Below, in pieces: positions 1 through 64,000 of a DNA stretch of 64,000 nucleotides. The stretch is from Gilvimarinus agarilyticus. GTDB taxonomy: Bacteria; Pseudomonadota; Gammaproteobacteria; Pseudomonadales; Cellvibrionaceae. The stretch covers positions 462,903 to 526,902 of the forward strand of contig NZ_JXCJ01000001.1 in the NCBI RefSeq assembly GCF_000832015.1. Direction: 5' to 3'. Numbering within the stretch: position 1 is the first letter of the stretch; each line of letters begins with the position of its first letter. Below the pieces are notes generated by a model that saw nothing but the letters and a program-made list of their open reading frames with translations, did not search any database and had not been told where the DNA came from. The translations under genes were made by a program, and so were the position numbers.

Positions 1-205
1 AAATAGGACATTTGCGCAAGTATCGTCACGCCATGGACGGCGTGTCGATACGGCCCTCGAAAATCGGCTGAAGCGAGGGAACCCGAAGGGCTGAGGTGCC
101 GGGGTGGCCTCTGACGTGCACGGATGCACTAATGCCGCGAGCGCATGGATGCGCAGGAGCGGCCTTTTGGTGACTTTTCTTTTGGCCAAACAAAGAAAAG
201 TAACT
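1..205 (-). repeat. Structured dispersed repeat, copy R1
   Basis: Non-coding stretch downstream of uvrD. Its reverse complement matches the segment at 43020-43166 closely, including the conserved block ending in GCGCAAATGTCCTATTT. On the plus strand it forms several hairpins: AAAT/ATTT at 1-13 with loop AGGAC (cut by the window edge), TATCG-T-CACGCC/GGCGTG-T-CGATA at 21-50 with loop ATGGAC, GTGCA/TGCAC at 116-129 with loop CGGA, GCGCA/TGCGC at 141-154 with loop TGGA, and a 10-bp stem ACTTTTCTTT/AAAGAAAAGT at 173-201. Every loop except the last contains GGA. The small ORFs crossing it look spurious. Function is unknown; see findings for the comparison with copies R2 and R3. Confidence 0.8.
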
Positions 206-288
206 CGCCACGCTCGGCGATGCGAGCTTATAAATAAGGCTCGCGTCAGCGGCAACCTTTAACATACCAAGCGACAATGATAACAGAC

Positions 289-2487
289 TTAAACCGCCTC
301 CAACTTGGCGTACTGCACCACCAACCACTTGGTGCCGGCATCGTCAAAATTAATTTGCACCCGGGTGCTGGCACCGGAGCCTTCAAAGTGGACGATAATA
401 CCTGCGCCGAATTTTTTATGACTAACCCGCTGCCCTAAACGAAAGCCGGTGTCGGAACCCGAATCACTCAGTGCGGTACCGCGCGCCTGTTTACGCTGAG
501 TCGGGCTTTGGTGGCGAACCGGACGGCTAACGGTGCTTTTAATGCGCACTTCATCGAGGTGCTCGTCGGGTATCTCTTTAACAAAGCGCGACAGGGCATT
601 AAAGGTTTCACCGCCATGCAGCCGGCGGGTTTCGGCGTAGCAGATGTAGAGCTTCTCCATGGCGCGGGTGATGCCCACGTAGGCCAGGCGGCGCTCTTCC
701 TCCAGGCGGTCCGGGTCTTCTACCGACATTTTGTGGGGAAACAGGTTTTCCTCGACGCCGGCCATAAACACCAGCGGAAACTCCAGCCCCTTAGCCGAGT
801 GCAGTGTCATCAGCTGTACCGCGTCTTCAAACTCATCGGCCTGGGCTTCCCCGGCGTCCAGCGCGGCGGTGTCTAAAAACTGTTGCAGCACGGGCTCTTC
901 GTCGTCGGGGGCTTCAAACACGCGGCACGCGGTTACCAGCTCTTCAAGGTTTTCGGCGCGGGCCTGGCCTTTTTCGCCTTTCTCTTTTTTGTGAAACTCA
1001 AACAAGCCTGTGGTTTCGAGCACCGACTCGGCCAGCTGATCGAGCTTCACCTCGAGGCTACGCTCGGCCAGAGCATCGATTAGCTGAGTAAAACCGGCCA
1101 GCGCGTTGCCGGCGCGGGCGCTGAGCACGCGGTTGGCTAACATTTGTTGGCTGGCCTGCCAGAGCGAGCAGCCATGCTCGCGGGCAAAGGCGCGAATATC
1201 GTCGACGGTTTTACCGCCGATACCGCGCGTTGGGGTGTTAATGACGCGCTCAAATGCCGGGTCGTCGTCGCGGTTGCTGGCTAAACGCATGTACGAGAGG
1301 GCGTTTTTAATTTCTAAGCGATCGTAAAATCGCTGGCCGCCATAAATGCGGTAGGGCATGCCTTCGCGCAGCAGGGCCTCCTCTAGTACCCGGGACTGGG
1401 CGTTAGAGCGATATAAAATGGCGCAGCTATCTTTGCGGTTGCCTTTAAGCACCCAATCGTTAATGCGCTCGACAATAAAACGTGCTTCGTCTTGCTCGTT
1501 AAAAGCCGCGTACAGCGAGATAGGCTCGCCGTCTTCACCGTCGGTCCACAGCTGTTTGCCCATACGGCCCGAGTTGTTGGCGATAACCGCGTTGGCGGCG
1601 TTAAGAATATTGCCGGTCGAGCGATAGTTTTGCTCCAGTCTCACGGTGCTGGTGCCAGGGTAGTCTTCGCTGAAGCGGCGGATGTTTTCGACTTTAGCGC
1701 CGCGCCAGCCGTAAATGGATTGGTCGTCATCGCCCACGGCGGTAACAAAGCAACTCTCGCCGGCCAATACCCGCAACCAGGCGTACTGCACCGAGTTGGT
1801 ATCCTGAAACTCATCCACCAAAATAAACGGAAAGCGCGCCTGGTAGTGATCCAAAATAGCGGGCTTGTTCAGCCACAGCTCGTGGGCGCGCAGCAGCAGC
1901 TCGGCAAAGTCGACCATGCCGCCGCGCTCGCAGTCGGCCTCGTAGGCGGCGTATACGGTGGTCATGGTGCGGGTAAACGGATCGGCACTGGGCTGCATGT
2001 GCTTGGCCCGCAGGCCCTCGTCTTTTTGGCCGTTAATAAACCACTGCGCCTGCCGTGGGGGCCAGCGCTCGGCATCGATAGCCAAATTTTGATACACCCG
2101 CTTAATCAGGCGCAGTTGATCGTCACTATCCAGAATCTGAAAGTTCTGCGGCAGGTTGGCGTCTTTCCAGTGGGCCTTTAGCAGCCGGTGGGCCAAACCG
2201 TGAAAGGTGCCCACCCACATGCTGCGGGTATTAATGGGCGTACCGCTCTCGCGAAAGCTCTCGTCGAGCCGCGCGCGCATCTCGCGCGCGGCCTTATTGG
2301 TAAAGGTAACCGCCAGTATGCTGTAGGGCGACACCCCCTGGGTTTGCACCAGCCAGGCAATGCGGTGTACCAGCACGCGGGTTTTACCACTGCCGGCTCC
2401 GGCGAGGATGAGCTGGTTGCCGGCTTCAGCGGTAACGGCTTCGCGCTGGGCATCGTTTAAACTTGCGACGAGGTGAGGAGCATCCAT
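289..2487 (-). CDS. uvrD: DNA helicase II, UvrD
   Basis: Superfamily 1A 3'-5' DNA helicase that removes UvrC and the excised oligonucleotide in nucleotide excision repair and unwinds nicked strands in mismatch repair. The 732-residue length is typical. Visible motifs are Walker A GAGSGKT at 30-36, the TFTNKAAREM motif at 61-70, DEFQDT (Walker B) at 225-230, the GDDDQSIYGWRGA motif that follows, and LHSAKGLEFP near the C-terminal RecA fold. The last 50 residues form the Tudor-like tail of UvrD (GQRVSHKKFGAG). PcrA or Rep are alternatives, but this tail together with gammaproteobacterial origin favours UvrD. It stands alone on the minus strand; no strong ribosome-binding site is seen before the ATG. 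Confidence 0.95.
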   Translation of the reverse strand: MDAPHLVASLNDAQREAVTAEAGNQLILAGAGSGKTRVLVHRIAWLVQTQGVSPYSILAVTFTNKAAREMRARLDESFRESGTPINTRSMWVGTFHGLAHRLLKAHWKDANLPQNFQILDSDDQLRLIKRVYQNLAIDAERWPPRQAQWFINGQKDEGLRAKHMQPSADPFTRTMTTVYAAYEADCERGGMVDFAELLLRAHELWLNKPAILDHYQARFPFILVDEFQDTNSVQYAWLRVLAGESCFVTAVGDDDQSIYGWRGAKVENIRRFSEDYPGTSTVRLEQNYRSTGNILNAANAVIANNSGRMGKQLWTDGEDGEPISLYAAFNEQDEARFIVERINDWVLKGNRKDSCAILYRSNAQSRVLEEALLREGMPYRIYGGQRFYDRLEIKNALSYMRLASNRDDDPAFERVINTPTRGIGGKTVDDIRAFAREHGCSLWQASQQMLANRVLSARAGNALAGFTQLIDALAERSLEVKLDQLAESVLETTGLFEFHKKEKGEKGQARAENLEELVTACRVFEAPDDEEPVLQQFLDTAALDAGEAQADEFEDAVQLMTLHSAKGLEFPLVFMAGVEENLFPHKMSVEDPDRLEEERRLAYVGITRAMEKLYICYAETRRLHGGETFNALSRFVKEIPDEHLDEVRIKSTVSRPVRHQSPTQRKQARGTALSDSGSDTGFRLGQRVSHKKFGAGIIVHFEGSGASTRVQINFDDAGTKWLVVQYAKLEAV

Positions 2488-2646
2488 GGGTCAATTCTGG
2501 CATCTTGGTGTATGGTAGGGCACTTGCCCTGACGGAGACGACAGCATACCATTTTACTGTAAATTTACACAGTGTCGCTGAGCGTGCACCGCCGCTATGG
2601 GCCCAAGCAGGCATATCGCCTAGGTTATTAAAGGAGCTGTAAACAC

Positions 2647-3189
2647 GTGGATCTTCACCATCATATTCGCCTGATGGCCGGTTATAACAAGCGCTTAAAC
2701 AGTCAGGTGTTTGCCGCTGCCGCCACGCTCGATCACGCCACTCTCACCGCTGATGCTGGCGCTTTTTTTGGCTCGATTTTAGGCACACTCAACCACATGG
2801 TGGTTACCGACCTACTGTGGCTAACGCGTTTCGCGAAACATTCGGCGAGCTACCAAAGCCTGCAGGCGCTGGCCGAGCTACCCACCCCCGAGCGGCTTGA
2901 TCAACAGCTTTACCCGGCGTTTGCCGCCCTTGGCGCCGCCCGCGGGATTATCGATAACGCCATCATCGAGTGGAGTGCCGACGAGCTGAAAAGCAGCGAT
3001 TTACAACGTGCTTTGGCGTATCACAACAGCAAAGGGGAAGCCGCCGAGCGGGACTTTGGCGAGCTGGTGATGCACCTGTTTAACCACCAAACACACCATC
3101 GCGGCCAAGTGAGTACGCTGCTAAACCAGCGCGGGCTGGACATAGGCGTAACCGACTTTTTACAGGATATCCCAAGGTTGGATGCCTAG
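2647..3189 (+). CDS. DinB family protein (putative metal-dependent hydrolase/transferase)
   Basis: A 180-residue four-helix-bundle protein of the DinB/YfiT-like superfamily. The likely metal triad is visible: His50 (in LNHMVVTDLLW) and His147 with His150/151 (in LFNHQTHHRGQ). The superfamily includes thiol-dependent S-transferases and damage-inducible proteins of unknown reaction, so the substrate cannot be named. Start is GTG at 2647, supported by AAGGAG ten bases upstream. It diverges from uvrD across 159 bases. Confidence 0.8.
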   Translation: MDLHHHIRLMAGYNKRLNSQVFAAAATLDHATLTADAGAFFGSILGTLNHMVVTDLLWLTRFAKHSASYQSLQALAELPTPERLDQQLYPAFAALGAARGIIDNAIIEWSADELKSSDLQRALAYHNSKGEAAERDFGELVMHLFNHQTHHRGQVSTLLNQRGLDIGVTDFLQDIPRLDA

Positions 3190-3289
3190 CTGGCTGGGCG
3201 CGCGCTTGATTCTCGCCGCTGCGCCCCCATAAACCCACGAAACGCCTAACACAGGCCGTGTTTCCACCAACCGTGACAGTTAGTGAGTT

Positions 3290-3706
3290 ATGACGGACGT
3301 ATACATACTGCAAAATCAAGATAAGTTGTTTTTGAGCAAGCAGCGCATTTGGGTAGATGGCCGCGACCCGGCGGGTTTATATCGCAGCCCCCACAAAGAC
3401 GAGGCTGTGAATGAGATGTTTGAGGCCAGCAGCAAAGACTACACCCAGCGAGTATCACTGGTAGCTTGCCCGTTAAATGAACGGCGCAACCCCGTCATCG
3501 ACCCCGAGATACTACCGCCGCCCCAGCCCAAAAACCGTGGTGAAGACTCACTGGAGCTGGATTTGGCCACCAACGACACGCCGCCCCCCGAAGAGCGTGA
3601 GCCCGCGAGCGCAGAAACTCAAACTGACCCGGCCGCTCAAGCTGATAGCGCTGAACCGCAACCCGAGGCTACCCAGGCCGAACCACGCGAGTCATCGCCT
3701 CAGTGA
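3290..3706 (+). CDS. Conserved hypothetical protein with disordered acidic tail
   Basis: I do not recognise a named family. Residues 1-65 look like a compact domain (MTDVYILQNQDKLFLSKQ at the N-terminus, then GRDPAGLYRSPHKDEAVNEM). From about residue 75 the chain is rich in Pro, Glu, Gln and Ala and is probably disordered. There is no signal peptide or membrane segment, so it is probably cytosolic. It lies 100 bases after the DinB gene and 158 before gshA on the same strand; the protein may be co-transcribed but no functional link is evident. Confidence 0.6.
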   Translation: MTDVYILQNQDKLFLSKQRIWVDGRDPAGLYRSPHKDEAVNEMFEASSKDYTQRVSLVACPLNERRNPVIDPEILPPPQPKNRGEDSLELDLATNDTPPPEEREPASAETQTDPAAQADSAEPQPEATQAEPRESSPQ

Positions 3707-3864
3707 TTTTATCGCCGTCGCAATTACCGTTTTTTACCCCCCAGGGCCGCTCTGGCGGTGGCCCTGTTTGGGCGAACTGACTACACTCGACACTTTAGGG
3801 CTGGTGACAGCCGAGCGCCTGGCGCCACGACCGCGTCCGCAACCGGACTGCAGAGGAAAAGCTT

Positions 3865-5484
3865 TTGTCTCAATTTGATGCGCAGTTACAGGCGTTATCC
3901 GGCGCTAAAGCCAATCAAACACTTCGCGGTATTTTGCGCGGCATCGAAAAAGAGAGCCTGCGCGTTAGCCCGGACGGCCGCCTGGCGCAAACCAGCCACC
4001 CCTTGGGGCTCGGCTCGGCGCTCACCCACCCGCATATCACCACCGATTACTCCGAGGCGCTGCTGGAATTTATTACCGAGCCGCAAGCCTCCATCGGCAC
4101 ACTGCTAAACCAGCTTGATGACGTGCACCGTTACACCTACAGCCAGCTGCAAGATGAGTATTTGTGGCCGGCCAGTATGCCCTGCGTGCTGGGCGCCGAC
4201 AGCGACATCCCGGTGGCGCGTTACGGCACCTCCAACAGCGGCACCATGAAAACGGTGTACCGCCTGGGCCTGGGACACCGCTACGGCCGCGCCATGCAAA
4301 CCATTGCCGGAGTGCACTACAACTTCTCGCTACCAGACGATTTCTGGCGTGAGCTGGCCCGGGATACCGGCAACCAGCAAAGCCTGCAGGCGTTTAAAAC
4401 CGACCGCTACTTTGCCTTAATCCGTAATTTTCGGCGCTATTTTTGGCTGTTGGTGTACTTGTTTGGCGCCGCCCCGGCGGTATGCCGCAGCTTTGTGCGC
4501 GGCCGCGAGCACGCCCTTGAACCCTTTGGCAAAGACGACCACACCTTGCATACCCCCTACGCCACCTCGCTGCGCATGGGTGATTTAGGCTACCAAAGCG
4601 ACGCCCAGCAATCGCTGGTGGTGTGCTACAACAACCTTGATAACTATTTGCAAACCCTGTGCGGCGCCATTACCCAGCCACACACCGAGTACCAAAACAT
4701 CGGATTAAAAGGCGCCGATGGGCAATACCAGCAGCTAAACACCAGCTTGCTGCAAATCGAAAACGAGTTTTACAGCACCATTCGCCCCAAGCGCACGGCT
4801 AAGTCTGGGCAAACGGCGCTGCAAGCACTGCAATTGGGTGGGGTAGAGTACGTCGAGGTGCGCTGCGTCGATTTAAACCCCTTTGAGCCACTGGGCGTCA
4901 ATGAAGCGCAGCTGCATTATTTGGATGCGTTTTTGCTGTTTTGCTTGCTGCAAGACAGCCCCGAGGCCACCGATGCCGAGTACCAGGGGCTGCAAGATAA
5001 CCAAGCGCGCATTGTCTACCAGGGCCGCGACCCAGAGTTGATGCTACGGCGCAACGGCGGGGAAGTGAACATGCGCGAGTGGGCGCTGGAGATTCAAGAG
5101 GATGTCGAGCGCTGCGCGGCGTTGCTCGATAAGGCTAATGGCGACACCCGCTACCAAAACGCCTGCACCGAGCAGCGGCAAAAGCTCGCGGGCGAACGCG
5201 CCACCCCCGCCGAACAGGTGCTGAGTGAGCTGGCCGAGCGCGAGCAAACCTACTACGCCCACACACTACAGCTGGCAAGGCAACACCGCGACTACTTTGC
5301 AGCGCGTCCGCTCGATGACCAGCAGCAAACGCATTTTGCCCGCCTGGCCGAGCAATCTAAGCACCATCAAACCGATGTAGAAGCCGCCGACCAAATAAGC
5401 TTTGATGAGTATTTGGCCAAGTACTACGCCCAGTACACCTGCTGTGGTGAGCCGGCGGTTACTTCTGCACAATCAGGTTGTTAA
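3865..5484 (+). CDS. gshA: Glutamate-cysteine ligase
   Basis: Catalyses the ATP-dependent ligation of L-glutamate to L-cysteine, the first and rate-limiting step of glutathione synthesis in the cytosol. Length is 539 residues, close to the proteobacterial GshA family (about 518 in E. coli). Typical blocks are RGIEKESLRV near residue 25, ITTDYSEALLEFIT, MKTVYRLGLGHRYGRAMQTIAG and VEVRCVDLNPFEPLG. Start codon is TTG at 3865 with AGAGGA seven bases upstream; no in-frame ATG nearby gives the conserved N-terminus. The 3' end overlaps the convergent FliL-like gene by 26 bases. Confidence 0.95.
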   Translation: MSQFDAQLQALSGAKANQTLRGILRGIEKESLRVSPDGRLAQTSHPLGLGSALTHPHITTDYSEALLEFITEPQASIGTLLNQLDDVHRYTYSQLQDEYLWPASMPCVLGADSDIPVARYGTSNSGTMKTVYRLGLGHRYGRAMQTIAGVHYNFSLPDDFWRELARDTGNQQSLQAFKTDRYFALIRNFRRYFWLLVYLFGAAPAVCRSFVRGREHALEPFGKDDHTLHTPYATSLRMGDLGYQSDAQQSLVVCYNNLDNYLQTLCGAITQPHTEYQNIGLKGADGQYQQLNTSLLQIENEFYSTIRPKRTAKSGQTALQALQLGGVEYVEVRCVDLNPFEPLGVNEAQLHYLDAFLLFCLLQDSPEATDAEYQGLQDNQARIVYQGRDPELMLRRNGGEVNMREWALEIQEDVERCAALLDKANGDTRYQNACTEQRQKLAGERATPAEQVLSELAEREQTYYAHTLQLARQHRDYFAARPLDDQQQTHFARLAEQSKHHQTDVEAADQISFDEYLAKYYAQYTCCGEPAVTSAQSGC

Positions 5485-5908
5485 AGTAAACCTCGAGCAC
5501 ATCGTGCTCGGCCTGCTCCGACTCCAGCAACGCGATAATCTCGGCCTTGGCCGTCTCGCGCAGCTGGGTTACCCCCTGCTGCGTGGTAATGGCTTCTTCC
5601 GTTTGGCGGCTAAACAGCATCACCATAGCATTGCGCAGCAGCGGCATATGGTGGCGCACCGCCGAGGCGGTATAAACATCGTTAACCCGCAATGACAGCT
5701 CAGTTTTTAAGTATTTAAGCCGCCCGGCACCGCCATAATTAACCACAAACGCCGGCTGCATGGGTATGTAAATTGAGCCCTCAACCTCCTTAGACTCCGA
5801 ATCGCTTTGTGCCAAAGATGTCGCGCTTAACAACAGGGCAAACACGAGCGCCAATGCCGGCAACAGCATCAACCACAATGGGCGAACGAGGGTGGCAGAC
5901 AGAGCCAT
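5459..5908 (-). CDS. FliL-like flagellar basal-body-associated protein (orphan)
   Basis: Short FliL-family protein of 149 residues: an N-terminal hydrophobic segment (about 8-33) anchors it in the inner membrane or acts as a signal, followed by the periplasmic FliL/stomatin-like domain (YIPMQPAFVVNY, KTELSLRVND, RHHMPLLRNAMVMLFSRQ). FliL proteins support stator function and torque in flagellar motors. It sits alone, not in a fliLMNOPQR cluster, so it is probably a second FliL paralogue. The FliA promoter 63-88 bases upstream (5971-5996) strongly supports a motility role. Confidence 0.85.
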   Translation of the reverse strand: MALSATLVRPLWLMLLPALALVFALLLSATSLAQSDSESKEVEGSIYIPMQPAFVVNYGGAGRLKYLKTELSLRVNDVYTASAVRHHMPLLRNAMVMLFSRQTEEAITTQQGVTQLRETAKAEIIALLESEQAEHDVLEVYFNNLIVQK

Positions 5909-5970
5909 CGGTTACTCCTGACAAGAAAAAGGTGGACCAAAACCGCAGCTTACGCGGTATCTTACAAAGC

Positions 5971-5996
5971 TATCGGCGAGGCGACAGTTTACTTGA
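5971..5996 (-). promoter_or_regulatory. Sigma-28 (FliA) promoter for the FliL-like gene
   Basis: Read on the minus strand this is TCAAG, 14 bases, then GCCGATA: the exact element and spacing of Pseudomonas-type FliA promoters. Transcription would begin near 5964 and give a 5' leader of about 55 bases before the ATG at 5908. Confidence 0.8.
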
Positions 5997-6110
5997 TGTC
6001 AGCGCACAATATTCGTGCTATCGCTACTGGGGGACGGCGATTGATCGTGGTAAGATTGCCCAACACTGGATTGATTAAAGAATATCGCTAAAGATAGCTA
6101 GGATAATGTC

Positions 6111-6578
6111 ATGTTAGAGAATTGCCAGGACGCCAAAGAGCGCTGGGGCGGAGTAAGCCAGATTATCGATCGCTGGCTGCAAGAGCGCCAGGAAATGCTG
6201 GTGCAATACTGTGCCCTGTCGGAGACAAAAGGCCAGACCAGCGACGAGCGCGGCGCCAAGCTGCGCCGCATGTGCGAGATCATGGTGGATTACGTCTCGG
6301 CGGGGCACTTTGAGATCTACGACCAGCTGGTACGCGAAGGCCGCGAGTTTGGCAACGAGCAAGCGCTTAAAGAAGCCGCCGAGCGTTTTAAAGAAGTAGA
6401 TGCCACTACAGAAAAAATCCTGGATTTTAACGACAAGTACCAGGAGACCGATGATCTGACCACCCTGGACACCGACCTGTCGGAGCTGGGCGAGACCCTG
6501 GAAGCACGCTTTAGCGGTGAAGATCGCATGATTGCCGTACTCCACGATGCCAATAAAGACGTCGTTCAAGCCAGCTAA
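6111..6578 (+). CDS. rsd: Anti-sigma-70 regulator Rsd/AlgQ
   Basis: A 155-residue all-helical protein of the Rsd/AlgQ family (E. coli Rsd is 158). It binds free RNA polymerase sigma-70 region 4 and shifts polymerase toward alternative sigma factors; in Pseudomonas AlgQ also influences alginate synthesis. Recognisable features are the N-terminal MLENCQDAKERWGGV, the DRWLQERQEMLVQYC helix and the central FNDKYQ segment. No signal peptide. The following genes (FKBP isomerase, AlgP-like protein, TIGR02444, ABC-F) reproduce the algQ/algP neighbourhood known in Pseudomonas, which supports orthology. Confidence 0.9.
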   Translation: MLENCQDAKERWGGVSQIIDRWLQERQEMLVQYCALSETKGQTSDERGAKLRRMCEIMVDYVSAGHFEIYDQLVREGREFGNEQALKEAAERFKEVDATTEKILDFNDKYQETDDLTTLDTDLSELGETLEARFSGEDRMIAVLHDANKDVVQAS

Positions 6579-6638
6579 ACCCCACTTGGCGCCAGAGGTG
6601 AACACCACCTTGGCGCCACCTCGACTCTGGCCCGCCCC

Positions 6639-7613
6639 ATGTTAAAACCGCTGCTGTTTACAGCCGCACTCCTACCACTGTTAAGTGCCTGCAACCCGGC
6701 GCCCCAAGCCGAGTTACAAGTGGCCAACCGCAGCACGCAGTCGGCCAGCTTAGCCCGCGATGGCAGCCACGCAGTGATCGGCTCTACCTATCAAGGTGGC
6801 AGCTACTGGCAGGTCTCCCCCGGCGAGCGGCTGTACGACTGGAACCACAGTGACGACACCACCCGCCTGATTTTACACAGCGCCATCTCTAGCGACGGCG
6901 GCTGGGCCATTACTGCCGACCATCAAACTCTGGTGTTGTGGGATACCGCTAGCGGCGAGTCGGTAGCCTACTGGCGTATTAGCGCCGAGATTAACGCACT
7001 GGCGCTGGGGCGCTACGGCAACGTGGCGCTGTTGGGCTTAGCCGATGGCCGGGCGGTGTTATACGATGTGCGCCACGGCGGAACCTTTGGCACCTTCCAG
7101 CACGATGCGCCGGTTAACGCCGTAGCCCTAAGCGATGACTTAAGTCTGGCGCTCACCGGTGGCGACGATCAAACCGCCCGCATCTGGGACACCCAAAGTG
7201 GTCAGCAACAGTCAGCGCGCAAATACGACAAAGCCATCCAGCAGGTGGCCCTAAGCCCCGACGGCAAACGTGCGCTGGTAGCGGCCCGCTACGATGGCAT
7301 CGAGCTGTTTAGCACCTCCAGCGATGAGCTTAACTGGACGCTGCCCTTGGGCCACGAGCGTATTATTCGCGGCTATAGCTTAAGCGCCGCACGCTTTAGT
7401 GACGACGGCGCCTACCTGTTAACCGGCCGCCCCGATGGCCGGGTGCAATTGTGGGATATCGACGGGCAACAAGCGCTGTATCACTGGCAACTACCCAAGC
7501 TCGACCCATGGCAACCCAAGCCCACCTCGGTATTAGCGGTAAGCTTTACGCCCAACCCAGAGCACTATCGCGCCGCCAGCGGCAATGGCTATATCTATAC
7601 CTTAAGTTATTAA
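6639..7613 (+). CDS. WD40-repeat lipoprotein
   Basis: A 324-residue predicted lipoprotein: the signal peptide ends in lipobox LSAC with the acylated Cys at 18. The rest is a beta-propeller of degenerate WD40 repeats (for example ALTGGDDQTARIWDTQSG and YLLTGRPDGRVQLWDIDG), likely seven blades. Propellers of this type scaffold protein complexes; no catalytic residues are seen. It follows rsd by 60 bases on the same strand and ends just before a bidirectional terminator. Partner and function are unknown. Confidence 0.8.
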   Translation: MLKPLLFTAALLPLLSACNPAPQAELQVANRSTQSASLARDGSHAVIGSTYQGGSYWQVSPGERLYDWNHSDDTTRLILHSAISSDGGWAITADHQTLVLWDTASGESVAYWRISAEINALALGRYGNVALLGLADGRAVLYDVRHGGTFGTFQHDAPVNAVALSDDLSLALTGGDDQTARIWDTQSGQQQSARKYDKAIQQVALSPDGKRALVAARYDGIELFSTSSDELNWTLPLGHERIIRGYSLSAARFSDDGAYLLTGRPDGRVQLWDIDGQQALYHWQLPKLDPWQPKPTSVLAVSFTPNPEHYRAASGNGYIYTLSY

Positions 7614-7633
7614 AAGCGCTGACAAACGGGCAC

Positions 7634-7664
7634 AAAAAAGCCGGGCTATTAACCCGGCTTTTTT
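7634..7664. terminator. Bidirectional intrinsic terminator
   Basis: AAAAAAGCCGGG and CCCGGCTTTTTT arms flank a short loop between the convergent WD40 and FKBP genes, giving a U-tract in both directions. Confidence 0.85.
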
Positions 7665-7682
7665 ATACTACGTGCTAAGCGA

Positions 7683-8447
7683 TTACTCGGCAGCGGCTTC
7701 TTCTGGTGCAGCGGCAGGCTCAACTTCTAACAGCTCCACTTCAAAAATCAGCGTCGCGTTAGGTGGAATACCCTGGTTGCCACCTGGGCCGTAGGCTAAA
7801 TCAGAGGGGATATACAGCTCGTACTTAGCACCGGTTTCCATCAGCTGCAGGCCTTCGGTCCAGCCGGCAATAACTTGGTTCAGGGCGAAAGTGGCGGGCT
7901 GCTCACGGGCGTAAGAGCTATCAAACTCGGTACCGTCTAACAGTTTGCCGCGGTAGTGAACCGTCACGGTGTCTTTCTCGCCGGGGCTTACGCCATCACC
8001 TTCTTCAATCACTTTATACTGCAGGCCGCTGTCGGTGACCATCACACCTTCTTTATCGGCGTTCTCGGCCAAAAAGGCTTCGCCTTCGGCTTTTTGCGTT
8101 TCAGCCAGCGCCTTTTGCTTTTGCTGTTGCAGCTCCATTTGTTGCTCCTGGAAGGTCTGCATTACTGTTTCCATTTCTTCCTGGGTCAAGGCGGGCTCTT
8201 TATCATCGCGTACGTCGGTCAGCGCTTGGGTAAACGCTTCTACTTCGATGGGTACATCGCGCTGCTTAAAGTTAGAGGCCATGTTTAAAGCGATAGCATA
8301 GTTAACCTTTTGCTCCAGAGTTTCCAGGGTAACTTGCTGATCAGCCTTGGGGGCTGTAGCGGGTGCATCGGGGCTCTCTTGGTTACAGCCTGCCAGCACG
8401 GTTGCCGAGGTGATAACGCCGGCCATCAGTAAACGCTTGTTAAACAT
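7683..8447 (-). CDS. FKBP-type peptidyl-prolyl isomerase lipoprotein (FkpA/Mip type)
   Basis: Predicted envelope chaperone that catalyses cis-trans isomerisation of prolyl bonds. The 254 residues comprise a lipoprotein signal with lipobox LAGC (Cys at 21), a helical dimerisation domain (about 40-120, with the Gln/Lys-rich helix [18 protein letters not shown]), and a C-terminal FKBP domain (about 125-240) with the hallmarks [28 protein letters not shown] and [14 protein letters not shown]. The Ala/Glu-rich tail is probably disordered. The same kind of gene lies between algQ and algP in Pseudomonas. Confidence 0.92.
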
Positions 8448-8771
8448 ATAATACCTATTTATTGGAGTGTGTTTGTTGTATCAACTGCAACGGGTCCATC
8501 ACGCTACAGCTTGCCGGCCCATCCGGCACTCGTAACAAAAAAGCCCATCCATGTTATACCAACTGCGCCACAGTGTGGGCGTTTAGGTTGATAAATGCGA
8601 ATTCGAACGCGCCTGTAGCTCTATTCATGGGGAGTTAGAGCAAAAATTCAATAGTTAGTGCTTAATTTTGCGCTCGTGACGTACACAATTTATACGCTAG
8701 GGTCTACAATATCGCCTTAGATTTACCCCTTTCTGCAACACTCAGATTTAAATCACATGTAGGGTTTCACT
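8448..8771. other. Divergent intergenic region, FKBP / AlgP-like genes
   Basis: 324 bases between divergent genes, clearly more AT-rich than the coding DNA on either side, with a good sigma-70 candidate at 8668-8696 reading toward the AlgP-like gene. No ORF or strong repeat was recognised. Confidence 0.6.
8668..8696 (+). promoter_or_regulatory. Candidate sigma-70 promoter for the AlgP-like gene
   Basis: TTGCGC and TATACG hexamers separated by 17 bases; predicted start near 8703, about 70 bases before the ATG at 8772. Confidence 0.45.
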
Positions 8772-9701
8772 ATGGCTGCCAAGAAAAAAACTGCTGTGTC
8801 TGTCGCGCAACTGGAAAAAGACATCGCGGCGGTTAGCGCCAAGCTCGCTGCGGCGCGAACCAAAAAACTGACTGACGCCGACAAAGCTCTGTCGAGCGCC
8901 CAAAAACAACTGGCGGCGGCGCGTAAAAAGCTCGCGACTTTGCGCACCCGCAAAGCGGCCGCTGCTAAAGCAAAACCAACGGCCGCCGCCAAAGCGCGCT
9001 TGGCCAAAGCTGAAACCGCGCTTACCGCGCAAACAAAAGTGGTAGAGACTGCCGAAGGGCAAGTGAGTTCCGCCAAGGCCGAACAAAAAGCCGCAAAACA
9101 AGAGCTGGCATTGGCAAAGACCTTTGCTAAGGTCAAGGCGCAAGCCGAAAAAACCATTGCTAAACCGGCCGCTAAGTCGCGTAAAAAAGCGGCCAGCAAG
9201 CCGGCGACTAAAACCACCCCTAAAGCCACGGCAAAAAAAGCACCGGCTAAGAAGGCGGCCAGCAAAAAAGCGACGGCCCCAAAAACCACCAGCGCAACAA
9301 CAGCAAGCGCGCCGGTAAAAAAGGCTGCCGCTAAAAAGACACCGGCTAAAAAAGCAGCCGCACCGGCCAAGGCCGAAAAGGCTGCCCCGAAAAAAGCCGC
9401 GAGTGCGCCCAAAGCCAAAGCCTCGACCAAAAAGCCAGCAGCTCCTAAAGCACCAGCGGCTCCGGTAACCGAAGCTGCGCCACTGCCAGTGGCCGAGCCC
9501 GTGCAACAGCACGCGTTAATGGACATACCCGAGCCGGTCGCCAAGCCGCAAACCAGCACTCTTGAGGTGAGCCCCAAGCCACTGCCAAACCATATAGGAA
9601 CTGGCATGATTGAGCCCGGCGACGAGGACAAACTCAAGCCATCACCCGTGCCCGATGCACCAGCCGTACCCAGCTCTGGTAGTTTATTCGACGAAGACTA
9701 G
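8772..9701 (+). CDS. Histone H1-like AlgP-type DNA-binding protein
   Basis: A 309-residue, Lys/Ala/Pro-rich protein. Residues 1-130 are predicted coiled coil (VAQLEKDIAAVSAKLAAARTK and repeats of it); residues 130-230 consist of degenerate KKAA/KPAA/AKK tandem repeats like the C-terminal tail of eukaryotic histone H1 and of Pseudomonas AlgP (AlgR3); the final 70 residues are acidic/Pro-rich. Such tails bind DNA nonspecifically and condense it, and AlgP affects alginate gene expression. Low-complexity repeats of this sort often vary in length between strains. It overlaps the convergent TIGR02444 gene by four bases. Confidence 0.85.
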   Translation: MAAKKKTAVSVAQLEKDIAAVSAKLAAARTKKLTDADKALSSAQKQLAAARKKLATLRTRKAAAAKAKPTAAAKARLAKAETALTAQTKVVETAEGQVSSAKAEQKAAKQELALAKTFAKVKAQAEKTIAKPAAKSRKKAASKPATKTTPKATAKKAPAKKAASKKATAPKTTSATTASAPVKKAAAKKTPAKKAAAPAKAEKAAPKKAASAPKAKASTKKPAAPKAPAAPVTEAAPLPVAEPVQQHALMDIPEPVAKPQTSTLEVSPKPLPNHIGTGMIEPGDEDKLKPSPVPDAPAVPSSGSLFDED

Positions 9702-10186
9702 TCCGGCGCGAGCGCACCCTGAACCAACGCCAGGGTGCGCTCTACCACTGGCGGCGGCACAGCGCACGCCGCCAAATAGCTCTGCACCCGTGGCAACTGA
9801 GGCGCCGCGCGCTCGATGGGCCAACCCTTACTCAACTCGGCCAACTGCTGAATCTCCCAACGCTCGGCGGCCAATTCGGCGGCTTTAATTTGCCCGCGAC
9901 AATGACTTTGCGATTCATCCAACGGGGCTTGTGATTTTATCCAACGGCGCGCCTCGCGCAGTGGCACCACCACCTGCTGATACCATGCCGCGGTTTTTTT
10001 AAGTACCGTCTCTAACGCCTCTGGGCCAGCTCTCTTACCACTGATATCCAACCAACAGATAAACAACAAGACCGGAATACGTACGCCGTACTCATCCTGC
10101 AGCTGCAAGCTCTGCACTTCAATATCGGGTTGTTGATACAACTCCAGAGCAAAATCCCATAAAGGGCCGGGTAATATCTCAGTCAT
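9698..10186 (-). CDS. TIGR02444 family protein
   Basis: A 162-residue cytosolic protein matching the TIGR02444 (DUF2390) family by its N-terminal block LWDFALELYQQPDIEVQSLQ followed by an LLFICWLDISGKR segment. Members are uncharacterised and usually sit beside the YheS-type ABC-F gene, as here, where the two genes diverge across about 60 bases. No catalytic motif is apparent. Confidence 0.85.
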   Translation of the reverse strand: MTEILPGPLWDFALELYQQPDIEVQSLQLQDEYGVRIPVLLFICWLDISGKRAGPEALETVLKKTAAWYQQVVVPLREARRWIKSQAPLDESQSHCRGQIKAAELAAERWEIQQLAELSKGWPIERAAPQLPRVQSYLAACAVPPPVVERTLALVQGALAPD

Positions 10187-10245
10187 TAAGGTCTTTCTTC
10201 CTCTGGTGATAGGCTTTCACACCGAGCTTAGATAGAATGCCCAGC

Positions 10246-12153
10246 ATGATTACACTACAGCAAATCAGTTTACAGCGCGGGCCTAAGTTTCTGCTGACCG
10301 AGACCGATCTGGCGATCTTTCCGGGGCAAAAAATCGGCCTTATTGGCGCCAATGGTAGCGGCAAGTCATCGCTGTTTAAGCTCCTGCTGGGCCAACTGGG
10401 CGCCGATACCGGCTCCGTATCGCTACCTGGCGATTGGCGTTTGGCGCATATGGCGCAAGAGGTGTCCGACACCGATCGCACCGCCCTGGACTATGTGCTC
10501 GATGGTGACGAGGCACTGCGCGAGACAGAAGCCGAGATCGAACAAGCCGGCGACGACGGTGAAAAGCTGGCCCACCTGTTTGGTGTTATGGAGCAAATCG
10601 ACGCCTACACGGCCCCCGCGCGAGCCGCACAATTGCTGAACGGTTTGGGGTTTACCGGCAACGAGCTCGAACGCCCGGTTAGTGCCTTCTCGGGGGGCTG
10701 GCGTATTCGGCTTAATCTCGCCCGCGCCCTGATGTGCCCATCCGATTTGCTGTTACTGGATGAGCCCACCAACCACTTGGATCTCGACGCCACTCTGTGG
10801 CTTGAGCAGTGGCTGCAACGCTACAGCGGCACCTTGCTGATTATCTCGCACGACCGCGATTTTTTGGATAACGTCATCGAGCGTATTGTCAGTATCGAGT
10901 CGAGCAAGCTGGTGGCCTACACCGGTAACTACTCTGCCTACGAGGTGCAGCGCGCCGAGCGATTATCGCAGCAGCAAGCGGAATTTAATAAGCAGCAAGA
11001 GCGCATCGCCCACATCGAAGATTATATTCGCCGTTTTCGCGCTAAGGCCACCAAAGCCAAGCAGGCGCAAAGCCGTATTAAACAGCTAGAGCGAATGGAA
11101 ACCATCGCCCCGGCCCACGTGGACTCGCCCTTTAGCTTTACCTTTACCGCCTCCGAAAAAGTCTCCGACCCGTTAATCGTGTTGCGGCAAATGACCATCG
11201 GTTACCCCGAGCGACAAATTCTGGGCGGCGTGGACATCAATATTGCACCGGCCACACGCATCGGCTTGCTGGGCCCCAACGGCGCGGGTAAATCGAGCCT
11301 GATTAAAACCCTGGCCGGCACACTAGAACCCTTAACCGGTGAGCGCGTCACCGGCGAGCATTTTAAGTTGGGCTATTTTGCCCAGCATCAGCTCGAGGCA
11401 CTGGATATGAACGCCTCACCGGCCCTGCACATCCAGCGCATCAGCCCCAAAGCGCGCGAGCAGGAGATTCGTAATTTTCTGGGTACCTTCGATTTTATTG
11501 GCGATCGCGCCTTCGAGCCGATCAATCATTTCTCGGGGGGCGAGAAAGCTCGCCTGGCGTTAGCGCTTATTGCCTGGCAAAAACCCAACGTCTTGTTACT
11601 GGATGAGCCGACCAACCATTTAGATTTAGAAATGCGCCAAGCGCTAACCATGGCGCTGCAGGATTTTGCGGGGGCGGTTATTGTGGTCTCGCACGATCGT
11701 CACCTGCTGCGCAACACAGTAGACGAATGGCTGCTGGTGGCCGACGGCAAAATCGAAGAGTTTGACGGCGAGCTGGATGATTATTACCGCTGGTTGCTGG
11801 AGCGCAAAAGCGGCGGCGATAAAACCACAGAGGCGACAGCCAGCCCGGCTACCGAGGTTAAGCCAAAGCCCGCACAAGACAAAAAAATGCAGCGCCAGGA
11901 GGCCGCCGCCAAACGCGAGGCGCGCAAGCCGCTAACCAACCGTATTAAAAAGCTCGAATCTGAGCTGGAAAAGCTGCAACAGAAAAATACCACACTGGAA
12001 GCCGAGCTAGCCGACACCAGCCTGTACGAAGATCAACACAAAGATCAGCTGCAAAAACTGTTGCAGCAACAGGCCGAGCTCAGCCAAAAAATTGATGAGT
12101 GTGAAGAGCAGTGGTTAGAGGCCCAGGCGGAGCTGGACGCGTTAGACGACTAA
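10246..12153 (+). CDS. ABC-F family ATPase, YheS-like
   Basis: Soluble ABC protein with two fused nucleotide-binding domains and no membrane segments, characteristic of ABC-F translation factors that bind the ribosomal E site. Walker A motifs are GANGSGKS (residues 34-41) and GPNGAGKS in the second half; signature motifs FSGGWR and FSGGEKAR; Walker B LLLLDEPTNHLDL twice. The linker between domains carries the Arg/Lys-rich helix RIAHIEDYIRRFRAKATKAK. The C-terminal 100 residues form a charged coiled coil. I place the start at the ATG at 10246 (MITLQQISLQRG), where the family usually begins; an upstream ATG at 10237 adds three residues. Confidence 0.92.
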   Translation: MITLQQISLQRGPKFLLTETDLAIFPGQKIGLIGANGSGKSSLFKLLLGQLGADTGSVSLPGDWRLAHMAQEVSDTDRTALDYVLDGDEALRETEAEIEQAGDDGEKLAHLFGVMEQIDAYTAPARAAQLLNGLGFTGNELERPVSAFSGGWRIRLNLARALMCPSDLLLLDEPTNHLDLDATLWLEQWLQRYSGTLLIISHDRDFLDNVIERIVSIESSKLVAYTGNYSAYEVQRAERLSQQQAEFNKQQERIAHIEDYIRRFRAKATKAKQAQSRIKQLERMETIAPAHVDSPFSFTFTASEKVSDPLIVLRQMTIGYPERQILGGVDINIAPATRIGLLGPNGAGKSSLIKTLAGTLEPLTGERVTGEHFKLGYFAQHQLEALDMNASPALHIQRISPKAREQEIRNFLGTFDFIGDRAFEPINHFSGGEKARLALALIAWQKPNVLLLDEPTNHLDLEMRQALTMALQDFAGAVIVVSHDRHLLRNTVDEWLLVADGKIEEFDGELDDYYRWLLERKSGGDKTTEATASPATEVKPKPAQDKKMQRQEAAAKREARKPLTNRIKKLESELEKLQQKNTTLEAELADTSLYEDQHKDQLQKLLQQQAELSQKIDECEEQWLEAQAELDALDD

Positions 12154-12174
12154 CCCCGGCCAATAACCCCCATT

Positions 12175-12202
12175 AAAAACGGCGCCTTAAGGCGCCGTTT
12201 TT
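12175..12202. terminator. Bidirectional intrinsic terminator
   Basis: Perfect palindrome AAAAACGGCGCC-TTAA-GGCGCCGTTTTT between the convergent ABC-F gene and the 728-residue secreted protein gene. Confidence 0.88.
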
Positions 12203-12222
12203 GCTGCTAAAGCCTCTGACGA

Positions 12223-14409
12223 TTAACGCCGGTGTGGCATAGGACGATTCATGGGACGATTCATATTGCGATTCATGCCCCGCTGACGGGCCTGAAAATC
12301 ACGGTTTAAGTTGTTCCGGTCGATCGCCGGTAATGTACTCGGGCGGTTAAACGACTCGGGGCGCTGGTAATTATCGCGATTGGGCAACGCCTCTGGCCGC
12401 GATTGCGGCAAGGTTTGCGGCAGTGACTCACGAATCTCGCTGGCACTGCGATCGGGATGCCAATCGCCCTGGTTGCGCACCTGCCAATCATCACCCACCT
12501 TGCGCGCCACTGCGCCATTTTTGTCGGTAAAGACATTATTTTTGCGCCCCTCGGCATATTTTGCCGTTTTAATATTGCGCTTAATATCGGTAGCGCTGGC
12601 ATTGCGTGTGCGGTTTTGAGGGCGCTGGTACAGGTTGCGCTGCACCTGATTAGCACGCAGGTTAGTTTTGTTTATGCTGTTTTTAATATGGGTGCGGTTG
12701 CCGATATTTACCGTGTTACCAATATTGATATTGCCGGTATTAATCACCATGGGTGGGCGATGGTAACCACCACCGTACCAACCGCCACAGCAGCCGCCCG
12801 GGCGATAACCGCCATGCCAGCCGCCGCCCCAACTGGCGCCAAAACTGAAAAAGCCATTGCTCCAGCTCACGCCAAAGTTCCAGCCCGTCCAGGGGTTATA
12901 GCCCACATGAAACCCCCAGGTAGGTGGGCGAGGGTAGTAAACACCGCCCCAATAAGGCGGGTAGTACCAACCGGTGCCGTATACGGGCACGCCATAATAA
13001 GGAAACGACCACATATACCCAGGCCGGTAACCCACATACACCACCTCGGGGGTAGACTCGTACACCTCAACATAAGTGGTGTTATACACCGGCGAGCTGG
13101 GGGGGATTTGCTTGATCTCATCCTCAGGGATGCTATCGGCCACTTGCCACGGCCCCTTGGGCTTTTGTGCCACAAACCAGACGCCGTTATCTACCGCGTA
13201 ATAGCGGCTATCAATTTTTAGCACCTGGCTGCCGGTGTTTACCGCGTAGGCCACCTTGGTGCCCTTAATGTCTTCAAAGGTGGGCGGGCCATCGTAGGTC
13301 ACCTCCAGGCTCGCCTCGCTGCGCTTAACCGCCGTGGTTTGTGGTATCTGTGCGTCTAGCAGAGCATCTTCGGCCTCTTCGGTGCCAGCCACCGACACCC
13401 GCAAACCACCGATGTCAGAGGCCGGTGGAATCTCACTAAAGCTTGCCGGTAACTCATCTGCGCGAACAAACGCCCAGGGGCCCTTTTGCTCTTTGGCACG
13501 AAACCAGCGGCCGGACAACAATACATACATTTGCCCCGCGTTTACGTCGCGCAGCCAAGGGGTTTCAGTGTTCTCCACATAGAGCAATTTACCGCCCGCT
13601 AAACTCTTCCACTCGGGCTCGCCATCGGTGGCAATCAGCTCGGTAGGGCTAGTCGCCACGACAATAGCTGGTGGCTTAGCGTTTGGCACCGTGTCGTCAT
13701 CGGGCTCTGGCAACAGTTTTACTAAATCGGCCGGGGGCGTGCTGGTGACTTCCCACGGTCCCAGCGCCGAGCGGGCGCTGTACCAAACATTACCGCTGCT
13801 TAAATAATAAACGCCTTGTTTTTGGTGCCGTACGACGACGAAAGGCGTGTTAAGAGCGCGCTCGTAAGCGCTGTTCTCCACCTCGACAAAGCGCGGCTTG
13901 CCATCGTACAGCAGCAGTACCGCCAGCTCATCGGCAAATAAAATTGTCGGCGCCTCATTTTTTAGCTCGGCCAGACTTTGCGCCTCAAGCTCGGCGTTTT
14001 TTAAACTGGCCGATAAACTCTCGAGGCTGATGGTAAAACCCGCCGTGGGGATGGCCGCCTCGACGAGCTCGGTGAAGCGTGCTTCATCGGCATCGCCAGA
14101 GTCGGGCCAGCCCACCCGGGTCACGTTAATATCCCGCACTAGGGCAGTGCCGGCATCGCGGTCGGTATCAATCCGTGCATCAAACCAAAAAGCACCAAAT
14201 ATTGGCTCGTCTTTGTCGTTTAACTCCAGCGACATAGCCGCCCGGCCACTGAGTTGGTTACCGGTCATTCGCTCGGGCTGCGGCTGATACACGACGATAG
14301 TGCCTTCGCTAGCCTCGATCTGTTGCGGCCACTCTACGGCGTTAGCCCCGAGCGCTACCAGTATTAGCCCTACCCCTAACAACCATGTTATCCGTTTGAA
14401 ACGATCCAT
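12223..14409 (-). CDS. Large secreted protein with Tyr/Trp/Gly-rich segment, unknown function
   Basis: 728 residues with a Sec signal peptide (about 1-24, cleavage near GANA-VEW). Residues 25-440 contain several copies of a short repeat around a GxWxxAxxxxGPW pattern (NVWYSARSALGPWEV, RWFRAKEQKGPWAFV, GVWFVAQKPKGPWQV), suggesting tandem beta-modules. Residues 455-570 are extraordinarily rich in Tyr, Trp, Gly and Pro, with a CCGG motif. The tail is Asn/Arg-rich with many NIGN-type steps. Carbohydrate binding is one possible reading of the aromatic segment, but nothing here proves it. It probably is periplasmic or surface-exposed. Confidence 0.75.
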   Translation of the reverse strand: MDRFKRITWLLGVGLILVALGANAVEWPQQIEASEGTIVVYQPQPERMTGNQLSGRAAMSLELNDKDEPIFGAFWFDARIDTDRDAGTALVRDINVTRVGWPDSGDADEARFTELVEAAIPTAGFTISLESLSASLKNAELEAQSLAELKNEAPTILFADELAVLLLYDGKPRFVEVENSAYERALNTPFVVVRHQKQGVYYLSSGNVWYSARSALGPWEVTSTPPADLVKLLPEPDDDTVPNAKPPAIVVATSPTELIATDGEPEWKSLAGGKLLYVENTETPWLRDVNAGQMYVLLSGRWFRAKEQKGPWAFVRADELPASFSEIPPASDIGGLRVSVAGTEEAEDALLDAQIPQTTAVKRSEASLEVTYDGPPTFEDIKGTKVAYAVNTGSQVLKIDSRYYAVDNGVWFVAQKPKGPWQVADSIPEDEIKQIPPSSPVYNTTYVEVYESTPEVVYVGYRPGYMWSFPYYGVPVYGTGWYYPPYWGGVYYPRPPTWGFHVGYNPWTGWNFGVSWSNGFFSFGASWGGGWHGGYRPGGCCGGWYGGGYHRPPMVINTGNINIGNTVNIGNRTHIKNSINKTNLRANQVQRNLYQRPQNRTRNASATDIKRNIKTAKYAEGRKNNVFTDKNGAVARKVGDDWQVRNQGDWHPDRSASEIRESLPQTLPQSRPEALPNRDNYQRPESFNRPSTLPAIDRNNLNRDFQARQRGMNRNMNRPMNRPMPHRR

Positions 14410-14478
14410 AATCCCGCCTTTGTTGATTAAGCCTTTTGCTCAGTTTAGCAGCAGATCGCGCGGCCCCTATACTTTTAC

Positions 14479-14505
14479 TCAAGCCTGGCGCGCGCCGGCC
14501 GATAG
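14479..14505 (+). promoter_or_regulatory. Sigma-28 (FliA) promoter for the chemoreceptor gene
   Basis: TCAAG at 14479-14483, 14 bases, then GCCGATA at 14498-14504: same element and spacing as the site at 5971-5996. It would give a 5' leader of roughly 120 bases before the ATG at 14635. Confidence 0.75.
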
Positions 14506-14634
14506 CCTGTAACAGCGATGATTTGCCATCATCTCAAGCGAGCGTCTTTAGCAACCCTCGAATATATGCCCATTGTATGACCCGCCTGTTTAGGCAACTC
14601 AGTTTTACGCCTCAATTTTGAAGAGATTCACACT

Positions 14635-16260
14635 ATGAAATGGTTAACCCGCAGCATGCAGACCCGGCTTATCGCCGTGGTTGCCTTGGGCATCGCTGGC
14701 CTATTGATCGCCGCTGAAGTTGCCATCGGTATGCTCAACGCTCAGTTAGACAACTATAACCGGTTGATAGAGCACGATATTGCGCACGAGCGCCATATTG
14801 CCGATATGAACTTTACCTTTAAAGTACAGGTACAAGAGTGGAAAAACGTACTGCTGCGCGGCGCCGACCCCGCGCAACGAGAAAAATACTGGCAGCGCTT
14901 TAACCAAGCGCAACGCACCATTCAAGACACGGGTAATAACCTGTCGCAAAGCTTAGACGACGGAAACTCGCGCCAGCTCGTACATCAGTTTCTCACCGCC
15001 CATAAAAAAGCGTTTAGCGCATACCAAACGGGATTTGAACAGTTTGCACTGGCCGGCTATGACCCGGCCGCAGGTGATCAGGCGGTATCCGGTATCGACC
15101 GCGAACCCAGCCGCTTGCTGCAAGAGGCCGCCGACATTATCGCGCAAGATGTGGCCGTAGCCGCAACACAAGTGCAGCAAAAAAGTCAGCAAGTATCCTT
15201 TTGGGCGCAGATAGTTACCTTTGCGGTGGCCCTGATTGCTCTGGCCGTATTGTGGCTGTTATTGCGCTCAACACTCATTCGCCCGTTGCAATCGATTATG
15301 AGCCATATCAAGCATATGGCCGTAGGGGATTTTTCTCAGCCGTTTTACTTACAGCGCGAAGACGAGCTGGGCCAGCTGGGTGACAACCTGCGCCATATGC
15401 AACAAGAAATGCGCTCGGTAGTAAGTTCGGTAAAAGACACCGCGGTACAGTTAGGCGATGCATCCGCCAATATTAATCAAACCGCCTCGGATATTGCCAA
15501 GCATATTGGCGCCACCGAAAACTCCACCGATCAGGTGGCGGCGGCGGTTAATGAAATGTCATCGACTGTGCAAGAGGTGGCCAACAACGCCTCGGGTGCC
15601 GCCGAAGCCGCAAGCGCCGCAGACCAAAACGCGCGCACCGGCCTTGGAGTGATGGAGCAAACGGTTAGCGCTATTAACTCACTGTCCACTCAGGTTATCG
15701 ATGTTAGCCAGGCCATGGCACAGCTTGAAGGTGAGACCGACAGCATCGGCCGGGTACTGGGCGTGATTAAAGACATTGCCGAGCAAACTAATTTGCTGGC
15801 TCTTAACGCCGCTATCGAAGCCGCCCGGGCTGGCGAGCAAGGCCGCGGTTTTGCGGTAGTCGCCGATGAAGTGCGCGGCCTGGCGCAGCGCACGCAGCAA
15901 TCAACGGCCGAGATTCAAAACATCATCGAGGCGGTACAAGCCGGCGCCCGAAAAGCCAGCCTGGCCATGCAAAGTGGCCAGAGCCAAACCGAACAAACCG
16001 TGTTACTGGTGGATGAGACCGGGCGTGCGATTCGCGACATCTCGGAGGCCATTAACGCCATTGTCGGGATGAATACTCAAATCGCCACCGCCGCCGAAGA
16101 GCAAAGTTACGCCGCCGAAGAAATTAACCAAAACGTTGTAAAAGTCGTCGAGCTGGTACAGCAAGCGCATCAGGCGGCGCAGCACTCGACGCAAACGGCT
16201 AACGAGCTGGACAACACCGCGCAAAAGCTGTCGGGGCAAATTTCTCACTTTGTGGTTTAA
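14635..16260 (+). CDS. Methyl-accepting chemotaxis protein
   Basis: Transmembrane chemoreceptor of 541 residues. Order: TM1 (about 11-31), a helical periplasmic sensor of about 155 residues (four-helix-bundle type, with [15 protein letters not shown]), TM2 (about 188-210), HAMP (about 211-263, [20 protein letters not shown]), then the cytoplasmic coiled coil with the invariant hairpin tip [20 protein letters not shown]. It would signal to CheA/CheW. No C-terminal CheR-binding pentapeptide is present (ends SHFVV). The ligand is unknown. The FliA promoter upstream fits co-regulation with flagella. Confidence 0.95.
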
Positions 16261-16467
16261 CAACAAATTTTAGGGCTCGGCGTTAGCTATTATCCGCCGT
16301 ATCAAACGACCGGGCCTGACACCTTTTCCAACGCACTGCGAATGCCGCTACCGGTTTATCTCGCCTCACCGATTGCAACTCTGGAATCCAAGCCACGCTT
16401 TTTTGCCCCAATACCATTACAGTGAAGCAACGTGTTATAGCATTTAATAATACATCAGGAGGCTAAC

Positions 16468-16749
16468 ATGCAGATTCTACTGGCGCTGGTGATCATGCTC
16501 GTGTGTGTGGCGGCTGTTATCTACACCCACTACCGCTTGGCAAAGCACATTGCCCAACCCGCGCAGCGCTGGGTCGTACGGGTGTTTTTATTGGCGGTCG
16601 GGGCGGGCTTTGCCTCGGTTACCCACAAAAGCTACCCGCTGACAGGCTCACTAGAGGTACTGGTGTTAATCAGTGCTTTTTGTATTACCCATGTGCCATC
16701 TGCCTGCATTTTATTTTTAAAGCGCAAAAGGCACGAGCAGCTGCGCTAA
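16468..16749 (+). CDS. Small integral membrane protein
   Basis: 93 residues with about three hydrophobic segments (1-20, 36-52, 60-82) and a basic C-terminus (LKRKRHEQLR). The AGGAGG ribosome-binding site before the ATG at 16468 is near-perfect, so the gene is credible despite its size. I do not recognise the family. It lies alone between the chemoreceptor and the chitinase. Confidence 0.65.
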   Translation: MQILLALVIMLVCVAAVIYTHYRLAKHIAQPAQRWVVRVFLLAVGAGFASVTHKSYPLTGSLEVLVLISAFCITHVPSACILFLKRKRHEQLR

Positions 16750-16953
16750 ACCCCGCCCATGTCAGGCACACTAAAACGCCAACTCGGTGGTAGTAATCAG
16801 GCGAGTTTGGCGCTAGGGTATTGCCTGAGCGATTAGATGATCTACCGGTAAGCGGCCAAACAGCCACCATAGAGCTAACTTATTAGCCTGCGGCTGACAA
16901 CGTTGCCTTGCAACACAATAATAATGCCCCTCAATCAAACGGGATGATTGCTC

Positions 16954-18558
16954 ATGAATGCACTTAGTAACGTAAAATTACTCGCACAAATGACAGCGCT
17001 GTCTGCTGCGCTCGTGGGACTCAACGCCCAGGCGGCCGATAGAGTTGTCGGCTACATACCGTCTTACAAAAATATGACGGCGGTGGTCGACTCGGTGGAT
17101 CTCAGTCAGTTGACCCACATTAACCTGTCATTTTTAAACCCCAATGCCAACGGCGTGGTTACCGCTGGCGGCGACCCGGTGTGTATGCCGGGCACCTTTG
17201 GCGGTAATGTCTCTGGCTCCGAGTTAAGCTATGTCGTCAACAAAGCCCACCAAGCGGGCGTTAAAGTGCTGGTATCGGTGGCCGGCGGCGTTATCCCCAG
17301 CTGCTCCGGCGATTGGCAAACCCTGCTGAGCCCGGCCAACCGCGCCAATACCGTCAATAACCTGCTCAACTTTGTCAGCAGTTACAATTTGGATGGTTTG
17401 GATGTGGATATCGAAGGCGTGGTATTAACCGCCATCGACAACGCGGGCAACTACACGCCGTTTATTCAAGCGCTGCGTAACGGCTTGCCCAGCGGCAAAC
17501 TGCTTACCTCAGCCACCGCCTCTTACAACGGAGGCATGGTGCCCACCTCATCACTGCCTTACTTCGATTTCGTTAACATCATGTCTTACGATGCGGTGGG
17601 CCCCACCTGGGGAGTGTCAGGTAACGAGCACTCAAGCTACGCCCAGGCGCAATCGGACATTGCGACCTGGAAGGCGCGCGGGCTGAGCGAGGATAAGCTC
17701 GTGCTGGGTGTACCTTTTTATGGTTATGGCTACGGAAGCTACGCCCGCAGCTATTCAATCGCAGACATAGTTGCGCAATTTGGCGCTGGCGCCGCGCAAC
17801 AGGATGTAATTGGCAGCCTGTGCAGCGGTTGCAGCTACATTACCTACAATGGCCTGCCCACCCTTCGCGCCAAAACTCAGCTGGCGCTGCAAGAGGGCTC
17901 GGGCGTGATGATCTGGGAGCTGTCGCAAGATGCCAGCGGCAGCAACAGCTTACTCAGTGCCATTAACAGCGAGATGGATGCGGGCGGCGGCCCCGGTGGC
18001 ACCGGCGATTGCCCCGCCTGGGTGGCAAGCACGCCATATGACGTCGGCGATGTTGTGTTATATCAAGGCGGCTATTACGTAGCCGAATACGCCAACCCGG
18101 GCTATATCCCCACGGTCAGCACTTACTTTTGGAACCCAACCACCGCCGCCGCTTGCGATGGCGGTAACCCGCCGGGTTTTAGTCAAAAAACCGAGGCCGA
18201 GAACTTTGCCAACATGAGTGGCGTTCAGCTAGAGGCCACCAGCGACACCGGAGGCGGCCAAAACGTGGGCTGGATTGACGGTGGTGACTGGATGGCTTAT
18301 TCCGGCCTGAGTGTACCCGCGGCGGGCAGCTACCGCGTTGACTTGCGGGTGGCTAGCCCCAGCGGCGCCCAGCTGTCGTTGGATTTAAACGGCGGGCAAA
18401 CGCAATTGGGGGTAGTGGACATACCGGCAACCGGTGGCTGGCAAAACTGGCAAACCGTTAGCATGGATGTGCAGCTGCCCGCCGGGCCTTTTAGCCTTGG
18501 CATCTACGCCCCCGTCGCTGGCTGGAACATCAACTGGTTTAGCCTGACCCAGCTGTAA
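16954..18558 (+). CDS. Secreted GH18 chitinase with CBM5/12 and CBM6 modules
   Basis: Extracellular enzyme that hydrolyses beta-1,4-N-acetylglucosamine linkages. Counting from the ATG at 16954: signal peptide 1-27 (ending NAQA), GH18 TIM barrel about 30-340 with the catalytic DGLDVDIE at 147-154 (acid/base Glu154) and a typical MSYD strand. A CBM5/12 chitin-binding module follows (about 345-397: WVASTPYDVGDVVLYQGGYY), then a CBM6-like beta-sandwich (about 405-534: EAENFANMSGVQLE, GWIDGGDWMAYSG). A TTG at 16948 could add two residues; GGGA nine bases before the ATG favours the ATG. GH18 also includes endo-N-acetylglucosaminidases, but the chitin-binding module argues for chitin. Confidence 0.93.
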   Translation: MNALSNVKLLAQMTALSAALVGLNAQAADRVVGYIPSYKNMTAVVDSVDLSQLTHINLSFLNPNANGVVTAGGDPVCMPGTFGGNVSGSELSYVVNKAHQAGVKVLVSVAGGVIPSCSGDWQTLLSPANRANTVNNLLNFVSSYNLDGLDVDIEGVVLTAIDNAGNYTPFIQALRNGLPSGKLLTSATASYNGGMVPTSSLPYFDFVNIMSYDAVGPTWGVSGNEHSSYAQAQSDIATWKARGLSEDKLVLGVPFYGYGYGSYARSYSIADIVAQFGAGAAQQDVIGSLCSGCSYITYNGLPTLRAKTQLALQEGSGVMIWELSQDASGSNSLLSAINSEMDAGGGPGGTGDCPAWVASTPYDVGDVVLYQGGYYVAEYANPGYIPTVSTYFWNPTTAAACDGGNPPGFSQKTEAENFANMSGVQLEATSDTGGGQNVGWIDGGDWMAYSGLSVPAAGSYRVDLRVASPSGAQLSLDLNGGQTQLGVVDIPATGGWQNWQTVSMDVQLPAGPFSLGIYAPVAGWNINWFSLTQL

Positions 18559-18592
18559 ACCAGCAGGCTTAACTCCGCGCCGTTTGGGCTGT

Positions 18593-18617
18593 GGCGGTCG
18601 CCGTGTTGGCGACCGCC
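18593..18617 (+). terminator. Probable terminator after the chitinase gene
   Basis: GGCGGTCGCC / GGCGACCGCC, a perfect 10-bp stem with a 5-base loop, followed by TATTATTA rather than a pure U-tract. Confidence 0.6.
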
Positions 18618-18661
18618 TATTATTACCCAACCGGCGCGGCTGCTGGTATTAAGATGGGCCG

Positions 18662-20626
18662 TTAATCATCCGCCTGATCAAGCGCGGGGGCCGGCAAGCT
18701 GAGCGAGAAGGGCATTAGCGGCAATCCGCCACGCGCTTTTACATTGGCTTTATGAGGAAAATCGGCCCAACCATAGCGCACTTGCGTGGGCTGTTTAACC
18801 TCGTCACTCCACAGCAAAATATGATCGCCCTGCAGCTCGGCCTTTGCCCAGACAAACTCGCCATCGGCACCGGCGATAGCAAAACCACCCGGCTTACCGT
18901 CACTCAGCAAACCGCGCTTAGCATGGGCAACGCTCACCAACACTTTCTCGCCCTCTATGCTCATGCGATAGGCCGCCGGGCTTTCGGCCGCCAGTTTAGA
19001 CTCGCCGTACACCAGCTTGCGCGCCGCGAGTGCCAAGCGCTCGGCCACGTCTTTTTTGTTGAGCGGGTGAATATCGTTCCACTCGCCCAAGCCTAAGTTG
19101 ACGGTCAGCGCGGTATTCGGCTCGCTCAACACATGGGTTTGCGAGTCGCGCATCACCGCCCAATCGCTGGGCTGATTGGCGTCTTCCGTCTTGGTGCCAA
19201 AGCCCGGCAGCTGCGCCACAATAAACGGCAAGCGCGGCTGATTAAAATGCGCGCGCCAATCGCGCACCATTGCCGGCAATAGCTGGGCATACTCGGCGGC
19301 GGCCCCAACGTTCGACTCGCCCTGATACCAAATCACACCTTTAAAGGGCACATTAAACAGGGGCGCGAGCATGGCGTTGTACATGCCGACGGGCTGTAAA
19401 AAATCCCAAAAAGTGGTGGGCGGGGTTGGGGTATGGGTCACCCCGACGCGGTACTGCCAGTCACCGGTTAAATCGATCGATGTGTTGGCAAGCTCTAAGG
19501 CGTAGGGTTTATCGGGTACAAAGCCGCCATCCTTGTTATTGGTAATCAGGCGTACGGTAATCTCGTTAGCACCGGCCTTTAACACCCCGCTGGGCACGGG
19601 ATAAATACGCGGCGGGTACTGGTAGGTAATATTGCCCACCTGCTGGCCATTAATGTACGCGGTGTCGGCATCGACAATACGGCCTAGGCGTAAGGTCGCG
19701 GGCTGGCCGGCGGCCGACGCCGCAACCTGCACGGTTTTTTTCAGCCAGATCACGCCACTGTGCTCGCCCACACCTCGCTCAGACCAGTAGCCCGGCATCG
19801 TAATGCTCTGCCACTGGGTATCCGCGCCGGTGCTCGCCCAGTTGTTTTGCAGCCCCACATCGTGCTTATTGATGTAGTTATACCACTCATCGTTGGCGTT
19901 GCGATCGGCGGCTTTTTGCGCGTCCACATAGCCGGGTTTCGCATTTTGCTCGGCCTGCGCTAAATAGTGCGGAAACGCCTGCAGCGCCTTAGGGCTCATC
20001 CACGACTGCGCGGTTGAACCACCGTAGGCAGCCGTGACTATCCCCACAGGTACGTCTTCGGCTCGTTCGATGGCCTTGGCAAAAAAGTATCCCACCGCCG
20101 AAAAATCCGGCAGGGTATCGGGCGTGGCGGCTACCCAATCCCCCTCGGGCACGTCCGCTTGCGGGGCTTGATAATCGACAACTTTAGGCACCTTAAACTG
20201 ACGGATGCGGGTATTGGCCGAATTAGTGATCTCATCGGCGTACTTCTCGGCTACCCGTGCCATGGGCAGCTCCATGTTGGATTGCCCGGAGGCCAGCCAA
20301 ACATCGCCAAAGTACACGTCGGATAACTCAATGCGGTTATCACCGGCAAGGGTTACAGTATGGGGGCCACCGGCCGTAAACGTGCTGCTAGAGCGGATAC
20401 GCCACTGGCCGTCTGCGTCCGCCTGGCCGCTGGCCACTTGCTTGCCATCAACGCTCAGGGCCACCGCTTCGCCGGGGTCTGCGGTGCCCCAAAAAACCAC
20501 GGGTTGATCGCGCTGTAAGATAGCACCATCGGACAAAATACGAGGCAGCTGTACCTCGGCAACAGCCGGGAGGGCGATTAATGTTAGCGCGGCCAACAGG
20601 GTGCGTGTGTTAGTTACTCTACTCAT
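18662..20626 (-). CDS. Periplasmic sialate O-acetylesterase / acetyl-xylan esterase-like protein
   Basis: SGNH-superfamily carbohydrate esterase of the sialate-O-acetylesterase (SASA) family, 654 residues, removing acetyl groups from sugars. Signal peptide about 1-23 (ending AVAE). The nucleophile motif GQSNM is at 114-118 (Ser116), and the later block VIWYQGESNV carries a further conserved family motif. A beta-sandwich insert of about 170 residues separates the two halves, as in family members. Substrate could be sialic acid, xylan or other acetylated polysaccharide; the neighbouring chitinase suggests polysaccharide use. Convergent with the chitinase gene. Confidence 0.88.
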   Translation of the reverse strand: MSRVTNTRTLLAALTLIALPAVAEVQLPRILSDGAILQRDQPVVFWGTADPGEAVALSVDGKQVASGQADADGQWRIRSSSTFTAGGPHTVTLAGDNRIELSDVYFGDVWLASGQSNMELPMARVAEKYADEITNSANTRIRQFKVPKVVDYQAPQADVPEGDWVAATPDTLPDFSAVGYFFAKAIERAEDVPVGIVTAAYGGSTAQSWMSPKALQAFPHYLAQAEQNAKPGYVDAQKAADRNANDEWYNYINKHDVGLQNNWASTGADTQWQSITMPGYWSERGVGEHSGVIWLKKTVQVAASAAGQPATLRLGRIVDADTAYINGQQVGNITYQYPPRIYPVPSGVLKAGANEITVRLITNNKDGGFVPDKPYALELANTSIDLTGDWQYRVGVTHTPTPPTTFWDFLQPVGMYNAMLAPLFNVPFKGVIWYQGESNVGAAAEYAQLLPAMVRDWRAHFNQPRLPFIVAQLPGFGTKTEDANQPSDWAVMRDSQTHVLSEPNTALTVNLGLGEWNDIHPLNKKDVAERLALAARKLVYGESKLAAESPAAYRMSIEGEKVLVSVAHAKRGLLSDGKPGGFAIAGADGEFVWAKAELQGDHILLWSDEVKQPTQVRYGWADFPHKANVKARGGLPLMPFSLSLPAPALDQADD

Positions 20627-20659
20627 GGGCGTGTACTCTTACTGCTTATCATTGTTTTA

Positions 20660-20687
20660 AATATAATGGTCTTAGTGACTATAACAA
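20660..20687 (-). promoter_or_regulatory. Candidate sigma-70 promoter for the esterase gene
   Basis: On the minus strand TTGTTA, 16 bases, TATATT, positioned about 35 bases upstream of the ATG at 20626. Confidence 0.4.
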
Positions 20688-20853
20688 AGCCCTGCGGTTC
20701 TCGCTACACACTCCACCAGGGCTAGCCACAAACCCCTGCGCTCAAGCGCACCCGTCACGCACAGGGTACAATCAACAAACGATCGTCAATAGCCCGGCAA
20801 GGGCCGTTCATCTTACGGCCATCGTGACAACCTTAATCCAAGCGCGATAAACC

Positions 20854-21333
20854 ATGTTGATTACCCTGCTAACCCACGCCACCGAGCTCGATAAACACAG
20901 CAATACCGGGCAGCTGGTGATGTCGGTTTTGGCAAAACAAGAGCAGGCAAGCTGCGAGCGGGTTATCTGGCAACGTAAATTGCCGGATGCCGACTTACTG
21001 CACCGCATCAACACCCTTGCCAGCGCGTTGGTTTATCCGGCGCCCAACGAGCGGGCACCGCTGCCACTTAGCCAAGCATTACCCGAGCATATTATTTTAT
21101 TAGATGCCACCTGGCAGCAGGCGCGCAAGATATACAACCACAGCCCCTACTTGCACGCTCTGGCGCACATCGAGCTAAAGCCCGGGGCGCCATCGCAGTA
21201 TCAAATACGCCGCAATCAACGTGAAGACGGTTTGTGTACTAGTGAATGTGTCGCCGAGCTTTTGCGTATCAAACAGCAGCCAAAGCTGGCCGGACAGCTC
21301 GATACCGAGCTTGCCCTAAAGCAAGCCCGGTAA
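20854..21333 (+). CDS. DTW-domain protein, putative tRNA-uridine aminocarboxypropyltransferase
   Basis: The DTW family transfers the 3-amino-3-carboxypropyl group of S-adenosylmethionine to uridine in tRNA (acp3U; TapT/YfiP in E. coli). This 159-residue protein has the defining motif as LLDATWQQARKIYNHSP (residues about 87-103) and the later RRNQREDGLCTSEC block. Compared with longer members it lacks the N-terminal Cys-rich zinc site and begins at the LLTHATELDKHSNTG segment, as in short DTW proteins. Cytosolic. Confidence 0.85.
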   Translation: MLITLLTHATELDKHSNTGQLVMSVLAKQEQASCERVIWQRKLPDADLLHRINTLASALVYPAPNERAPLPLSQALPEHIILLDATWQQARKIYNHSPYLHALAHIELKPGAPSQYQIRRNQREDGLCTSECVAELLRIKQQPKLAGQLDTELALKQAR

Positions 21334-21341
21334 GCAAAAGG

Positions 21342-21749
21342 TTAGGGGGTAACCCGCTGCCAGTGTTCGTACTCGACACGCTCGTCACCGTCAAAGCGCT
21401 CGGTGTACCAGCTGTCGCCATCTAAAGTATAGCGAAACTCGTAAGAATCCTCTCCCACCTCCCCAAACGAAGCGATGGTCGGTGTCTCGGTGTAGTGGGT
21501 GTCAGTTGCGGTGTAGGGGCCGCTGGCCGCCGCCCAAAACTCGCCATTACGCTTAGAGATAAAAGAAAAGTGATGGGTATTAATCACTTTAATGCCAACA
21601 AACTTCTCTTGCTGGTAATCGAGCATTTTACCTTCGGCGTTTTTAAATTCACCGCTCACCAGCTCCCAGGTGCCGGTTAAATCGTCGGCCGCTGATAGGC
21701 CGCTGGCGGCGGACAATAGCAAAACCAATAGTCCATGTTGTAATTTCAT
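21342..21749 (-). CDS. Secreted lipocalin-like small protein
   Basis: 135 residues with a Sec signal peptide (about 1-20, ending LSAA) and a single beta-rich domain opening with LTGTWELVSGEF, a common start of lipocalin-like and DUF4488-type barrels. Probably periplasmic; such folds bind small hydrophobic ligands but no ligand can be inferred. It converges on the DTW gene with only 8 bases between stops. Confidence 0.6.
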   Translation of the reverse strand: MKLQHGLLVLLLSAASGLSAADDLTGTWELVSGEFKNAEGKMLDYQQEKFVGIKVINTHHFSFISKRNGEFWAAASGPYTATDTHYTETPTIASFGEVGEDSYEFRYTLDGDSWYTERFDGDERVEYEHWQRVTP

Positions 21750-21856
21750 ATAATGAGCCTTTGTAAGTTCGAGTGGTTCAACAAAGGATCATCTATCGGG
21801 CGGCTCTTGTAGGGCGATATTTTATTTTGCGCCATTGTAGCGCAACTTTGTCAGAT

Positions 21857-22459
21857 CTATTGCGCTTTTTTAGGCCCGCGCCACACCCGCCAAACGTACC
21901 AAAGCAGCATTAAAACAATAACGCACGTGCTCACCGGGCCAATATAATCGCTGGCCGCGTCAAAGTTCTGCCCCAGCACCAACCCTAAATAGGCTAAAAA
22001 CGCCGACCAGATTGCCGTGCCTATGGCAGTGAACAATAAAAAAGGCCACAGCGACATTTTACTAATACCTGCGGGAATCGAGATTAGCGAGCGCACGCCC
22101 GGCACCAAACGCAGCAGCAGTACCGTCCATATACCATAGCGGTCAAACCAGCGTTGAGTTTTATCAACATCCTGGCGGGTTATCACAAACCAGCGGCCGT
22201 ACTTGTCGCACCAGTGCTTCAACCGCTCGGCACCCAACTTATGCCCCAAATAATAAAGCGGTAGGGCGCCTAACACCGAACCCAGCATCCCGGCCAATAC
22301 CACCAGCGCAAACTGCAACTGATCTTGGCTGACCAGGAAACCCGCCAACGGCATAATAATTTCTGAGGGGATGGGCGGAAACACATTCTCCACCAGCATT
22401 AAAAACACAATGCCAAAATACCCCGTACTGCGAATTAAATCGGTGACCCAATCACTCAT
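21857..22459 (-). CDS. DedA family membrane protein
   Basis: A 200-residue inner-membrane protein of the DedA/SNARE-associated (VTT) superfamily, members of which act as lipid scramblases or undecaprenyl-phosphate flippases and affect membrane homeostasis. Conserved blocks are ENVFPPIPSEIIMPLAGF, the GxxPLYYLGHKLG segment and the RLVPGVRSLISIPAG motif with its essential Arg residues. Start overlaps the end of the upstream ybhN gene by four bases, so the two are translationally coupled. Confidence 0.9.
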   Translation of the reverse strand: MSDWVTDLIRSTGYFGIVFLMLVENVFPPIPSEIIMPLAGFLVSQDQLQFALVVLAGMLGSVLGALPLYYLGHKLGAERLKHWCDKYGRWFVITRQDVDKTQRWFDRYGIWTVLLLRLVPGVRSLISIPAGISKMSLWPFLLFTAIGTAIWSAFLAYLGLVLGQNFDAASDYIGPVSTCVIVLMLLWYVWRVWRGPKKAQ

Positions 22460-23514
22460 ACAGATTCTGCCTCAGCGATAGCGCTATCGTTTTTTGAGCG
22501 GCTATCAGCTTTGTCGTTCTCCGTGCTTTTATCACCCTCGGGTGGGCGCGTTAACGCCTCAAAAATCAAATAGGTGGGCGTGGCAATAGCCAACGGAATC
22601 AAATAAAACACACAGCGATAGGCAAACAAGCTACCGAGAATTGTGCTTTTGTCTACCTGACCGGCAAGCAGTGCCAAAAACACCGCCTCTAACACGCCTA
22701 AGCCACCTGGTATGTGAGTGATCACGCCCGCCAAACTGCTTACCAATAACACGGCAAATACCGTGGCAAAATTAACGTCGTCGGCCAAAAACTGATAAAT
22801 CACCGAGGCCATGAGGGTCCAGTGGGCGCAGGCCACTACAAACTGCAACAGCGCAATACCCACCGGCGGCAGGGTTAAGGTCGTGTCGCGAATTTGTAAT
22901 TCACGCTTTTTACTAAAGGCACACAGCCCGAGGTATATCAGTACTACCGCGATAAAACCGCCGCCAATAAACTGCAAGTGGGTGTCATTAACCGGCCAAC
23001 TGTCGGGCGGGTTAACCTGACCGGATACAAACAGCCCACCAGCCAATAGAATATAGCCCAACCAATTAGTGGCAATGCTAATGCCTAAAATGCGTGTTAC
23101 ATCGCCCGCTTTTACGCCAAGCCGTGAATACAACCGGTACCTGAACGCAATGCCGCCCACAAGAGAGCTTAGGTTTAAGTTAAAGGCGTAACTTAACCAA
23201 GCCACAAACCAGGTTTTGGCCATGCTGACTTTTAAGCGCAACAAATAGCGGCCAAACAAGTCGTAGCCCGCGTACACAAAATAGCACAACACACCCAGGC
23301 CAAAACCGGTGGCCAAGGTAACCATCGAGGTATTTTTTAGCGTCTCGAGTACCTTGCCCCATTCAATGGTAACGGCTTGCTGGTATAGCAAATAAGCGAC
23401 CAACGAAAAGAAAATGACCGTTAAGCCATTTTTTACCCACGTCCAGTTGACCCAATCTTTTGCTTTCGTCCACTGGCTCGCCATAACGCTGCGGTTTTCT
23501 TTACGGTTGTGCAT
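22456..23514 (-). CDS. ybhN: YbhN/UPF0104 family flippase-like membrane protein
   Basis: 352-residue inner-membrane protein with about eight TM helices, homologous to the membrane half of lysyl-phosphatidylglycerol synthase (LPG_synthase_TM) without the aminoacyl-transferase domain. Recognisable are SSLVGGIAFRYRLYSRLG and the THIPGGLGVLEAVFLALL loop. In E. coli ybhN is co-transcribed with clsB (ybhO) and ybhP, exactly the order here. Its C-terminus is a charged cytosolic tail. Role is presumed phospholipid handling, not experimentally shown by the sequence. Confidence 0.88.
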   Translation of the reverse strand: MHNRKENRSVMASQWTKAKDWVNWTWVKNGLTVIFFSLVAYLLYQQAVTIEWGKVLETLKNTSMVTLATGFGLGVLCYFVYAGYDLFGRYLLRLKVSMAKTWFVAWLSYAFNLNLSSLVGGIAFRYRLYSRLGVKAGDVTRILGISIATNWLGYILLAGGLFVSGQVNPPDSWPVNDTHLQFIGGGFIAVVLIYLGLCAFSKKRELQIRDTTLTLPPVGIALLQFVVACAHWTLMASVIYQFLADDVNFATVFAVLLVSSLAGVITHIPGGLGVLEAVFLALLAGQVDKSTILGSLFAYRCVFYLIPLAIATPTYLIFEALTRPPEGDKSTENDKADSRSKNDSAIAEAESV

Positions 23515-23517
23515 CGA

Positions 23518-24846
23518 TTAAACCTCAGCTTCTTTGGCTTCAATTTCGGCGTTTGTATCGTAATCTTGCTTGCTGGTTATTCGTCGGGCATTTTTAGACT
23601 CGGGGTATTGGCGATGTAAATCGGCATCGCGAGTGCGCCCCTCACCGGTTTCAAAGTGGCTTTTAAGCTCGCGAATTTTTGGTGTATGCGCCGGAAACAA
23701 GCCAGCAAACGTCGGAAAGTGACGCAGCGAGTGATACATAAAAAAGTCTTTAACCAAATAGTACCAACGGCGATGTTTTACCCAGTCCGACTCTATCTCG
23801 GTGCTGTGGTGCTCCAGCATTTCAATCTGCTCCGCCAACTGAGCATTAAACTGGCTATCGCGTACGATGATGTTAGCCTCTAAGTTAAAGGCAAGGCTCA
23901 AAGGGTCGAGATTGCTGGAGCCAATGGTGGACCACTCGTCATCGATGACGGCAATCTTGGCATGCAGCGGGCGATCTCGATACTCGTAAATTTTTACCCC
24001 GTTGCGCAGCAGTACATCGTACAGTGCTCGCGCCATGGGCAAAGCGAACGGAATATCCGGGTCACCTTGCAGCACCAAGCGCACATCTACACCGCGCTTG
24101 GCGGCTTTGCGCAGCGCACGCATAAAACGATAACCCGGAAAGAAATAGGCATTGGCAATCCACACCCGCTCTTTTGCCTCATGAATACCGGCCAAGTACG
24201 CCTTTTCAATATCGCTGCGGTTGCGGCGATTGTCGCGCGAGACGAACGCCATGGGGGTATTGCCCGGTCTGTCTGGATTTTTAAGCTTGTCAGAAAACTC
24301 TTGTAAATGATCGTCGTTAGAGTCGCGTACATAACTTTTACACAGCTCACGCAGCTCATTAACGATAGGGCCCTGCAGCTCTACCGAATAATCCTGCTTG
24401 CCCTCGGGGCCACTCGTAATCATGTGATCGTTACACAGGTTAATACCACCGATAAACCCGTAAGTGGCATCAATCACGGCGATTTTACGGTGTAAGCGAC
24501 GGAATAATTTGGGGCGACCGTTATACCACTCGGGTTGTGGGTCGTATATCTGAAAGACAATGCCGGCCGCTGTTAGCTCCTCAATATACTCGGGGTTTAA
24601 GAAGTGACTGCCCCAACTGTCGGCGGTCACTCCCACCCACACACCACGTTTGGCGGCCCCAATCAGCGCTGTTTTTAACGCATTACCTACCCGGTCATTT
24701 TCAAGGATAAAGGTCTCGATCAATATTTCACGTTTGGCGTGTTTTATTCGCCGCAACAATTGCGGAAAAAACTCCTCGCCATTAATTAATAAGCGCAACT
24801 GATTGTCTTTGCAGAAGTGACCTTTAAACTCTCTAAACCCAAACAT
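23518..24846 (-). CDS. clsB: Cardiolipin synthase B
   Basis: Phospholipase-D-superfamily enzyme making cardiolipin, probably from phosphatidylglycerol. 442 residues, no N-terminal TM helices (unlike ClsA), which fits ClsB. Two HKD motifs are intact: His119-Lys121-Asp126 in LHRKIAVIDATYGFIGG and His295-Lys297-Asp302 in LHAKIAVIDDEWSTIGSSN. The C-terminal 60 residues are charged and extend beyond the catalytic core. It starts 12 bases downstream of ybhP and ends 3 bases before ybhN. Confidence 0.92.
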   Translation of the reverse strand: MFGFREFKGHFCKDNQLRLLINGEEFFPQLLRRIKHAKREILIETFILENDRVGNALKTALIGAAKRGVWVGVTADSWGSHFLNPEYIEELTAAGIVFQIYDPQPEWYNGRPKLFRRLHRKIAVIDATYGFIGGINLCNDHMITSGPEGKQDYSVELQGPIVNELRELCKSYVRDSNDDHLQEFSDKLKNPDRPGNTPMAFVSRDNRRNRSDIEKAYLAGIHEAKERVWIANAYFFPGYRFMRALRKAAKRGVDVRLVLQGDPDIPFALPMARALYDVLLRNGVKIYEYRDRPLHAKIAVIDDEWSTIGSSNLDPLSLAFNLEANIIVRDSQFNAQLAEQIEMLEHHSTEIESDWVKHRRWYYLVKDFFMYHSLRHFPTFAGLFPAHTPKIRELKSHFETGEGRTRDADLHRQYPESKNARRITSKQDYDTNAEIEAKEAEV

Positions 24847-24858
24847 GATTCACTCCCG

Positions 24859-25602
24859 TTAAAATTCGACTTCGGCCAACAGCGGCGCATGATCTGATAA
24901 CCGCGACCAGGGCTTGCTCGACAATACAATCGGCATATGAGTCTCGGCGCCGCGCACATAAATACGATCGAGCCGCAACAGCGGACACAGCGCCGGAAAC
25001 GTACGCGGTGGCTTGCCGTAAGCCTCGGTAAAGATCTCTTGCATGCCGGCGCAGTCTTTTAAAATCGCCTGAGATTTCTGCCGCCAGTCGTTAAAATCTC
25101 CGGCCACGATAACGGCCTCGTTTTTTGGGATGGCATTGACGTGTTCACACAACTGCTGCAATTGAATTTGCCGGTGTGGCTCACGCAAACTTAAATGCAC
25201 ACAAATAGCGTGGAGTGGGTGGCCCGCTTCAGTTTCTATCTGGCAGTGTAATAAGCCGCGCTTTTCGATTCCGTTGAGTGAGATATCCCAGTTATCCCAG
25301 CTTTTGATGGGGTATTTACTGAGCAAGGCATTACCGTGGTGCCCTTCTTGGTACACCGCGTTGCGGCCGTAGGCAAAATCTTGCCAAATCTCGTCGGCCA
25401 GAAACTCATACTGTGGTTGCTCGGGCCAGAGCTCGGCGTGGCGCTGAGACCAACTTTGGTGCTCGCCCTGAACCTCCTGCAAAAAAACTAAATCGGCCGA
25501 TACCAAACGCACCGCATCGCGCAGCTCGTGCAGCATAAATTTTCGGTTAAACGTGGTAAAACCCTTATGGGTATTGACCGTTAGAATCTTTAAACAAGTC
25601 AC
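24859..25602 (-). CDS. ybhP: YbhP-like endonuclease/exonuclease/phosphatase
   Basis: EEP-superfamily metal-dependent phosphodiesterase, first gene of the ybhP-clsB-ybhN operon. Visible active-site blocks are [20 protein letters not shown] (metal-binding Glu), [19 protein letters not shown] (catalytic Asp/Asn) and [14 protein letters not shown] (catalytic Asp-His). The open frame extends upstream to 25653, but the GTG at 25602 is preceded by a GGGGGATGGA ribosome-binding site and starts right before the conserved first strand, so I take that start. Substrate unknown, perhaps a phospholipid head group given the operon. Confidence 0.85.
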
Positions 25603-25799
25603 TCCATCCCCCAGCACACAGCAATCTTTACATGCGCGTTGCAAATAACACACGCAAACCGCGCGAATTGGCCGGTTATGGCCGGCAAATATCGCAGAAT
25701 GAATGATGTTGCAGGAATGATGCCGACTCGCGGCGGATAGCAGAGGTCTATGCCTCCAGAAAGGCTTGCTGGCTCACGCAAGCGTATTGAACAGTGTTT

Positions 25800-26120
25800 T
25801 TAGCTCCAGCGCCGATACCCCCAGAAACCGCCCACAAGGATAACCGCCGTAAATACACCACTAACACCCGCCGCAAGCACTAACCAACTCTGCGCCTCTA
25901 AGCTGGTCAGCAACGCCACCGCGGACGCCCACGGAAAGACCAACGCAACAGCCAAGGATACAATGACCGCAACCACCACATTGGCCCAAATCAACCGGCG
26001 CCGACTGACCGGTGCCGGCAAGCGTGCCATCACCGCCTCGGTAAAACCGTCGTCATCGAGGTAGGGCTCGGGTTCGGCGAGCCGCTGCTCCAACCAACTG
26101 TCCAGTTTATCCGCGCTCAT
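25800..26120 (-). CDS. Putative anti-sigma factor-like membrane protein
   Basis: 106 residues: an acidic cytosolic N-terminus (about 1-40, LDSWLEQRLAEPEPYLDDDGF) and two TM helices (about 44-64 and 78-100). It starts 14 bases inside the end of the ECF sigma gene, the usual place of a cognate anti-sigma factor. No zinc-binding HxxxCxxC motif is present, so the inhibition role is inferred from position only. Confidence 0.6.
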   Translation of the reverse strand: MSADKLDSWLEQRLAEPEPYLDDDGFTEAVMARLPAPVSRRRLIWANVVVAVIVSLAVALVFPWASAVALLTSLEAQSWLVLAAGVSGVFTAVILVGGFWGYRRWS

Positions 26121-26661
26121 TGCATACCTCTTGCTGCCGATCCTGCAATATCAATTTGAGTTTAGCCTTTCCACGCAAGACGTGGGATTTAATCGTACCT
26201 ACGGGTAACTGCATCAGCTGTGCCGCCTCGTCATTGCTGTAGCCCAAGCGATAGGTTAGGTACAGCGCCTCGCGCTGTGGGGCGCTTAGCTGGTTCAGGG
26301 CGCGGTTTAAATCCCGCCCTTCAAGCTCTGGCCCGCCACTCAAATGCTGCGCCTGAGTTCGCTCTACCAACTCACTATCGGGCTCGGGAATCTTGCGTCG
26401 GTAATGGCTCATTAAGCTGTTGCGGGCAATTTGGTACAGCCAGGTAAAAAATGCCGATTGGCCCTTAAAGCTCGCCAGCGCGTGGTGCGCCTTAATAAAC
26501 GCATCCTGCGCGATGTCGTCGGCCAACCCATAGTCGCCGCCGCACTGCTGGCGCAGCGCCTGGCGCAGGCGCGACTGATAACGCAGCACTAATTGGCCAA
26601 AGGCGTGTCGGTCACGCACTTTAACCGCGCGCTGAATCAAGACCTCGTCACTGAGCTCCAT
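26107..26661 (-). CDS. ECF RNA polymerase sigma factor (RpoE-like)
   Basis: 184 residues with sigma region 2 (about 22-90: LADDIAQDAFIKAHHAL, then FFTWLYQIARNSLMSHYRRK) and region 4 (about 115-170: LSAPQREALYLTYRLGYS, then GTIKSHVLRGKAKLK). Regions 1 and 3 are absent, as in group 4 sigma factors. It directs polymerase to a stress or envelope regulon. The gene upstream (DUF6249) ends 7 bases before its start and the putative membrane anti-sigma overlaps its end, forming a compact three-gene operon. Confidence 0.9.
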   Translation of the reverse strand: MELSDEVLIQRAVKVRDRHAFGQLVLRYQSRLRQALRQQCGGDYGLADDIAQDAFIKAHHALASFKGQSAFFTWLYQIARNSLMSHYRRKIPEPDSELVERTQAQHLSGGPELEGRDLNRALNQLSAPQREALYLTYRLGYSNDEAAQLMQLPVGTIKSHVLRGKAKLKLILQDRQQEVCNERG

Positions 26662-26668
26662 CGTCTGA

Positions 26669-27040
26669 TTAGTCGCCCAACCGCTGCTGCTCGGCCCGCG
26701 CCTCTTGCCAGAGCTTGTAATTAACCGCCCCCATAGCGATAGGGATCAGCGCCAGCGCCGCCACATCCAGCCCGGCGAAAAAAAACAGCGCGACAAATGC
26801 CGCCCCGCCTACCCACAACAGATACAAACTACGGCGATACAAAGGGTCGCCCCCGGCCGCCGAGCTCGCCGCGCCGGTAAACATTGCCTCGGGCACCGGC
26901 TGACCGCTCTCTATCAGGCGATTAATAATTTCCAGCTGCAGCTGCTTGCGCTTATGCAGGCTGAACATCAAGATCCCGAGGCAGAGCACGGGGGTAGAAA
27001 ACACCATAAAAATCGCAAGTAATGGCACAAGCTCGCTCAC
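26669..27040 (-). CDS. DUF6249-type membrane protein
   Basis: About 123 residues with a TM helix at the N-terminus, a cytosolic helix (HKRKQLQLEIINRLIESGQPV) and two more TM helices. The architecture matches the small DUF6249 proteins often encoded next to ECF sigma factors. The open frame extends to 27073, but GTG at 27040 has AGGAG six bases upstream and is the better start. It heads the sigma operon and may be a sensor or regulator; no direct evidence. Confidence 0.65.
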   Translation of the reverse strand: MSELVPLLAIFMVFSTPVLCLGILMFSLHKRKQLQLEIINRLIESGQPVPEAMFTGAASSAAGGDPLYRRSLYLLWVGGAAFVALFFFAGLDVAALALIPIAMGAVNYKLWQEARAEQQRLGD

Positions 27041-27158
27041 GGCTAACTCCTTTGTCTCTCGAACGCAGCCCAATTAGGCTAGTGAGTATCAATAACGACA
27101 CAATAGACGCCTGCCCGCCGAAAATAGATGCAGCCAGACAAAATGAACGTCCAAAACC

Positions 27159-27186
27159 AAAAAAACCACCCGAAGGTGGTTTTTTT
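27159..27186 (-). terminator. Intrinsic terminator after the sugar transporter gene
   Basis: AAAAAAACCACC-CGAA-GGTGGTTTTTT: on the minus strand a GC-containing stem followed by a T-run, 18 bases past the transporter stop codon. Confidence 0.8.
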
Positions 27187-27203
27187 GGCAGAGCGGGGAG
27201 CGC

Positions 27204-28616
27204 TTACTCCATCTCTTCCAGCTCTTTGCCCTTGGTCTCGCGCACCATAAAGATCACAAAGAACACCGACAGCGCAGCAAAGAAGGTATAAATACCGTAA
27301 GCCGCCGACAGACCAATACCGGCCAACAGGATCGGGAAGCTCCAGGTAATCAGGAAGTTTGCCAACCACTGGGCTAAACCCGCTACCGCCAGGCCCGAAC
27401 CACGGATCTGGTTGGGGAACATCTCACCCAGCATAATCCACACCACAGGGCCCCAGGAGAGGTTAAACAAAAACACATAAATATTGGCGCCAAACAGAGC
27501 CAACAGGCCCGAATCATCCGACAACTGCAAGTTGCCCGCCGCATCTACCGGCGCACCGGCAAAGGCGTAGGCAACCACGCCCAAGCTAATGGCCATACCC
27601 GCCGAGCCAAACCACAACAGTGGCTTGCGACCAATTTTGTCCACTAAAAAGAAGGTAATAAAACAGGCAGCAATACTGATGCTACCGGACAATACGTTTA
27701 CCAACAGCGCCTGACTCTCGCTAAAGCCCGCGGCCTCCCACAGTACGGCACCGTAGTAAAACACTACGTTAATACCGACAAATTGCTGCAAAATCGCCAA
27801 ACCAAGGCCAATCCACACCACAGGGCGGACTTTGCCAGCGGTTTTATCAATCAAATCCGAGAAGCGCGGGCGGTGATGATCGGCCGCCATCGAGTCGCTA
27901 ATTTCGGTCAGCTTGGTGGTACCGTCGACCGCGCCATACAAACGCACTAACACCTGGCGGGCCTTCTCTGTCTTGCCCGAGGCCACCAAAAAGCGAGGGC
28001 TCTCCGGGATCGCCAACAAGGCGATAAAGAAGATACCCGCCGGAATCAGCTCAACCCAGAACATCCAGCGCCAGGTCTCGTAACCCAGCCAAAACTCAGC
28101 AGTCGAGCCGCCAGCCGATTCGGCCAAAAAGTAGTTACTAAAGAAAGAGGCCGTCAGGCCCGAGATAATGGCAATTTGCTGCACCGAGGTGAGCATACCG
28201 CGATAGCGCGCCAGCGCTACCTCACTAATATACGCCGGGGCCATCACCGAGGCGGCACCCACCGCTAAACCGCCCAAAATGCGGTACACCACAAACTCAC
28301 CGGTCGACCCGGCAACACCTGAGCCCCAGGCCGAGATAATGAACAGTATTGACGACACAATCAGCAGCGCTTTACGGCCGTAGCGGTCTGCCAAGCGGCC
28401 CGCAAACAGCGCACCGGCGGCACAACCGAGCAGCATCGATGAGACGCTAAAGCCGGTACCGGCAGACTCTGAATCAAAGGCGATTTGTAAGCCCTTAACC
28501 GTACCGTTGATAACACCACTGTCATAACCGAACAGGAAACCGCCAATCGTGGCGATCACACTGATAAAGATAATAAATCCTGTACTGCCCTGATCAGAGC
28601 TGACTGAATTGTTCAT
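27204..28616 (-). CDS. Sugar porter family MFS transporter
   Basis: 470-residue, 12-TM major facilitator of the sugar porter (SP) family, probably a sugar/H+ symporter of the inner membrane. Family marks are FGYDSGVINGTVKGLQ in TM1, GRLADRYGRKALLIVSS after TM2, PESPRFLVASGKTEKAR in the central loop, QQFVGINVVFYYG in TM7 and VDKIGRKPLLWFGS. The QQxxGxN motif of TM7 implies a hexose or pentose such as glucose, xylose or galactose. It stands alone with its own terminator, so substrate cannot be inferred from neighbours. Confidence 0.9.
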   Translation of the reverse strand: MNNSVSSDQGSTGFIIFISVIATIGGFLFGYDSGVINGTVKGLQIAFDSESAGTGFSVSSMLLGCAAGALFAGRLADRYGRKALLIVSSILFIISAWGSGVAGSTGEFVVYRILGGLAVGAASVMAPAYISEVALARYRGMLTSVQQIAIISGLTASFFSNYFLAESAGGSTAEFWLGYETWRWMFWVELIPAGIFFIALLAIPESPRFLVASGKTEKARQVLVRLYGAVDGTTKLTEISDSMAADHHRPRFSDLIDKTAGKVRPVVWIGLGLAILQQFVGINVVFYYGAVLWEAAGFSESQALLVNVLSGSISIAACFITFFLVDKIGRKPLLWFGSAGMAISLGVVAYAFAGAPVDAAGNLQLSDDSGLLALFGANIYVFLFNLSWGPVVWIMLGEMFPNQIRGSGLAVAGLAQWLANFLITWSFPILLAGIGLSAAYGIYTFFAALSVFFVIFMVRETKGKELEEME

Positions 28617-29239
28617 GGAGGATACCTAGTTTATTAATTATGTATTAAGCGCCATATGGGCATCGCGCTTTTTGCGGCTCGCGCCGAACACCTCGGCAGA
28701 CACGCACAGATCATAAACACTAACCCCTCGTGCCACAAGCGCCGAAACACGTAAAACACCCGTTTGAGCCAGTTACTGCGCGCTTATAGTCAATAATACC
28801 CTAAGTTGCTGGGGTTTGAGTAGTGGGGTGAGGGAGATTCGGCTATTTCGCTGCTTATTCGATTGTGCCAAGCGAGTGACCTAGGCCTTGTTAACGCTGG
28901 ATGCCCTCAATTGCCGGGCGGATGAGTCCTTTTTTGCGATGCAACTAACTGGCGTCCCAAAGAGCCGCTCTTGCACATCCCGGCACCCACGGCATCGACA
29001 AGCGCTGCACTCACACACCGCATCGCAGCGAACGGCTAGGGGGAGTAAAACGGCGTTTGGTAGCTCGCATAAAAAGGCACATAATGATTGTGCCTATTCG
29101 CAACCGGAGGACGCCTTTACTGCCTAAATGGCATTTTGCTTTTCGTCGAAAGGAAGCTCTTCAAGACACCCGGCAAGGGCCGTCTTGGCGGTAAATAGTG
29201 CGACTAGAACAATATCCAAAACAACATAATGGGGCAGTA
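28617..29239. other. 623-base intergenic region without convincing genes
   Basis: Holds the upstream region of the divergent transporter and DUF3592 genes. Two hairpins were seen: AGGCACA/TGTGCCT at 29075-29095 and CAAGAC/GTCTTG at 29162-29187. A 79-codon frame at 28888-29127 has no ribosome-binding site and atypical composition, so I do not call it. Nothing else is recognised. Confidence 0.5.
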
Positions 29240-29680
29240 ATGCTGAGATGGTGCAAGGGTGTTCTAATGACTTTTTCATTGGTAGCGAGTGTCTATTTGG
29301 TAGCGTCGTCTGTTGTCGACGGGTTCAAAAGTTATTCTGTTTACCGCTGGGATACTGTTCAGGGCTACACCAAGACTTCTTTTCGTAAAGGTCGAACCAT
29401 AATTTCGCTCACAAGAAACCTGCACAACTCGGAGGGCTTAAACACCTTTACGTATTCGTATCGCTACAAGGGCACGGATTACCAAAGCACGTTTACCGGC
29501 TTCGGCTTTAATCGACCTGAAAAACACTACAAAGCAGGCGTTGCATTCGCCGTTTATGTAAACCCTAACTCGCCAACCAAATCAGCTTTAGAGGCAGGGA
29601 TAGGTAGGCCGCATATAGTCGGCTTTCTATTTGGTTTGTTTTTTCTGGCTATTTCTTATTATCTGAATAAGAAAATATAA
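29240..29680 (+). CDS. DUF3592 family membrane protein
   Basis: About 146 residues with one TM helix near each end (about 10-28 and 122-142) and a beta-rich middle (TFTYSYRYKGTDYQSTFTGF, then YKAGVAFAVYVNPNSP), the pattern of DUF3592 domains. Open frame begins at GTG 29198; I prefer ATG 29240, which puts a hydrophobic helix near the N-terminus and has GGGG upstream. Function unknown. Confidence 0.75.
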   Translation: MLRWCKGVLMTFSLVASVYLVASSVVDGFKSYSVYRWDTVQGYTKTSFRKGRTIISLTRNLHNSEGLNTFTYSYRYKGTDYQSTFTGFGFNRPEKHYKAGVAFAVYVNPNSPTKSALEAGIGRPHIVGFLFGLFFLAISYYLNKKI

Positions 29681-29924
29681 ATACCTCGAAACAGGCAAAT
29701 ATCAGCTTGCCTGGATTGAAAGGTTCAACCTCAGACGCAAGGCCAACTTCGCTAACAAACCCTAACACTCCCTAATACTCTCGAGGTTGTAGGGTTCTCG
29801 CGCTTTTGGGTATGCTCATTGAATTTATTCAGCCTATAAGATTCTTGGGGTAAATAGCGGTTAGCCGGCGTTTTGGCCGTTGGCTTATCGGTATTCTTAA
29901 CACATACAACAAAAGATCATTCCA

Positions 29925-31010
29925 ATGAGCGATACTCCTGCCGTTTCGATGACGCTAAACAATAAACCACACTTTGAGATACTGGATGGCTTACGGGGCT
30001 TAGCCGCGGTAGTCGTGGTCATTTTTCACTTTATGGAGATTGTCGTTCCCGACTTTAGCCGTATCTGGATTGCCCATGGCTTTTTGGCGGTCGACTTCTT
30101 CTTTTGCTTATCGGGTTTTGTTATCGCGTACGCTTACGATACCCGGATAGCCAATATGGGCTTACTGAGCTTTATCAAAGTACGGCTCATACGTTTACAA
30201 CCGCTGGTGGTTATAGGATCTATTTTAGGGCTGCTAACCTTTTTGTTTGACCCTTACAGTAACTTGTACTCGGTGTACGGCTTCAAAGAGACTGCCACAC
30301 TCTTTATCACCTCGGCTTTGTTAATACCTTACCCGGTAATGCCTGAGCGTTATTTTAATCTGTTTAATTTAAACGCTCCCAGTTGGTCGCTATTTTGGGA
30401 GTATATTGCCAACTTCTTGTACGCCACCGTGTTATTTAAGCTGACGCGAAAGGTATTGGCCCCATTGGTTGCGCTGGCAGCGGTAGGGCTTTTTTATGTG
30501 GGTTGGAACTCAGGTAACTTACTCGGCGGTTGGAGCGGCGGCACCTTCTTTGACGGTATGGCTCGTATTTCGTTTTCGTTTCTAATGGGTATGCTGGTTT
30601 ATCGCTCGAACTGGATCATAAAGAATAAACTGGGCCTGCTCGGCATGAGCGCTTTACTGATGCTGGCTTTTTTAACGCCCTATAGCGAGCAGTGGAACTG
30701 GTTAGTCGAGCCGCTTTTGGTGGTGTTTTACTTCCCGCTACTGGTATCACTGGGCGCCGGTGCCAGCTTATCGAGCAGTCACCATAAAATTAATAAGTTT
30801 TCAGGTGATATCTCGTACCCACTTTATATGACGCACTATCCATTTTTATGGGTATTTGCTAATTATGTGGTCGCCGAGCAACCCAATACTGACGAACTAC
30901 GTTGGGTGATACCCGTTTCGGTGATTTTACTCATCGCGTTAGCGTATGTTGTTGCCAAATTTGTCGACTTTCCCATACGCCGGTATTTAACCAAGCAGCG
31001 ACGCCACTAA
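29925..31010 (+). CDS. Acyltransferase 3 family membrane protein (OafA/YrhL-like)
   Basis: 361-residue integral membrane O-acyltransferase with about ten TM helices. Typical features are the N-terminal ILDGLRGLAAVVVVIFHF with catalytic His, the FFCLSGFVIAY segment, SWSLFWEYIANF and a late SYPLYMTHYP block. Such enzymes acetylate or succinylate sugars of O-antigen, exopolysaccharide or glycans. No polysaccharide gene cluster is nearby, so the acceptor is unknown. Confidence 0.88.
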   Translation: MSDTPAVSMTLNNKPHFEILDGLRGLAAVVVVIFHFMEIVVPDFSRIWIAHGFLAVDFFFCLSGFVIAYAYDTRIANMGLLSFIKVRLIRLQPLVVIGSILGLLTFLFDPYSNLYSVYGFKETATLFITSALLIPYPVMPERYFNLFNLNAPSWSLFWEYIANFLYATVLFKLTRKVLAPLVALAAVGLFYVGWNSGNLLGGWSGGTFFDGMARISFSFLMGMLVYRSNWIIKNKLGLLGMSALLMLAFLTPYSEQWNWLVEPLLVVFYFPLLVSLGAGASLSSSHHKINKFSGDISYPLYMTHYPFLWVFANYVVAEQPNTDELRWVIPVSVILLIALAYVVAKFVDFPIRRYLTKQRRH

Positions 31011-31126
31011 AGGTTTGCCAACCGGCGAAGGCCGCAGAGCGCACTTAACGACACGGTGGGAAATAAACGGTAAGCCTGAGGGGCTACACCGGGACCCGGC
31101 CGGCTCCCGGGCGATACGCGTCAGTG

Positions 31127-32251
31127 TTAGAACCAGAACGATAAGTACAACCGAATGACGTTGGCATCGAAGGCGTAGAGCTCCTCTTCGCCCACGGGTG
31201 CGTCGGTGTCCAACACGTTGCGGAAGTTGTCGTAATCAAACTGAAAGTGATCCCAGTAAAGATTAGCTGTGCTTTTCTCAAACACTGACAACCAACGCTG
31301 GGGCATGGTGTAGGTGACGCCCACACCAAAATTGCCCGAGCTAAACTCGCTTAGCTCTTTATCGCGCGCCATAAAGTTTTGTGCGTTGCGGTAGGGGAAT
31401 AAGTCCGAGTAAAAGTCGGCCTGTGTTTGGCTGTAGCTGCGATACTTTGCCTCTAGTAGCAAATCAGAGCCGATGCTGTGTAGGTAGCGCACTTCAAAAT
31501 CACGCGCGGCAATGCCCCAGCTGTCGTCGTGGTAGCGCGCGTCGCCACGTATTGATGCGCGCCAGGGCAAGTAGTAAATACCGCGCAAGCTAAAGGCATC
31601 GGAGTTACGCGTTAGCGGGTAGACTTCGCTCTGGTAGCTGTACCCCCGGGGCACGCTGGAGTCTTTATAACGCACCTGACGGTAGGGGTTGTTTAAAAAG
31701 CCTTCGTCGATCACAGACTCAAAGCTAAAGACGGCAATCAGTGATTTGGTTAGGATCTGCGATATATTAAATTGATAGCGATAATTTTTGGCGGTGGCCG
31801 AGAAGGTCTCGTTGCCGTTAATACCCACATAGTTGCTGCTAAAACTCAGCCCCATGCTAATGGTGGTTAAGTCGCCAAAAAACGTTTGGCTAATGCCGGT
31901 GCTCACCGTTTCTGAGCGGTAATCGCTCTCGGTACTCTCAGAGTAGTTTAAGTTCATGAGCGTACTATCGTGCAGGTAATCGACCCCCACAGAATACTCG
32001 GTGCGCTCTTCCGTGTATTCACTGGCGGTTGCCAACACATCGATAGACGCGCTGGAGACCATATCCACATAGTAGCCAGCCGAGACCGAGACGGTATCAG
32101 CTACGTTTTTGCGCACCAACATCGAGGGACCGTCGATGGTGGCGCCGCCACCGTCGTAACTGTGATACATCACATCCAACCGATCCGGCGGTAATACCTC
32201 GGCAACCGCCACCAGTGGTAACAGCAGCGCCCAGAGCGCGATGACACGCAT
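31127..32251 (-). CDS. DUF3570 outer-membrane beta-barrel protein
   Basis: Last gene of the six-gene operon. About 374 residues with a signal peptide (MRVIALWALLLPLVAVAEV) and many alternating amphipathic strands ending in aromatic FWF, the C-terminal signature of outer-membrane barrels. The opening MYHSYDGGGATIDGPSMLVR is the DUF3570 hallmark. The frame runs upstream to 32329, but the signal-peptide ATG at 32251 lies 8 bases after the preceding stop and is more credible. DUF3570 and DUF4266 genes co-occur with thioredoxin-like proteins in other bacteria; the substrate is unknown. Confidence 0.85.
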   Translation of the reverse strand: MRVIALWALLLPLVAVAEVLPPDRLDVMYHSYDGGGATIDGPSMLVRKNVADTVSVSAGYYVDMVSSASIDVLATASEYTEERTEYSVGVDYLHDSTLMNLNYSESTESDYRSETVSTGISQTFFGDLTTISMGLSFSSNYVGINGNETFSATAKNYRYQFNISQILTKSLIAVFSFESVIDEGFLNNPYRQVRYKDSSVPRGYSYQSEVYPLTRNSDAFSLRGIYYLPWRASIRGDARYHDDSWGIAARDFEVRYLHSIGSDLLLEAKYRSYSQTQADFYSDLFPYRNAQNFMARDKELSEFSSGNFGVGVTYTMPQRWLSVFEKSTANLYWDHFQFDYDNFRNVLDTDAPVGEEELYAFDANVIRLYLSFWF

Positions 32252-32258
32252 TGCTTGT

Positions 32259-32483
32259 TTAGTTACAGCCACAACCGCCTCCGCCGCTACCTTCGGCACC
32301 GCGCGAGGCCTCGCGCGCTTCGTAAACATGGTTTAAATAACCGCTGGCAATCGGGTCACGGTCAAAACTCATTACCTCGTCCGCCAGGTGCTGACGCTCG
32401 TAGGGTTTTACCCAGGGCGTACAGGCACACAGGCTAAAGGCCAGCAACACAAGGCCCAAACGAGTGGCGGTGGCACTGATCAT
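32259..32483 (-). CDS. DUF4266 lipoprotein with C-terminal Gly-Cys tail
   Basis: Small lipoprotein of 74 residues: lipobox LCAC (acylated Cys21), then the conserved core VKPYERQHLADEVMSFD, typical of DUF4266, and a terminal GSGGGGCGCN. The two C-terminal Cys could be redox-active, metal-binding or modified, which would suit the adjacent thioredoxin-like protein; this is inference. Start overlaps the tlpA-like gene stop by four bases. Confidence 0.85.
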   Translation of the reverse strand: MISATATRLGLVLLAFSLCACTPWVKPYERQHLADEVMSFDRDPIASGYLNHVYEAREASRGAEGSGGGGCGCN

Positions 32484-33007
32484 TCGCGAATCAACTCTTT
32501 CACTTGCGCGCGGTATTTTTCTTCGTCGCCGCTGCGATAGCCGCGGTTAACGTAACGCACTACGCCATCGCGATCGATAACCACGGTGGTGGGCATCGCA
32601 TCGATATCGTACGCTTTGCTGGCGATGCTTTCGGGATCGTACAAAATAGGGAAGCCAACCCCCAGATCTTTAATCAGTTTATCGCCGGCGGTTACATCGG
32701 GCTCGACGTTTACGCCATACAACACAAAACCGGCGCTCTCGTAGCGCTGATGCAACTCATCCAGTAGTGGCATCTCTTTGCGGCACGGTGCACACCAGCT
32801 GGCCCAAAAATTTAGCATCACCACCTGGCCGCGCTGCTCGGCCAGGCGCACGTTTTCACCCTGATTACTTTTTAAAGTAAAATCGGGCGCGGCGGCACCC
32901 ACCATATCGCTGTTGGCCGCGTGGGCGGTACAGAATGAGCCCAACAATAAAATACCGCTGCTGAGTGACTTTAGGGATTTAGATAAAACATTTAGCACCA
33001 CAGACAT
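32480..33007 (-). CDS. TlpA/ResA-like periplasmic thioredoxin
   Basis: 175 residues with an N-terminal signal or anchor (about 1-30) and an AlkC/TSA-TlpA thioredoxin fold. Active-site motif WCAPC with Cys72 and Cys75, preceded by VVMLNFWAS; cis-Pro block [12 protein letters not shown]. TlpA/ResA proteins reduce disulfides in apocytochromes or other exported proteins. Here it is embedded among heme-protein and Gly-Cys lipoprotein genes, so a role in maturing them is plausible. Confidence 0.9.
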
Positions 33008-33016
33008 GCATCACTC

Positions 33017-33667
33017 CTAGAAAAATACCGACAGGCCAATACGGCCCTCAAAGTTATTGGTTTGACGGCTCTCACCAAACAGCTCGTGACTAAACAGGTG
33101 ATCGCGCATACCGATATCAACCGCAAACATATCGGTTAAGTAAATTTTATAACCCGCACCCAGCGAGTAGGTAGCGTAGCGATTGGCCGCAAACTCGGTA
33201 TTACCCACGCCGGCGGTCAGATAAAAGTGTGTGTTAAACGCCAGGTTGCGACTCATAAACACCTGGCCCGGAAACACCTTGTAACCAACCGCTAAACTGT
33301 AATAGCTGTAGTCGCGCTCATCGTCTGTGAGTAGCTCTACCGCGCCGCTTAATAACTCGTAGCTGGTTTTTTGCGCCTCGCTGCTGCCGTAAATTGTCTC
33401 GACAAAAAAGTCTTCGTTAATGTGGTAGGCAAGGCTTAACCCCAGCACCGTATTGCTGCCAAAATCTTCGATGCCGAGCACGCCAACATAGCCGCCCACC
33501 TCAAAGTTTTCGGTGTCGAGCATATCCTCGTCGATGTGGCGCCGCTCGATATCAGCGCCGACGATGGGCTCTAGCGGATCGTCCTCTTGCGCCAGCGCTA
33601 CTGCCGGCCCAAACAGCGCCGTTAAAACCAGTGCCTTTAGAAAAAGGCGTTGAAGCCAACTCGCCAT
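33017..33667 (-). CDS. Outer membrane beta-barrel domain protein
   Basis: 216 residues with a signal peptide (ending AVALAQ) and repeated amphipathic strands; C-terminus GRIGLSVFF ends in Phe as in BAM substrates. It resembles the small OmpW/OmpA-like 8-strand barrel domain (TIGR04565-like). The start lies 31 bases inside the preceding barrel gene, showing tight coupling. Function unknown. Confidence 0.75.
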   Translation of the reverse strand: MASWLQRLFLKALVLTALFGPAVALAQEDDPLEPIVGADIERRHIDEDMLDTENFEVGGYVGVLGIEDFGSNTVLGLSLAYHINEDFFVETIYGSSEAQKTSYELLSGAVELLTDDERDYSYYSLAVGYKVFPGQVFMSRNLAFNTHFYLTAGVGNTEFAANRYATYSLGAGYKIYLTDMFAVDIGMRDHLFSHELFGESRQTNNFEGRIGLSVFF

Positions 33668-34419
33668 TCCGAAACCTCTTCGTTATTTTCGCGTGTGGTC
33701 AGCAGGTGATGGTTGCGGTACTCGACGCGCATAAAAAACCGGCGTGACAAGTACACATAGGTGCCAAGGCTTGCCTGTAGCACCGGATCTTCGCGGTCTT
33801 CGGTATCCACCAAAGTGGCACTGGGGCTAACTTTGATAGTGCCCCCGCCAATGCGCAAAAAGGGCGATACCCGCCACTCTGGAAAGGGTTGATGCAACAG
33901 ACCCACCACGGCCACCTCGCTGTCCGAGTAGCGGCCAGCCTGCTGTGAATAATCGGCCTCGATGGTGAAGTTGCGGGTAAAACGATACCCCAGGCTCAAG
34001 CCCACGGAGTCGGCGCCGCCAAAGTCGCCCAGAGCGGCGCCCACCTCAAAGCGGCCCACCACAGCATCGGAGCGGTACTCGTCGATAAAATCCGGGGCGA
34101 GGCCATCGGGGCCCAGGGTATATTGCATATCGTCGCGCTTTACCCAACCCTCAAGCCCCCGCTCGGTGGCAATTTTGATCCAGCCGGCACGGCTTTTAAG
34201 CAGCGTAATCGGCTCGCCATTTTCCAGCGCATGAAACACCGGGTAACCCCGGCCAGGGCCGGTGTAAACATCGATATAGGCGTTGTTAACGGTGACGACC
34301 AAGGGTGGCTCGTCGTCAAACCAGCCGGCGCTGGCAGGCAGTGACCAACCGGCCAACAGCAGCCACAGTAGCGTCCAGGCGTGTGCCGGGGCGGGCTTAA
34401 AGGTTACGCGTTTAACCAT
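33637..34419 (-). CDS. SH3-domain plus outer-membrane beta-barrel protein
   Basis: 260 residues: signal peptide (about 1-31, ending ASAG), a bacterial SH3 domain (about 40-100: NNAYIDVYTGPGRGYPVFHA, with GWIKIATERGLEGWV), then a beta-barrel of about 150 residues similar in plan to the next gene's product and ending RVGFNAFF. SH3 domains of this type bind peptidoglycan or proteins, so it may link the barrel to the cell wall. Start codon overlaps the stop of the upstream gene by one base (TAATG). Confidence 0.8.
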   Translation of the reverse strand: MVKRVTFKPAPAHAWTLLWLLLAGWSLPASAGWFDDEPPLVVTVNNAYIDVYTGPGRGYPVFHALENGEPITLLKSRAGWIKIATERGLEGWVKRDDMQYTLGPDGLAPDFIDEYRSDAVVGRFEVGAALGDFGGADSVGLSLGYRFTRNFTIEADYSQQAGRYSDSEVAVVGLLHQPFPEWRVSPFLRIGGGTIKVSPSATLVDTEDREDPVLQASLGTYVYLSRRFFMRVEYRNHHLLTTRENNEEVSEWRVGFNAFF

Positions 34420-37079
34420 TACTCGGGCACATCAAATGGGTTGTTATAATATTGAGCCCCGATATCCAGCCACTCGGCCAGCATTTTGCGCTCGGCGTCG
34501 TTAATCAGGCCGCGATGATCAAACGTATCTTCCATGGGGTCAAACTCAGTAAATCGGCTAAAAAACCGGCTGCTGGCAAAAGCGCCACCGGGCGACATAA
34601 TACGATCAATCGCTACCCGCTCAAAAATCGGAATCGGGTTGCCCTCGGCGTCCAGTATCAGCTCGCCGTCTTCATCGGCCTCAAACTCACCGGTGGGGAT
34701 TAACAGCTCTTGCAGCACCCCATCCACTAGCTCTAGCTCAAAACGGGTGCGCAACAGCTGCGAATAAGACACCATCTGTCCGTTGTCCGCTTCAGTTGCG
34801 CTTAAGTCTAACTGGCCGGCGGGAATCTGCACAAGGCCATCGGCGTCTGCCGGGCTGTGACAGCTGCTGCAGGTGTTATCGCTTAGCACGCTGTTATCGG
34901 CGGCGCGCTCGATGCGCGGTAAATCCCACAGCGGCTGAATATGATCGGGGTAATTAATAGTCACCCGGCAGGGCGTGCTCCACTGTTGCTGACACGCGGC
35001 CGTGACGGGCACTCGCGCCGGGTCCGGCCCCTCGGCAAGCTCGCTGTAACGCACCGCAAAGCTTGGGTCTTTGTCGCGCACGGCGGGGTCGGTCCAGACA
35101 TCGCGAAACACTAAATCCACCTGCGGCCGGGGCGTACCGGAGATGCGGGCGTAGACTTCGGCCATGGTTTCACCCATCTCGGCCACATACGCCGGCTCGG
35201 TATTATCAAACGGTAAACCACTGGTGGCCGCACCGGCATTCACCGCGTCGGGGCCAACATCCAGCCGGCCATGAGGCACTTGCGAGTCGCGCTGATGGCA
35301 GCCGTTGCACTGGTAGACTTCACCCGGGCGCATCTGCATCCAGTTTTGGTGGCGCGGGCTAATGCGCATGCCGTTGGCATCCAGCACCGAGATGGTAAAG
35401 GCAACATCGGCGGGCACCGCAGCGCGCACCGAGCCATCGGGTTCTACCGGCACATAGCCGATAATCTCTTTCATGCCCTGAGCGCTGCTAACACCAAAGG
35501 CGCTACCAGGCACCTGTTTGATCTCGCGCGGCGGTTGGGATACCGCGCCCACCAGGCGTAAAAAGCGCGCCGGGCGATCGGCCGCCAGGGTCTGGCCCGG
35601 ATCACGCAGGCGGTCGATGCCCTCGTCAGTCACATCAACGCCGTCTAAATCGTAGACGCTGCGAATGTCTAAAATCCCTAACCCTTCAGCAGCCAACGAG
35701 GGGATGGTGCCACCGCCCCCAGACGCTGGGAGTTGGCGCGGCTCCAGTGTGACCAGGTCGGTATAAGCTTTATCCTCCGCAGGCACCAACACCGGCTGTT
35801 GGGTGCTGTCATCCAGGTTATAAATAAACAAGCCAAACACCGGCGGCGCCGCCTCGTGGCCAGCCTCGATATTGTCATCGGTGCAGGGTACGTAGCGCGA
35901 TTCGTCGCTGCCCTCTTCGACAATCTCCAACCGGCACTGGCTCCAGCTTACCAACAGGCGGTTGGTGCCATCGCGCAGCGGCGTTAGCGCCGAGAAGTAC
36001 CCGTGACGCGAGAGGCTGCCATCGATGGTTACCGGCAGTACGGTTAAAGGCTCGATGGCATCGCCCTCGGTGCCAAGCACGGTCTGGTCGTCTTCGACGT
36101 ACTCGTCGGTATCGATACTTACCAGATCACCGCCAAACAGATCATCGCTTGGTTTGTAAATACCCACCAACCGGCCATCTGGCATCAGCTCTGGGTTAAA
36201 AAGCCAAGGCGTGTCTTCACCCACACGGGTGTGGTAGCCGTAATGGGGCCGCACCTCGGTGCCATTGGGGTTGATGGTGTAGTAGCTCACCCGGTTATTG
36301 CGGTAGCTGTCGGCGCGGGTGTAAAGCACGCGGCCATCGGCGAGTACCAGTGGGTCCCAATCGTGCCCCTGATTAAACGACATTTGACGAATATCTTCGC
36401 CGGCAGCGGTCATCGAGTGCAGCACAAATGCCGGGCCATCGCCCGATTCACTCTCGGCGGCGTACTGGGGCTTGTTGGAGTCGAGCAATAGGGCGCGGCT
36501 ACGCACCTGACGGTTAGAAGAGAAAACGATTCGGCCCCCGGGCAAATAGCGCGGCGAGATATCGTCCGCCTCTTCGGCGACGATATTCGAGCTAATTACC
36601 CGCCGCAGTACGCGGCTCGGCAGGTGGTACTCCCAAATATTCCAGGTGGGCTGTTCGTCGTCATCGGCGCCTTCGATCTCGGGCGCCCGCATCGCAAACA
36701 GCAACCGACTGCCGTTAGGGTGCGAGGTTAAATCTTTAACATCGTACTCTGCGCCCTCAGCAAACGCCTGATCGGTAACATTAATTGCTTCGGCATCGTC
36801 GGTAGCACGCACTTTAACAATCAGGCGGGCACCGGGGCTAAAGCCATCGCGCGCCACAGGCGTTAACGGCAGCAACTCGCCGGCGTCATCTCGCGGCAGG
36901 GGGCGCTCGATGTAGGCAATGGGGATATCTTTAACCACCGGATCGGGTGCTTGCCCCGAGCCACTCAGGCCCGTGCCGCCACCACCGCCACAGCCAACCA
37001 CCAGCGCCGCCAAAAGGGCACCGGGCAAAAAGCAACGTAAGGCGTTTATCGGCGGGGGCTTTACAGCGTGCTTTGTCAT
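34419..37079 (-). CDS. Di-heme beta-propeller lipoprotein (HzsA-like)
   Basis: Large lipoprotein of 886 residues counted from ATG 37079, which has AGGA upstream; the open frame runs to 37241 but without a signal there. Lipobox VVGC precedes a Gly-rich linker. Residues about 90-480 hold TolB/WD-like propeller blades (YDVKDLTSHPNGSRLLFAM, SPRYLPGGRIVFSSNRQV). Two CxxCH c-heme sites follow: CNGCH at 591-595 and CSSCH at 737-741. The layout resembles the alpha subunit of hydrazine synthase and related uncharacterised proteobacterial proteins; no evidence points to hydrazine chemistry here. First gene of the six-gene minus-strand operon. Confidence 0.85.
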   Translation of the reverse strand: MTKHAVKPPPINALRCFLPGALLAALVVGCGGGGGTGLSGSGQAPDPVVKDIPIAYIERPLPRDDAGELLPLTPVARDGFSPGARLIVKVRATDDAEAINVTDQAFAEGAEYDVKDLTSHPNGSRLLFAMRAPEIEGADDDEQPTWNIWEYHLPSRVLRRVISSNIVAEEADDISPRYLPGGRIVFSSNRQVRSRALLLDSNKPQYAAESESGDGPAFVLHSMTAAGEDIRQMSFNQGHDWDPLVLADGRVLYTRADSYRNNRVSYYTINPNGTEVRPHYGYHTRVGEDTPWLFNPELMPDGRLVGIYKPSDDLFGGDLVSIDTDEYVEDDQTVLGTEGDAIEPLTVLPVTIDGSLSRHGYFSALTPLRDGTNRLLVSWSQCRLEIVEEGSDESRYVPCTDDNIEAGHEAAPPVFGLFIYNLDDSTQQPVLVPAEDKAYTDLVTLEPRQLPASGGGGTIPSLAAEGLGILDIRSVYDLDGVDVTDEGIDRLRDPGQTLAADRPARFLRLVGAVSQPPREIKQVPGSAFGVSSAQGMKEIIGYVPVEPDGSVRAAVPADVAFTISVLDANGMRISPRHQNWMQMRPGEVYQCNGCHQRDSQVPHGRLDVGPDAVNAGAATSGLPFDNTEPAYVAEMGETMAEVYARISGTPRPQVDLVFRDVWTDPAVRDKDPSFAVRYSELAEGPDPARVPVTAACQQQWSTPCRVTINYPDHIQPLWDLPRIERAADNSVLSDNTCSSCHSPADADGLVQIPAGQLDLSATEADNGQMVSYSQLLRTRFELELVDGVLQELLIPTGEFEADEDGELILDAEGNPIPIFERVAIDRIMSPGGAFASSRFFSRFTEFDPMEDTFDHRGLINDAERKMLAEWLDIGAQYYNNPFDVPE

Positions 37080-37495
37080 TAACGGTCCTGGTGCTCTGTC
37101 AAAGTAGAATGTCATCTTCAGTGTTATCGTGGTGGTGCGCCGCAGGGCACCTGTGCAGGCAACAGCCCTTACCCGCGAGGCGCACCTTAGCGGAAACGCC
37201 GACAAACCAACCGAATACGACATTGCCCCCAGACAAAGCACTCGCTTTTAATAAGCGCAGTATTATGCCGTGGCCGCGACCCAAAATCGTTGTCGCCAGT
37301 CACGCTGCGGGTGCCGGCAAGGAGGTTTCTCACACCTATCAGAACAAACTTTTGTTATGATCTTGCTCATTATGTGATTGGGTAGACACCTGCGCCCGAT
37401 CGAATAACACAGGCCGATCTACGAATCCGCATATAATAACTAGATTAAAACACAAACCCGGCAACCACCACAGCCTCAAATCTTTGGAGCCCTGC
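37080..37495. other. Divergent regulatory region between the two redox operons
   Basis: 416 bases separating the two divergent operons. A perfect -10-like TATAAT lies at 37432-37437, about 60 bases before the ATG at 37496, but no convincing -35 is seen. Both operons could share regulators bound here. Confidence 0.45.
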
Positions 37496-38713
37496 ATGTC
37501 GCTCTGTTCGCCCCCCAACTTACGCCTGGGTGCCTTGGCCCTCGGGATGAGTATTCTCGCCGCCACGGCCACCGCTGGCCCGCGCGAGCAGGCGCTAACC
37601 ATTCACTCGCGTATTGCAGGGGTACCGCCCAGCACTCAGGTGCTCACACAAATGAGCGATTTGATTGAGGCCGGTAACACCGCTCAGGCGGTGCACATCG
37701 CCATGGACAACGACGGCTTTTACCGCGCCACCTTGCAAACCTGGATAACCCCCTGGACCAACCGCGAAATGACCGCTTTTGCGCCGCTCAATGACTACAC
37801 CGCCACGGTGATGGGGCTGATTCGCGACGAGGCCGATTTTCGCGATGTATTAGTGGGCGACGTACTTTATACCGGCGCCGATAGCCTTGGTCTGCCGCCC
37901 TACAGCAGCAGTAACAATGAGCACTACCAGGCGTTGCAGCAAAGCAGCGCGCCGCTGGGCAGCTCGCTGGTGCGCCGTACGCAATCGCAAATAAGCGAGG
38001 TGCCGGCCCACGCCACCGCAGGGGTCATTACCAGCCGCGCCGCGGCCAAAGCGTTTTTTGTCGCCGGTACTAACCGCGCCATGTTCCGTTTTACCCTGCT
38101 CAACCATTTGTGCCGCGATCTAGAGCAAGTGCACGACGTAACCCGCACGCCCGATCGCATTCGCCAGGACGTAAGCCGCAGCCCCGGCGGTGACAGCCGG
38201 GTGTTTTTAAACAACTGCGTAGGCTGCCACGCGGGTATGGACCCAATGGCCCAGGCCTTTGCCTATTACGATTACGAGTACAACGCCGCCACCGACCCGG
38301 ACGCCGAGAATGGCGCGATTCACTACAACACCGCCGGCGACGTCGACCCGGCCAGCGGCAACCGCACCGAGGGCAAATACCACATCAACGCCAGCACCTT
38401 TGCCCCCGGCTACGTTACCCCCAATGACCAGTGGCAAAACTATTGGCGCGAAGGCCCCAACGCCATTCTCGCGTGGGACCCAACCCTCGAGGGCGGCGGC
38501 ACCGGCGCTAAAAGCTTGGGCCGCGAGCTGGCCAACTCGGGCGCCTTTGCCAGCTGCCAGGTAGAAAAGGTGTTTACCCAGGTGTGCCTGCGCAAACCCG
38601 GCAACGCCGCCGACCGCGCTCTGGTGAGCGATGCCACCGCCGCCTTTGCCGCCAGTGGCTACAACTTAAAACAGGTGTTTATCGACACCGCCAACTACTG
38701 CAAAGGTGAATAA
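37496..38713 (+). CDS. Secreted mono-heme c-type cytochrome-like protein (DUF1588/DUF1585-like)
   Basis: About 405 residues. Signal peptide 1-28 (ending ATATAG). One CxxCH site, CVGCH at 241-245, sits in the block CVGCHAGMDPMAQAFAYYDY, which resembles the heme motif CxxCHxxMDPxGxALExxD of planctomycete/myxobacterial DUF1588-DUF1585 proteins. ATG at 37496 is preceded by GGAG with a six-base spacer; a TTG at 37484 would add four residues. First gene of a three-gene operon, one base before the next gene. Substrate unknown. Confidence 0.75.
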   Translation: MSLCSPPNLRLGALALGMSILAATATAGPREQALTIHSRIAGVPPSTQVLTQMSDLIEAGNTAQAVHIAMDNDGFYRATLQTWITPWTNREMTAFAPLNDYTATVMGLIRDEADFRDVLVGDVLYTGADSLGLPPYSSSNNEHYQALQQSSAPLGSSLVRRTQSQISEVPAHATAGVITSRAAAKAFFVAGTNRAMFRFTLLNHLCRDLEQVHDVTRTPDRIRQDVSRSPGGDSRVFLNNCVGCHAGMDPMAQAFAYYDYEYNAATDPDAENGAIHYNTAGDVDPASGNRTEGKYHINASTFAPGYVTPNDQWQNYWREGPNAILAWDPTLEGGGTGAKSLGRELANSGAFASCQVEKVFTQVCLRKPGNAADRALVSDATAAFAASGYNLKQVFIDTANYCKGE

Positions 38714-38714
38714 C

Positions 38715-41210
38715 ATGGCGGCCGCGATACACACAGCAAAAACCACTTTACCCCTCTGGCTTGCGGGCCTGTTAAGCGCCGCACTGCTGGCCGGTTGTGG
38801 CTCGGGCAGCGGGCAGTCCACCACGCCCAACGTCAAGCCCGACGACGGCGAAGACACCAGCCGCCCCGGTGTTGTTTACAACGGCCCCGCGCCATTAACT
38901 GAAGACATCCAAAACTTTAAATTGTATGTGTGGGACAACTTAGCGCTCGACGACCGCTGCGGCAGTTGCCACGTCGTGGGCGGCAACGATCCAATGTTTG
39001 TGCGCACCGACGATATCAACCAGGCCTATCAGGCGGCCGTGCCCTTGGTGGATTTACACACCCCGGTACTGTCGCGCATGGTGAGCAAAGTGGCCGGCGG
39101 CCACAATTGCTGGCTCGATAGCGACACCGCCTGCGCCGATATTGTCACCGGCTACATTACCGAGTGGGCAGCGGCGGCCGGCAGCATCAGCAACGAGATC
39201 GTGCTCACCGCCCCCGAGATTAAAGAGGTAGGCGGCAGCAAAAACTTTCCGCCAGACAACAGCGACTACGCCGCGACCGTCTACCCCGTGGTAAATCAGT
39301 ACTGCAGCGCGTGCCACGCCGAGAGCGCACCTCTAATGCAACAGCCGTTTATCGGCAGCAGCGATGTGCAAGTCTCTTACGAGGCGGCCCGCAGCCGTAT
39401 GCGGCTAGACGCCCCGGCTAATTCGCGCCTGGTAGAGCGCCTAGCACAAGAGTCGCACAATTGCTGGAGTAGCTCCTGCGCCAACGACGCGCAAACCATG
39501 GCCGATGCCATCGCCGCGTTTGCCGATTTGGTGCCGGTCACCCAAGTGGACCCCGAGCTTGTGACCAGTAAAGCACTGCAATTGGCCGACGGTAGCGTAG
39601 CCAGCGCCAACGGCCGCGCCGACAACTACATTATTGCCCGCTACGAGTTTAAAACCGGCAGCGGCGCCATCGCCTACGACACCAGCGGCGTCAACCCCGC
39701 CGCCGATTTATCCCTGTATGGCGACGTCGATTGGATGTCCAGCTGGGGCCTGCGCTTTAACGACGGCAAGGCCCAGGCCTCGACCCAAACCAGCCGCAAA
39801 CTGTTTGATCAAATCAGCAGCACCGGCGAGTACTCCATCGAGGCGTGGGTGATTCCGTCCAACGTCAGCCAAGAGGACGCCCGCATCGTCAGCTACTCGG
39901 GCAGCACCGAGGTGCGCAACTTTGCGCTGGACCAAAACCTCTACAACTACACCCACTACCACCGCAGCTCCAGCACTAACAGCAACGGCATGCCGGCCAT
40001 CGTGACGGCCGATGCCGACGAGCGCGCTCAGGCCAGCTTGCAGCACGTGGTGGTTACCTTTGATCCGGTCAATGGCCGGCGCATTTACGTCAATGGTGAA
40101 TTTACCGGCGATGCCGACCCAAGCGCCATCGGCAACCTCAACGAGTGGGACTCGAGCTTCGCCTTGGTATTAGGCAACGAGGTGTCATCCAACCGCACCT
40201 GGAGCGGCGCCGTGCGCTTTTTGGCCGTGCACAACCGCGCGTTATCGGCCCAGTCCATCCACGACAACTTTGAGGCCGGGGTAGGCGAGACTTACTACCT
40301 GCTGTTTAGCATTAGCGAGCTCATCGATGTGGCCGATGCCTATATCGTGTTTCAGGCGCAGCAGTTTGACGATTACAGCTACCTGTTTAGCGAGCCGTTT
40401 TTTACCCGCCTGAGCGACGACCCCATCCCCACGGTGCCGGTTAAAGGTATTCGCATTGGCGTTAACGGCCGCGAGGCGATTGTCGGCCAGGTATTTGCCG
40501 CGCTCGACACCGAGATCAACGCCGCCGACTACGCAAACGGGCAACAGCCGTTATCGCGCCAGGGCGCCGTGCTGGCGTTAGAGCAGGGCAGCGATCTGGA
40601 CACCTTCTTTTTAACCTTCGACCAACTGGGCGAGCACCGCTTTGCTAGGGTCGAGGCCGAGCCACCGGCGCCACAGCCGCCGGCGGATATTGCCGATCAG
40701 CCCAGCCTGGGCATTAAAAGCTTTGCCAGCATCAACGCCTCGCTGGCCGCCATGACCGGCATCAGCCACAGCAACGCGGCGGTGCACGCCACCTACGAGA
40801 AAGTCGAGCAACAACTGCCTACCACCAGCGCGCTGGATACCTTTGTGGCGGCGCAGCAAATGGGCATTACGCAGTTATCGGTGGCCTACTGCAACGCGTT
40901 AGTCAACGATACGGCCAAGCGCGCGGCGTTTTTCCCGGGCTTTGATTTCTCGCAAGTGCCGGGCGCCGCGTTTAGCGCCAGCGGCCGCAACCACATTATC
41001 GACCCGCTGCTCAACGCGCTGGTCGCCGCCGAGGTTAACGGCAGCTCGCTGGCCACTCAGGCCAACCCCTCCAGCACCCGTGCCGAGCTAAACAAACTGA
41101 TCGATACCATGACTGTGTGCTCTGGCGACTGTAACGCCGAGCGCACCGCCACCACTGTCAAAGCCACCTGCGCCGCCGCCCTCGGCAGCGCCATCATGCT
41201 AGTTCACTAA
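38715..41210 (+). CDS. Di-heme lipoprotein with LamG/concanavalin-like domain
   Basis: About 831 residues; lipobox LAGC places the acylated Cys at about 28. Two c-heme sites, CGSCH at 82-86 and CSACH at 197-201, each followed about 45 residues later by an HNCW-x(3-6)-C element, so the N-terminal third is an internal duplication. Residues about 300-530 form a LamG/jelly-roll domain (YSIEAWVIPSNVSQEDARIV, VVTFDPVNGRRIYVNGEF). The rest is unassigned. ATG at 38715 follows the previous stop by one base; a GTG at 38706 is the alternative. Confidence 0.8.
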   Translation: MAAAIHTAKTTLPLWLAGLLSAALLAGCGSGSGQSTTPNVKPDDGEDTSRPGVVYNGPAPLTEDIQNFKLYVWDNLALDDRCGSCHVVGGNDPMFVRTDDINQAYQAAVPLVDLHTPVLSRMVSKVAGGHNCWLDSDTACADIVTGYITEWAAAAGSISNEIVLTAPEIKEVGGSKNFPPDNSDYAATVYPVVNQYCSACHAESAPLMQQPFIGSSDVQVSYEAARSRMRLDAPANSRLVERLAQESHNCWSSSCANDAQTMADAIAAFADLVPVTQVDPELVTSKALQLADGSVASANGRADNYIIARYEFKTGSGAIAYDTSGVNPAADLSLYGDVDWMSSWGLRFNDGKAQASTQTSRKLFDQISSTGEYSIEAWVIPSNVSQEDARIVSYSGSTEVRNFALDQNLYNYTHYHRSSSTNSNGMPAIVTADADERAQASLQHVVVTFDPVNGRRIYVNGEFTGDADPSAIGNLNEWDSSFALVLGNEVSSNRTWSGAVRFLAVHNRALSAQSIHDNFEAGVGETYYLLFSISELIDVADAYIVFQAQQFDDYSYLFSEPFFTRLSDDPIPTVPVKGIRIGVNGREAIVGQVFAALDTEINAADYANGQQPLSRQGAVLALEQGSDLDTFFLTFDQLGEHRFARVEAEPPAPQPPADIADQPSLGIKSFASINASLAAMTGISHSNAAVHATYEKVEQQLPTTSALDTFVAAQQMGITQLSVAYCNALVNDTAKRAAFFPGFDFSQVPGAAFSASGRNHIIDPLLNALVAAEVNGSSLATQANPSSTRAELNKLIDTMTVCSGDCNAERTATTVKATCAAALGSAIMLVH

Positions 41211-41226
41211 CGGAGCAGACTGCCTT

Positions 41227-42810
41227 ATGAGTAAATACCGCGCGCCTCTGCATCCGGATGCACCGCTTAAACTGAACAGCCACCACCGGCCCATTAGCCG
41301 GCGCGATTTAATCGCCCAGGGCTTTCGCACCGGCGGCGCTACCTTAACCGGCGCCTCGCTAATGACCCTGCTGGCGGGCAACGCCAATGCCGCGTTATCG
41401 CCCGATATTAACGCCATGCGCCAGGCCTGCGGCATTGCCAGCCAGGGCGCGGGTAAAATACCGTTTATCTGCTTCGATTTAGCCGGTGGCGCCAATATTG
41501 CCGGCTCTAATGTGTTGGTGGGCGGCGCCGGCGGCCAGCTCGATACGCTATCGGCCAGCGGCTACACCAAGCAGGGCCTGCCCGGCGACATGACGCCCGA
41601 CAGCAGCACCGGCGATTTTGTGAATCGCGATTTAGGCCTCGCGTTTCACACCGACAGCGGCATGCTGCGCGGCATTTTAGAGCGTGTCGCCCCAGGTACG
41701 GCGGCGGCCGTTAACGGTGCGGTAATTCCCGCCCGCTCCGAGAACGACACCGGCAACAACCCCCACAACCCCATGTACGGCATTAACCGCGCCGGCGCCA
41801 ACGGCTCGCTGCTCTCTTTGATTGGCTCGCGCGCCAGCGACTCAGGCGGAAACTCTATGGCGCCCTCGATGCTGATTAACCCCGAGGCGCGCCCCACCAA
41901 AGTCGACCGCCCCAGCGATGTCACAGGCTTAGTGGATGTGGGCGATTTGGTGAGCTTGCTCAGCCAATCTGACACCGTCGCGGTCATGGAATCTATGGTG
42001 CGTTTAAGCAACGCCAAACTGGGCGCGGTGGATACCGGCAGCAACCGCGATGCCGCGCTTAAAGAGTTAATGCGCTGCGGCTACGTAAAAAGCGCCGATT
42101 TAGCCGACCGCTTTGGCAACCCCGCGGCCATCGACCCGATTGCCGATGCGGATATCGTCGGCCCCGGCGGTATTTTTAGCTTTGACGAGTTTGATAACGA
42201 CAGCGAGTTTCGCAAAACCGCTTCGGTCATGAAGCTGGTCATGAGCGGCTACGCTGGTGCCGGCACCATTACCATGGGCGGCTACGACTACCACACCGGC
42301 GATCGGTCCACAGGTGAGATTCGCGACTTACGCGCCGGCCGCTGCATCGGCGCCTGTTTAGAATACGCCGCCCGCATGGGCGTACCGGTTATGATTTACG
42401 TATTCTCCGACGGCTCGGTGTTCTCAAACGGCATGCTGGATGAATCCGCCGAGGGCCGTGGCAAAGGCGTCTGGACCGGCGACAACCAACAAACCGCCGC
42501 CAGCTACTTTTTGGTGTACAACCCAAGCGGCCGGCCCACTATTTTAGGTGGCTCTGCCGCTGCGCAAGCGTCGCACCAACAGCTCGGGTTTATGCGCTCC
42601 AGCGGCGATGTTGAAACCGCCTCAAGCCCAGCGGCCAATAATGTGAACCTATTGGTCGAGACCTTGGTGCTGAACTATATGGCGCTGCACGGCGAGCAAA
42701 ATTTGTTTTCTACGCTGTTTCCACAGCATGGGCTGGGTAACGCCACGGCGTTAGATCGGATGACGGCGATGAACCCGATTTGTGATGGAACGATTGGGAA
42801 TTTGGTTTAG
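41227..42810 (+). CDS. Tat-exported DUF1501-like protein
   Basis: 527 residues with an N-terminal twin-arginine signal (PISRRDLIAQGF then a hydrophobic stretch ending GNANA). The body resembles DUF1501/sulfatase-like secreted proteins: KIPFICFDLAGGANIAGSN, GGYDYHTGDRSTGEIRDLRA and GVPVMIYVFSDGSVFSNG. Tat export implies a folded, possibly cofactor- or metal-bound protein. It closes the operon after the two heme proteins; the heme/Tat pairing parallels DUF1588-type and DUF1501/1552-type pairs elsewhere. A duplicate of its last 25 codons occurs at 44141-44215. Confidence 0.8.
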   Translation: MSKYRAPLHPDAPLKLNSHHRPISRRDLIAQGFRTGGATLTGASLMTLLAGNANAALSPDINAMRQACGIASQGAGKIPFICFDLAGGANIAGSNVLVGGAGGQLDTLSASGYTKQGLPGDMTPDSSTGDFVNRDLGLAFHTDSGMLRGILERVAPGTAAAVNGAVIPARSENDTGNNPHNPMYGINRAGANGSLLSLIGSRASDSGGNSMAPSMLINPEARPTKVDRPSDVTGLVDVGDLVSLLSQSDTVAVMESMVRLSNAKLGAVDTGSNRDAALKELMRCGYVKSADLADRFGNPAAIDPIADADIVGPGGIFSFDEFDNDSEFRKTASVMKLVMSGYAGAGTITMGGYDYHTGDRSTGEIRDLRAGRCIGACLEYAARMGVPVMIYVFSDGSVFSNGMLDESAEGRGKGVWTGDNQQTAASYFLVYNPSGRPTILGGSAAAQASHQQLGFMRSSGDVETASSPAANNVNLLVETLVLNYMALHGEQNLFSTLFPQHGLGNATALDRMTAMNPICDGTIGNLV

Positions 42811-42856
42811 CGCGCGGTTGGGTACACCGCCGTCATCCCAGACCCTCTACAGCGTC

Positions 42857-42878
42857 ATCCCGGACCCCGATCCGGGAT
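42857..42878. repeat. Short palindromic intergenic repeat
   Basis: ATCCCGGA-CCCCGA-TCCGGGAT, a perfect 8-bp inverted repeat, preceded at 42834 by a partial copy of its left flank (CGTCATCCCAGACCC). This type of 'CGTCATCCCGGACCC' palindrome is common in marine proteobacteria. Could also terminate the redox operon. Confidence 0.6.
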
Positions 42879-42939
42879 CCAGTGAACGAAGCTGCTAAGT
42901 GTAGAGCTGGAACTTAACGATTGAATGATCATTAATTTT

Positions 42940-43216
42940 TAGCTGGGTGCGCTCTGTCACCGCACGGGCGAAGCACTCTTCTGCTTGTCCAGAAAAGTAA
43001 TCAAAAGAGGACACCCCGGCATCTCAGCCCTCGGCAACTGCTCCTGCGTTGCTCTATTCAGCTACATCCCTGTAGCGATTCGGGTTCCCTCGCTCCAGCC
43101 GATTTTAGAGGGCCGCATCGACACGCCGTCCCTGGCGTGACGATGGCTTGCGCAAATGTCCTATTTGCTTACCCCCTAAAATGGGCCTGCGCTCGGCTGG
43201 CTGCAGGGGGCGTAAA
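42940..43216 (+). repeat. Structured dispersed repeat, copy R2
   Basis: Matches R1 (inverse orientation) and R3. Stems: ACTCTTCTG/CAGAAAAGT at 42975-42998 (one mismatch), GCTACA/TGTAGC at 43061-43076 (loop TCCC), CATCG-A-CACGCC/GGCGTG-A-CGATG at 43116-43145 (loop GTCCCT), GCAAAT/ATTTGC at 43152-43168 (loop GTCCT). The last two are enclosed by ATTTTAG/CTAAAAT (43102-43108 with 43176-43182) and CCAGCCG/CGGCTGG (43095-43101 with 43194-43200). No gene. Confidence 0.85.
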
Positions 43217-43294
43217 ACACCACTTCGTCGTTAGCTTTTATACCAGCCCACTAGATAAGCTAAGCTCAAACTTACGATCACATTAAAACAGTTG

Positions 43295-43318
43295 AATAAT
43301 AACTTATATGTTATTATT
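43295..43318. promoter_or_regulatory. Palindromic operator candidate for the toxin-antitoxin operon
   Basis: AATAATAAC-TTATAT-GTTATTATT, a perfect 9-bp inverted repeat, 24 bases before the toxin start; the TATAT centre could double as a -10. Autoregulation by the antitoxin is the usual arrangement. Confidence 0.6.
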
Positions 43319-43341
43319 ATGAGCAAAAGGGAGTTTGATCT

Positions 43342-43686
43342 GTGGTATTGCCTGCAATCCAGCGAAAAACCCAAGAGTATTTGGTTCAGGATGGCCGAGC
43401 GCCATTTCGGGATTGGCTGATGGGGCTCAAAGATACTAGAGCGCAGGTAAAAATCACCAAGGCTGTAACTCAAATGGAAGCTGGAAACTTTGGCGATCAT
43501 AAGCCCATTACAGGTGGTAATGGTTTGCAGGAGCGCAGAATCAATTACGGCCCAGGTTATCGAATTTATTACATCACCGAAGGCGATGAGTTGATCATAT
43601 TGTTCGCTGGCAGCGATAAATCAGATCAACAGGCAGTTATCGATACCGCTAAAACATATTTAACCGATTACAGAGCGAGAAAGTGA
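43342..43686 (+). CDS. Type II toxin, RelE/ParE-superfamily addiction-module killer (HigB-like)
   Basis: 114 residues of the TIGR02683/PF05973 killer family: FRDWLMGLKDTRAQVKITKA, then the core GLQERRINYGPGYRIYY and LFAGSDKSDQQ. Members are usually ribosome-dependent mRNA interferases. Start GTG at 43342 with AGGGAG eight bases upstream. The antitoxin lies 83 bases downstream; toxin-first order is typical of this family. Probably an acquired module inserted between the Tat gene and its duplicated tail. Confidence 0.88.
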   Translation: MVLPAIQRKTQEYLVQDGRAPFRDWLMGLKDTRAQVKITKAVTQMEAGNFGDHKPITGGNGLQERRINYGPGYRIYYITEGDELIILFAGSDKSDQQAVIDTAKTYLTDYRARK

Positions 43687-43769
43687 GATACAGACTTCTC
43701 GCTTAGCAAATCTAGGGCGCTGCCTACAATAAAGGCGGCACAAAAAAGTAAACGATGAGGTAACCTCAA

Positions 43770-44093
43770 ATGGCCTTAACCCGAGAATTTAAAGATACCG
43801 TTATGGAGCTTTGCAAAGACCCCGCGTATCGCAAAGGGTTATTGCTAGAGGCTCTGGAGTCTTATCTTGAAGGCGATATCGTCGTCGGTAACTCCATGCT
43901 TCGCGATTACCTGAATGGCACACAAGCCTTTGCCGAGATCGCACATAACTTGCAAATTCAAGAGGCTGGACTTCGCCGTATGGTTAGCCCCAGCGGTAAT
44001 GCTACCGCTAAGAATTTATTCCGGCTGTTTAAAGCCTGTCAGGATCGCGAAGGAATTCGCTCCGCAGATGAGTTTTTAGGGTATGCGGCTTAG
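43770..44093 (+). CDS. Cognate HTH antitoxin
   Basis: 107 residues with a C-terminal helix-turn-helix of the antidote family paired with TIGR02683 toxins (AEIAHNLQIQEAGLRRMVSP and GNATAKNLFRLFKACQD). It would neutralise the toxin and repress the operon, likely at the palindrome 43295-43318. Its ribosome-binding site GAGG sits in a tiny hairpin GAGG-TAA-CCTC (43757-43767), which could temper translation. Confidence 0.82.
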   Translation: MALTREFKDTVMELCKDPAYRKGLLLEALESYLEGDIVVGNSMLRDYLNGTQAFAEIAHNLQIQEAGLRRMVSPSGNATAKNLFRLFKACQDREGIRSADEFLGYAA

Positions 44094-44140
44094 GCTTTAT
44101 TGTCACAATGTGAATGGTGGGGCCTGACGCCCGATGCGAC

Positions 44141-44215
44141 GGGAACGCTACGGCGTTGGATCGGGTGACGGCGATGGCGCCGATTTGTGATGGGACGGTT
44201 GAGGATTTGGTTTAG
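44141..44215 (+). pseudogene. 3' remnant duplicate of the Tat DUF1501-like gene
   Basis: 75 bases aligning without gaps to 42736-42810, the last 24 codons plus stop of the Tat protein gene: 64 of 75 bases and 19 of 24 residues agree by my count. It encodes GNATALDRVTAMAPICDGTV then EDLV and TAG. No start or upstream body is left. As in the intact locus, a copy of the structured repeat follows. Confidence 0.85.
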
Positions 44216-44290
44216 GGGGCTGTGCGCGCTTTTTGTTTAAAGCTCTATACTTTCTGGATTTGAGCTAGAGATTCGCTTGTTCCAGTTTTC

Positions 44291-44515
44291 TAGCTGGGTG
44301 CGCTCTGTCGCCGCGCGGGCGAGTTACTTCTTGCGATGCGGCAAGAAGTAACCAAGAAACGCACCCTGGCATCACGACCTTCGGCTTCCCTCATTCCAGC
44401 TGATTTTAGGGGCACGGCTTGACGGGGCGTCCATGCCCCGACAAGCTCTTTCGCGAAATCCATTTCGCTCAACCCCTAAAATCAACTTCCATTCGGCGTG
44501 CTGCAAGGGATTTGG
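44291..44515 (+). repeat. Structured dispersed repeat, copy R3
   Basis: Same layout as R2 with different stem bases: GTTACTTCTTGC/GCAAGAAGTAAC at 44323-44352 (perfect 12 bp), GCTTG-A-CGGGGC/GCCCCG-A-CAAGC at 44417-44446 (loop GTCCAT), GCGAAAT/ATTTCGC at 44453-44468, enclosed by ATTTTAGGGG/CCCCTAAAAT (44403-44412 with 44473-44482). The first 20 bases are nearly identical to the start of R2. No gene. Confidence 0.85.
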
Positions 44516-44644
44516 GCACCGTGCGAGATTTAGGCTTTATCACATGCAAAATAAAAATCAAAGGACTCGAACCTCATTACCTCTGCCTTACAAAAAAATC
44601 GTCGACTCTGTTAATCTATCGTCACTATTATTCTGGAGCGTTCG

Positions 44645-44992
44645 ATGTCTGAAGACCCTTTAAAAACCTTGTCCGACCAAATAACTGAGGCTCACACTAA
44701 GATTCAGCAGTCCCACCAACACATCAACCCAGTGGTTGAGGTACGCCGTGGCTTGCGCGATACCGGTATTCCCGCCGATGTTATGACGGTTGATTGCTTG
44801 CGTACCCGCCGACGCATTATGTTGATATTGCATGATGGAGAGCCAGGCATATTGCTCTATCAGTTTGCAAGTCTGGATGAAGAGGCTGATGACGAGTTTC
44901 AGCGCAAGAGTTTGTCTGAGATGGGGGTTGATGTGCTGTTTGACTGGATGCAGGACTACTTCTCTGACTCTCCCAAATTGAAAAATCACTAA
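44645..44992 (+). CDS. Conserved hypothetical protein
   Basis: 115 residues, acidic, no signal peptide or TM helix. Contains MTVDCLRTRRRIMLILHDGE and a C-terminal amphipathic helix (MGVDVLFDWMQDYF). I do not recognise the family. It lies between R3 and the broken IS110 element in an accessory region; may be plasmid- or prophage-like in origin, but composition is close to its neighbours. Confidence 0.6.
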   Translation: MSEDPLKTLSDQITEAHTKIQQSHQHINPVVEVRRGLRDTGIPADVMTVDCLRTRRRIMLILHDGEPGILLYQFASLDEEADDEFQRKSLSEMGVDVLFDWMQDYFSDSPKLKNH

Positions 44993-45169
44993 AAAATAGA
45001 CCGATTGAGAAAGTGGAGGGTGGCCTTAATATCAAGCTTGGATTAAACCTTGCATCTTACACTTTCATGTAAGTGGTAAGACCTGATAAACATAAGGCAG
45101 CCTCGCCCCACCACCGTGGCAGTGAGGACTACAATGGTTGTCGACCAAAACAAATCATTGGAGGCTGTT

Positions 45170-46172
45170 ATGACACTTTATTGCGGAATCGACCTACATT
45201 CAAACAATATAATTATGTTTACGTTATTAACGACAAGGACAAGCGATTGCTGGAGCTCAAGCTCGACAATCATCCCGAATTGGTAATCAAAGCCCTGTCG
45301 CGATATAAGAAACAGTTAAAAGGTGTGGCGGTCGAATCCACGTTCAACTGGTATTGGCTGGTAGACGCCCTTAAAGACGCAGGCTTTTCTGTTAGCCTCG
45401 TGAACACAGCAAAGGTTGTTCAGTACAATGGCCTAAAGCGTACCGACGATCGCTACGATGCGTTTCACCTGGCTCATCTAATGCGCCTAGGAATTCTTCC
45501 TACCGGATATATCTATCCCAAGGAGCATCGAGCATTGCGGGATTTGCTGAGAAAACGTATGCAGTTGGTACAAGACCGAAGCCGGGAGATTATCCGACTC
45601 AAATCCTTTATACAGGTCAGACGTTAAGGGCAGACAAGATTAAGGCCAAGGAATTTGTTGCCCCTAGAATCGGTGAGGCTAATACTCAGCTAGCGCTACA
45701 AACCTCAATAGGTATGGTGCGTGCGTTTACCCAGCAAATAAAAACCGTGGAGCGGTCAATTAGTCACCAAGTGAATTCATCGCCGAATTTCAACTTGCTC
45801 AAGACCGTACCGGGAATAGGCGATATACTCGCACAAACCGTTCTATTGGAAAGCGGCAATATCAAGCGGTTTAAAGGGCCTGGGAATTTCGCTTCATACA
45901 GTCGATGCGTCGACAGCCGACGTGAAAGCAACGGTAAGAAAAAAGGCGAGAATAATAGAAAAAACGGTAACAAGTACTTAGCGTGGGCTTTCATTGAAGC
46001 AGCCAATTTTTCCATTCGGCGCAGTGAAAAAGCCAAAGCTTTCTACCAGCGCAAGGCCAAAGAAACGAATATCATTTTGGCGAGAAAAGCGCTAGCTCAC
46101 AAATTGGCTAGGGCCTGTTACTGGATTATGCGTAACGGCGTCGCCTATGACGAGAAACGGCTATTCGCCTAA
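45170..46172 (+). pseudogene. IS110-family transposase, inactivated by two frameshifts
   Basis: DEDD (RuvC-like) recombinase of the IS110 family. Starts at ATG 45170 (TLYCGIDLHSNN, first catalytic Asp), shifts frame near 45210, continues (VYVINDKDKRLLELKL; VESTFNWYWLVDAL with Glu; RTDDRYDAFHLAHLM with the last acidic pair), shifts again near 45605 and ends in the Transposase_20 domain (LKTVPGIGDILAQTVLLESG) to 46172. Both shifts equal a one-base deletion, so the element is probably dead; sequencing error is the alternative. A GGAGG lies before the ATG. Confidence 0.85.
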
Positions 46173-46175
46173 GCT

Positions 46176-46244
46176 TGGCGGAGCCGGTTAACCATTGACG
46201 GGGTTGGCACTAAACCACCAGACCTGATTGGCCCGGCTTCGCCA
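46176..46244 (+). other. Structured non-coding end of the IS110-family element
   Basis: A 12-bp stem TGGCGGAGCCGG/CCGGCTTCGCCA (one mismatch) encloses 45 bases with an inner GGTT/AACC hairpin, right after the transposase stop. IS1111-type elements carry their bridge-RNA region downstream of the transposase; this is a candidate remnant. Confidence 0.4.
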
Positions 46245-46687
46245 CCTAATGACGCGCCATGAGAGTATTTGCTCATGCTTCGAGTCAGCAACGGGTTGAG
46301 CCAATGATGAAGTTAACAGTTGAGCTCACAGATCTGTCATTTGAATGAACAAAGTATGGTACCGATGTTTTTCTGGGGCGAAAGCCAGGGCTATTTAACA
46401 ATAGCTTGATCCTGATGGGTGACTGGTGCAGTTGAAAAACACCAATCCAATGAAAAGCCGGGTGCAATTTTCTCGAGGGCGTCTGTAGATCGAAAATCCT
46501 GTTCACTCGGGAGGAGTTTTCTCGTCTTCGGTTGACAATTTTCCTAATGGGTGGCCCTGATACCCTAAAATAGACATCCGCTCGGCTGGATATACGGTAA
46601 TTAAAGAGCGGTGCTTCGTAGAAAAATTACGATCCAGTTTATATTAAGTAAACTGTCCCCGGAATTCCTATATGGTATCCTTGGGAT
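46245..46687. other. Intergenic region with repeat fragment R4
   Basis: No gene. A short fragment of the structured repeat is present at 46558-46592: CCTAAAAT, a short spacer, GCTCGGCTGG, matching the right arm of R2 at 43175-43200. Confidence 0.55.
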
Positions 46688-49243
46688 TTACACTTGGCGA
46701 CCTATTCTAGATTTATTTTTTTCGTCAAATTTTCTCGTCTTATATGGCACTTCCAGAAGGGAGAAAATTGCCTGTCTGTAACTTTCTTTAACGATGTGGG
46801 TTCTTTCATAGTGTTGGGTTCGAAGTGAGACCATGCGATGCAAAAAGAAAGAGCTTTCTCTTTTGTATCTAGAGACCATAGACTCCAATTCCCTTTTCAG
46901 CTTCTCATCAAATCCTCTGCTAGTGTCTAACAAGTAATAATATCTAATCAAATGGTACGCTGGGGTGGCTTTTCTTTCCGAAATTTCGAATACAATTTCT
47001 TCTAGTTCTGGTTTGTTAATGGAAGAAACTACTTTCTCTATAGCACCAATTACCCATAGCATAACCTGGCATACTAGTATTTGTTTGACTTGATAAAGTT
47101 GTGATGATTTGCTGGAGTCGGGATCAAACTTGTCAGTCTTTTTATACCTTTCATATATATATTCAGCAAATAAATCAATCTCATTCTGGTCTTCAAGCAT
47201 GACAGAGGCAAGTCGCAGACCAGCATCACATATTATTTCAACAATCTCTGAAAGTTTATTTTTCTTCAAGCTTCCCGTTTTATTCTTTAGTATTTGGCTC
47301 AAAATTTCCATGTTTTTATTACATTGAAATATTTGGTTGAGAAGCCTGTTCTGGCCGTTACTATCATCCATAGCACTCTGAGCTGAAGGGCTTTCGGAGT
47401 TCTCAACATCTGTTCGATGTTTTCTCTCCTTAGCTCTTTCAGTTTCTACATTACTGTTAGACTCTGTTGTCAGTTTTTCAGGTATGACCTCTTCTAAAAC
47501 CTCCGAAAAAAGAGAAGTTTCTCCTCCGCTTAAATCCGTAACTTTCTTTTCATCCAGAGCACACAGCGTGTGGGCTAATATTTCATCAAGAATGGAAACA
47601 TCGTTTGCATGATGTATGGTGAATATTAAAGTTAGAGAGTTATGTCTCGCATAACTGCTTTCTACCATTGAAGATACGCATTCCTTGTTGTCCTGGTAGT
47701 TTTCAGTAAGATATTTTCCCAGAAAGAAGTAATAGCTATACGATATGCTAAACCTTACTTCACCATTGTTTCTATCCAGTAACCCGTAATCACTAAACAT
47801 TCTGTTAAGAACAGAGTTTTTTATTATGTATTCATTCTTGTAATCTCGGACGAATTCTTCAAATAGATCTTCAGTAAACTTTGTGCCAATCCCATTAAGA
47901 AACATTCTGTATGAAAGACTCGAGCAAAAAGTAAAAACCGACTCTAATGTGCTGTCTTCTCGACTAATTCCAGATTTAATTATTCTCGCTAGTATTAATG
48001 CGTGATAACAATGTCCGTAAGCAGTAATTTTTAGGTTCTCCGGCATGAAGCTTTCGTAGGTCTGAAGTATTGAGAGTATAAAGAAGGGATGCCTAGGAAG
48101 AACTTTGTTGTCTATTATAATCGAATTAATATTATCTTCTATCGAATCTACAAGGTCATAATCTATACTGTCTGTATCTTTGTCTGCTTTAAGCCAGTTT
48201 TTAATCAGTGATTCCTGTCTTTCATGGCAAAATGGCTTAAACTCGATAACATTAAAATCTATCAATCTTTCATCGTCTATATAGTAAGATTTAAAGCAAT
48301 CACTACTGCTTAATATTATTATTTTCTTAAAGTGTTCTTTTGCATATAACATCAGCTCAAGACACTTTTTATCCTTAGAGAGGTTGTCAAAGATGATGTA
48401 CTTGTTTTCAGCGGAAAACCATGTTTTGAAGTCTCCAGTTTTTTGATGTTCGAATATTTCTTGTAATATTTTATGTTTATTCTTTCCTGTTCCAACGCTA
48501 TCAAAATCTACATAAATAAAAGGCCTGGAGTCGTGGTTGTGCTCAAGGTAAAGCCATGCTGCTAATTTTGTTTTTCCACATTGGTCCTCTCCATGAATAA
48601 TTTGATAATCATACTTCATCAACTGATCAATCGTTTCGATTAGATTTTCTTCGATTCTTTCGCTTTCGTCGTAGGTTGCCAGATTGGGGAAAACAAAAAT
48701 ATCTTTTAATGTAATCTTCGTTGTATTCTTTGAACAAAACTCTATTGAAGTAAGGTCACTTAGGAACTCCGGCCTTACTTGAAAGTTTTTTTTTAAGTCC
48801 ATTGCCACATTTTTTATTCCTTCGTAGATGTTTAGCCAAGCCGAATCAGTTGAAGTCCAGTCGGCGACGGGCTTGCCGTCGTAAGGGAGAGCCAAATATT
48901 TACTCATATTGTCAAAATCAGTCCAAGGACATCTAGATCCAATGATAGGGATTAATCTTTTTCCGGTATCTTTAATTGAAATTTTCTTGGCTAGCTCCCA
49001 TTCTTCTGTGCAAGCATCTGAGTTCAACCAGTTCGCCGTAATCAAAAATATAAATATATCAGATTTTTCAAGGTTGCTAACAATCTCAGACTTCCAGTCA
49101 CTACCGGCTGTGATTTCACCATCAAACCACTGCTCAATGACATCATTTCGAACTAAAGTAGTTAAATGCTTCTCTAGCCCTCTTCTCAGTTCATCATCTT
49201 CGTGAGAATAGCTATAAAAAAGCTTTAGAGGTTTTGTATCCAT
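46688..49243 (-). CDS. TIR-domain NTPase, probable anti-phage defence protein
   Basis: 851 residues. N-terminal TIR domain (about 6-130: LKLFYSYSHEDDELRRGLEK), with the putative NADase Glu81 in ANWLNSDACTEEWELAK. A P-loop NTPase follows (about 190-420): Walker A GEDQCGKT at 218-225 and a Walker B-like KYIIFDN at 281-287, as in STAND proteins. The C-terminal half is helical and of unknown fold, perhaps the sensor. TIR-STAND proteins deplete NAD+ on phage recognition. The gene is much more AT-rich than the flanking core, and no partner gene is adjacent, consistent with a single-protein system gained by transfer. Confidence 0.8.
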   Translation of the reverse strand: MDTKPLKLFYSYSHEDDELRRGLEKHLTTLVRNDVIEQWFDGEITAGSDWKSEIVSNLEKSDIFIFLITANWLNSDACTEEWELAKKISIKDTGKRLIPIIGSRCPWTDFDNMSKYLALPYDGKPVADWTSTDSAWLNIYEGIKNVAMDLKKNFQVRPEFLSDLTSIEFCSKNTTKITLKDIFVFPNLATYDESERIEENLIETIDQLMKYDYQIIHGEDQCGKTKLAAWLYLEHNHDSRPFIYVDFDSVGTGKNKHKILQEIFEHQKTGDFKTWFSAENKYIIFDNLSKDKKCLELMLYAKEHFKKIIILSSSDCFKSYYIDDERLIDFNVIEFKPFCHERQESLIKNWLKADKDTDSIDYDLVDSIEDNINSIIIDNKVLPRHPFFILSILQTYESFMPENLKITAYGHCYHALILARIIKSGISREDSTLESVFTFCSSLSYRMFLNGIGTKFTEDLFEEFVRDYKNEYIIKNSVLNRMFSDYGLLDRNNGEVRFSISYSYYFFLGKYLTENYQDNKECVSSMVESSYARHNSLTLIFTIHHANDVSILDEILAHTLCALDEKKVTDLSGGETSLFSEVLEEVIPEKLTTESNSNVETERAKERKHRTDVENSESPSAQSAMDDSNGQNRLLNQIFQCNKNMEILSQILKNKTGSLKKNKLSEIVEIICDAGLRLASVMLEDQNEIDLFAEYIYERYKKTDKFDPDSSKSSQLYQVKQILVCQVMLWVIGAIEKVVSSINKPELEEIVFEISERKATPAYHLIRYYYLLDTSRGFDEKLKRELESMVSRYKRESSFFLHRMVSLRTQHYERTHIVKESYRQAIFSLLEVPYKTRKFDEKNKSRIGRQV

Positions 49244-49434
49244 TTTTTCACCTTAAATAATATGTAAACCGCGAAAAACTGATCTTAATTTGAGAGTCGC
49301 TGGGGGCTTGAGGCCTTGCATTTCATACAATAAAAATACAAAGGCTGCCTTGGCCCCATCTTAAAATTTCCGCGAATTAATTGATGAGCCCAAAGGGAGG
49401 AGAGGTATGGTGTATATCCAAGCTATACCCGCTA

Positions 49435-49790
49435 TTATCTAACCTTCCTGACTGGTTCAATCTGACTTATCGTGGCCTGCTCCTGGCAAGCGGTTTGGGT
49501 GATAAGCCTTACGCGCTATGCGGTTAAGTGTGCCACGGCTTTTTGCGGTTGACAACTGGGTGGGCAGCAGGGGGCACCAGTGTGAAATTTGCCGTATAAA
49601 GCCATCGGGGGCAGGTCTTGAATTGTGAATCCACCACACCCAACCCGTACTACAGGGGTTAAGCTTTTCAATTTGCACAATGCAAAAACCACAAACACGA
49701 TAACTCTCTCATTAATATTTATGCGATGAATTAGCTAACTGGAAAGGTAGGGGAAAGAACTACTGCGTAACATCTGAGCTAAGCCCTTTA
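49435..49790. repeat. Imperfect tandem repeat, unit A
   Basis: First of about 2.5 direct units of 355-380 bases. Shared landmarks with unit B: CTTATCG..GATAAG arms at 49464-49508, an AGGTCTTGAA..TGTGAATCCACCACAC block, and an almost identical 3' part (CCCGTACTACAGGGGTTAAG and following 130 bases). Minus-strand ORFs in it (VVFALCKLKSLTPVVRVG) recur in unit B and look like repeat by-products. Confidence 0.8.
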
Positions 49791-50169
49791 TTATCTCACC
49801 TTCCAAACTGGCTAAATCTTGGCTTATCGTGGCTTGCCATCTTGGCAGGCGGCCTGTACGGGCGATAAACCTTACGCGCTATGTGGCTTATCGTGCCACC
49901 GTTAAGCGGCGTTGGCAAGCTTGTGGGCTGGGTGGTTTTGGCCGGATACCCGACGTTGACAGGCTTTACAGGTGGGGGAGCCATCGGGGTCAGGTCTTGA
50001 AATGTGAATCCACCACACTCAACCCGTACTACAGGGGTTAAGCTTTTCAATTCGCACAATGCAAAAACCACAAACACGATAGCTCTCTCATTAATATTTA
50101 TGCGATGAATTAGCTAAATGGAAAGATAGGGGAAAGAACTGCTGCGTAACATCTGGGCTAAACCCTTTA
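49791..50169. repeat. Imperfect tandem repeat, unit B
   Basis: Second unit. Arms GGCTTATCG (49821-49829) and CGATAAACC (49863-49871) flank an inner TGCCA-TCT-TGGCA hairpin, followed by GTGGC/GCCAC. Its 5' half matches unit C and its 3' half matches unit A. Confidence 0.8.
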
Positions 50170-50365
50170 TTATCCCACCGTCCAAACTGGCTAAATCTTG
50201 GTTTATCGTAGCTTGCCATCTTGGCAGACGGCCCTTTCAGGCGATAAACCTTACGCGCTATGCTGCTTATCGTGCCACCGTTGATCATTGTTGGCAAGCT
50301 TGTGGGCTGGGTAGTTTTGGCCGCTTACCGAACGTTGACAGGCTTTACAGGCAGCTGGATAATTA
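50170..50365. repeat. Imperfect tandem repeat, partial unit C
   Basis: 5' half of the unit only; similarity ends after the TTGACAGGCTTTACAGG block near 50353. Arms GGTTTATCG (50200-50208) and CGATAAACC (50242-50250) pair perfectly around TGCCA-TCT-TGGCA (50214-50226). Confidence 0.75.
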
Positions 50366-50488
50366 TCGCCGGGCTCATTGGGCGCCCGCCTCGCAAAAGT
50401 GATTCACCAATCGTATCTATAATCTGGCAAGCTTTGCTTGCATATCATCTCTGTCCGATATCGAGTAGGTCACTGTATTGGAGGCGAT

Positions 50489-50938
50489 ATGCATACACCA
50501 TCCCATTCCCCGGGTTTTTCCCCTGCGGTTGTCGAGTCGTTTTTGCGCGAGGCCAAAAGGCTGCAGCGCGCGGCATGCTCTGGCGATCTTGCTGATTGTT
50601 TACCGGTTTTGCGACGTTTGCTTGCCCAGCGAGTATTTACCGGTGTCACCTTACCCCAGCTGCGCCGGCGGCAAGGTTTAGTGCAGCGCAAACATACGTT
50701 GCAGTTGCTGGCGCTTGAGGCGGGTTACAGTTGTTGGGCTGAGTGCCGTAGGGCGCTTGAAACCTTACCCGCTGAGCGGGCAGAGCAGTACCACCTGGCG
50801 TTGCGCTATGCGGGGTATCCGAACCATTGGTTTTCATCGCTGCAAGAGGCCAAGGCGTTTGCATCCCAGCACGGGGGCTACCCTTTGGCGTATGGCCGTC
50901 AAGGAGTTGTCGTTCCCGCGCGTCATTACCGCTACTAG
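50489..50938 (+). CDS. Conserved hypothetical protein, accessory region
   Basis: About 149 residues, basic and helical (VVESFLREAKRLQRAACSGD, VLRRLLAQRVFTGVTLPQL, HTLQLLALEAGYSCWAECRR). I recall similar proteins of unknown function with the 'LREAKRLxRA..LP.LxR..QRKH.L..LA.EAGY.SW' layout in proteobacterial accessory regions. ATG 50489 has GGAGG with suitable spacing; the open frame runs to 50438. No signal peptide. Confidence 0.7.
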   Translation: MHTPSHSPGFSPAVVESFLREAKRLQRAACSGDLADCLPVLRRLLAQRVFTGVTLPQLRRRQGLVQRKHTLQLLALEAGYSCWAECRRALETLPAERAEQYHLALRYAGYPNHWFSSLQEAKAFASQHGGYPLAYGRQGVVVPARHYRY

Positions 50939-51274
50939 GTATATAGGTGGGGTCAGGTAACGCTTATCTTGGCCTATCTCTACGTACGAGGAGCACCGGG
51001 GTCAGAGGAGCACCGGGATCAGGCCTTACATTTGACATTTTTAGATAAACTTACGGCCTCACTCCAACGTTCGCGTACCTCCACGCTTTGCGCACCGCTA
51101 TATACGCCCCGGTAAGGCCCATTCACAACGATCAGTTAAGTTGTGCCAGCGCCTACCAAACTCAACGGCTTGAATACCCCAACCGTTATCCCGCAACAGT
51201 TTGTTACACCCTTTTAGTGTAGAGGTTTGTTACAGTACCCGACGCATATTTATGGAGCCATAAAAGGAATTTGT
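50939..51274. other. Intergenic region with short direct repeats
   Basis: Two adjacent 17-base repeats, GAGGAGCACCGGG-RTCAG, at 50988-51022. The motif GGGGTCAGG or a variant also occurs at 50949, 51016 and inside tandem units A and B. No gene recognised. Confidence 0.5.
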
Positions 51275-51769
51275 ATGAAACCTATGTATTTAATCGCGCC
51301 ATTACTGCTGGTTATGGCTGGCTGTGATAGCAGCGACGATAACGACGAGGATATTTACAGCGGCACCCCACACCCTTACAGCGTGATTGAGTGTGGCCAA
51401 AGTAGTTACTCCACGATTACCGAACCAAACCACGATAGAATTACCAGTACCCACGACTTTCGTGAGATTTATGGGATCACCGACCTTAATAAACAAGGTG
51501 AGACGCCCAGTGTAGATTTCGACACCAAACAAGTCATCGCGATTCATGCCGGCGAGAAAGCAAACCCCGGACACGCACTGCGGGTTGATGAGGTACTAAA
51601 AGACGGCGACTCTCTGAAAGTTCTGTACACCACTATTACGCCCAGTAACACCGGAGAATGCAATTACCCTGATATGGGTGTGTATCCGTATTGCTTTATT
51701 GCTATGGATAAAACCGAGCTGCCGATAAATTATGTACGAAAAGTAGAAGAGGGAAGCTGCTCGCGGTAG
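51275..51769 (+). CDS. PrcB-like lipoprotein
   Basis: 164 residues from ATG 51275 (AAGGA upstream; frame opens at 51227). Lipobox VMAGC, Ser/Asp linker, then a domain similar to the PrcB C-terminal domain (VDFDTKQVIAIHAGEKANPG, LKVLYTTITPSNTGEC). Such domains are found on envelope proteins, some associated with proteases; no partner protease is nearby. Function unknown. Confidence 0.65.
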   Translation: MKPMYLIAPLLLVMAGCDSSDDNDEDIYSGTPHPYSVIECGQSSYSTITEPNHDRITSTHDFREIYGITDLNKQGETPSVDFDTKQVIAIHAGEKANPGHALRVDEVLKDGDSLKVLYTTITPSNTGECNYPDMGVYPYCFIAMDKTELPINYVRKVEEGSCSR

Positions 51770-52098
51770 TGAGCCGCTCAACCAGCAGTACCGTATCAAG
51801 CTTAAGACTTAGCCCGTTGCTCATGTGACATTCTGTTCGGTAGAACGCGACAGCGGCCACTGTGTCAAGATAATGATCATTACTGCTATTTTAAACAGGT
51901 ACAGGCTCCGCTTAGCGGAAAGCACGGCGAATAATGTGACTAAAGTTCAGGGGCCTTGTGCTTGATCCGACTACAAGGTTGCGAACAGCGTGAACCTGTT
52001 CAGAGCATTAACGAGCGAGCTTTGATTTAATACTGAGCTAATTTTTGGATAGCCAGTTGGTGTTGCTAAACTTTTATACGTGTCTATATAAGGATTTT
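51770..52098. other. Intergenic region, no gene
   Basis: Holds a perfect palindrome TAATGATCATTA at 51871-51882, weakly resembling part of a Fur site, and a TCCGCT/AGCGGA hairpin shortly after 51905. Otherwise nothing recognised. Confidence 0.4.
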
Positions 52099-52698
52099 AT
52101 GATGTTGCTTAAAGGACTCCGAAAATCTCGCGGTTATTGTTTCATCACCCTTTTGTTTGCACTTTCGGTATCAGCTTGTGGGCCGGATATCGATACCATT
52201 GGCGAACTTGATAAGTTCTCCGATCGAACCGAGGAAATTCTGGAGAAGGATCGTGAATTGGCCGAGGAGTACGGCGCTCTTCTGGATAAAATAAACCGAA
52301 CCTTAGAAGAAACCAACAGCGCCAAGGCTGTGGTAGAAGCCGGGCTATACGATCAGCTCGCCGACAACATGGACGCCGCACTAAAGATAAGCAAGCAATA
52401 TCAGAAAGAACTTGAAGAATTCTTTAGTCAGTTAGACGAAGATTCCCCCTGTTATTTTCCCGAGATTGCAGAGAATTTGAAGGCAGCCATTAAAGAAAAA
52501 CAAGCTTATGCGGATGCATTGAATGAGCTACAAGGGGCAGAAATAGAAGAGGGCAATGCCGTGCTTTTAGGGGTGAATGCTACGCCTAACTCATTTGCGG
52601 CGGGCATGAGCAACATGGTGGAGATGATTAAAATATGCCAAGTCCCCGCCGCTATGGGAATGACCAAATCAGAACTGGAAGCTCGCTCTGAGCGATAA
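52099..52698 (+). CDS. Coiled-coil lipoprotein, unknown function
   Basis: About 199 residues from ATG 52099 with AAGGA upstream. Lipobox SAC (VSACGP) then long helices rich in Glu, Lys and Leu (FSDRTEEILEKDRELAEEYG, KISKQYQKELEEFFSQL), predicted coiled coil. Family not recognised. More AT-rich than core genes, fitting the accessory region. Confidence 0.65.
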   Translation: MMLLKGLRKSRGYCFITLLFALSVSACGPDIDTIGELDKFSDRTEEILEKDRELAEEYGALLDKINRTLEETNSAKAVVEAGLYDQLADNMDAALKISKQYQKELEEFFSQLDEDSPCYFPEIAENLKAAIKEKQAYADALNELQGAEIEEGNAVLLGVNATPNSFAAGMSNMVEMIKICQVPAAMGMTKSELEARSER

Positions 52699-52762
52699 AC
52701 CATAAATCAAAAACGGTATAGGGGAAAGGCCCATCGCCCTGTATGCAATTTATAACGCTTGG

Positions 52763-52799
52763 AAAAAAAGGCCTTAATCCACTAACGTAGATTAAGGCC
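52763..52799 (-). terminator. Intrinsic terminator for the metallophosphatase gene
   Basis: GGCCTTAATC/GATTAAGGCC, a perfect 10-bp stem with a 10-base loop; on the minus strand it is followed by a run of seven T. Confidence 0.8.
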
Positions 52800-52907
52800 A
52801 AGAGCGAGGTGCCTGTCTCGCTGCAAAAACGTGCAACAAGACAGGCAATAAAAACTATTGAGTGCGCTGATATTATTGACGGGCAGACGAGGGCCCGCCC
52901 ATCAGCA

Positions 52908-54617
52908 CTATCGCTCAACCAGAACGCGAACCACTTTCTCGTACTGGCGATGATCAAACTCGCCCGTAGCCATTCCTGTGTCGTCCATAACCGGGAATAC
53001 AAAGCGCGGAGTCATAACCACTTCATAGTTATAATCGCCGGAGGGGCGAACCTCCACCTCAAGAAATCCGTAGTGCTTACCGCCCGAGACGAGCTTATTG
53101 CCATCCCACACCTCAGGGGCATCGCCGTGCGCGCTCCAGTGTGTTGCCTGCGCTTCCTCTGGCAGTAAATCAAACGGCACGTAATCGGTGGTGGGCGGGT
53201 AACCTGGGCCGCGCAAACCATCTCCGGCAAAGCCCACATCCCAGTAGCTCACACCATCGATACTGACGTACTCAAGCAATTCATCGTGACCGGACAGCAC
53301 AGCGGTTACACCATAGCGCTGGAACAGTTCGTGATAGATACGCATCGGCATACCAGACTGGTTATCCTCACCATTGGCAATGCCGGCCGAGCCAGAGGGC
53401 AGGCTATGAACACCGGTGCCGAAGGCACTGTGATGAAACTGTACAAAAATCACCTGGCCCTGCGCCTGCGCGTCGGCCAATTCACTCAACGCCCAGTTCC
53501 ACTGCTCAGTACCGCGGTTAAAGTCCGGTACGCGTGAGGCAGCGCCATCGATATACAGGTTGGTGTCTTGGCTGGGATCGGCATCGTTACCGTTAGAGGA
53601 GTCAAGGGTAATTAACGTCACCGGGCCGTAATCGACACGATAATAACGTTTTTGATAGCGATCATCGCTGGCATGGTTAGTGGGCAAGTCCCAATAAGTG
53701 TTCCACTTATCGTAAGAGAGCATTGACGCCTCGGCGTTGTAGCCTGGGTACTCAGGGTGCCAATAGTTTTCGTGATTACCAAGTGCGGGGAATATCGGCG
53801 TAGAGGAGGCTAAAGTGCCCCACTCACCAGCACTGTGACGCCAGAACTCATCCCAATCTAATTGACGGCCGCCTTTTTCCACCAGGTCACCGGCAATTAC
53901 CCAAAAATCGGGGCTTCGTAATTCAGCATACGTGAGGTTAGCTTTGTAGCCCGTGGTTTGGTCTACAGGATATTGACGGGTATAGGTATCAGGGTCTGTC
54001 CCTAATTTTTCTCCGCCGAGGGCTAATGCATTGGCCGTCCACCTCACGGTTTTTTCCGTCGACTCGGGCTCGGTTTCCATATCCGACATGGTTATAAAAC
54101 GAATCGCTTCGCGGCTTTCTTTACTAGGTGCCGTGGTAAAGCTCGAGCTAAACTCATCGGCGCCGGCCTGAAGGACGGTGTAGGGGTAAGACGTCCCGGG
54201 CTCAAGTCCATCAACCTTTACATAGTGCTTATACACAGGTTGTGGCGCCTGCCCCTCAGCAACACCTGTATGTATGCCACCAAAGTTTGAATCGCCGTGA
54301 ATATAATCAACCTCTGACGTGCCGTAGGTTAAGGCATCCGTTGCTTGTACTTCCGACTGGAAGGACCCAAAACCTTCAATTTGAATAGTTGCTGGCTCTT
54401 CAGCACTGCCAAACCACGTTACGCTTATTGAGCTGGTAGTGGGGTTTTGCACGTAAGGTAAAATGCTAATCGTCGTTGCTTCTACTGGTGCCTCTACAAC
54501 CGGCGCTTCTACAACGGGATCTTCCACAACGGGCGCGGAACTGTCTGAGTCGCCGCCGCAACCCACCAGTACACTCACAGCTACCGCTAAGGCAGACTGA
54601 AAAAAATAGGGTTTCAT
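52908..54617 (-). CDS. Purple acid phosphatase-like metallophosphoesterase lipoprotein
   Basis: About 569 residues counted from ATG 54617 (GGAG upstream; the frame opens at 54749). Lipobox VGCGG, Asp/Glu/Val-Pro repeat linker, an N-terminal fibronectin-like domain of purple acid phosphatases (TISILPYVQNPTTSSISVTW), then the calcineurin-like fold with metal motifs FITMSDMETEPE, VIAGDLVEKGG, FPALGNHENYW, FVQFHHSAFGTG and VLSGHDELLEY. Likely a surface or periplasmic phosphatase or phosphodiesterase for phosphate scavenging. Confidence 0.9.
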   Translation of the reverse strand: MKPYFFQSALAVAVSVLVGCGGDSDSSAPVVEDPVVEAPVVEAPVEATTISILPYVQNPTTSSISVTWFGSAEEPATIQIEGFGSFQSEVQATDALTYGTSEVDYIHGDSNFGGIHTGVAEGQAPQPVYKHYVKVDGLEPGTSYPYTVLQAGADEFSSSFTTAPSKESREAIRFITMSDMETEPESTEKTVRWTANALALGGEKLGTDPDTYTRQYPVDQTTGYKANLTYAELRSPDFWVIAGDLVEKGGRQLDWDEFWRHSAGEWGTLASSTPIFPALGNHENYWHPEYPGYNAEASMLSYDKWNTYWDLPTNHASDDRYQKRYYRVDYGPVTLITLDSSNGNDADPSQDTNLYIDGAASRVPDFNRGTEQWNWALSELADAQAQGQVIFVQFHHSAFGTGVHSLPSGSAGIANGEDNQSGMPMRIYHELFQRYGVTAVLSGHDELLEYVSIDGVSYWDVGFAGDGLRGPGYPPTTDYVPFDLLPEEAQATHWSAHGDAPEVWDGNKLVSGGKHYGFLEVEVRPSGDYNYEVVMTPRFVFPVMDDTGMATGEFDHRQYEKVVRVLVER

Positions 54618-55229
54618 TGAATCATCTCCAAGATTAATTAACAAAAAATCCGTTTTTTTATCAGCCAAGATTGATAAAACATGCATGACATAGACGATAT
54701 TGATATGAAATATCGTCTGTGGACATACTGATAAATGCATATTGATCAATCGAAAACAGAGGTGAATCCGTATGACGGGTCTTTTCCTTAAGGGCTAAAG
54801 GAGAGTAAGTCGGGATTATGGCACTTTAGTTACTGCAGTATTAATTATTTAATATTCACATTTTCCAGGGTGAATGCGTTCGACACTTTAACCGTATATT
54901 CTGAATACTACGTTATCGCATTAACGATACCGAGCCGAAACTCCCCATAAGAGCCAATATTGCTATCACCTACAACGGGGTACTGGCAGTAAATTAGATC
55001 AGATGAGTGACGGTAGCCATTTAAAATGATTACGGGTTTTATATTGCACTCCCTCTAAGCTGCTCTTCACAGCCTATGCCTTACTGTGTATAAAGTAGCT
55101 TGGTGCTTATTGGCATCAGCCGTTATTTCTGATCGACATTACAATCATTATAAAACGTAAGTTATTGTTAAGCGGCTTAGTAGAGCCTCGCCACATTCAA
55201 CCGACATAAGAATAGAATTAGGCCCAACT
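54618..55229. other. Divergent intergenic region, phosphatase / isomerase-like genes
   Basis: AT-rich, about 610 bases; must hold promoters for both divergent genes. No clear regulatory motif, repeat or ORF was recognised. Confidence 0.4.
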
Positions 55230-56504
55230 ATGAGAGCTATCACTTCCATCGTATTGATTTTTCTTTTAAGTCAAGCAAGCGTCGCGCAACATGCGATAGA
55301 ATCCCAAGCCGAACGCTTACACCAGTACGCCGGACACTGGCTAAGTAGCCTTGATGCAGATACGGACAAGGTTGGTACATTTCCAGCGATTAAGATGAAT
55401 AATATTTCGGTTATGGATAACCAATCTATGCAGGTTGAGGTTTTACAATATGAAAATGGCGAGTATAAGCCACTGCTTACCGAGCTGATTGGTTATGACG
55501 CCAACACTGATCAAATCATTGCGTTAGGACAAAACCGAGAAGGGGTTATTTTTAAGGGAGAAGGTCGTTTTTCGTCAGAGTCTACATGGACAATGAAAGA
55601 CGTCGATATGCTGGGTAATTTTTACATGGCGGTCAAATTTGACTTTAAAAGCCTTACCAATATATTGCTTGAAGGGTTTGACGAATCCGGAAAGCGTCTT
55701 TGGCAAACCCGTTATATAAAGTCTAACCCTAAAGACAAGCATATTGGCATTCAGTTGGTGTCGGTACACCAAGCCATGCAAAAAGATCCTACAGGCACTC
55801 TGCGCGAGCTCGGACGAATGGGCTATAGCTACGTAGAAACCTTTGTGTATGATGACGGTACTTTTTATGGGATGTCACCAGCAGAGTTTCGCAAAACCGT
55901 AGAGTCCAACGGTATGAAATTTTTAGGCTCTATGACATTTCACGATCTTCCTGCCGGTGATAATTGGGACAGCGCTTTGCAGTGGTGGTCAAAAACAATC
56001 GATGACCATGTCGAGGCAGGCGTGGAGTATTTAACAACGTCTAACAACCAACTCAAATCCGTAAAATCCAGGGCCGAACTGAAACGCTACAGTGATTATT
56101 ATAATGCGATCGGCAAGCTGTGCCGTGAAAAGGGCATACGCTTCGCGTTTCATAACCATGCCGATGAGTTTGAGTCGATCGATGGTGTGCGTATCTATGA
56201 CTACTTTTTACAAAATACAAACCCTGACTACGTTGACTTTCAGGCCGATATTTATTGGATGCATGTGGGCGGCGTGAAGCCTGCCGATTATTTTAAAAAA
56301 TACCCAAACCGGTTTTTAAGCTGGCACATCAAAGACTATAAAGAGCTAGGGGCAAGCGGCAAAATTGACTGGCCAGCATTATTCGACCATCCAGAGTTTG
56401 CCACACCTGAGTATATGGTCGCAGAGGTTGAGGATTATTCGTACCCACCCATGTATAGCGTACAACTGGCGTGGGAGTATTTGTATTATGAGATTTTAAA
56501 TTAG
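55230..56504 (+). CDS. Secreted xylose-isomerase-like TIM-barrel protein
   Basis: 424 residues with a signal peptide (about 1-19, ending SVAQ). N-terminal part (about 25-160) is beta-rich, resembling small lipocalin-like domains. C-terminal 260 residues form a sugar phosphate isomerase/epimerase (AP endonuclease 2-like) TIM barrel: VSVHQAMQKDPTGTLRELGR, RFAFHNHADEF, YVDFQADIYWMHVGG, FLSWHIKDYKELG. Such exported proteins are often annotated as putative 3-keto-sugar or inositol isomerases. Substrate unknown; could act in periplasmic sugar oxidation. Confidence 0.8.
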   Translation: MRAITSIVLIFLLSQASVAQHAIESQAERLHQYAGHWLSSLDADTDKVGTFPAIKMNNISVMDNQSMQVEVLQYENGEYKPLLTELIGYDANTDQIIALGQNREGVIFKGEGRFSSESTWTMKDVDMLGNFYMAVKFDFKSLTNILLEGFDESGKRLWQTRYIKSNPKDKHIGIQLVSVHQAMQKDPTGTLRELGRMGYSYVETFVYDDGTFYGMSPAEFRKTVESNGMKFLGSMTFHDLPAGDNWDSALQWWSKTIDDHVEAGVEYLTTSNNQLKSVKSRAELKRYSDYYNAIGKLCREKGIRFAFHNHADEFESIDGVRIYDYFLQNTNPDYVDFQADIYWMHVGGVKPADYFKKYPNRFLSWHIKDYKELGASGKIDWPALFDHPEFATPEYMVAEVEDYSYPPMYSVQLAWEYLYYEILN

Positions 56505-56739
56505 CTCTATCGCCCGCTACCCTAAGTTAACTTGCCCGCAACCTTTGTTGTCGCCGGTTGGTAATAAAGCCATCCGGTTTTTAGCCCGGCTGGCCCGCAG
56601 TAAGGATTCACTCGCGGGACGTCTGTGTTAGTCAAATTGCGCCAACCGCCACTCGCAACTAAGCAATTTAGCGCGGTTAGTAACGCCAGCCAGCGCTGTA
56701 AGCGCTTATAGTCCGTTTCATTTTTTCTCGTAAAGTAAT

Positions 56740-56758
56740 ATAAATGATAACTATTGTT
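56740..56758 (+). promoter_or_regulatory. Candidate Fur box
   Basis: Matches 12 of 19 positions of the consensus GATAATGATAATCATTATC, with a perfect AATGATAA core at 56743-56750. A -10-like TATACT follows at 56762-56767, 34 bases before the receptor ATG. Suggests iron repression of the operon. Confidence 0.5.
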
Positions 56759-56800
56759 GTTTATACTTGCAGTTTTATCACTAGCCTTTCGAGATAAGTC

Positions 56801-58975
56801 ATGAAGATAAGCCACAAAACGCTTGCCGCCTTGCTGGTCAGCGGCGCTCCTTTTGCTATTGCCCAACAGCCTGACGTGAACGCTACCGCATCCGCGGAAC
56901 CCGCAGTGGAAGAGATGGTAGTAACCGGCCAGCGCTCTCAGGTGGAGTTGTTGCAGGAGTACTCGGGCGGGCAGGTGGCCCGCGGCGGCCGCGCGGGGTT
57001 ACTGGGGAACCTGGACTTTCTTGATGCGCCTTTCTCTGGCACAGCGTATACCTCCTCTCTGGCGGCGGCGCAGCAGGCAGAGAGTGTGGGGGATGTTTTA
57101 CAGAATGACCCCGTAGTGCGAGTTGCCAAAGGGTTTGGTAACTTTCAGGAGGTGTATATTCTGCGGGGTTTTCCGGTTTATTCCGATGATATTACCCTGA
57201 ACGGTGTGTACGGTATTTTGCCCCGGCAGTTTGTCGCCGCCGAACTGGTCGAGCGGGTAGAGGTGTTTCGCGGCGCCAACGCCTTTTTAAATGGCGCAGC
57301 ACCCGGCGGCAGCGGCATCGGCGGCACGGTTAATTTGGTACCCAAGCGCGCGCCCAGCGGTGGCGTAAAGCGGCTAACGGCGGGGTATGAATCTGACAGC
57401 CAATACCAAACCGCCCTGGATTTGGGCCATCGATTTGGTGAGGATGAGACTTGGGGCGTTCGCGTTAATGCCGTGCGCCGTGATGGAGAAACCGCCATTG
57501 AAGATCAAGAGCGTGAGCTTAATGTGTTCTCGCTAGGCACTGATTATGCTGGTGAGCGCTTTCGTTTTACGGCTGACTTTGGTTATCAAGACAATCACGT
57601 CGATGCACCACTGCCACAGGTCACACCATTGGGCGAGATTCCACAAGTGCCCGAGGCGGGCCGTAATTTTGGTCAGCCCTGGACGTATAGTGATGAGAAG
57701 CAAACCTTTGGCGTGGTTCGCGGCGAGCTAGACGTCAATGATTCCGTTAAGGTGTGGTTGGCTGGCGGCGCGCGCAGCGGTGAAGAGATGAACCTACTGG
57801 CCAACCCAAAATCCGATGCCGACGGTAACCTATCCTCGAGTCGTTTTGACAATACCCGGGAGGACGATGTGATCTCCCTTGATGGTGGCATGGAGCTGAC
57901 ATTTAACACGGGCTCGATCGATCACACCGTAGTTTTCTCGGCGTCTTCTGTGGAGTTAGAATCCAAAAACGCTTTTGCTTTTTACCTGACCCCCTTTACC
58001 TCCAACCTGTATGATCCGGTTGTGGTAACACCACCGCAAGGCAATATTTTTCCAGGTGGCGATTTAAGCGATCCCTTGTTAACCGAAAAGACCAAAAACG
58101 AAAGCCTTGCACTGGCCTACACGGCGGCACTGTTAGACGAGCGTTTGTTAGCCACATTAGGCCTACGCCATCAGAGCATCACTACCAATACCTTTGATTA
58201 CAATGATGGTTCAGAGCTATCCGGTTACGATGCCTCGGAGGTAACACCGGCCCTTGGCTTGGTATGGAAAGCGTCGGATAACCTCTCTTTTTATGGTAAC
58301 TATGCCGAGAGCCTGCAGCCGGGTTCCGTTGTGCCTGCTACGAGTGGCGGTGTAGTAATCAGCAATGCGGGTGAGGTAATTGATCCCTTGACCGGCGAGC
58401 AAGTCGAGCTAGGCGTTAAATACGATGCCGGCGCATTTGCAACGACCCTAAGTGCGTTTACGTTGGAGCGTGCTAACACCATCGTGGTAGATCAACGCGT
58501 GACTCCTTCGGGTCGGCAAGAAAATAAAGGCATTGAAGTCAGTGTATTTGGCGAACCTGCCTACGGCATCCGTTTAATTGGTGGTGCAACCTACCTGCAA
58601 TCGGAACTTACCCGTACCCAAGATGGAATTAATCAGGGTAACTCACCCATTGGGGTGCCAGAGCTGCAAGCAAACGTTAACCTTGAGTGGGATGTAGTAG
58701 CGGCCACCGGCTTAACACTCGAAGCACGGCTGGTCTACACCGACAGCCAATACGCCAACGCGGAGAACACGGTAGAGTTAGATAGCTGGCAGCGTTTTGA
58801 TCTTGGTGCGCGTTACACAACGGCGATTAAAAGCCAGCCGATCACGCTTCGCGCGCGCCTGGACAATGTCTTTGATGAAGACTATTGGGCGTCGACAGGA
58901 GGCTTCCCTGGTGCCAATTATTTAATATTGGGCAATCCGCGTACCGTGTCAGTGTCGGCTTCTATCGATTTTTAA
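56801..58975 (+). CDS. TonB-dependent siderophore receptor
   Basis: 724-residue outer-membrane receptor. Signal peptide about 1-21, TonB-box-like EEMVVTG at about 35-41, plug domain (about 45-190: DAPFSGTAYTSS, QNDPVVRVAKGFGNFQEVYI, GGSGIGGTVNLVPKRAP) and a 22-strand barrel ending SVSASIDF. The DAPFS segment and barrel layout are typical of ferric-siderophore receptors (FhuA/FcuA-like), probably hydroxamate or catecholate. First gene of an iron-uptake operon, preceded by a Fur box. Confidence 0.92.
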   Translation: MKISHKTLAALLVSGAPFAIAQQPDVNATASAEPAVEEMVVTGQRSQVELLQEYSGGQVARGGRAGLLGNLDFLDAPFSGTAYTSSLAAAQQAESVGDVLQNDPVVRVAKGFGNFQEVYILRGFPVYSDDITLNGVYGILPRQFVAAELVERVEVFRGANAFLNGAAPGGSGIGGTVNLVPKRAPSGGVKRLTAGYESDSQYQTALDLGHRFGEDETWGVRVNAVRRDGETAIEDQERELNVFSLGTDYAGERFRFTADFGYQDNHVDAPLPQVTPLGEIPQVPEAGRNFGQPWTYSDEKQTFGVVRGELDVNDSVKVWLAGGARSGEEMNLLANPKSDADGNLSSSRFDNTREDDVISLDGGMELTFNTGSIDHTVVFSASSVELESKNAFAFYLTPFTSNLYDPVVVTPPQGNIFPGGDLSDPLLTEKTKNESLALAYTAALLDERLLATLGLRHQSITTNTFDYNDGSELSGYDASEVTPALGLVWKASDNLSFYGNYAESLQPGSVVPATSGGVVISNAGEVIDPLTGEQVELGVKYDAGAFATTLSAFTLERANTIVVDQRVTPSGRQENKGIEVSVFGEPAYGIRLIGGATYLQSELTRTQDGINQGNSPIGVPELQANVNLEWDVVAATGLTLEARLVYTDSQYANAENTVELDSWQRFDLGARYTTAIKSQPITLRARLDNVFDEDYWASTGGFPGANYLILGNPRTVSVSASIDF

Positions 58976-58990
58976 TACGGTCTTTACGCC

Positions 58991-60136
58991 ATGAAAACCA
59001 AGGGCATTCTCACCTGGAGCTGGATCCACACATGGTCCAGCCTGATATCCACGCTGTTTCTAATCATGCTCTGCGTGACCGGCTTGCCGTTGATATTTCA
59101 TGATGAAATTGATACGGCGCTTAACCCCGATGCGTGGGAGCCGGCTAACCCTGATGCCGAGCACCTAGATCTGGATCAAGTGCTGGCCCTGGCGCTGGAT
59201 AACCGCCCCGGCGAAGTGCCGCTCTATATGAGCTTTGATATAGAGCGGCCTGTGGTTAATGTCACCACGGCGCCAAGCGTCGATGCGCCCAGCTCAAAAA
59301 TGCATTTCGCCTCTTTCGATTTAACCAGTGGCAATGTGGTGCCACCGGCGGATGTGGGCGAAACCGTAATGGAGTTTATTCTACAGCTGCATACGGATAT
59401 GTTTTTGGCGTTGCCCGGCATGTTGTTTTTGGGTTTGATGGGCTTTATTGGCTTAGTGGCGGTCGTATCGGGTGTCGTGTTGTACGCGCCTTTTATGCGC
59501 AAACAGGATTTTGGTGAAATCCGGCGACAAAAATCCAAACGAGTAAAGTGGCTGGATTACCATAACTTTTTTGGTGTAGTGACTGTTGCCTGGGTATTAG
59601 TGGTTACCGCCACAGGGGTTATCAACACGTTGGAAACACCCCTGGTGGATACTTGGCGCGATCGTGAGTTAGGGCAGCTCATTGCACAAAACAACAAGGC
59701 CGCACTCACTGAACAACGGGCCAGCCTGGATGCGGCGGTAAAAGAAACCGTACTAGTCGCCCCCGATATGACGCTTCAGTTCGTGGCGTTTCCCGGTAGC
59801 AAGTATTCAACTTCTGCACACTATGCAATTTTCTTACATGGCAATACGCCATTGACTGAACATCTAATCGCACCGGTTTTAGTGGATGCCAATACCGGGC
59901 AGGTGGCGGGCTTAAAAGAGATGCCTTGGTACAACAAGGCGCTGTCTTTGTCTCGGCCATTACACTTTGGTGATTACGGCGGCCTAACACTAAAGATTAT
60001 CTGGGCAATATTGGATGTGTTGTTGCTGATTGTATTGCTGTCTGGACTTTACCTCTGGTGGAAGAAACGTCGCATTACTGCATCTGACTCGCCCGCTGCA
60101 ACGCAAACACGTTTAGCTACGGAGCTACCTCAGTGA
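58991..60136 (+). CDS. PepSY-associated TM helix protein, putative siderophore reductase
   Basis: 381 residues with four TM helices and PepSY_TM domains (ILTWSWIHTWSSLISTLFL, HTDMFLALPGMLFLGLMGF, WLDYHNFFGVVTVAWVLVV, and a C-terminal TM before WWKKRR). Conserved His residues on the helices may bind heme, as in FsrB-type ferric-siderophore reductases of the inner membrane that release iron. It follows the receptor by 15 bases and overlaps the next gene by four. Confidence 0.88.
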   Translation: MKTKGILTWSWIHTWSSLISTLFLIMLCVTGLPLIFHDEIDTALNPDAWEPANPDAEHLDLDQVLALALDNRPGEVPLYMSFDIERPVVNVTTAPSVDAPSSKMHFASFDLTSGNVVPPADVGETVMEFILQLHTDMFLALPGMLFLGLMGFIGLVAVVSGVVLYAPFMRKQDFGEIRRQKSKRVKWLDYHNFFGVVTVAWVLVVTATGVINTLETPLVDTWRDRELGQLIAQNNKAALTEQRASLDAAVKETVLVAPDMTLQFVAFPGSKYSTSAHYAIFLHGNTPLTEHLIAPVLVDANTGQVAGLKEMPWYNKALSLSRPLHFGDYGGLTLKIIWAILDVLLLIVLLSGLYLWWKKRRITASDSPAATQTRLATELPQ

Positions 60137-60324
60137 AGCCCAGAAAAGTACACAATCTGTTCGAGATATATCAGGCTCCTCTTATCATTTTTATGTTGAC
60201 GCTGTTTGGTTTAATTGCGGCACTGCTAACTGAAGGCTGGATGAGTCTTGTCGGAGTGGGGGCAACTGCCTCCTCCCTCGTCGTTATTCTCTGGGGCTTT
60301 CGTAAAACCAAATCATCTTCGTAA
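60133..60324 (+). CDS. Small membrane protein of the iron-uptake operon
   Basis: 63 residues with two TM helices (about 14-32 and 36-55). GTG start at 60133 overlaps the PepSY stop (GTGA), showing translational coupling. Similar small proteins often close TonB receptor/PepSY operons; role unknown. Confidence 0.7.
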   Translation: MKPRKVHNLFEIYQAPLIIFMLTLFGLIAALLTEGWMSLVGVGATASSLVVILWGFRKTKSSS

Positions 60325-60615
60325 TTCGATAAAAACATTTCACTGCGCAAGCATTTTACGCCACTACGCGCGAGACATTTTCCTGATGGTTAACCGGTTA
60401 TTGAATAACGCAACTCTATTCGGTAGCAGTGGAGAATACGAAGCTACCTGTTCATTACTTTAAAATCGAAAGCTTCTTCACCAACCTCAATCGTTGAGAT
60501 TGACTTGTAGTGCTGCTTTATAGTTGTTATGCATACAAAGTAAAATAATAATATCGCCGATGAACTTGTACCATCTACCTTAAATTACTGGCACTAACCA
60601 TTGAGACTTCAAGGA

Positions 60616-60999
60616 ATGATTAAAAGCCTGTTTACCACCGACCTTTATATAAAAGTAAAAAATAATCAATTTGAAGCTAAGTGCCTGTCAAGCAGTAGTC
60701 GTTGGGAATCCGCACGGCCAGCCAAACCATTCTCAACTGAACGGTTGTTGGTGGGGACTTTCTCGGCGGCCGAGCCTGCCCTAAAAAGCTTGGTGAAGAA
60801 GGTTACACCTCGCGGGATTATTAAAAAGAGTCCGCGAGTGATTATTCAACCGCTGGAATATTTAGAAGGCGGTTTATCTGAGGTAGAAGAGCGAGTGCTT
60901 AAAGAGTTAGCCTTGTCGGCCGGTGCTTTTAAAGTGGTGCTGCACACAGGTGAGGAGCTCACTGATGCCGACGCCAGCACGCTGTTAGATAGAAAATAG
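60616..60999 (+). CDS. Hypothetical protein, weak MreB-like resemblance
   Basis: About 127 residues. The N-terminal IKSLFTTDLYIKVKNNQFEA and the block RVIIQPLEYLEGGLSEVEER then LKELALSAGAFKV recall MreB-type actin segments (SNDLSIDLG; ERRAIRESALGAGA) but are far too short for an ATPase. TTG 60601 is an alternative start; AAGGA abuts the ATG at 60616, so the start is uncertain. Confidence 0.5.
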   Translation: MIKSLFTTDLYIKVKNNQFEAKCLSSSSRWESARPAKPFSTERLLVGTFSAAEPALKSLVKKVTPRGIIKKSPRVIIQPLEYLEGGLSEVEERVLKELALSAGAFKVVLHTGEELTDADASTLLDRK

Positions 61000-61293
61000 C
61001 GGCTACCGCTGGGATCTTATCGCCGCTGAAAAACTGTAGAAGAACGCGCCGACCGCTGGCATGTGAACTGGATCAAACTTTTAAGAATCGGTATGGTAGT
61101 AAGCACACTGCGCTAAGAATATTTTTACGAAAAATTTACGAAAAGCCCATAAATCGTCGAGAATATTTTACAAAGCCGCAGAGTACCTCAAGGTCGATTT
61201 GAGTAAAAACAACCACTTACAAAACCGGCACGATTAATGCCCTAGTACTTACAGACATTGTTAAAGTCTATTTTAAACCACTAGGAGTCTACT

Positions 61294-61728
61294 ATGAAAT
61301 TTGTGAAACAGTCGCTATTAAGTGTTGTTGTTGCCGCTGGCCTTGCAAGCGCAGGTGCTCATGCTGCTGACGAGTCTACTCAAGGTATGAAACAAGACAT
61401 GCCAAAAGCGCCAACGACGATGCCGCAACAATCAGCTCCGCCTATGGATGTGAGCGATGAGCAGGTGGGTGATTTTGTGGAAGCGTATGTCGCGGTTCAA
61501 ACTCTGAATCAAGAGTACGCCACTAAGCTACAAGCCTCGACCGACGACCCTGAGAAGTCTCAAGAGCTGCAACAGGAAGCGCAAACTGAAATGAGCTCGG
61601 CCATTACCGATGCCGGTTTAAGCATGGACGAGTACAAGCAAATCGCTATGGCCGCTAACCAGAGCGAGCAACTGCGTCAGCGCATTTCTATGGAGATTGA
61701 AGAGGTCACCTCGGCCTCTGACAGCTAA
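61294..61728 (+). CDS. Exported DUF4168 protein
   Basis: 144 residues with a Sec signal (about 1-24, ending AHAA), a Pro/Met-rich linker and the helical DUF4168 domain (VGDFVEAYVAVQTLNQEYAT and AGLSMDEYKQIAMAANQ). Periplasmic, function unknown. The TTTACGAAAA direct repeat (61124-61143) lies in the 290-base region upstream. Confidence 0.8.
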   Translation: MKFVKQSLLSVVVAAGLASAGAHAADESTQGMKQDMPKAPTTMPQQSAPPMDVSDEQVGDFVEAYVAVQTLNQEYATKLQASTDDPEKSQELQQEAQTEMSSAITDAGLSMDEYKQIAMAANQSEQLRQRISMEIEEVTSASDS

Positions 61729-61746
61729 GCACGCGTGAGCGCAACT

Positions 61747-61769
61747 ACCGCGGGCTAAGCCCGCGGTTT
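61747..61769 (+). terminator. Probable terminator after the DUF4168 gene
   Basis: ACCGCGGGCT-A-AGCCCGCGGTTT: strong stem, short T-run. Confidence 0.6.
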
Positions 61770-61857
61770 GCGTTACCACCTCCTTTACTCCCCCCCCTCA
61801 AAAAACCCACCTCTAAAGAACAAGATTATTGCGGCTATAACGCGTAGTATTCGCGCC

Positions 61858-62166
61858 ATGACGACGACCATTGCCACTACCTATTTACCGGAGCCCAAGA
61901 GCGCAACCGATATCAGCTGCCGTAGCTGCAAGGCGTGCTGTTGCCGGCTGGAGGTTATGTTAATTAGCGACACGGGCGTACCCGCGCAGCATATTGCCGT
62001 GGACCAGTGGGGCGGTGAGACCATGCGGCGCCTAGACGATGGCTGGTGCTCGGCGCTGGAGCGGGAGACCATGCTGTGTACCATTTACGAAAACCGGCCC
62101 TGGATTTGCCGCGAGTTTGAAATGGGCTCGTACGAGTGCCTGACCGAGCGCCGCGAGAGTATGTGA
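61858..62166 (+). CDS. YkgJ family cysteine-cluster protein
   Basis: 102 residues from ATG 61858 (frame opens at 61768). Cys motif CRSCKACCCRLEVML at about 21-35, then WCSALERETMLCTIYENRPWICREFE with further Cys; the Cys set fits a zinc or Fe-S site as in CxxCxxxCC YkgJ proteins. Cytosolic, function unknown. Confidence 0.82.
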   Translation: MTTTIATTYLPEPKSATDISCRSCKACCCRLEVMLISDTGVPAQHIAVDQWGGETMRRLDDGWCSALERETMLCTIYENRPWICREFEMGSYECLTERRESM

Positions 62167-62252
62167 TTTACCACCAGCCCCGCATTGCTACAGAACGACA
62201 ATCACAACGGTACCGATCCCCCGACGCAGAGATAGCCTAAAGATTAAAACCC

Positions 62253-62810
62253 ATGCTGACAGGGATAGCTGGTTGTTTTATAATCAGCGTCCGTAACCAG
62301 CTTGTTCCTACTGCGATGATCCAACCGGCCTCCTATTTTAGCTCTATCGCCCCCGTTGCTACCTTTAGCGGCGCGCCTGGGCCGATGCGGCCTAAATTTA
62401 GGGCAGAGCCACCCATCCTCGAGCGAATCGAGCAACCTAAATCACGCCCAGCGAGTGAATCCGACAACCACAACCCGCAGGCGCCGGAACAAACCCCACA
62501 AGCCCGGGATTTTATCGATACGATTCTAACCGACGGGCAATTTTTACCGCTTACCGACCCAGAGCCGCAAGCATTTAATCAAGGTACGAGCTCAAACGGT
62601 AATCGCGACACCCCCGCCAATCACGCCCCATTGGGAACAGAACCAGCGCTTACCCCGGCGGATTTAAGCGCGGTTCGTGCCGCCGCCCAAGCCTGGCATA
62701 AAGCGGCGCCCAATCGATTAGATAGCGCCGACTTGCCACCGAGCATAGCCACTTACTTAACCGTACAGACCGGGGGAACACCGGCACTGGGGCTATCGCT
62801 GTTTGCTTAA
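62253..62810 (+). CDS. Hypothetical protein, disordered
   Basis: Up to 185 residues, Pro/Gln/Asn-rich, with no recognisable fold except a short C-terminal helix (LSAVRAAAQAWHKAAPN). No ribosome-binding site supports either the ATG at 62253 or that at 62316 (MIQPASYFSS). Coding status is plausible from composition only. Confidence 0.5.
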   Translation: MLTGIAGCFIISVRNQLVPTAMIQPASYFSSIAPVATFSGAPGPMRPKFRAEPPILERIEQPKSRPASESDNHNPQAPEQTPQARDFIDTILTDGQFLPLTDPEPQAFNQGTSSNGNRDTPANHAPLGTEPALTPADLSAVRAAAQAWHKAAPNRLDSADLPPSIATYLTVQTGGTPALGLSLFA

Positions 62811-62845
62811 CGCAACTTTAGACAAAATCTTAAGATAACAATAAC

Positions 62846-62878
62846 AATTAATAATTAATAATTAATAATTAATAATTA
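62846..62878. repeat. 7-bp AT tandem repeat
   Basis: About 4.7 copies of AATTAAT directly upstream of the small membrane protein gene at 62919; may change copy number by slippage. Confidence 0.85.
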
Positions 62879-62918
62879 CATGACTCTATAACCACAATAC
62901 AAACAGCAGGATGCACCC

Positions 62919-63317
62919 ATGACAGAATATGAGATCGTTTACTTATCCAGTGAATATTTAAACCGCACCTGGGAGGTGATGCAGTTTTGGGCCAGCGTGT
63001 CTTTTGGGTTTATTGCGTTATCGCACTTAGGGGCCAAACATTTAAACTGGTTAACTACGTGTATCGTCAGCGTGCTCTACATTGTCTTTACGTTATTTGT
63101 GATGAATATCCTTAGAGTGAATGGCGAGGTGGGCAACGGTTTTTTAACCGAGTTAAAAGCACTGGAGAATTTAGGGCCAGGGGCACAGGCGATTATCGCC
63201 TCGGCACCCACTTCTCTCGGGATGACGGCGATTATCTCTACTTTTTTTGGTTTGTTTATCGCCAGCGTGGCGTTTTTGTGGCTGAGTTTTTGGCGTATCC
63301 GAAAAACGGAAAAGTAG
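62919..63317 (+). CDS. Small membrane protein, unknown function
   Basis: 132 residues with about three TM helices (22-40, 46-64, 103-123) and a basic C-terminus (FWRIRKTEK). Family not recognised. The AT tandem repeat 40 bases upstream lies where a promoter would be, so slippage could alter expression. Confidence 0.65.
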   Translation: MTEYEIVYLSSEYLNRTWEVMQFWASVSFGFIALSHLGAKHLNWLTTCIVSVLYIVFTLFVMNILRVNGEVGNGFLTELKALENLGPGAQAIIASAPTSLGMTAIISTFFGLFIASVAFLWLSFWRIRKTEK

Positions 63318-63355
63318 TTTTTGCCGCAGACGAATAATGACAACACACTGAATTA

Positions 63356-63385
63356 ACACCCTTACCTCGGTAAAGGTAAGGGTGT
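63356..63385. terminator. Probable terminator between small membrane protein and catalase genes
   Basis: ACACCCTTACCT/AGGTAAGGGTGT, a perfect 12-bp stem with a 6-base loop between convergent genes; flanking T-runs are weak. Confidence 0.65.
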
Positions 63386-63390
63386 ATTCA

Positions 63391-64000
63391 TCAGCCGGCT
63401 TTTACACCTGCCTCAATGCGTTTGCCAATGTCGGCATCGATGTTTTTCCAGTACTCAAAGGCACGCTCTAACACCTGTGGGCTTACGCCATCTAATAAAT
63501 GCCCGACCACATTATTCACTAATCGCTCACGGGCGGCATCGTCCATTACCTCGTTAATCAGAGCCCGGGGCTGGCTAAAGTCATCATCATCTTCGCGCAA
63601 GGTATAGGCTTTGCGCACTAAGTCACCTTCACCGCCCCATGCTTGCTCAGCGGGGTACTCTTCAGGCTGCGCGCTGGGCCCGCCTTTGCTGTTGGGCGCG
63701 TATACCGGGTCGGATACATTTTGCACACGCATAGCGCCGTCTTTGCTGTAGCTGTGCACTGGCGAGCGCGGGCTATTGACCGGAATTTGTTTGTAGTTAA
63801 CCCCCAGACGATGGCGGTGGGCATCGGCGTAGGAGAAGATCCGGGCCATTAGCATTTTGTCGGGGCTAATGCCGATACCCGGCACCAAACTGTTGGGCTC
63901 AAACGCGGCTTGCTCGATCTCGGTATGGTGATCGGTTGGGTTTCGGTTGAGGGTGAATTTACCCACTTCGATTAACGGATAATCTTTGTGTGGCCACACC
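63391..64000 (-). CDS. Heme catalase, 3' part (gene continues beyond the window)
   Basis: C-terminal 200 residues of a monofunctional heme catalase that dismutates hydrogen peroxide. Typical blocks: WPHKDYPLIEVGKFTLNRNP, FEPNSLVPGIGISPDKML, and the proximal-heme segment RIFSYADAHRHRLGVNY with the ligand Tyr. The tail fits a small-subunit (clade 1/3) catalase. The 5' end lies to the right of 64000. Confidence 0.93.
   Translation of the reverse strand, partial: VWPHKDYPLIEVGKFTLNRNPTDHHTEIEQAAFEPNSLVPGIGISPDKMLMARIFSYADAHRHRLGVNYKQIPVNSPRSPVHSYSKDGAMRVQNVSDPVYAPNSKGGPSAQPEEYPAEQAWGGEGDLVRKAYTLREDDDDFSQPRALINEVMDDAARERLVNNVVGHLLDGVSPQVLERAFEYWKNIDADIGKRIEAGVKAG

Follow-up and report, generated by a model that had tools for sequence, protein, structure and literature searches.

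Does the gene at positions 46688-49243, on the minus strand of a 64,000-nucleotide stretch of Gilvimarinus agarilyticus DNA, encode a complete anti-phage system in one protein? An earlier note on this stretch (called the window throughout, at its full length) had proposed so from a TIR domain, nucleotide-binding motifs and a long C-terminal region in a solitary, AT-rich gene. The open reading frame proved to be real, intact and rightly placed: it has an ATG start, encodes 851 amino acids without internal stops, and is single-copy, as a search of the whole 4.19-Mb host genome (G000) returned only the gene itself. Its composition is indeed unlike that of the core, with a G+C content of 35.9% in the coding sequence versus 55.8% in window positions 1-42810, and 35% at third codon positions, where two leftward genes have 72% and 77%. 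The dead IS110 element said to lie nearby is an IS110-family transposase on the plus strand (45073-46172) which, according to open reading frame calls and the family match, is broken into two frames that do not agree (45073-45627 and 45714-46172).

To collect homologues, a profile was built from three sequences over residues 150-851; a scan of genome_contigs with it gave 56 loci ranging from Gammaproteobacteria to genomes or MAGs of Poribacteria, Chloroflexi, Bacteroidota and Bacillota and to a Methanocellales archaeon. The nearest homologue, from Marinomonas shanghaiensis, shares 54% identity over the full length. Alignment A3, which holds the full-length proteins, omits eight loci, three because of cuts at contig ends (L016, L017, L056) and five as short or broken (L039, L047, L063, L065, L066); the 49 full-length proteins include the window protein, as does every count out of 49 below, and alignment A4 additionally leaves out L019, L058 and L062. 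The N-terminus is TIR_2 in 42 of these proteins and Metallophos in seven, a sample skewed to TIR because the query was TIR-type. Members were found in 6 of the 144 genomes of the host's taxonomic family, its own genome counted, and their N-termini were judged by eye to be TIR-like in four cases and metallophosphatase-like in two. The search of the phage collection gave no matches. On plasmids, 44 records matched, in none of which did a single place account for 80% of the query, and the best match, on Vibrio parahaemolyticus plasmids, reached 79% coverage at 26% identity. At one locus from a gammaproteobacterial MAG (L059, 5903-9088), an amino-acid-permease-like stretch is fused before the TIR domain, which may be a real membrane-anchored form or an assembly fusion.

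The putative effector is the TIR domain at residues 1-150 (48794-49243, minus strand). Residues 9-105 match Pfam TIR_2 above the cut-off (E 3.6e-14), and the best-scoring PADLOC profile for the domain is ThsB (E 1.4e-27), whose model is matched by 42 of the 49 family members. The claimed catalytic residue Glu81 (codon 49001-49003) lies in the context ..SDACTEEWE.. and is aligned to the Glu in WCWDEL of Cat1; both Glu81 and Cys78 are invariant in all 42 TIR-type homologues. Structure prediction, which the earlier note had suggested as a check, agreed with the assignment. In the full-length AlphaFold2 model (pLDDT 84.2, pTM 0.74), residues 5-148 superimpose on RPPT-TIR with a Z score of 16.4 and an rmsd of 2.0 Å over 134 residues, and approximately residues 4-151 match plant TIR domains, SPARTA TIRs and AbTir (Z 13.7-16.4 among the matches listed). 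The domain thus has a TIR fold with the catalytic Glu in place, and NADase activity is predicted from sequence and model.

The P-loop NTPase core follows at residues 205-355 (48179-48631, minus strand), where residues 214-317 match Pfam AAA_14 above the cut-off (E 8.4e-7). The Walker A stretch named in the earlier note stands up to comparison: in GEDQCGKT (residues 218-225) Lys224 is kept in 48 of the 49 proteins, with Arg in L015, and Gly223 in all. The Walker B residue Asp286 is likewise kept in 49/49. Residues 356-514 (47702-48178, minus strand) continue the STAND module; they are helical, contain an aromatic motif at approximately residues 498-507 and are winged-helix-like by our reading of the model and the motif. 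Within this part, nSTAND_NTPase4 (residues 456-508) scores 25.0 bits against a cut-off of 27, just below threshold in the window protein, whereas 45 of the 49 proteins match it at E<=0.001. From residue 153 onward the model aligns with the NLRP3 NACHT with a Z score of about 15 and an rmsd of about 11 Å. For the NTPase part against NLRP3, NOD2 and RPP1 the values are Z about 14-15 and rmsd 6-12 Å, mostly above 10 Å because several domains are aligned together. The top Foldseek matches of the model include the plant TIR-NLR RPP1, NLRC4, NLRP3, Avs4 and Avs5, and the lower ones also include unrelated AAA ATPases. With a P-loop carrying Walker A and B and with helical and winged-helix-like domains, the window protein is a STAND/NLR-like NTPase.

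For the region behind the TIR domain, which the earlier note could not assign, a relative was readily found. The NCBIfam model NF053861 (DS8_antiphage) covers residues 144-831, corresponding to model positions 298-993/994, with an E value of 6.4e-100, and this C-terminal region therefore belongs to the wider DS-8 family. The score of 335.3 bits is far under the curated cut-off of 790, so the window protein is not the same equivalog as DS-8; it has no Metallophos match and carries TIR_2 at the N-terminus instead. The PADLOC profile PDLC05050 for PDC-S60, which had no curated cut-off in the PADLOC run, matched residues 143-766 at its positions 185-826 of 906 (E 3.2e-26). Each of the two models is matched by 49 of 49 members. 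DS-8 itself, from the DefensePredictor work, joins a metallophosphatase and a NACHT domain in one protein and, according to the part of its paper available to us, protects E. coli; defence is lost when the predicted catalytic residues of the metallophosphatase, or the NACHT residue, are mutated (PMC13092281). The same available part does not identify the nucleotide degraded by DS-8, and the word 'TIR' is absent from the main text (PMC13092281). Homology to this experimentally validated system supports the anti-phage role that had been put forward for the gene, as a candidate role.

The C-terminal domain (residues 515-851; 46691-47701, minus strand) is all helical, is common to DS-8-type proteins according to NF053861, a C-terminal HMM and the model, and is the putative sensor. 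The HMM, built from the 42 TIR-type rows only, found the domain in all seven proteins of the metallophosphatase type (E 2e-33 to 7e-55 for six of them, 1e-7 for the truncated L062) and in none of 140 shuffled sequences; the whole rear half is therefore common to both forms, beyond the NTPase alone. Together with the NF053861 and PDC-S60 matches in 49/49 proteins, this rules out that the C-terminal half is unassignable. Nor can the sensor half be called new, as the earlier note had wondered, since it aligns to nearly the whole corresponding part of DS-8 and is also present in metallophosphatase-type relatives. A separate model of residues 510-851 was again all helical (pLDDT 89.1, pTM 0.87). 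Foldseek placed no solved structure at E<=0.001 beside it, and its first matches were TPR proteins at E 0.2 or worse; no TPR family was matched in the Pfam search of the window protein. A microtubule-binding helical domain, the best VIA-align match (Z 9.8), was discarded as lying within the chance range for helical models. Neither Pfam nor structure comparison yielded a convincing relative of this domain, nor any relative whose ligand is known.

The divergence of this domain bears on what it may recognise. For 15 TIR-type pairs, which we chose from tree neighbours and from whose means one metallophosphatase pair was excluded, mean identity was 70% in the TIR domain, 65% in the NTPase core and 70% and 75% in the two C-terminal parts; the C-terminal domain exceeded the NTPase core in conservation (p 0.008) and did not differ from the TIR domain (p 0.49). 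Over all 861 TIR-type pairs the identities were 43% for the TIR domain, 31% for the NTPase and 38 and 39% for the two C-terminal parts, so that the C-terminal domain lies between TIR and NTPase. The rapid divergence that an arms race would impose on a sensor is not seen in these identities. We take them to favour a conserved trigger over the simple, direct sensing of a phage surface that varies.

In the maximum likelihood tree of the NTPase and C-terminal part, one branch with a support of 100/99 splits the 42 TIR-type from the seven metallophosphatase-type proteins. The program flagged four metallophosphatase-type rows and L015 as long branches and warned that long branches meet; the branching details among those rows are therefore uncertain. 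The window protein groups with that of Marinomonas (100/100), joined by a Chloroflexi MAG (100/96) and, next outward, by MAGs of Poribacteria and of a gammaproteobacterium (100/100).

Is the protein sufficient, or does it act with a partner? In an all-against-all comparison of 590 neighbouring open reading frames from 57 loci (the 56 and the window), many of which end at contig edges, no recurrent partner gene was found. The two largest neighbour clusters comprised 6/57 loci each: the genes of one lie at many different positions, and the other consists of pieces of broken homologues (L047, L063, L066) and of a second TIR gene (L018, L019, L020). This speaks against a system completed by a recurrent neighbour and agrees with the one-protein architecture originally claimed. 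In the three Halomonadaceae loci L018, L019 and L020, the second gene is TIR-only and lies directly upstream of the TIR-STAND gene, an arrangement which suggests a two-TIR operon. By our reading of the sequences, type I restriction genes seem to adjoin L022, L040, L048 and L064.

ThsB makes a signal and does not deplete NAD+. The ThsB-like TIR therefore makes a signalling role conceivable, in which the window protein would act as a sensor-cyclase and not as a killer, producing a cyclic ADP-ribose-type messenger for a separate effector in the manner of ThsB and ThsA. The ThsB profile scores and the additional TIR-only genes of the Halomonadaceae favour this explanation. However, a search for the STALD domain of ThsA gave no match in the host's own genome, the same search scoring above cut-off elsewhere in the order (3 of 194 genomes), and the neighbourhoods hold no recurring partner gene. 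The missing STALD partner speaks against membership in Thoeris type I, and we regard the messenger explanation as unlikely, if the best of the alternatives.

A gene that we read as DUF1501-like (41227-42810) marks the left flank in 8/8 Gilvimarinus genomes with 82-100% identity, and the gene content to its right varies among them, so that the accessory location noted earlier is a variable site (window 42736-52000; counterparts in L075, L076, L079, L080 and L083). In G005, the nearest relative (94% for the DUF1501-like gene), the flanks are about 21 kb apart, compared with 12 kb in the window. The repeats previously seen near the gene are real, a 24-nt core being present three times with none expected. 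They bracket the TIR-STAND gene: repeat A lies on its downstream side (46563-46667), and repeat B, a conserved element of approximately 130-300 nt, forms an array of about three copies on its upstream side (49302-50307).

The same two repeats enclose other genes in the relatives. In G006 they bracket a type II CBASS operon (cyclase, E1-E2, JAB and a two-TM SAVED effector). In G007 the enclosed gene encodes a Dsr1-like SIR2 protein of 1259 amino acids (PADLOC Dsr1, 1.9e-84), with two small open reading frames between it and A; this contig runs into the right-hand flank gene of the window (82% over 1503 bases), the left side being on another contig. G003 holds a TIR gene, two others and a small 115-aa open reading frame beside A. 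The three larger genes (L079, 805-4981) encode a ThsB-like TIR protein, a 243-aa protein without match and a 774-aa RyR-domain protein, and form a candidate new defence operon. In G001, which is Gilvimarinus algae (identical sequence at the compared locus), a PIN_8 protein without PADLOC match lies between A and weak B matches, and A and B bracket another three-gene stretch (L076, 458-4075), of which the two genes scanned were unmatched in PADLOC and in Pfam resembled only filamin- or Ig-like families. In G005, B precedes the genes for a GHKL ATPase and for a cytosine methyltransferase (PADLOC REase_II, MTase_II); no repeat A was found at the far end of this restriction-modification-like pair. 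A NACHT protein adjoins B on a 19-kb contig of G004 that matched no core flank gene and is hence unplaced, and in G002 no candidate defence gene was found with one open reading frame scanned.

Overall, a defence or defence-like gene adjoins B in 7/8 genomes, counting the window and the unplaced G004 contig. PADLOC gave a strong match to a known system or component in G005, G006 and G007, a weak one in G003 and G004, and none in G001. In 7/7 cases B stood immediately upstream, with its orientation relative to the genes always the same; the genes for this count were picked after the maps had been seen, and the shared site alone would fix part of the order. The second bracketed stretch of G001 speaks against a site given over purely to defence, as do B copies in G002, on the G004 contig and at other places in G006, which adjoin genes not recognised as defence. 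B also occurs beside low-G+C genes elsewhere in G006 (L084, L085) and in G004 (L082). Hence 'solitary' holds for the gene itself and fails for the site, where other Gilvimarinus strains keep other defence or defence-like genes. This repeat-bracketed site is a fresher observation than the TIR-STAND gene.

RNAalifold gave weak pairing for 11 B copies, with an unfavourable covariation term and compensatory change in 3 of 31 pairs, and we therefore make no RNA claim for this repeat. An Rfam scan of 42500-52500 yielded no match above the gathering score, and promoter and terminator scans gave results at chance level. Two related repeats on the minus strand (43110-43174 and 44354-44518) reached 27.8 and 32.7 bits with Rfam TwoAYGGAY against a gathering score of 43, and might be a divergent RNA of this kind or chance. 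The site also contains two small HigBA-like toxin-antitoxin genes (43342-44093), the first matching Gp49/DUF891 and the second without Pfam match; in G005 (L075) transposase-like open reading frames, named by eye, split the first of them. A conserved 115-aa protein without Pfam match is found near repeat A in the window (44645-44992) and in L076, L078, L079, L082 and L083.

Toxin-antitoxin-like genes and insertion sequences at a variable site would also fit a conflict or cell-death protein directed against plasmids, other mobile elements or internal stress and not primarily against phages, and the fairly conserved C-terminal domain fits a conserved or host-derived trigger. Against this stand the anti-phage function of the closest tested relative, DS-8, and the phage defence systems that occupy the site in relatives, and we consider such a role improbable. 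An inactive or decaying acquisition, which the single copy, the patchy presence and the adjoining broken IS110 might suggest, is very improbable given a stop-free reading frame of 851 codons, the retention of all tested catalytic residues and a confident model.

We consider it likely that the gene product is an NLR-like protein that brings about abortive infection as a one-protein system, and that it is a relative of DS-8 with a swapped effector. The mechanism is proposed by analogy with DS-8, the Avs proteins and the TIR-NLR described in PMC9122126: a phage-linked signal would be recognised by the helical C-terminal domain together with the NTPase; nucleotide-dependent assembly of the NTPase would bring the TIR domains together; the assembled TIRs would cleave NAD+ via Glu81, to ADP-ribose or a cyclic isomer; and the infected cell would stop growth or die before phage release. 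All of these activities are predictions built on what was seen directly, that is, the three-part architecture, the intact residues, the homology to DS-8, the low G+C content and the site used for defence. The DS8_antiphage match, the shared C-terminal domain, the intact residues and the NLR-like fold matches speak for this reading, as do the patchy presence (6/144), the defence systems that relatives carry at this site and the lack of a STALD gene. Another single-gene TIR-STAND system, whose C-terminus is of a different kind, argues in the same direction, since it protects E. coli according to the available part of its paper (PMC9122126). The score of 335 versus 790 bits, a putative sensor that is not the fastest-evolving part, a C-terminal domain without a known-ligand relative, a TIR that is ThsB-like by profile and repeats that bracket genes without defence match too all count against it.

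If this is true, DS-8 does not stand alone: a widespread sensor family would have two effector forms, DS-8 being one, of which the TIR form is the commoner in this sample (42/49), though the queries were TIR-type. Natural TIR and metallophosphatase forms, compared on the same phages, would give a direct handle on whether the shared rear part sets specificity, and the Gilvimarinus site would be a small natural catalogue of defence operons, unassigned ones included, found by position alone. More tentatively, it is possible that the NTPase and C-terminal part of DS-8 are an ancient portable phage-sensing module that serves two unrelated chemistries with the same trigger in Bacteria and at least one archaeal MAG, and that Gilvimarinus has a dedicated repeat-bracketed site which exchanges whole defence operons in one orientation behind B; we would not expect both to hold. 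The literature searched, with bioRxiv and most subscription journals outside its coverage, held no description of the TIR form of the DS-8 family or of the Gilvimarinus site.

Already known are TIR-STAND single-gene defence, DS-8, effector exchange in other STAND architectures and the listing of PDC-S60. Thoeris ThsB works with ThsA. The window protein shares with ThsB a TIR domain of the same profile family, but this domain is fused to an NTPase and the genome has no STALD gene. PDC-S60, a candidate class that is not known to have been tested and that none of the papers searched names, resembles the window protein and all other members through the PDLC05050 match, but the first 184 positions of that profile lie outside the match. 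Avs5 and Avs4 (AVAST) have a STAND NTPase, an N-terminal effector, a C-terminal sensor and a similar overall fold, but another effector and another C-terminal domain, and no Avs model matched the window protein in PADLOC; Avs5 triggers NAD+ depletion, as stated in the part of the source at hand (PMC12931631). In STAND conflict systems, as far as the accessible text describes them, TIR and calcineurin-like phosphoesterases interchange before STAND NTPases, a likeness in exchangeable effectors, but the C-terminal contexts given there are FGS and TRADD-N and not the DS-8 C-terminal domain (eLife 2021, PMC8195603). The TIR-NLR of P4-like satellites, as presented in the available portion of its paper, is likewise a single protein with an N-terminal TIR, a central STAND NTPase and a C-terminal helical part, for which protection was demonstrated and in which the TIR is replaced by SIR2 or nucleases elsewhere (Rousset 2022, PMC9122126). 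By its description it has C-terminal tetratricopeptide repeats, for which the window protein gave no Pfam family match and Foldseek matches at E 0.2 or worse. The comparisons did not place the window protein among the TPR-type TIR-NLRs, Thoeris or Avs. DS-8 is closest, being one protein with a NACHT/STAND NTPase and a C-terminal domain homologous over residues 144-831, but it carries a metallophosphatase as N-terminal effector where the window protein carries a TIR domain.
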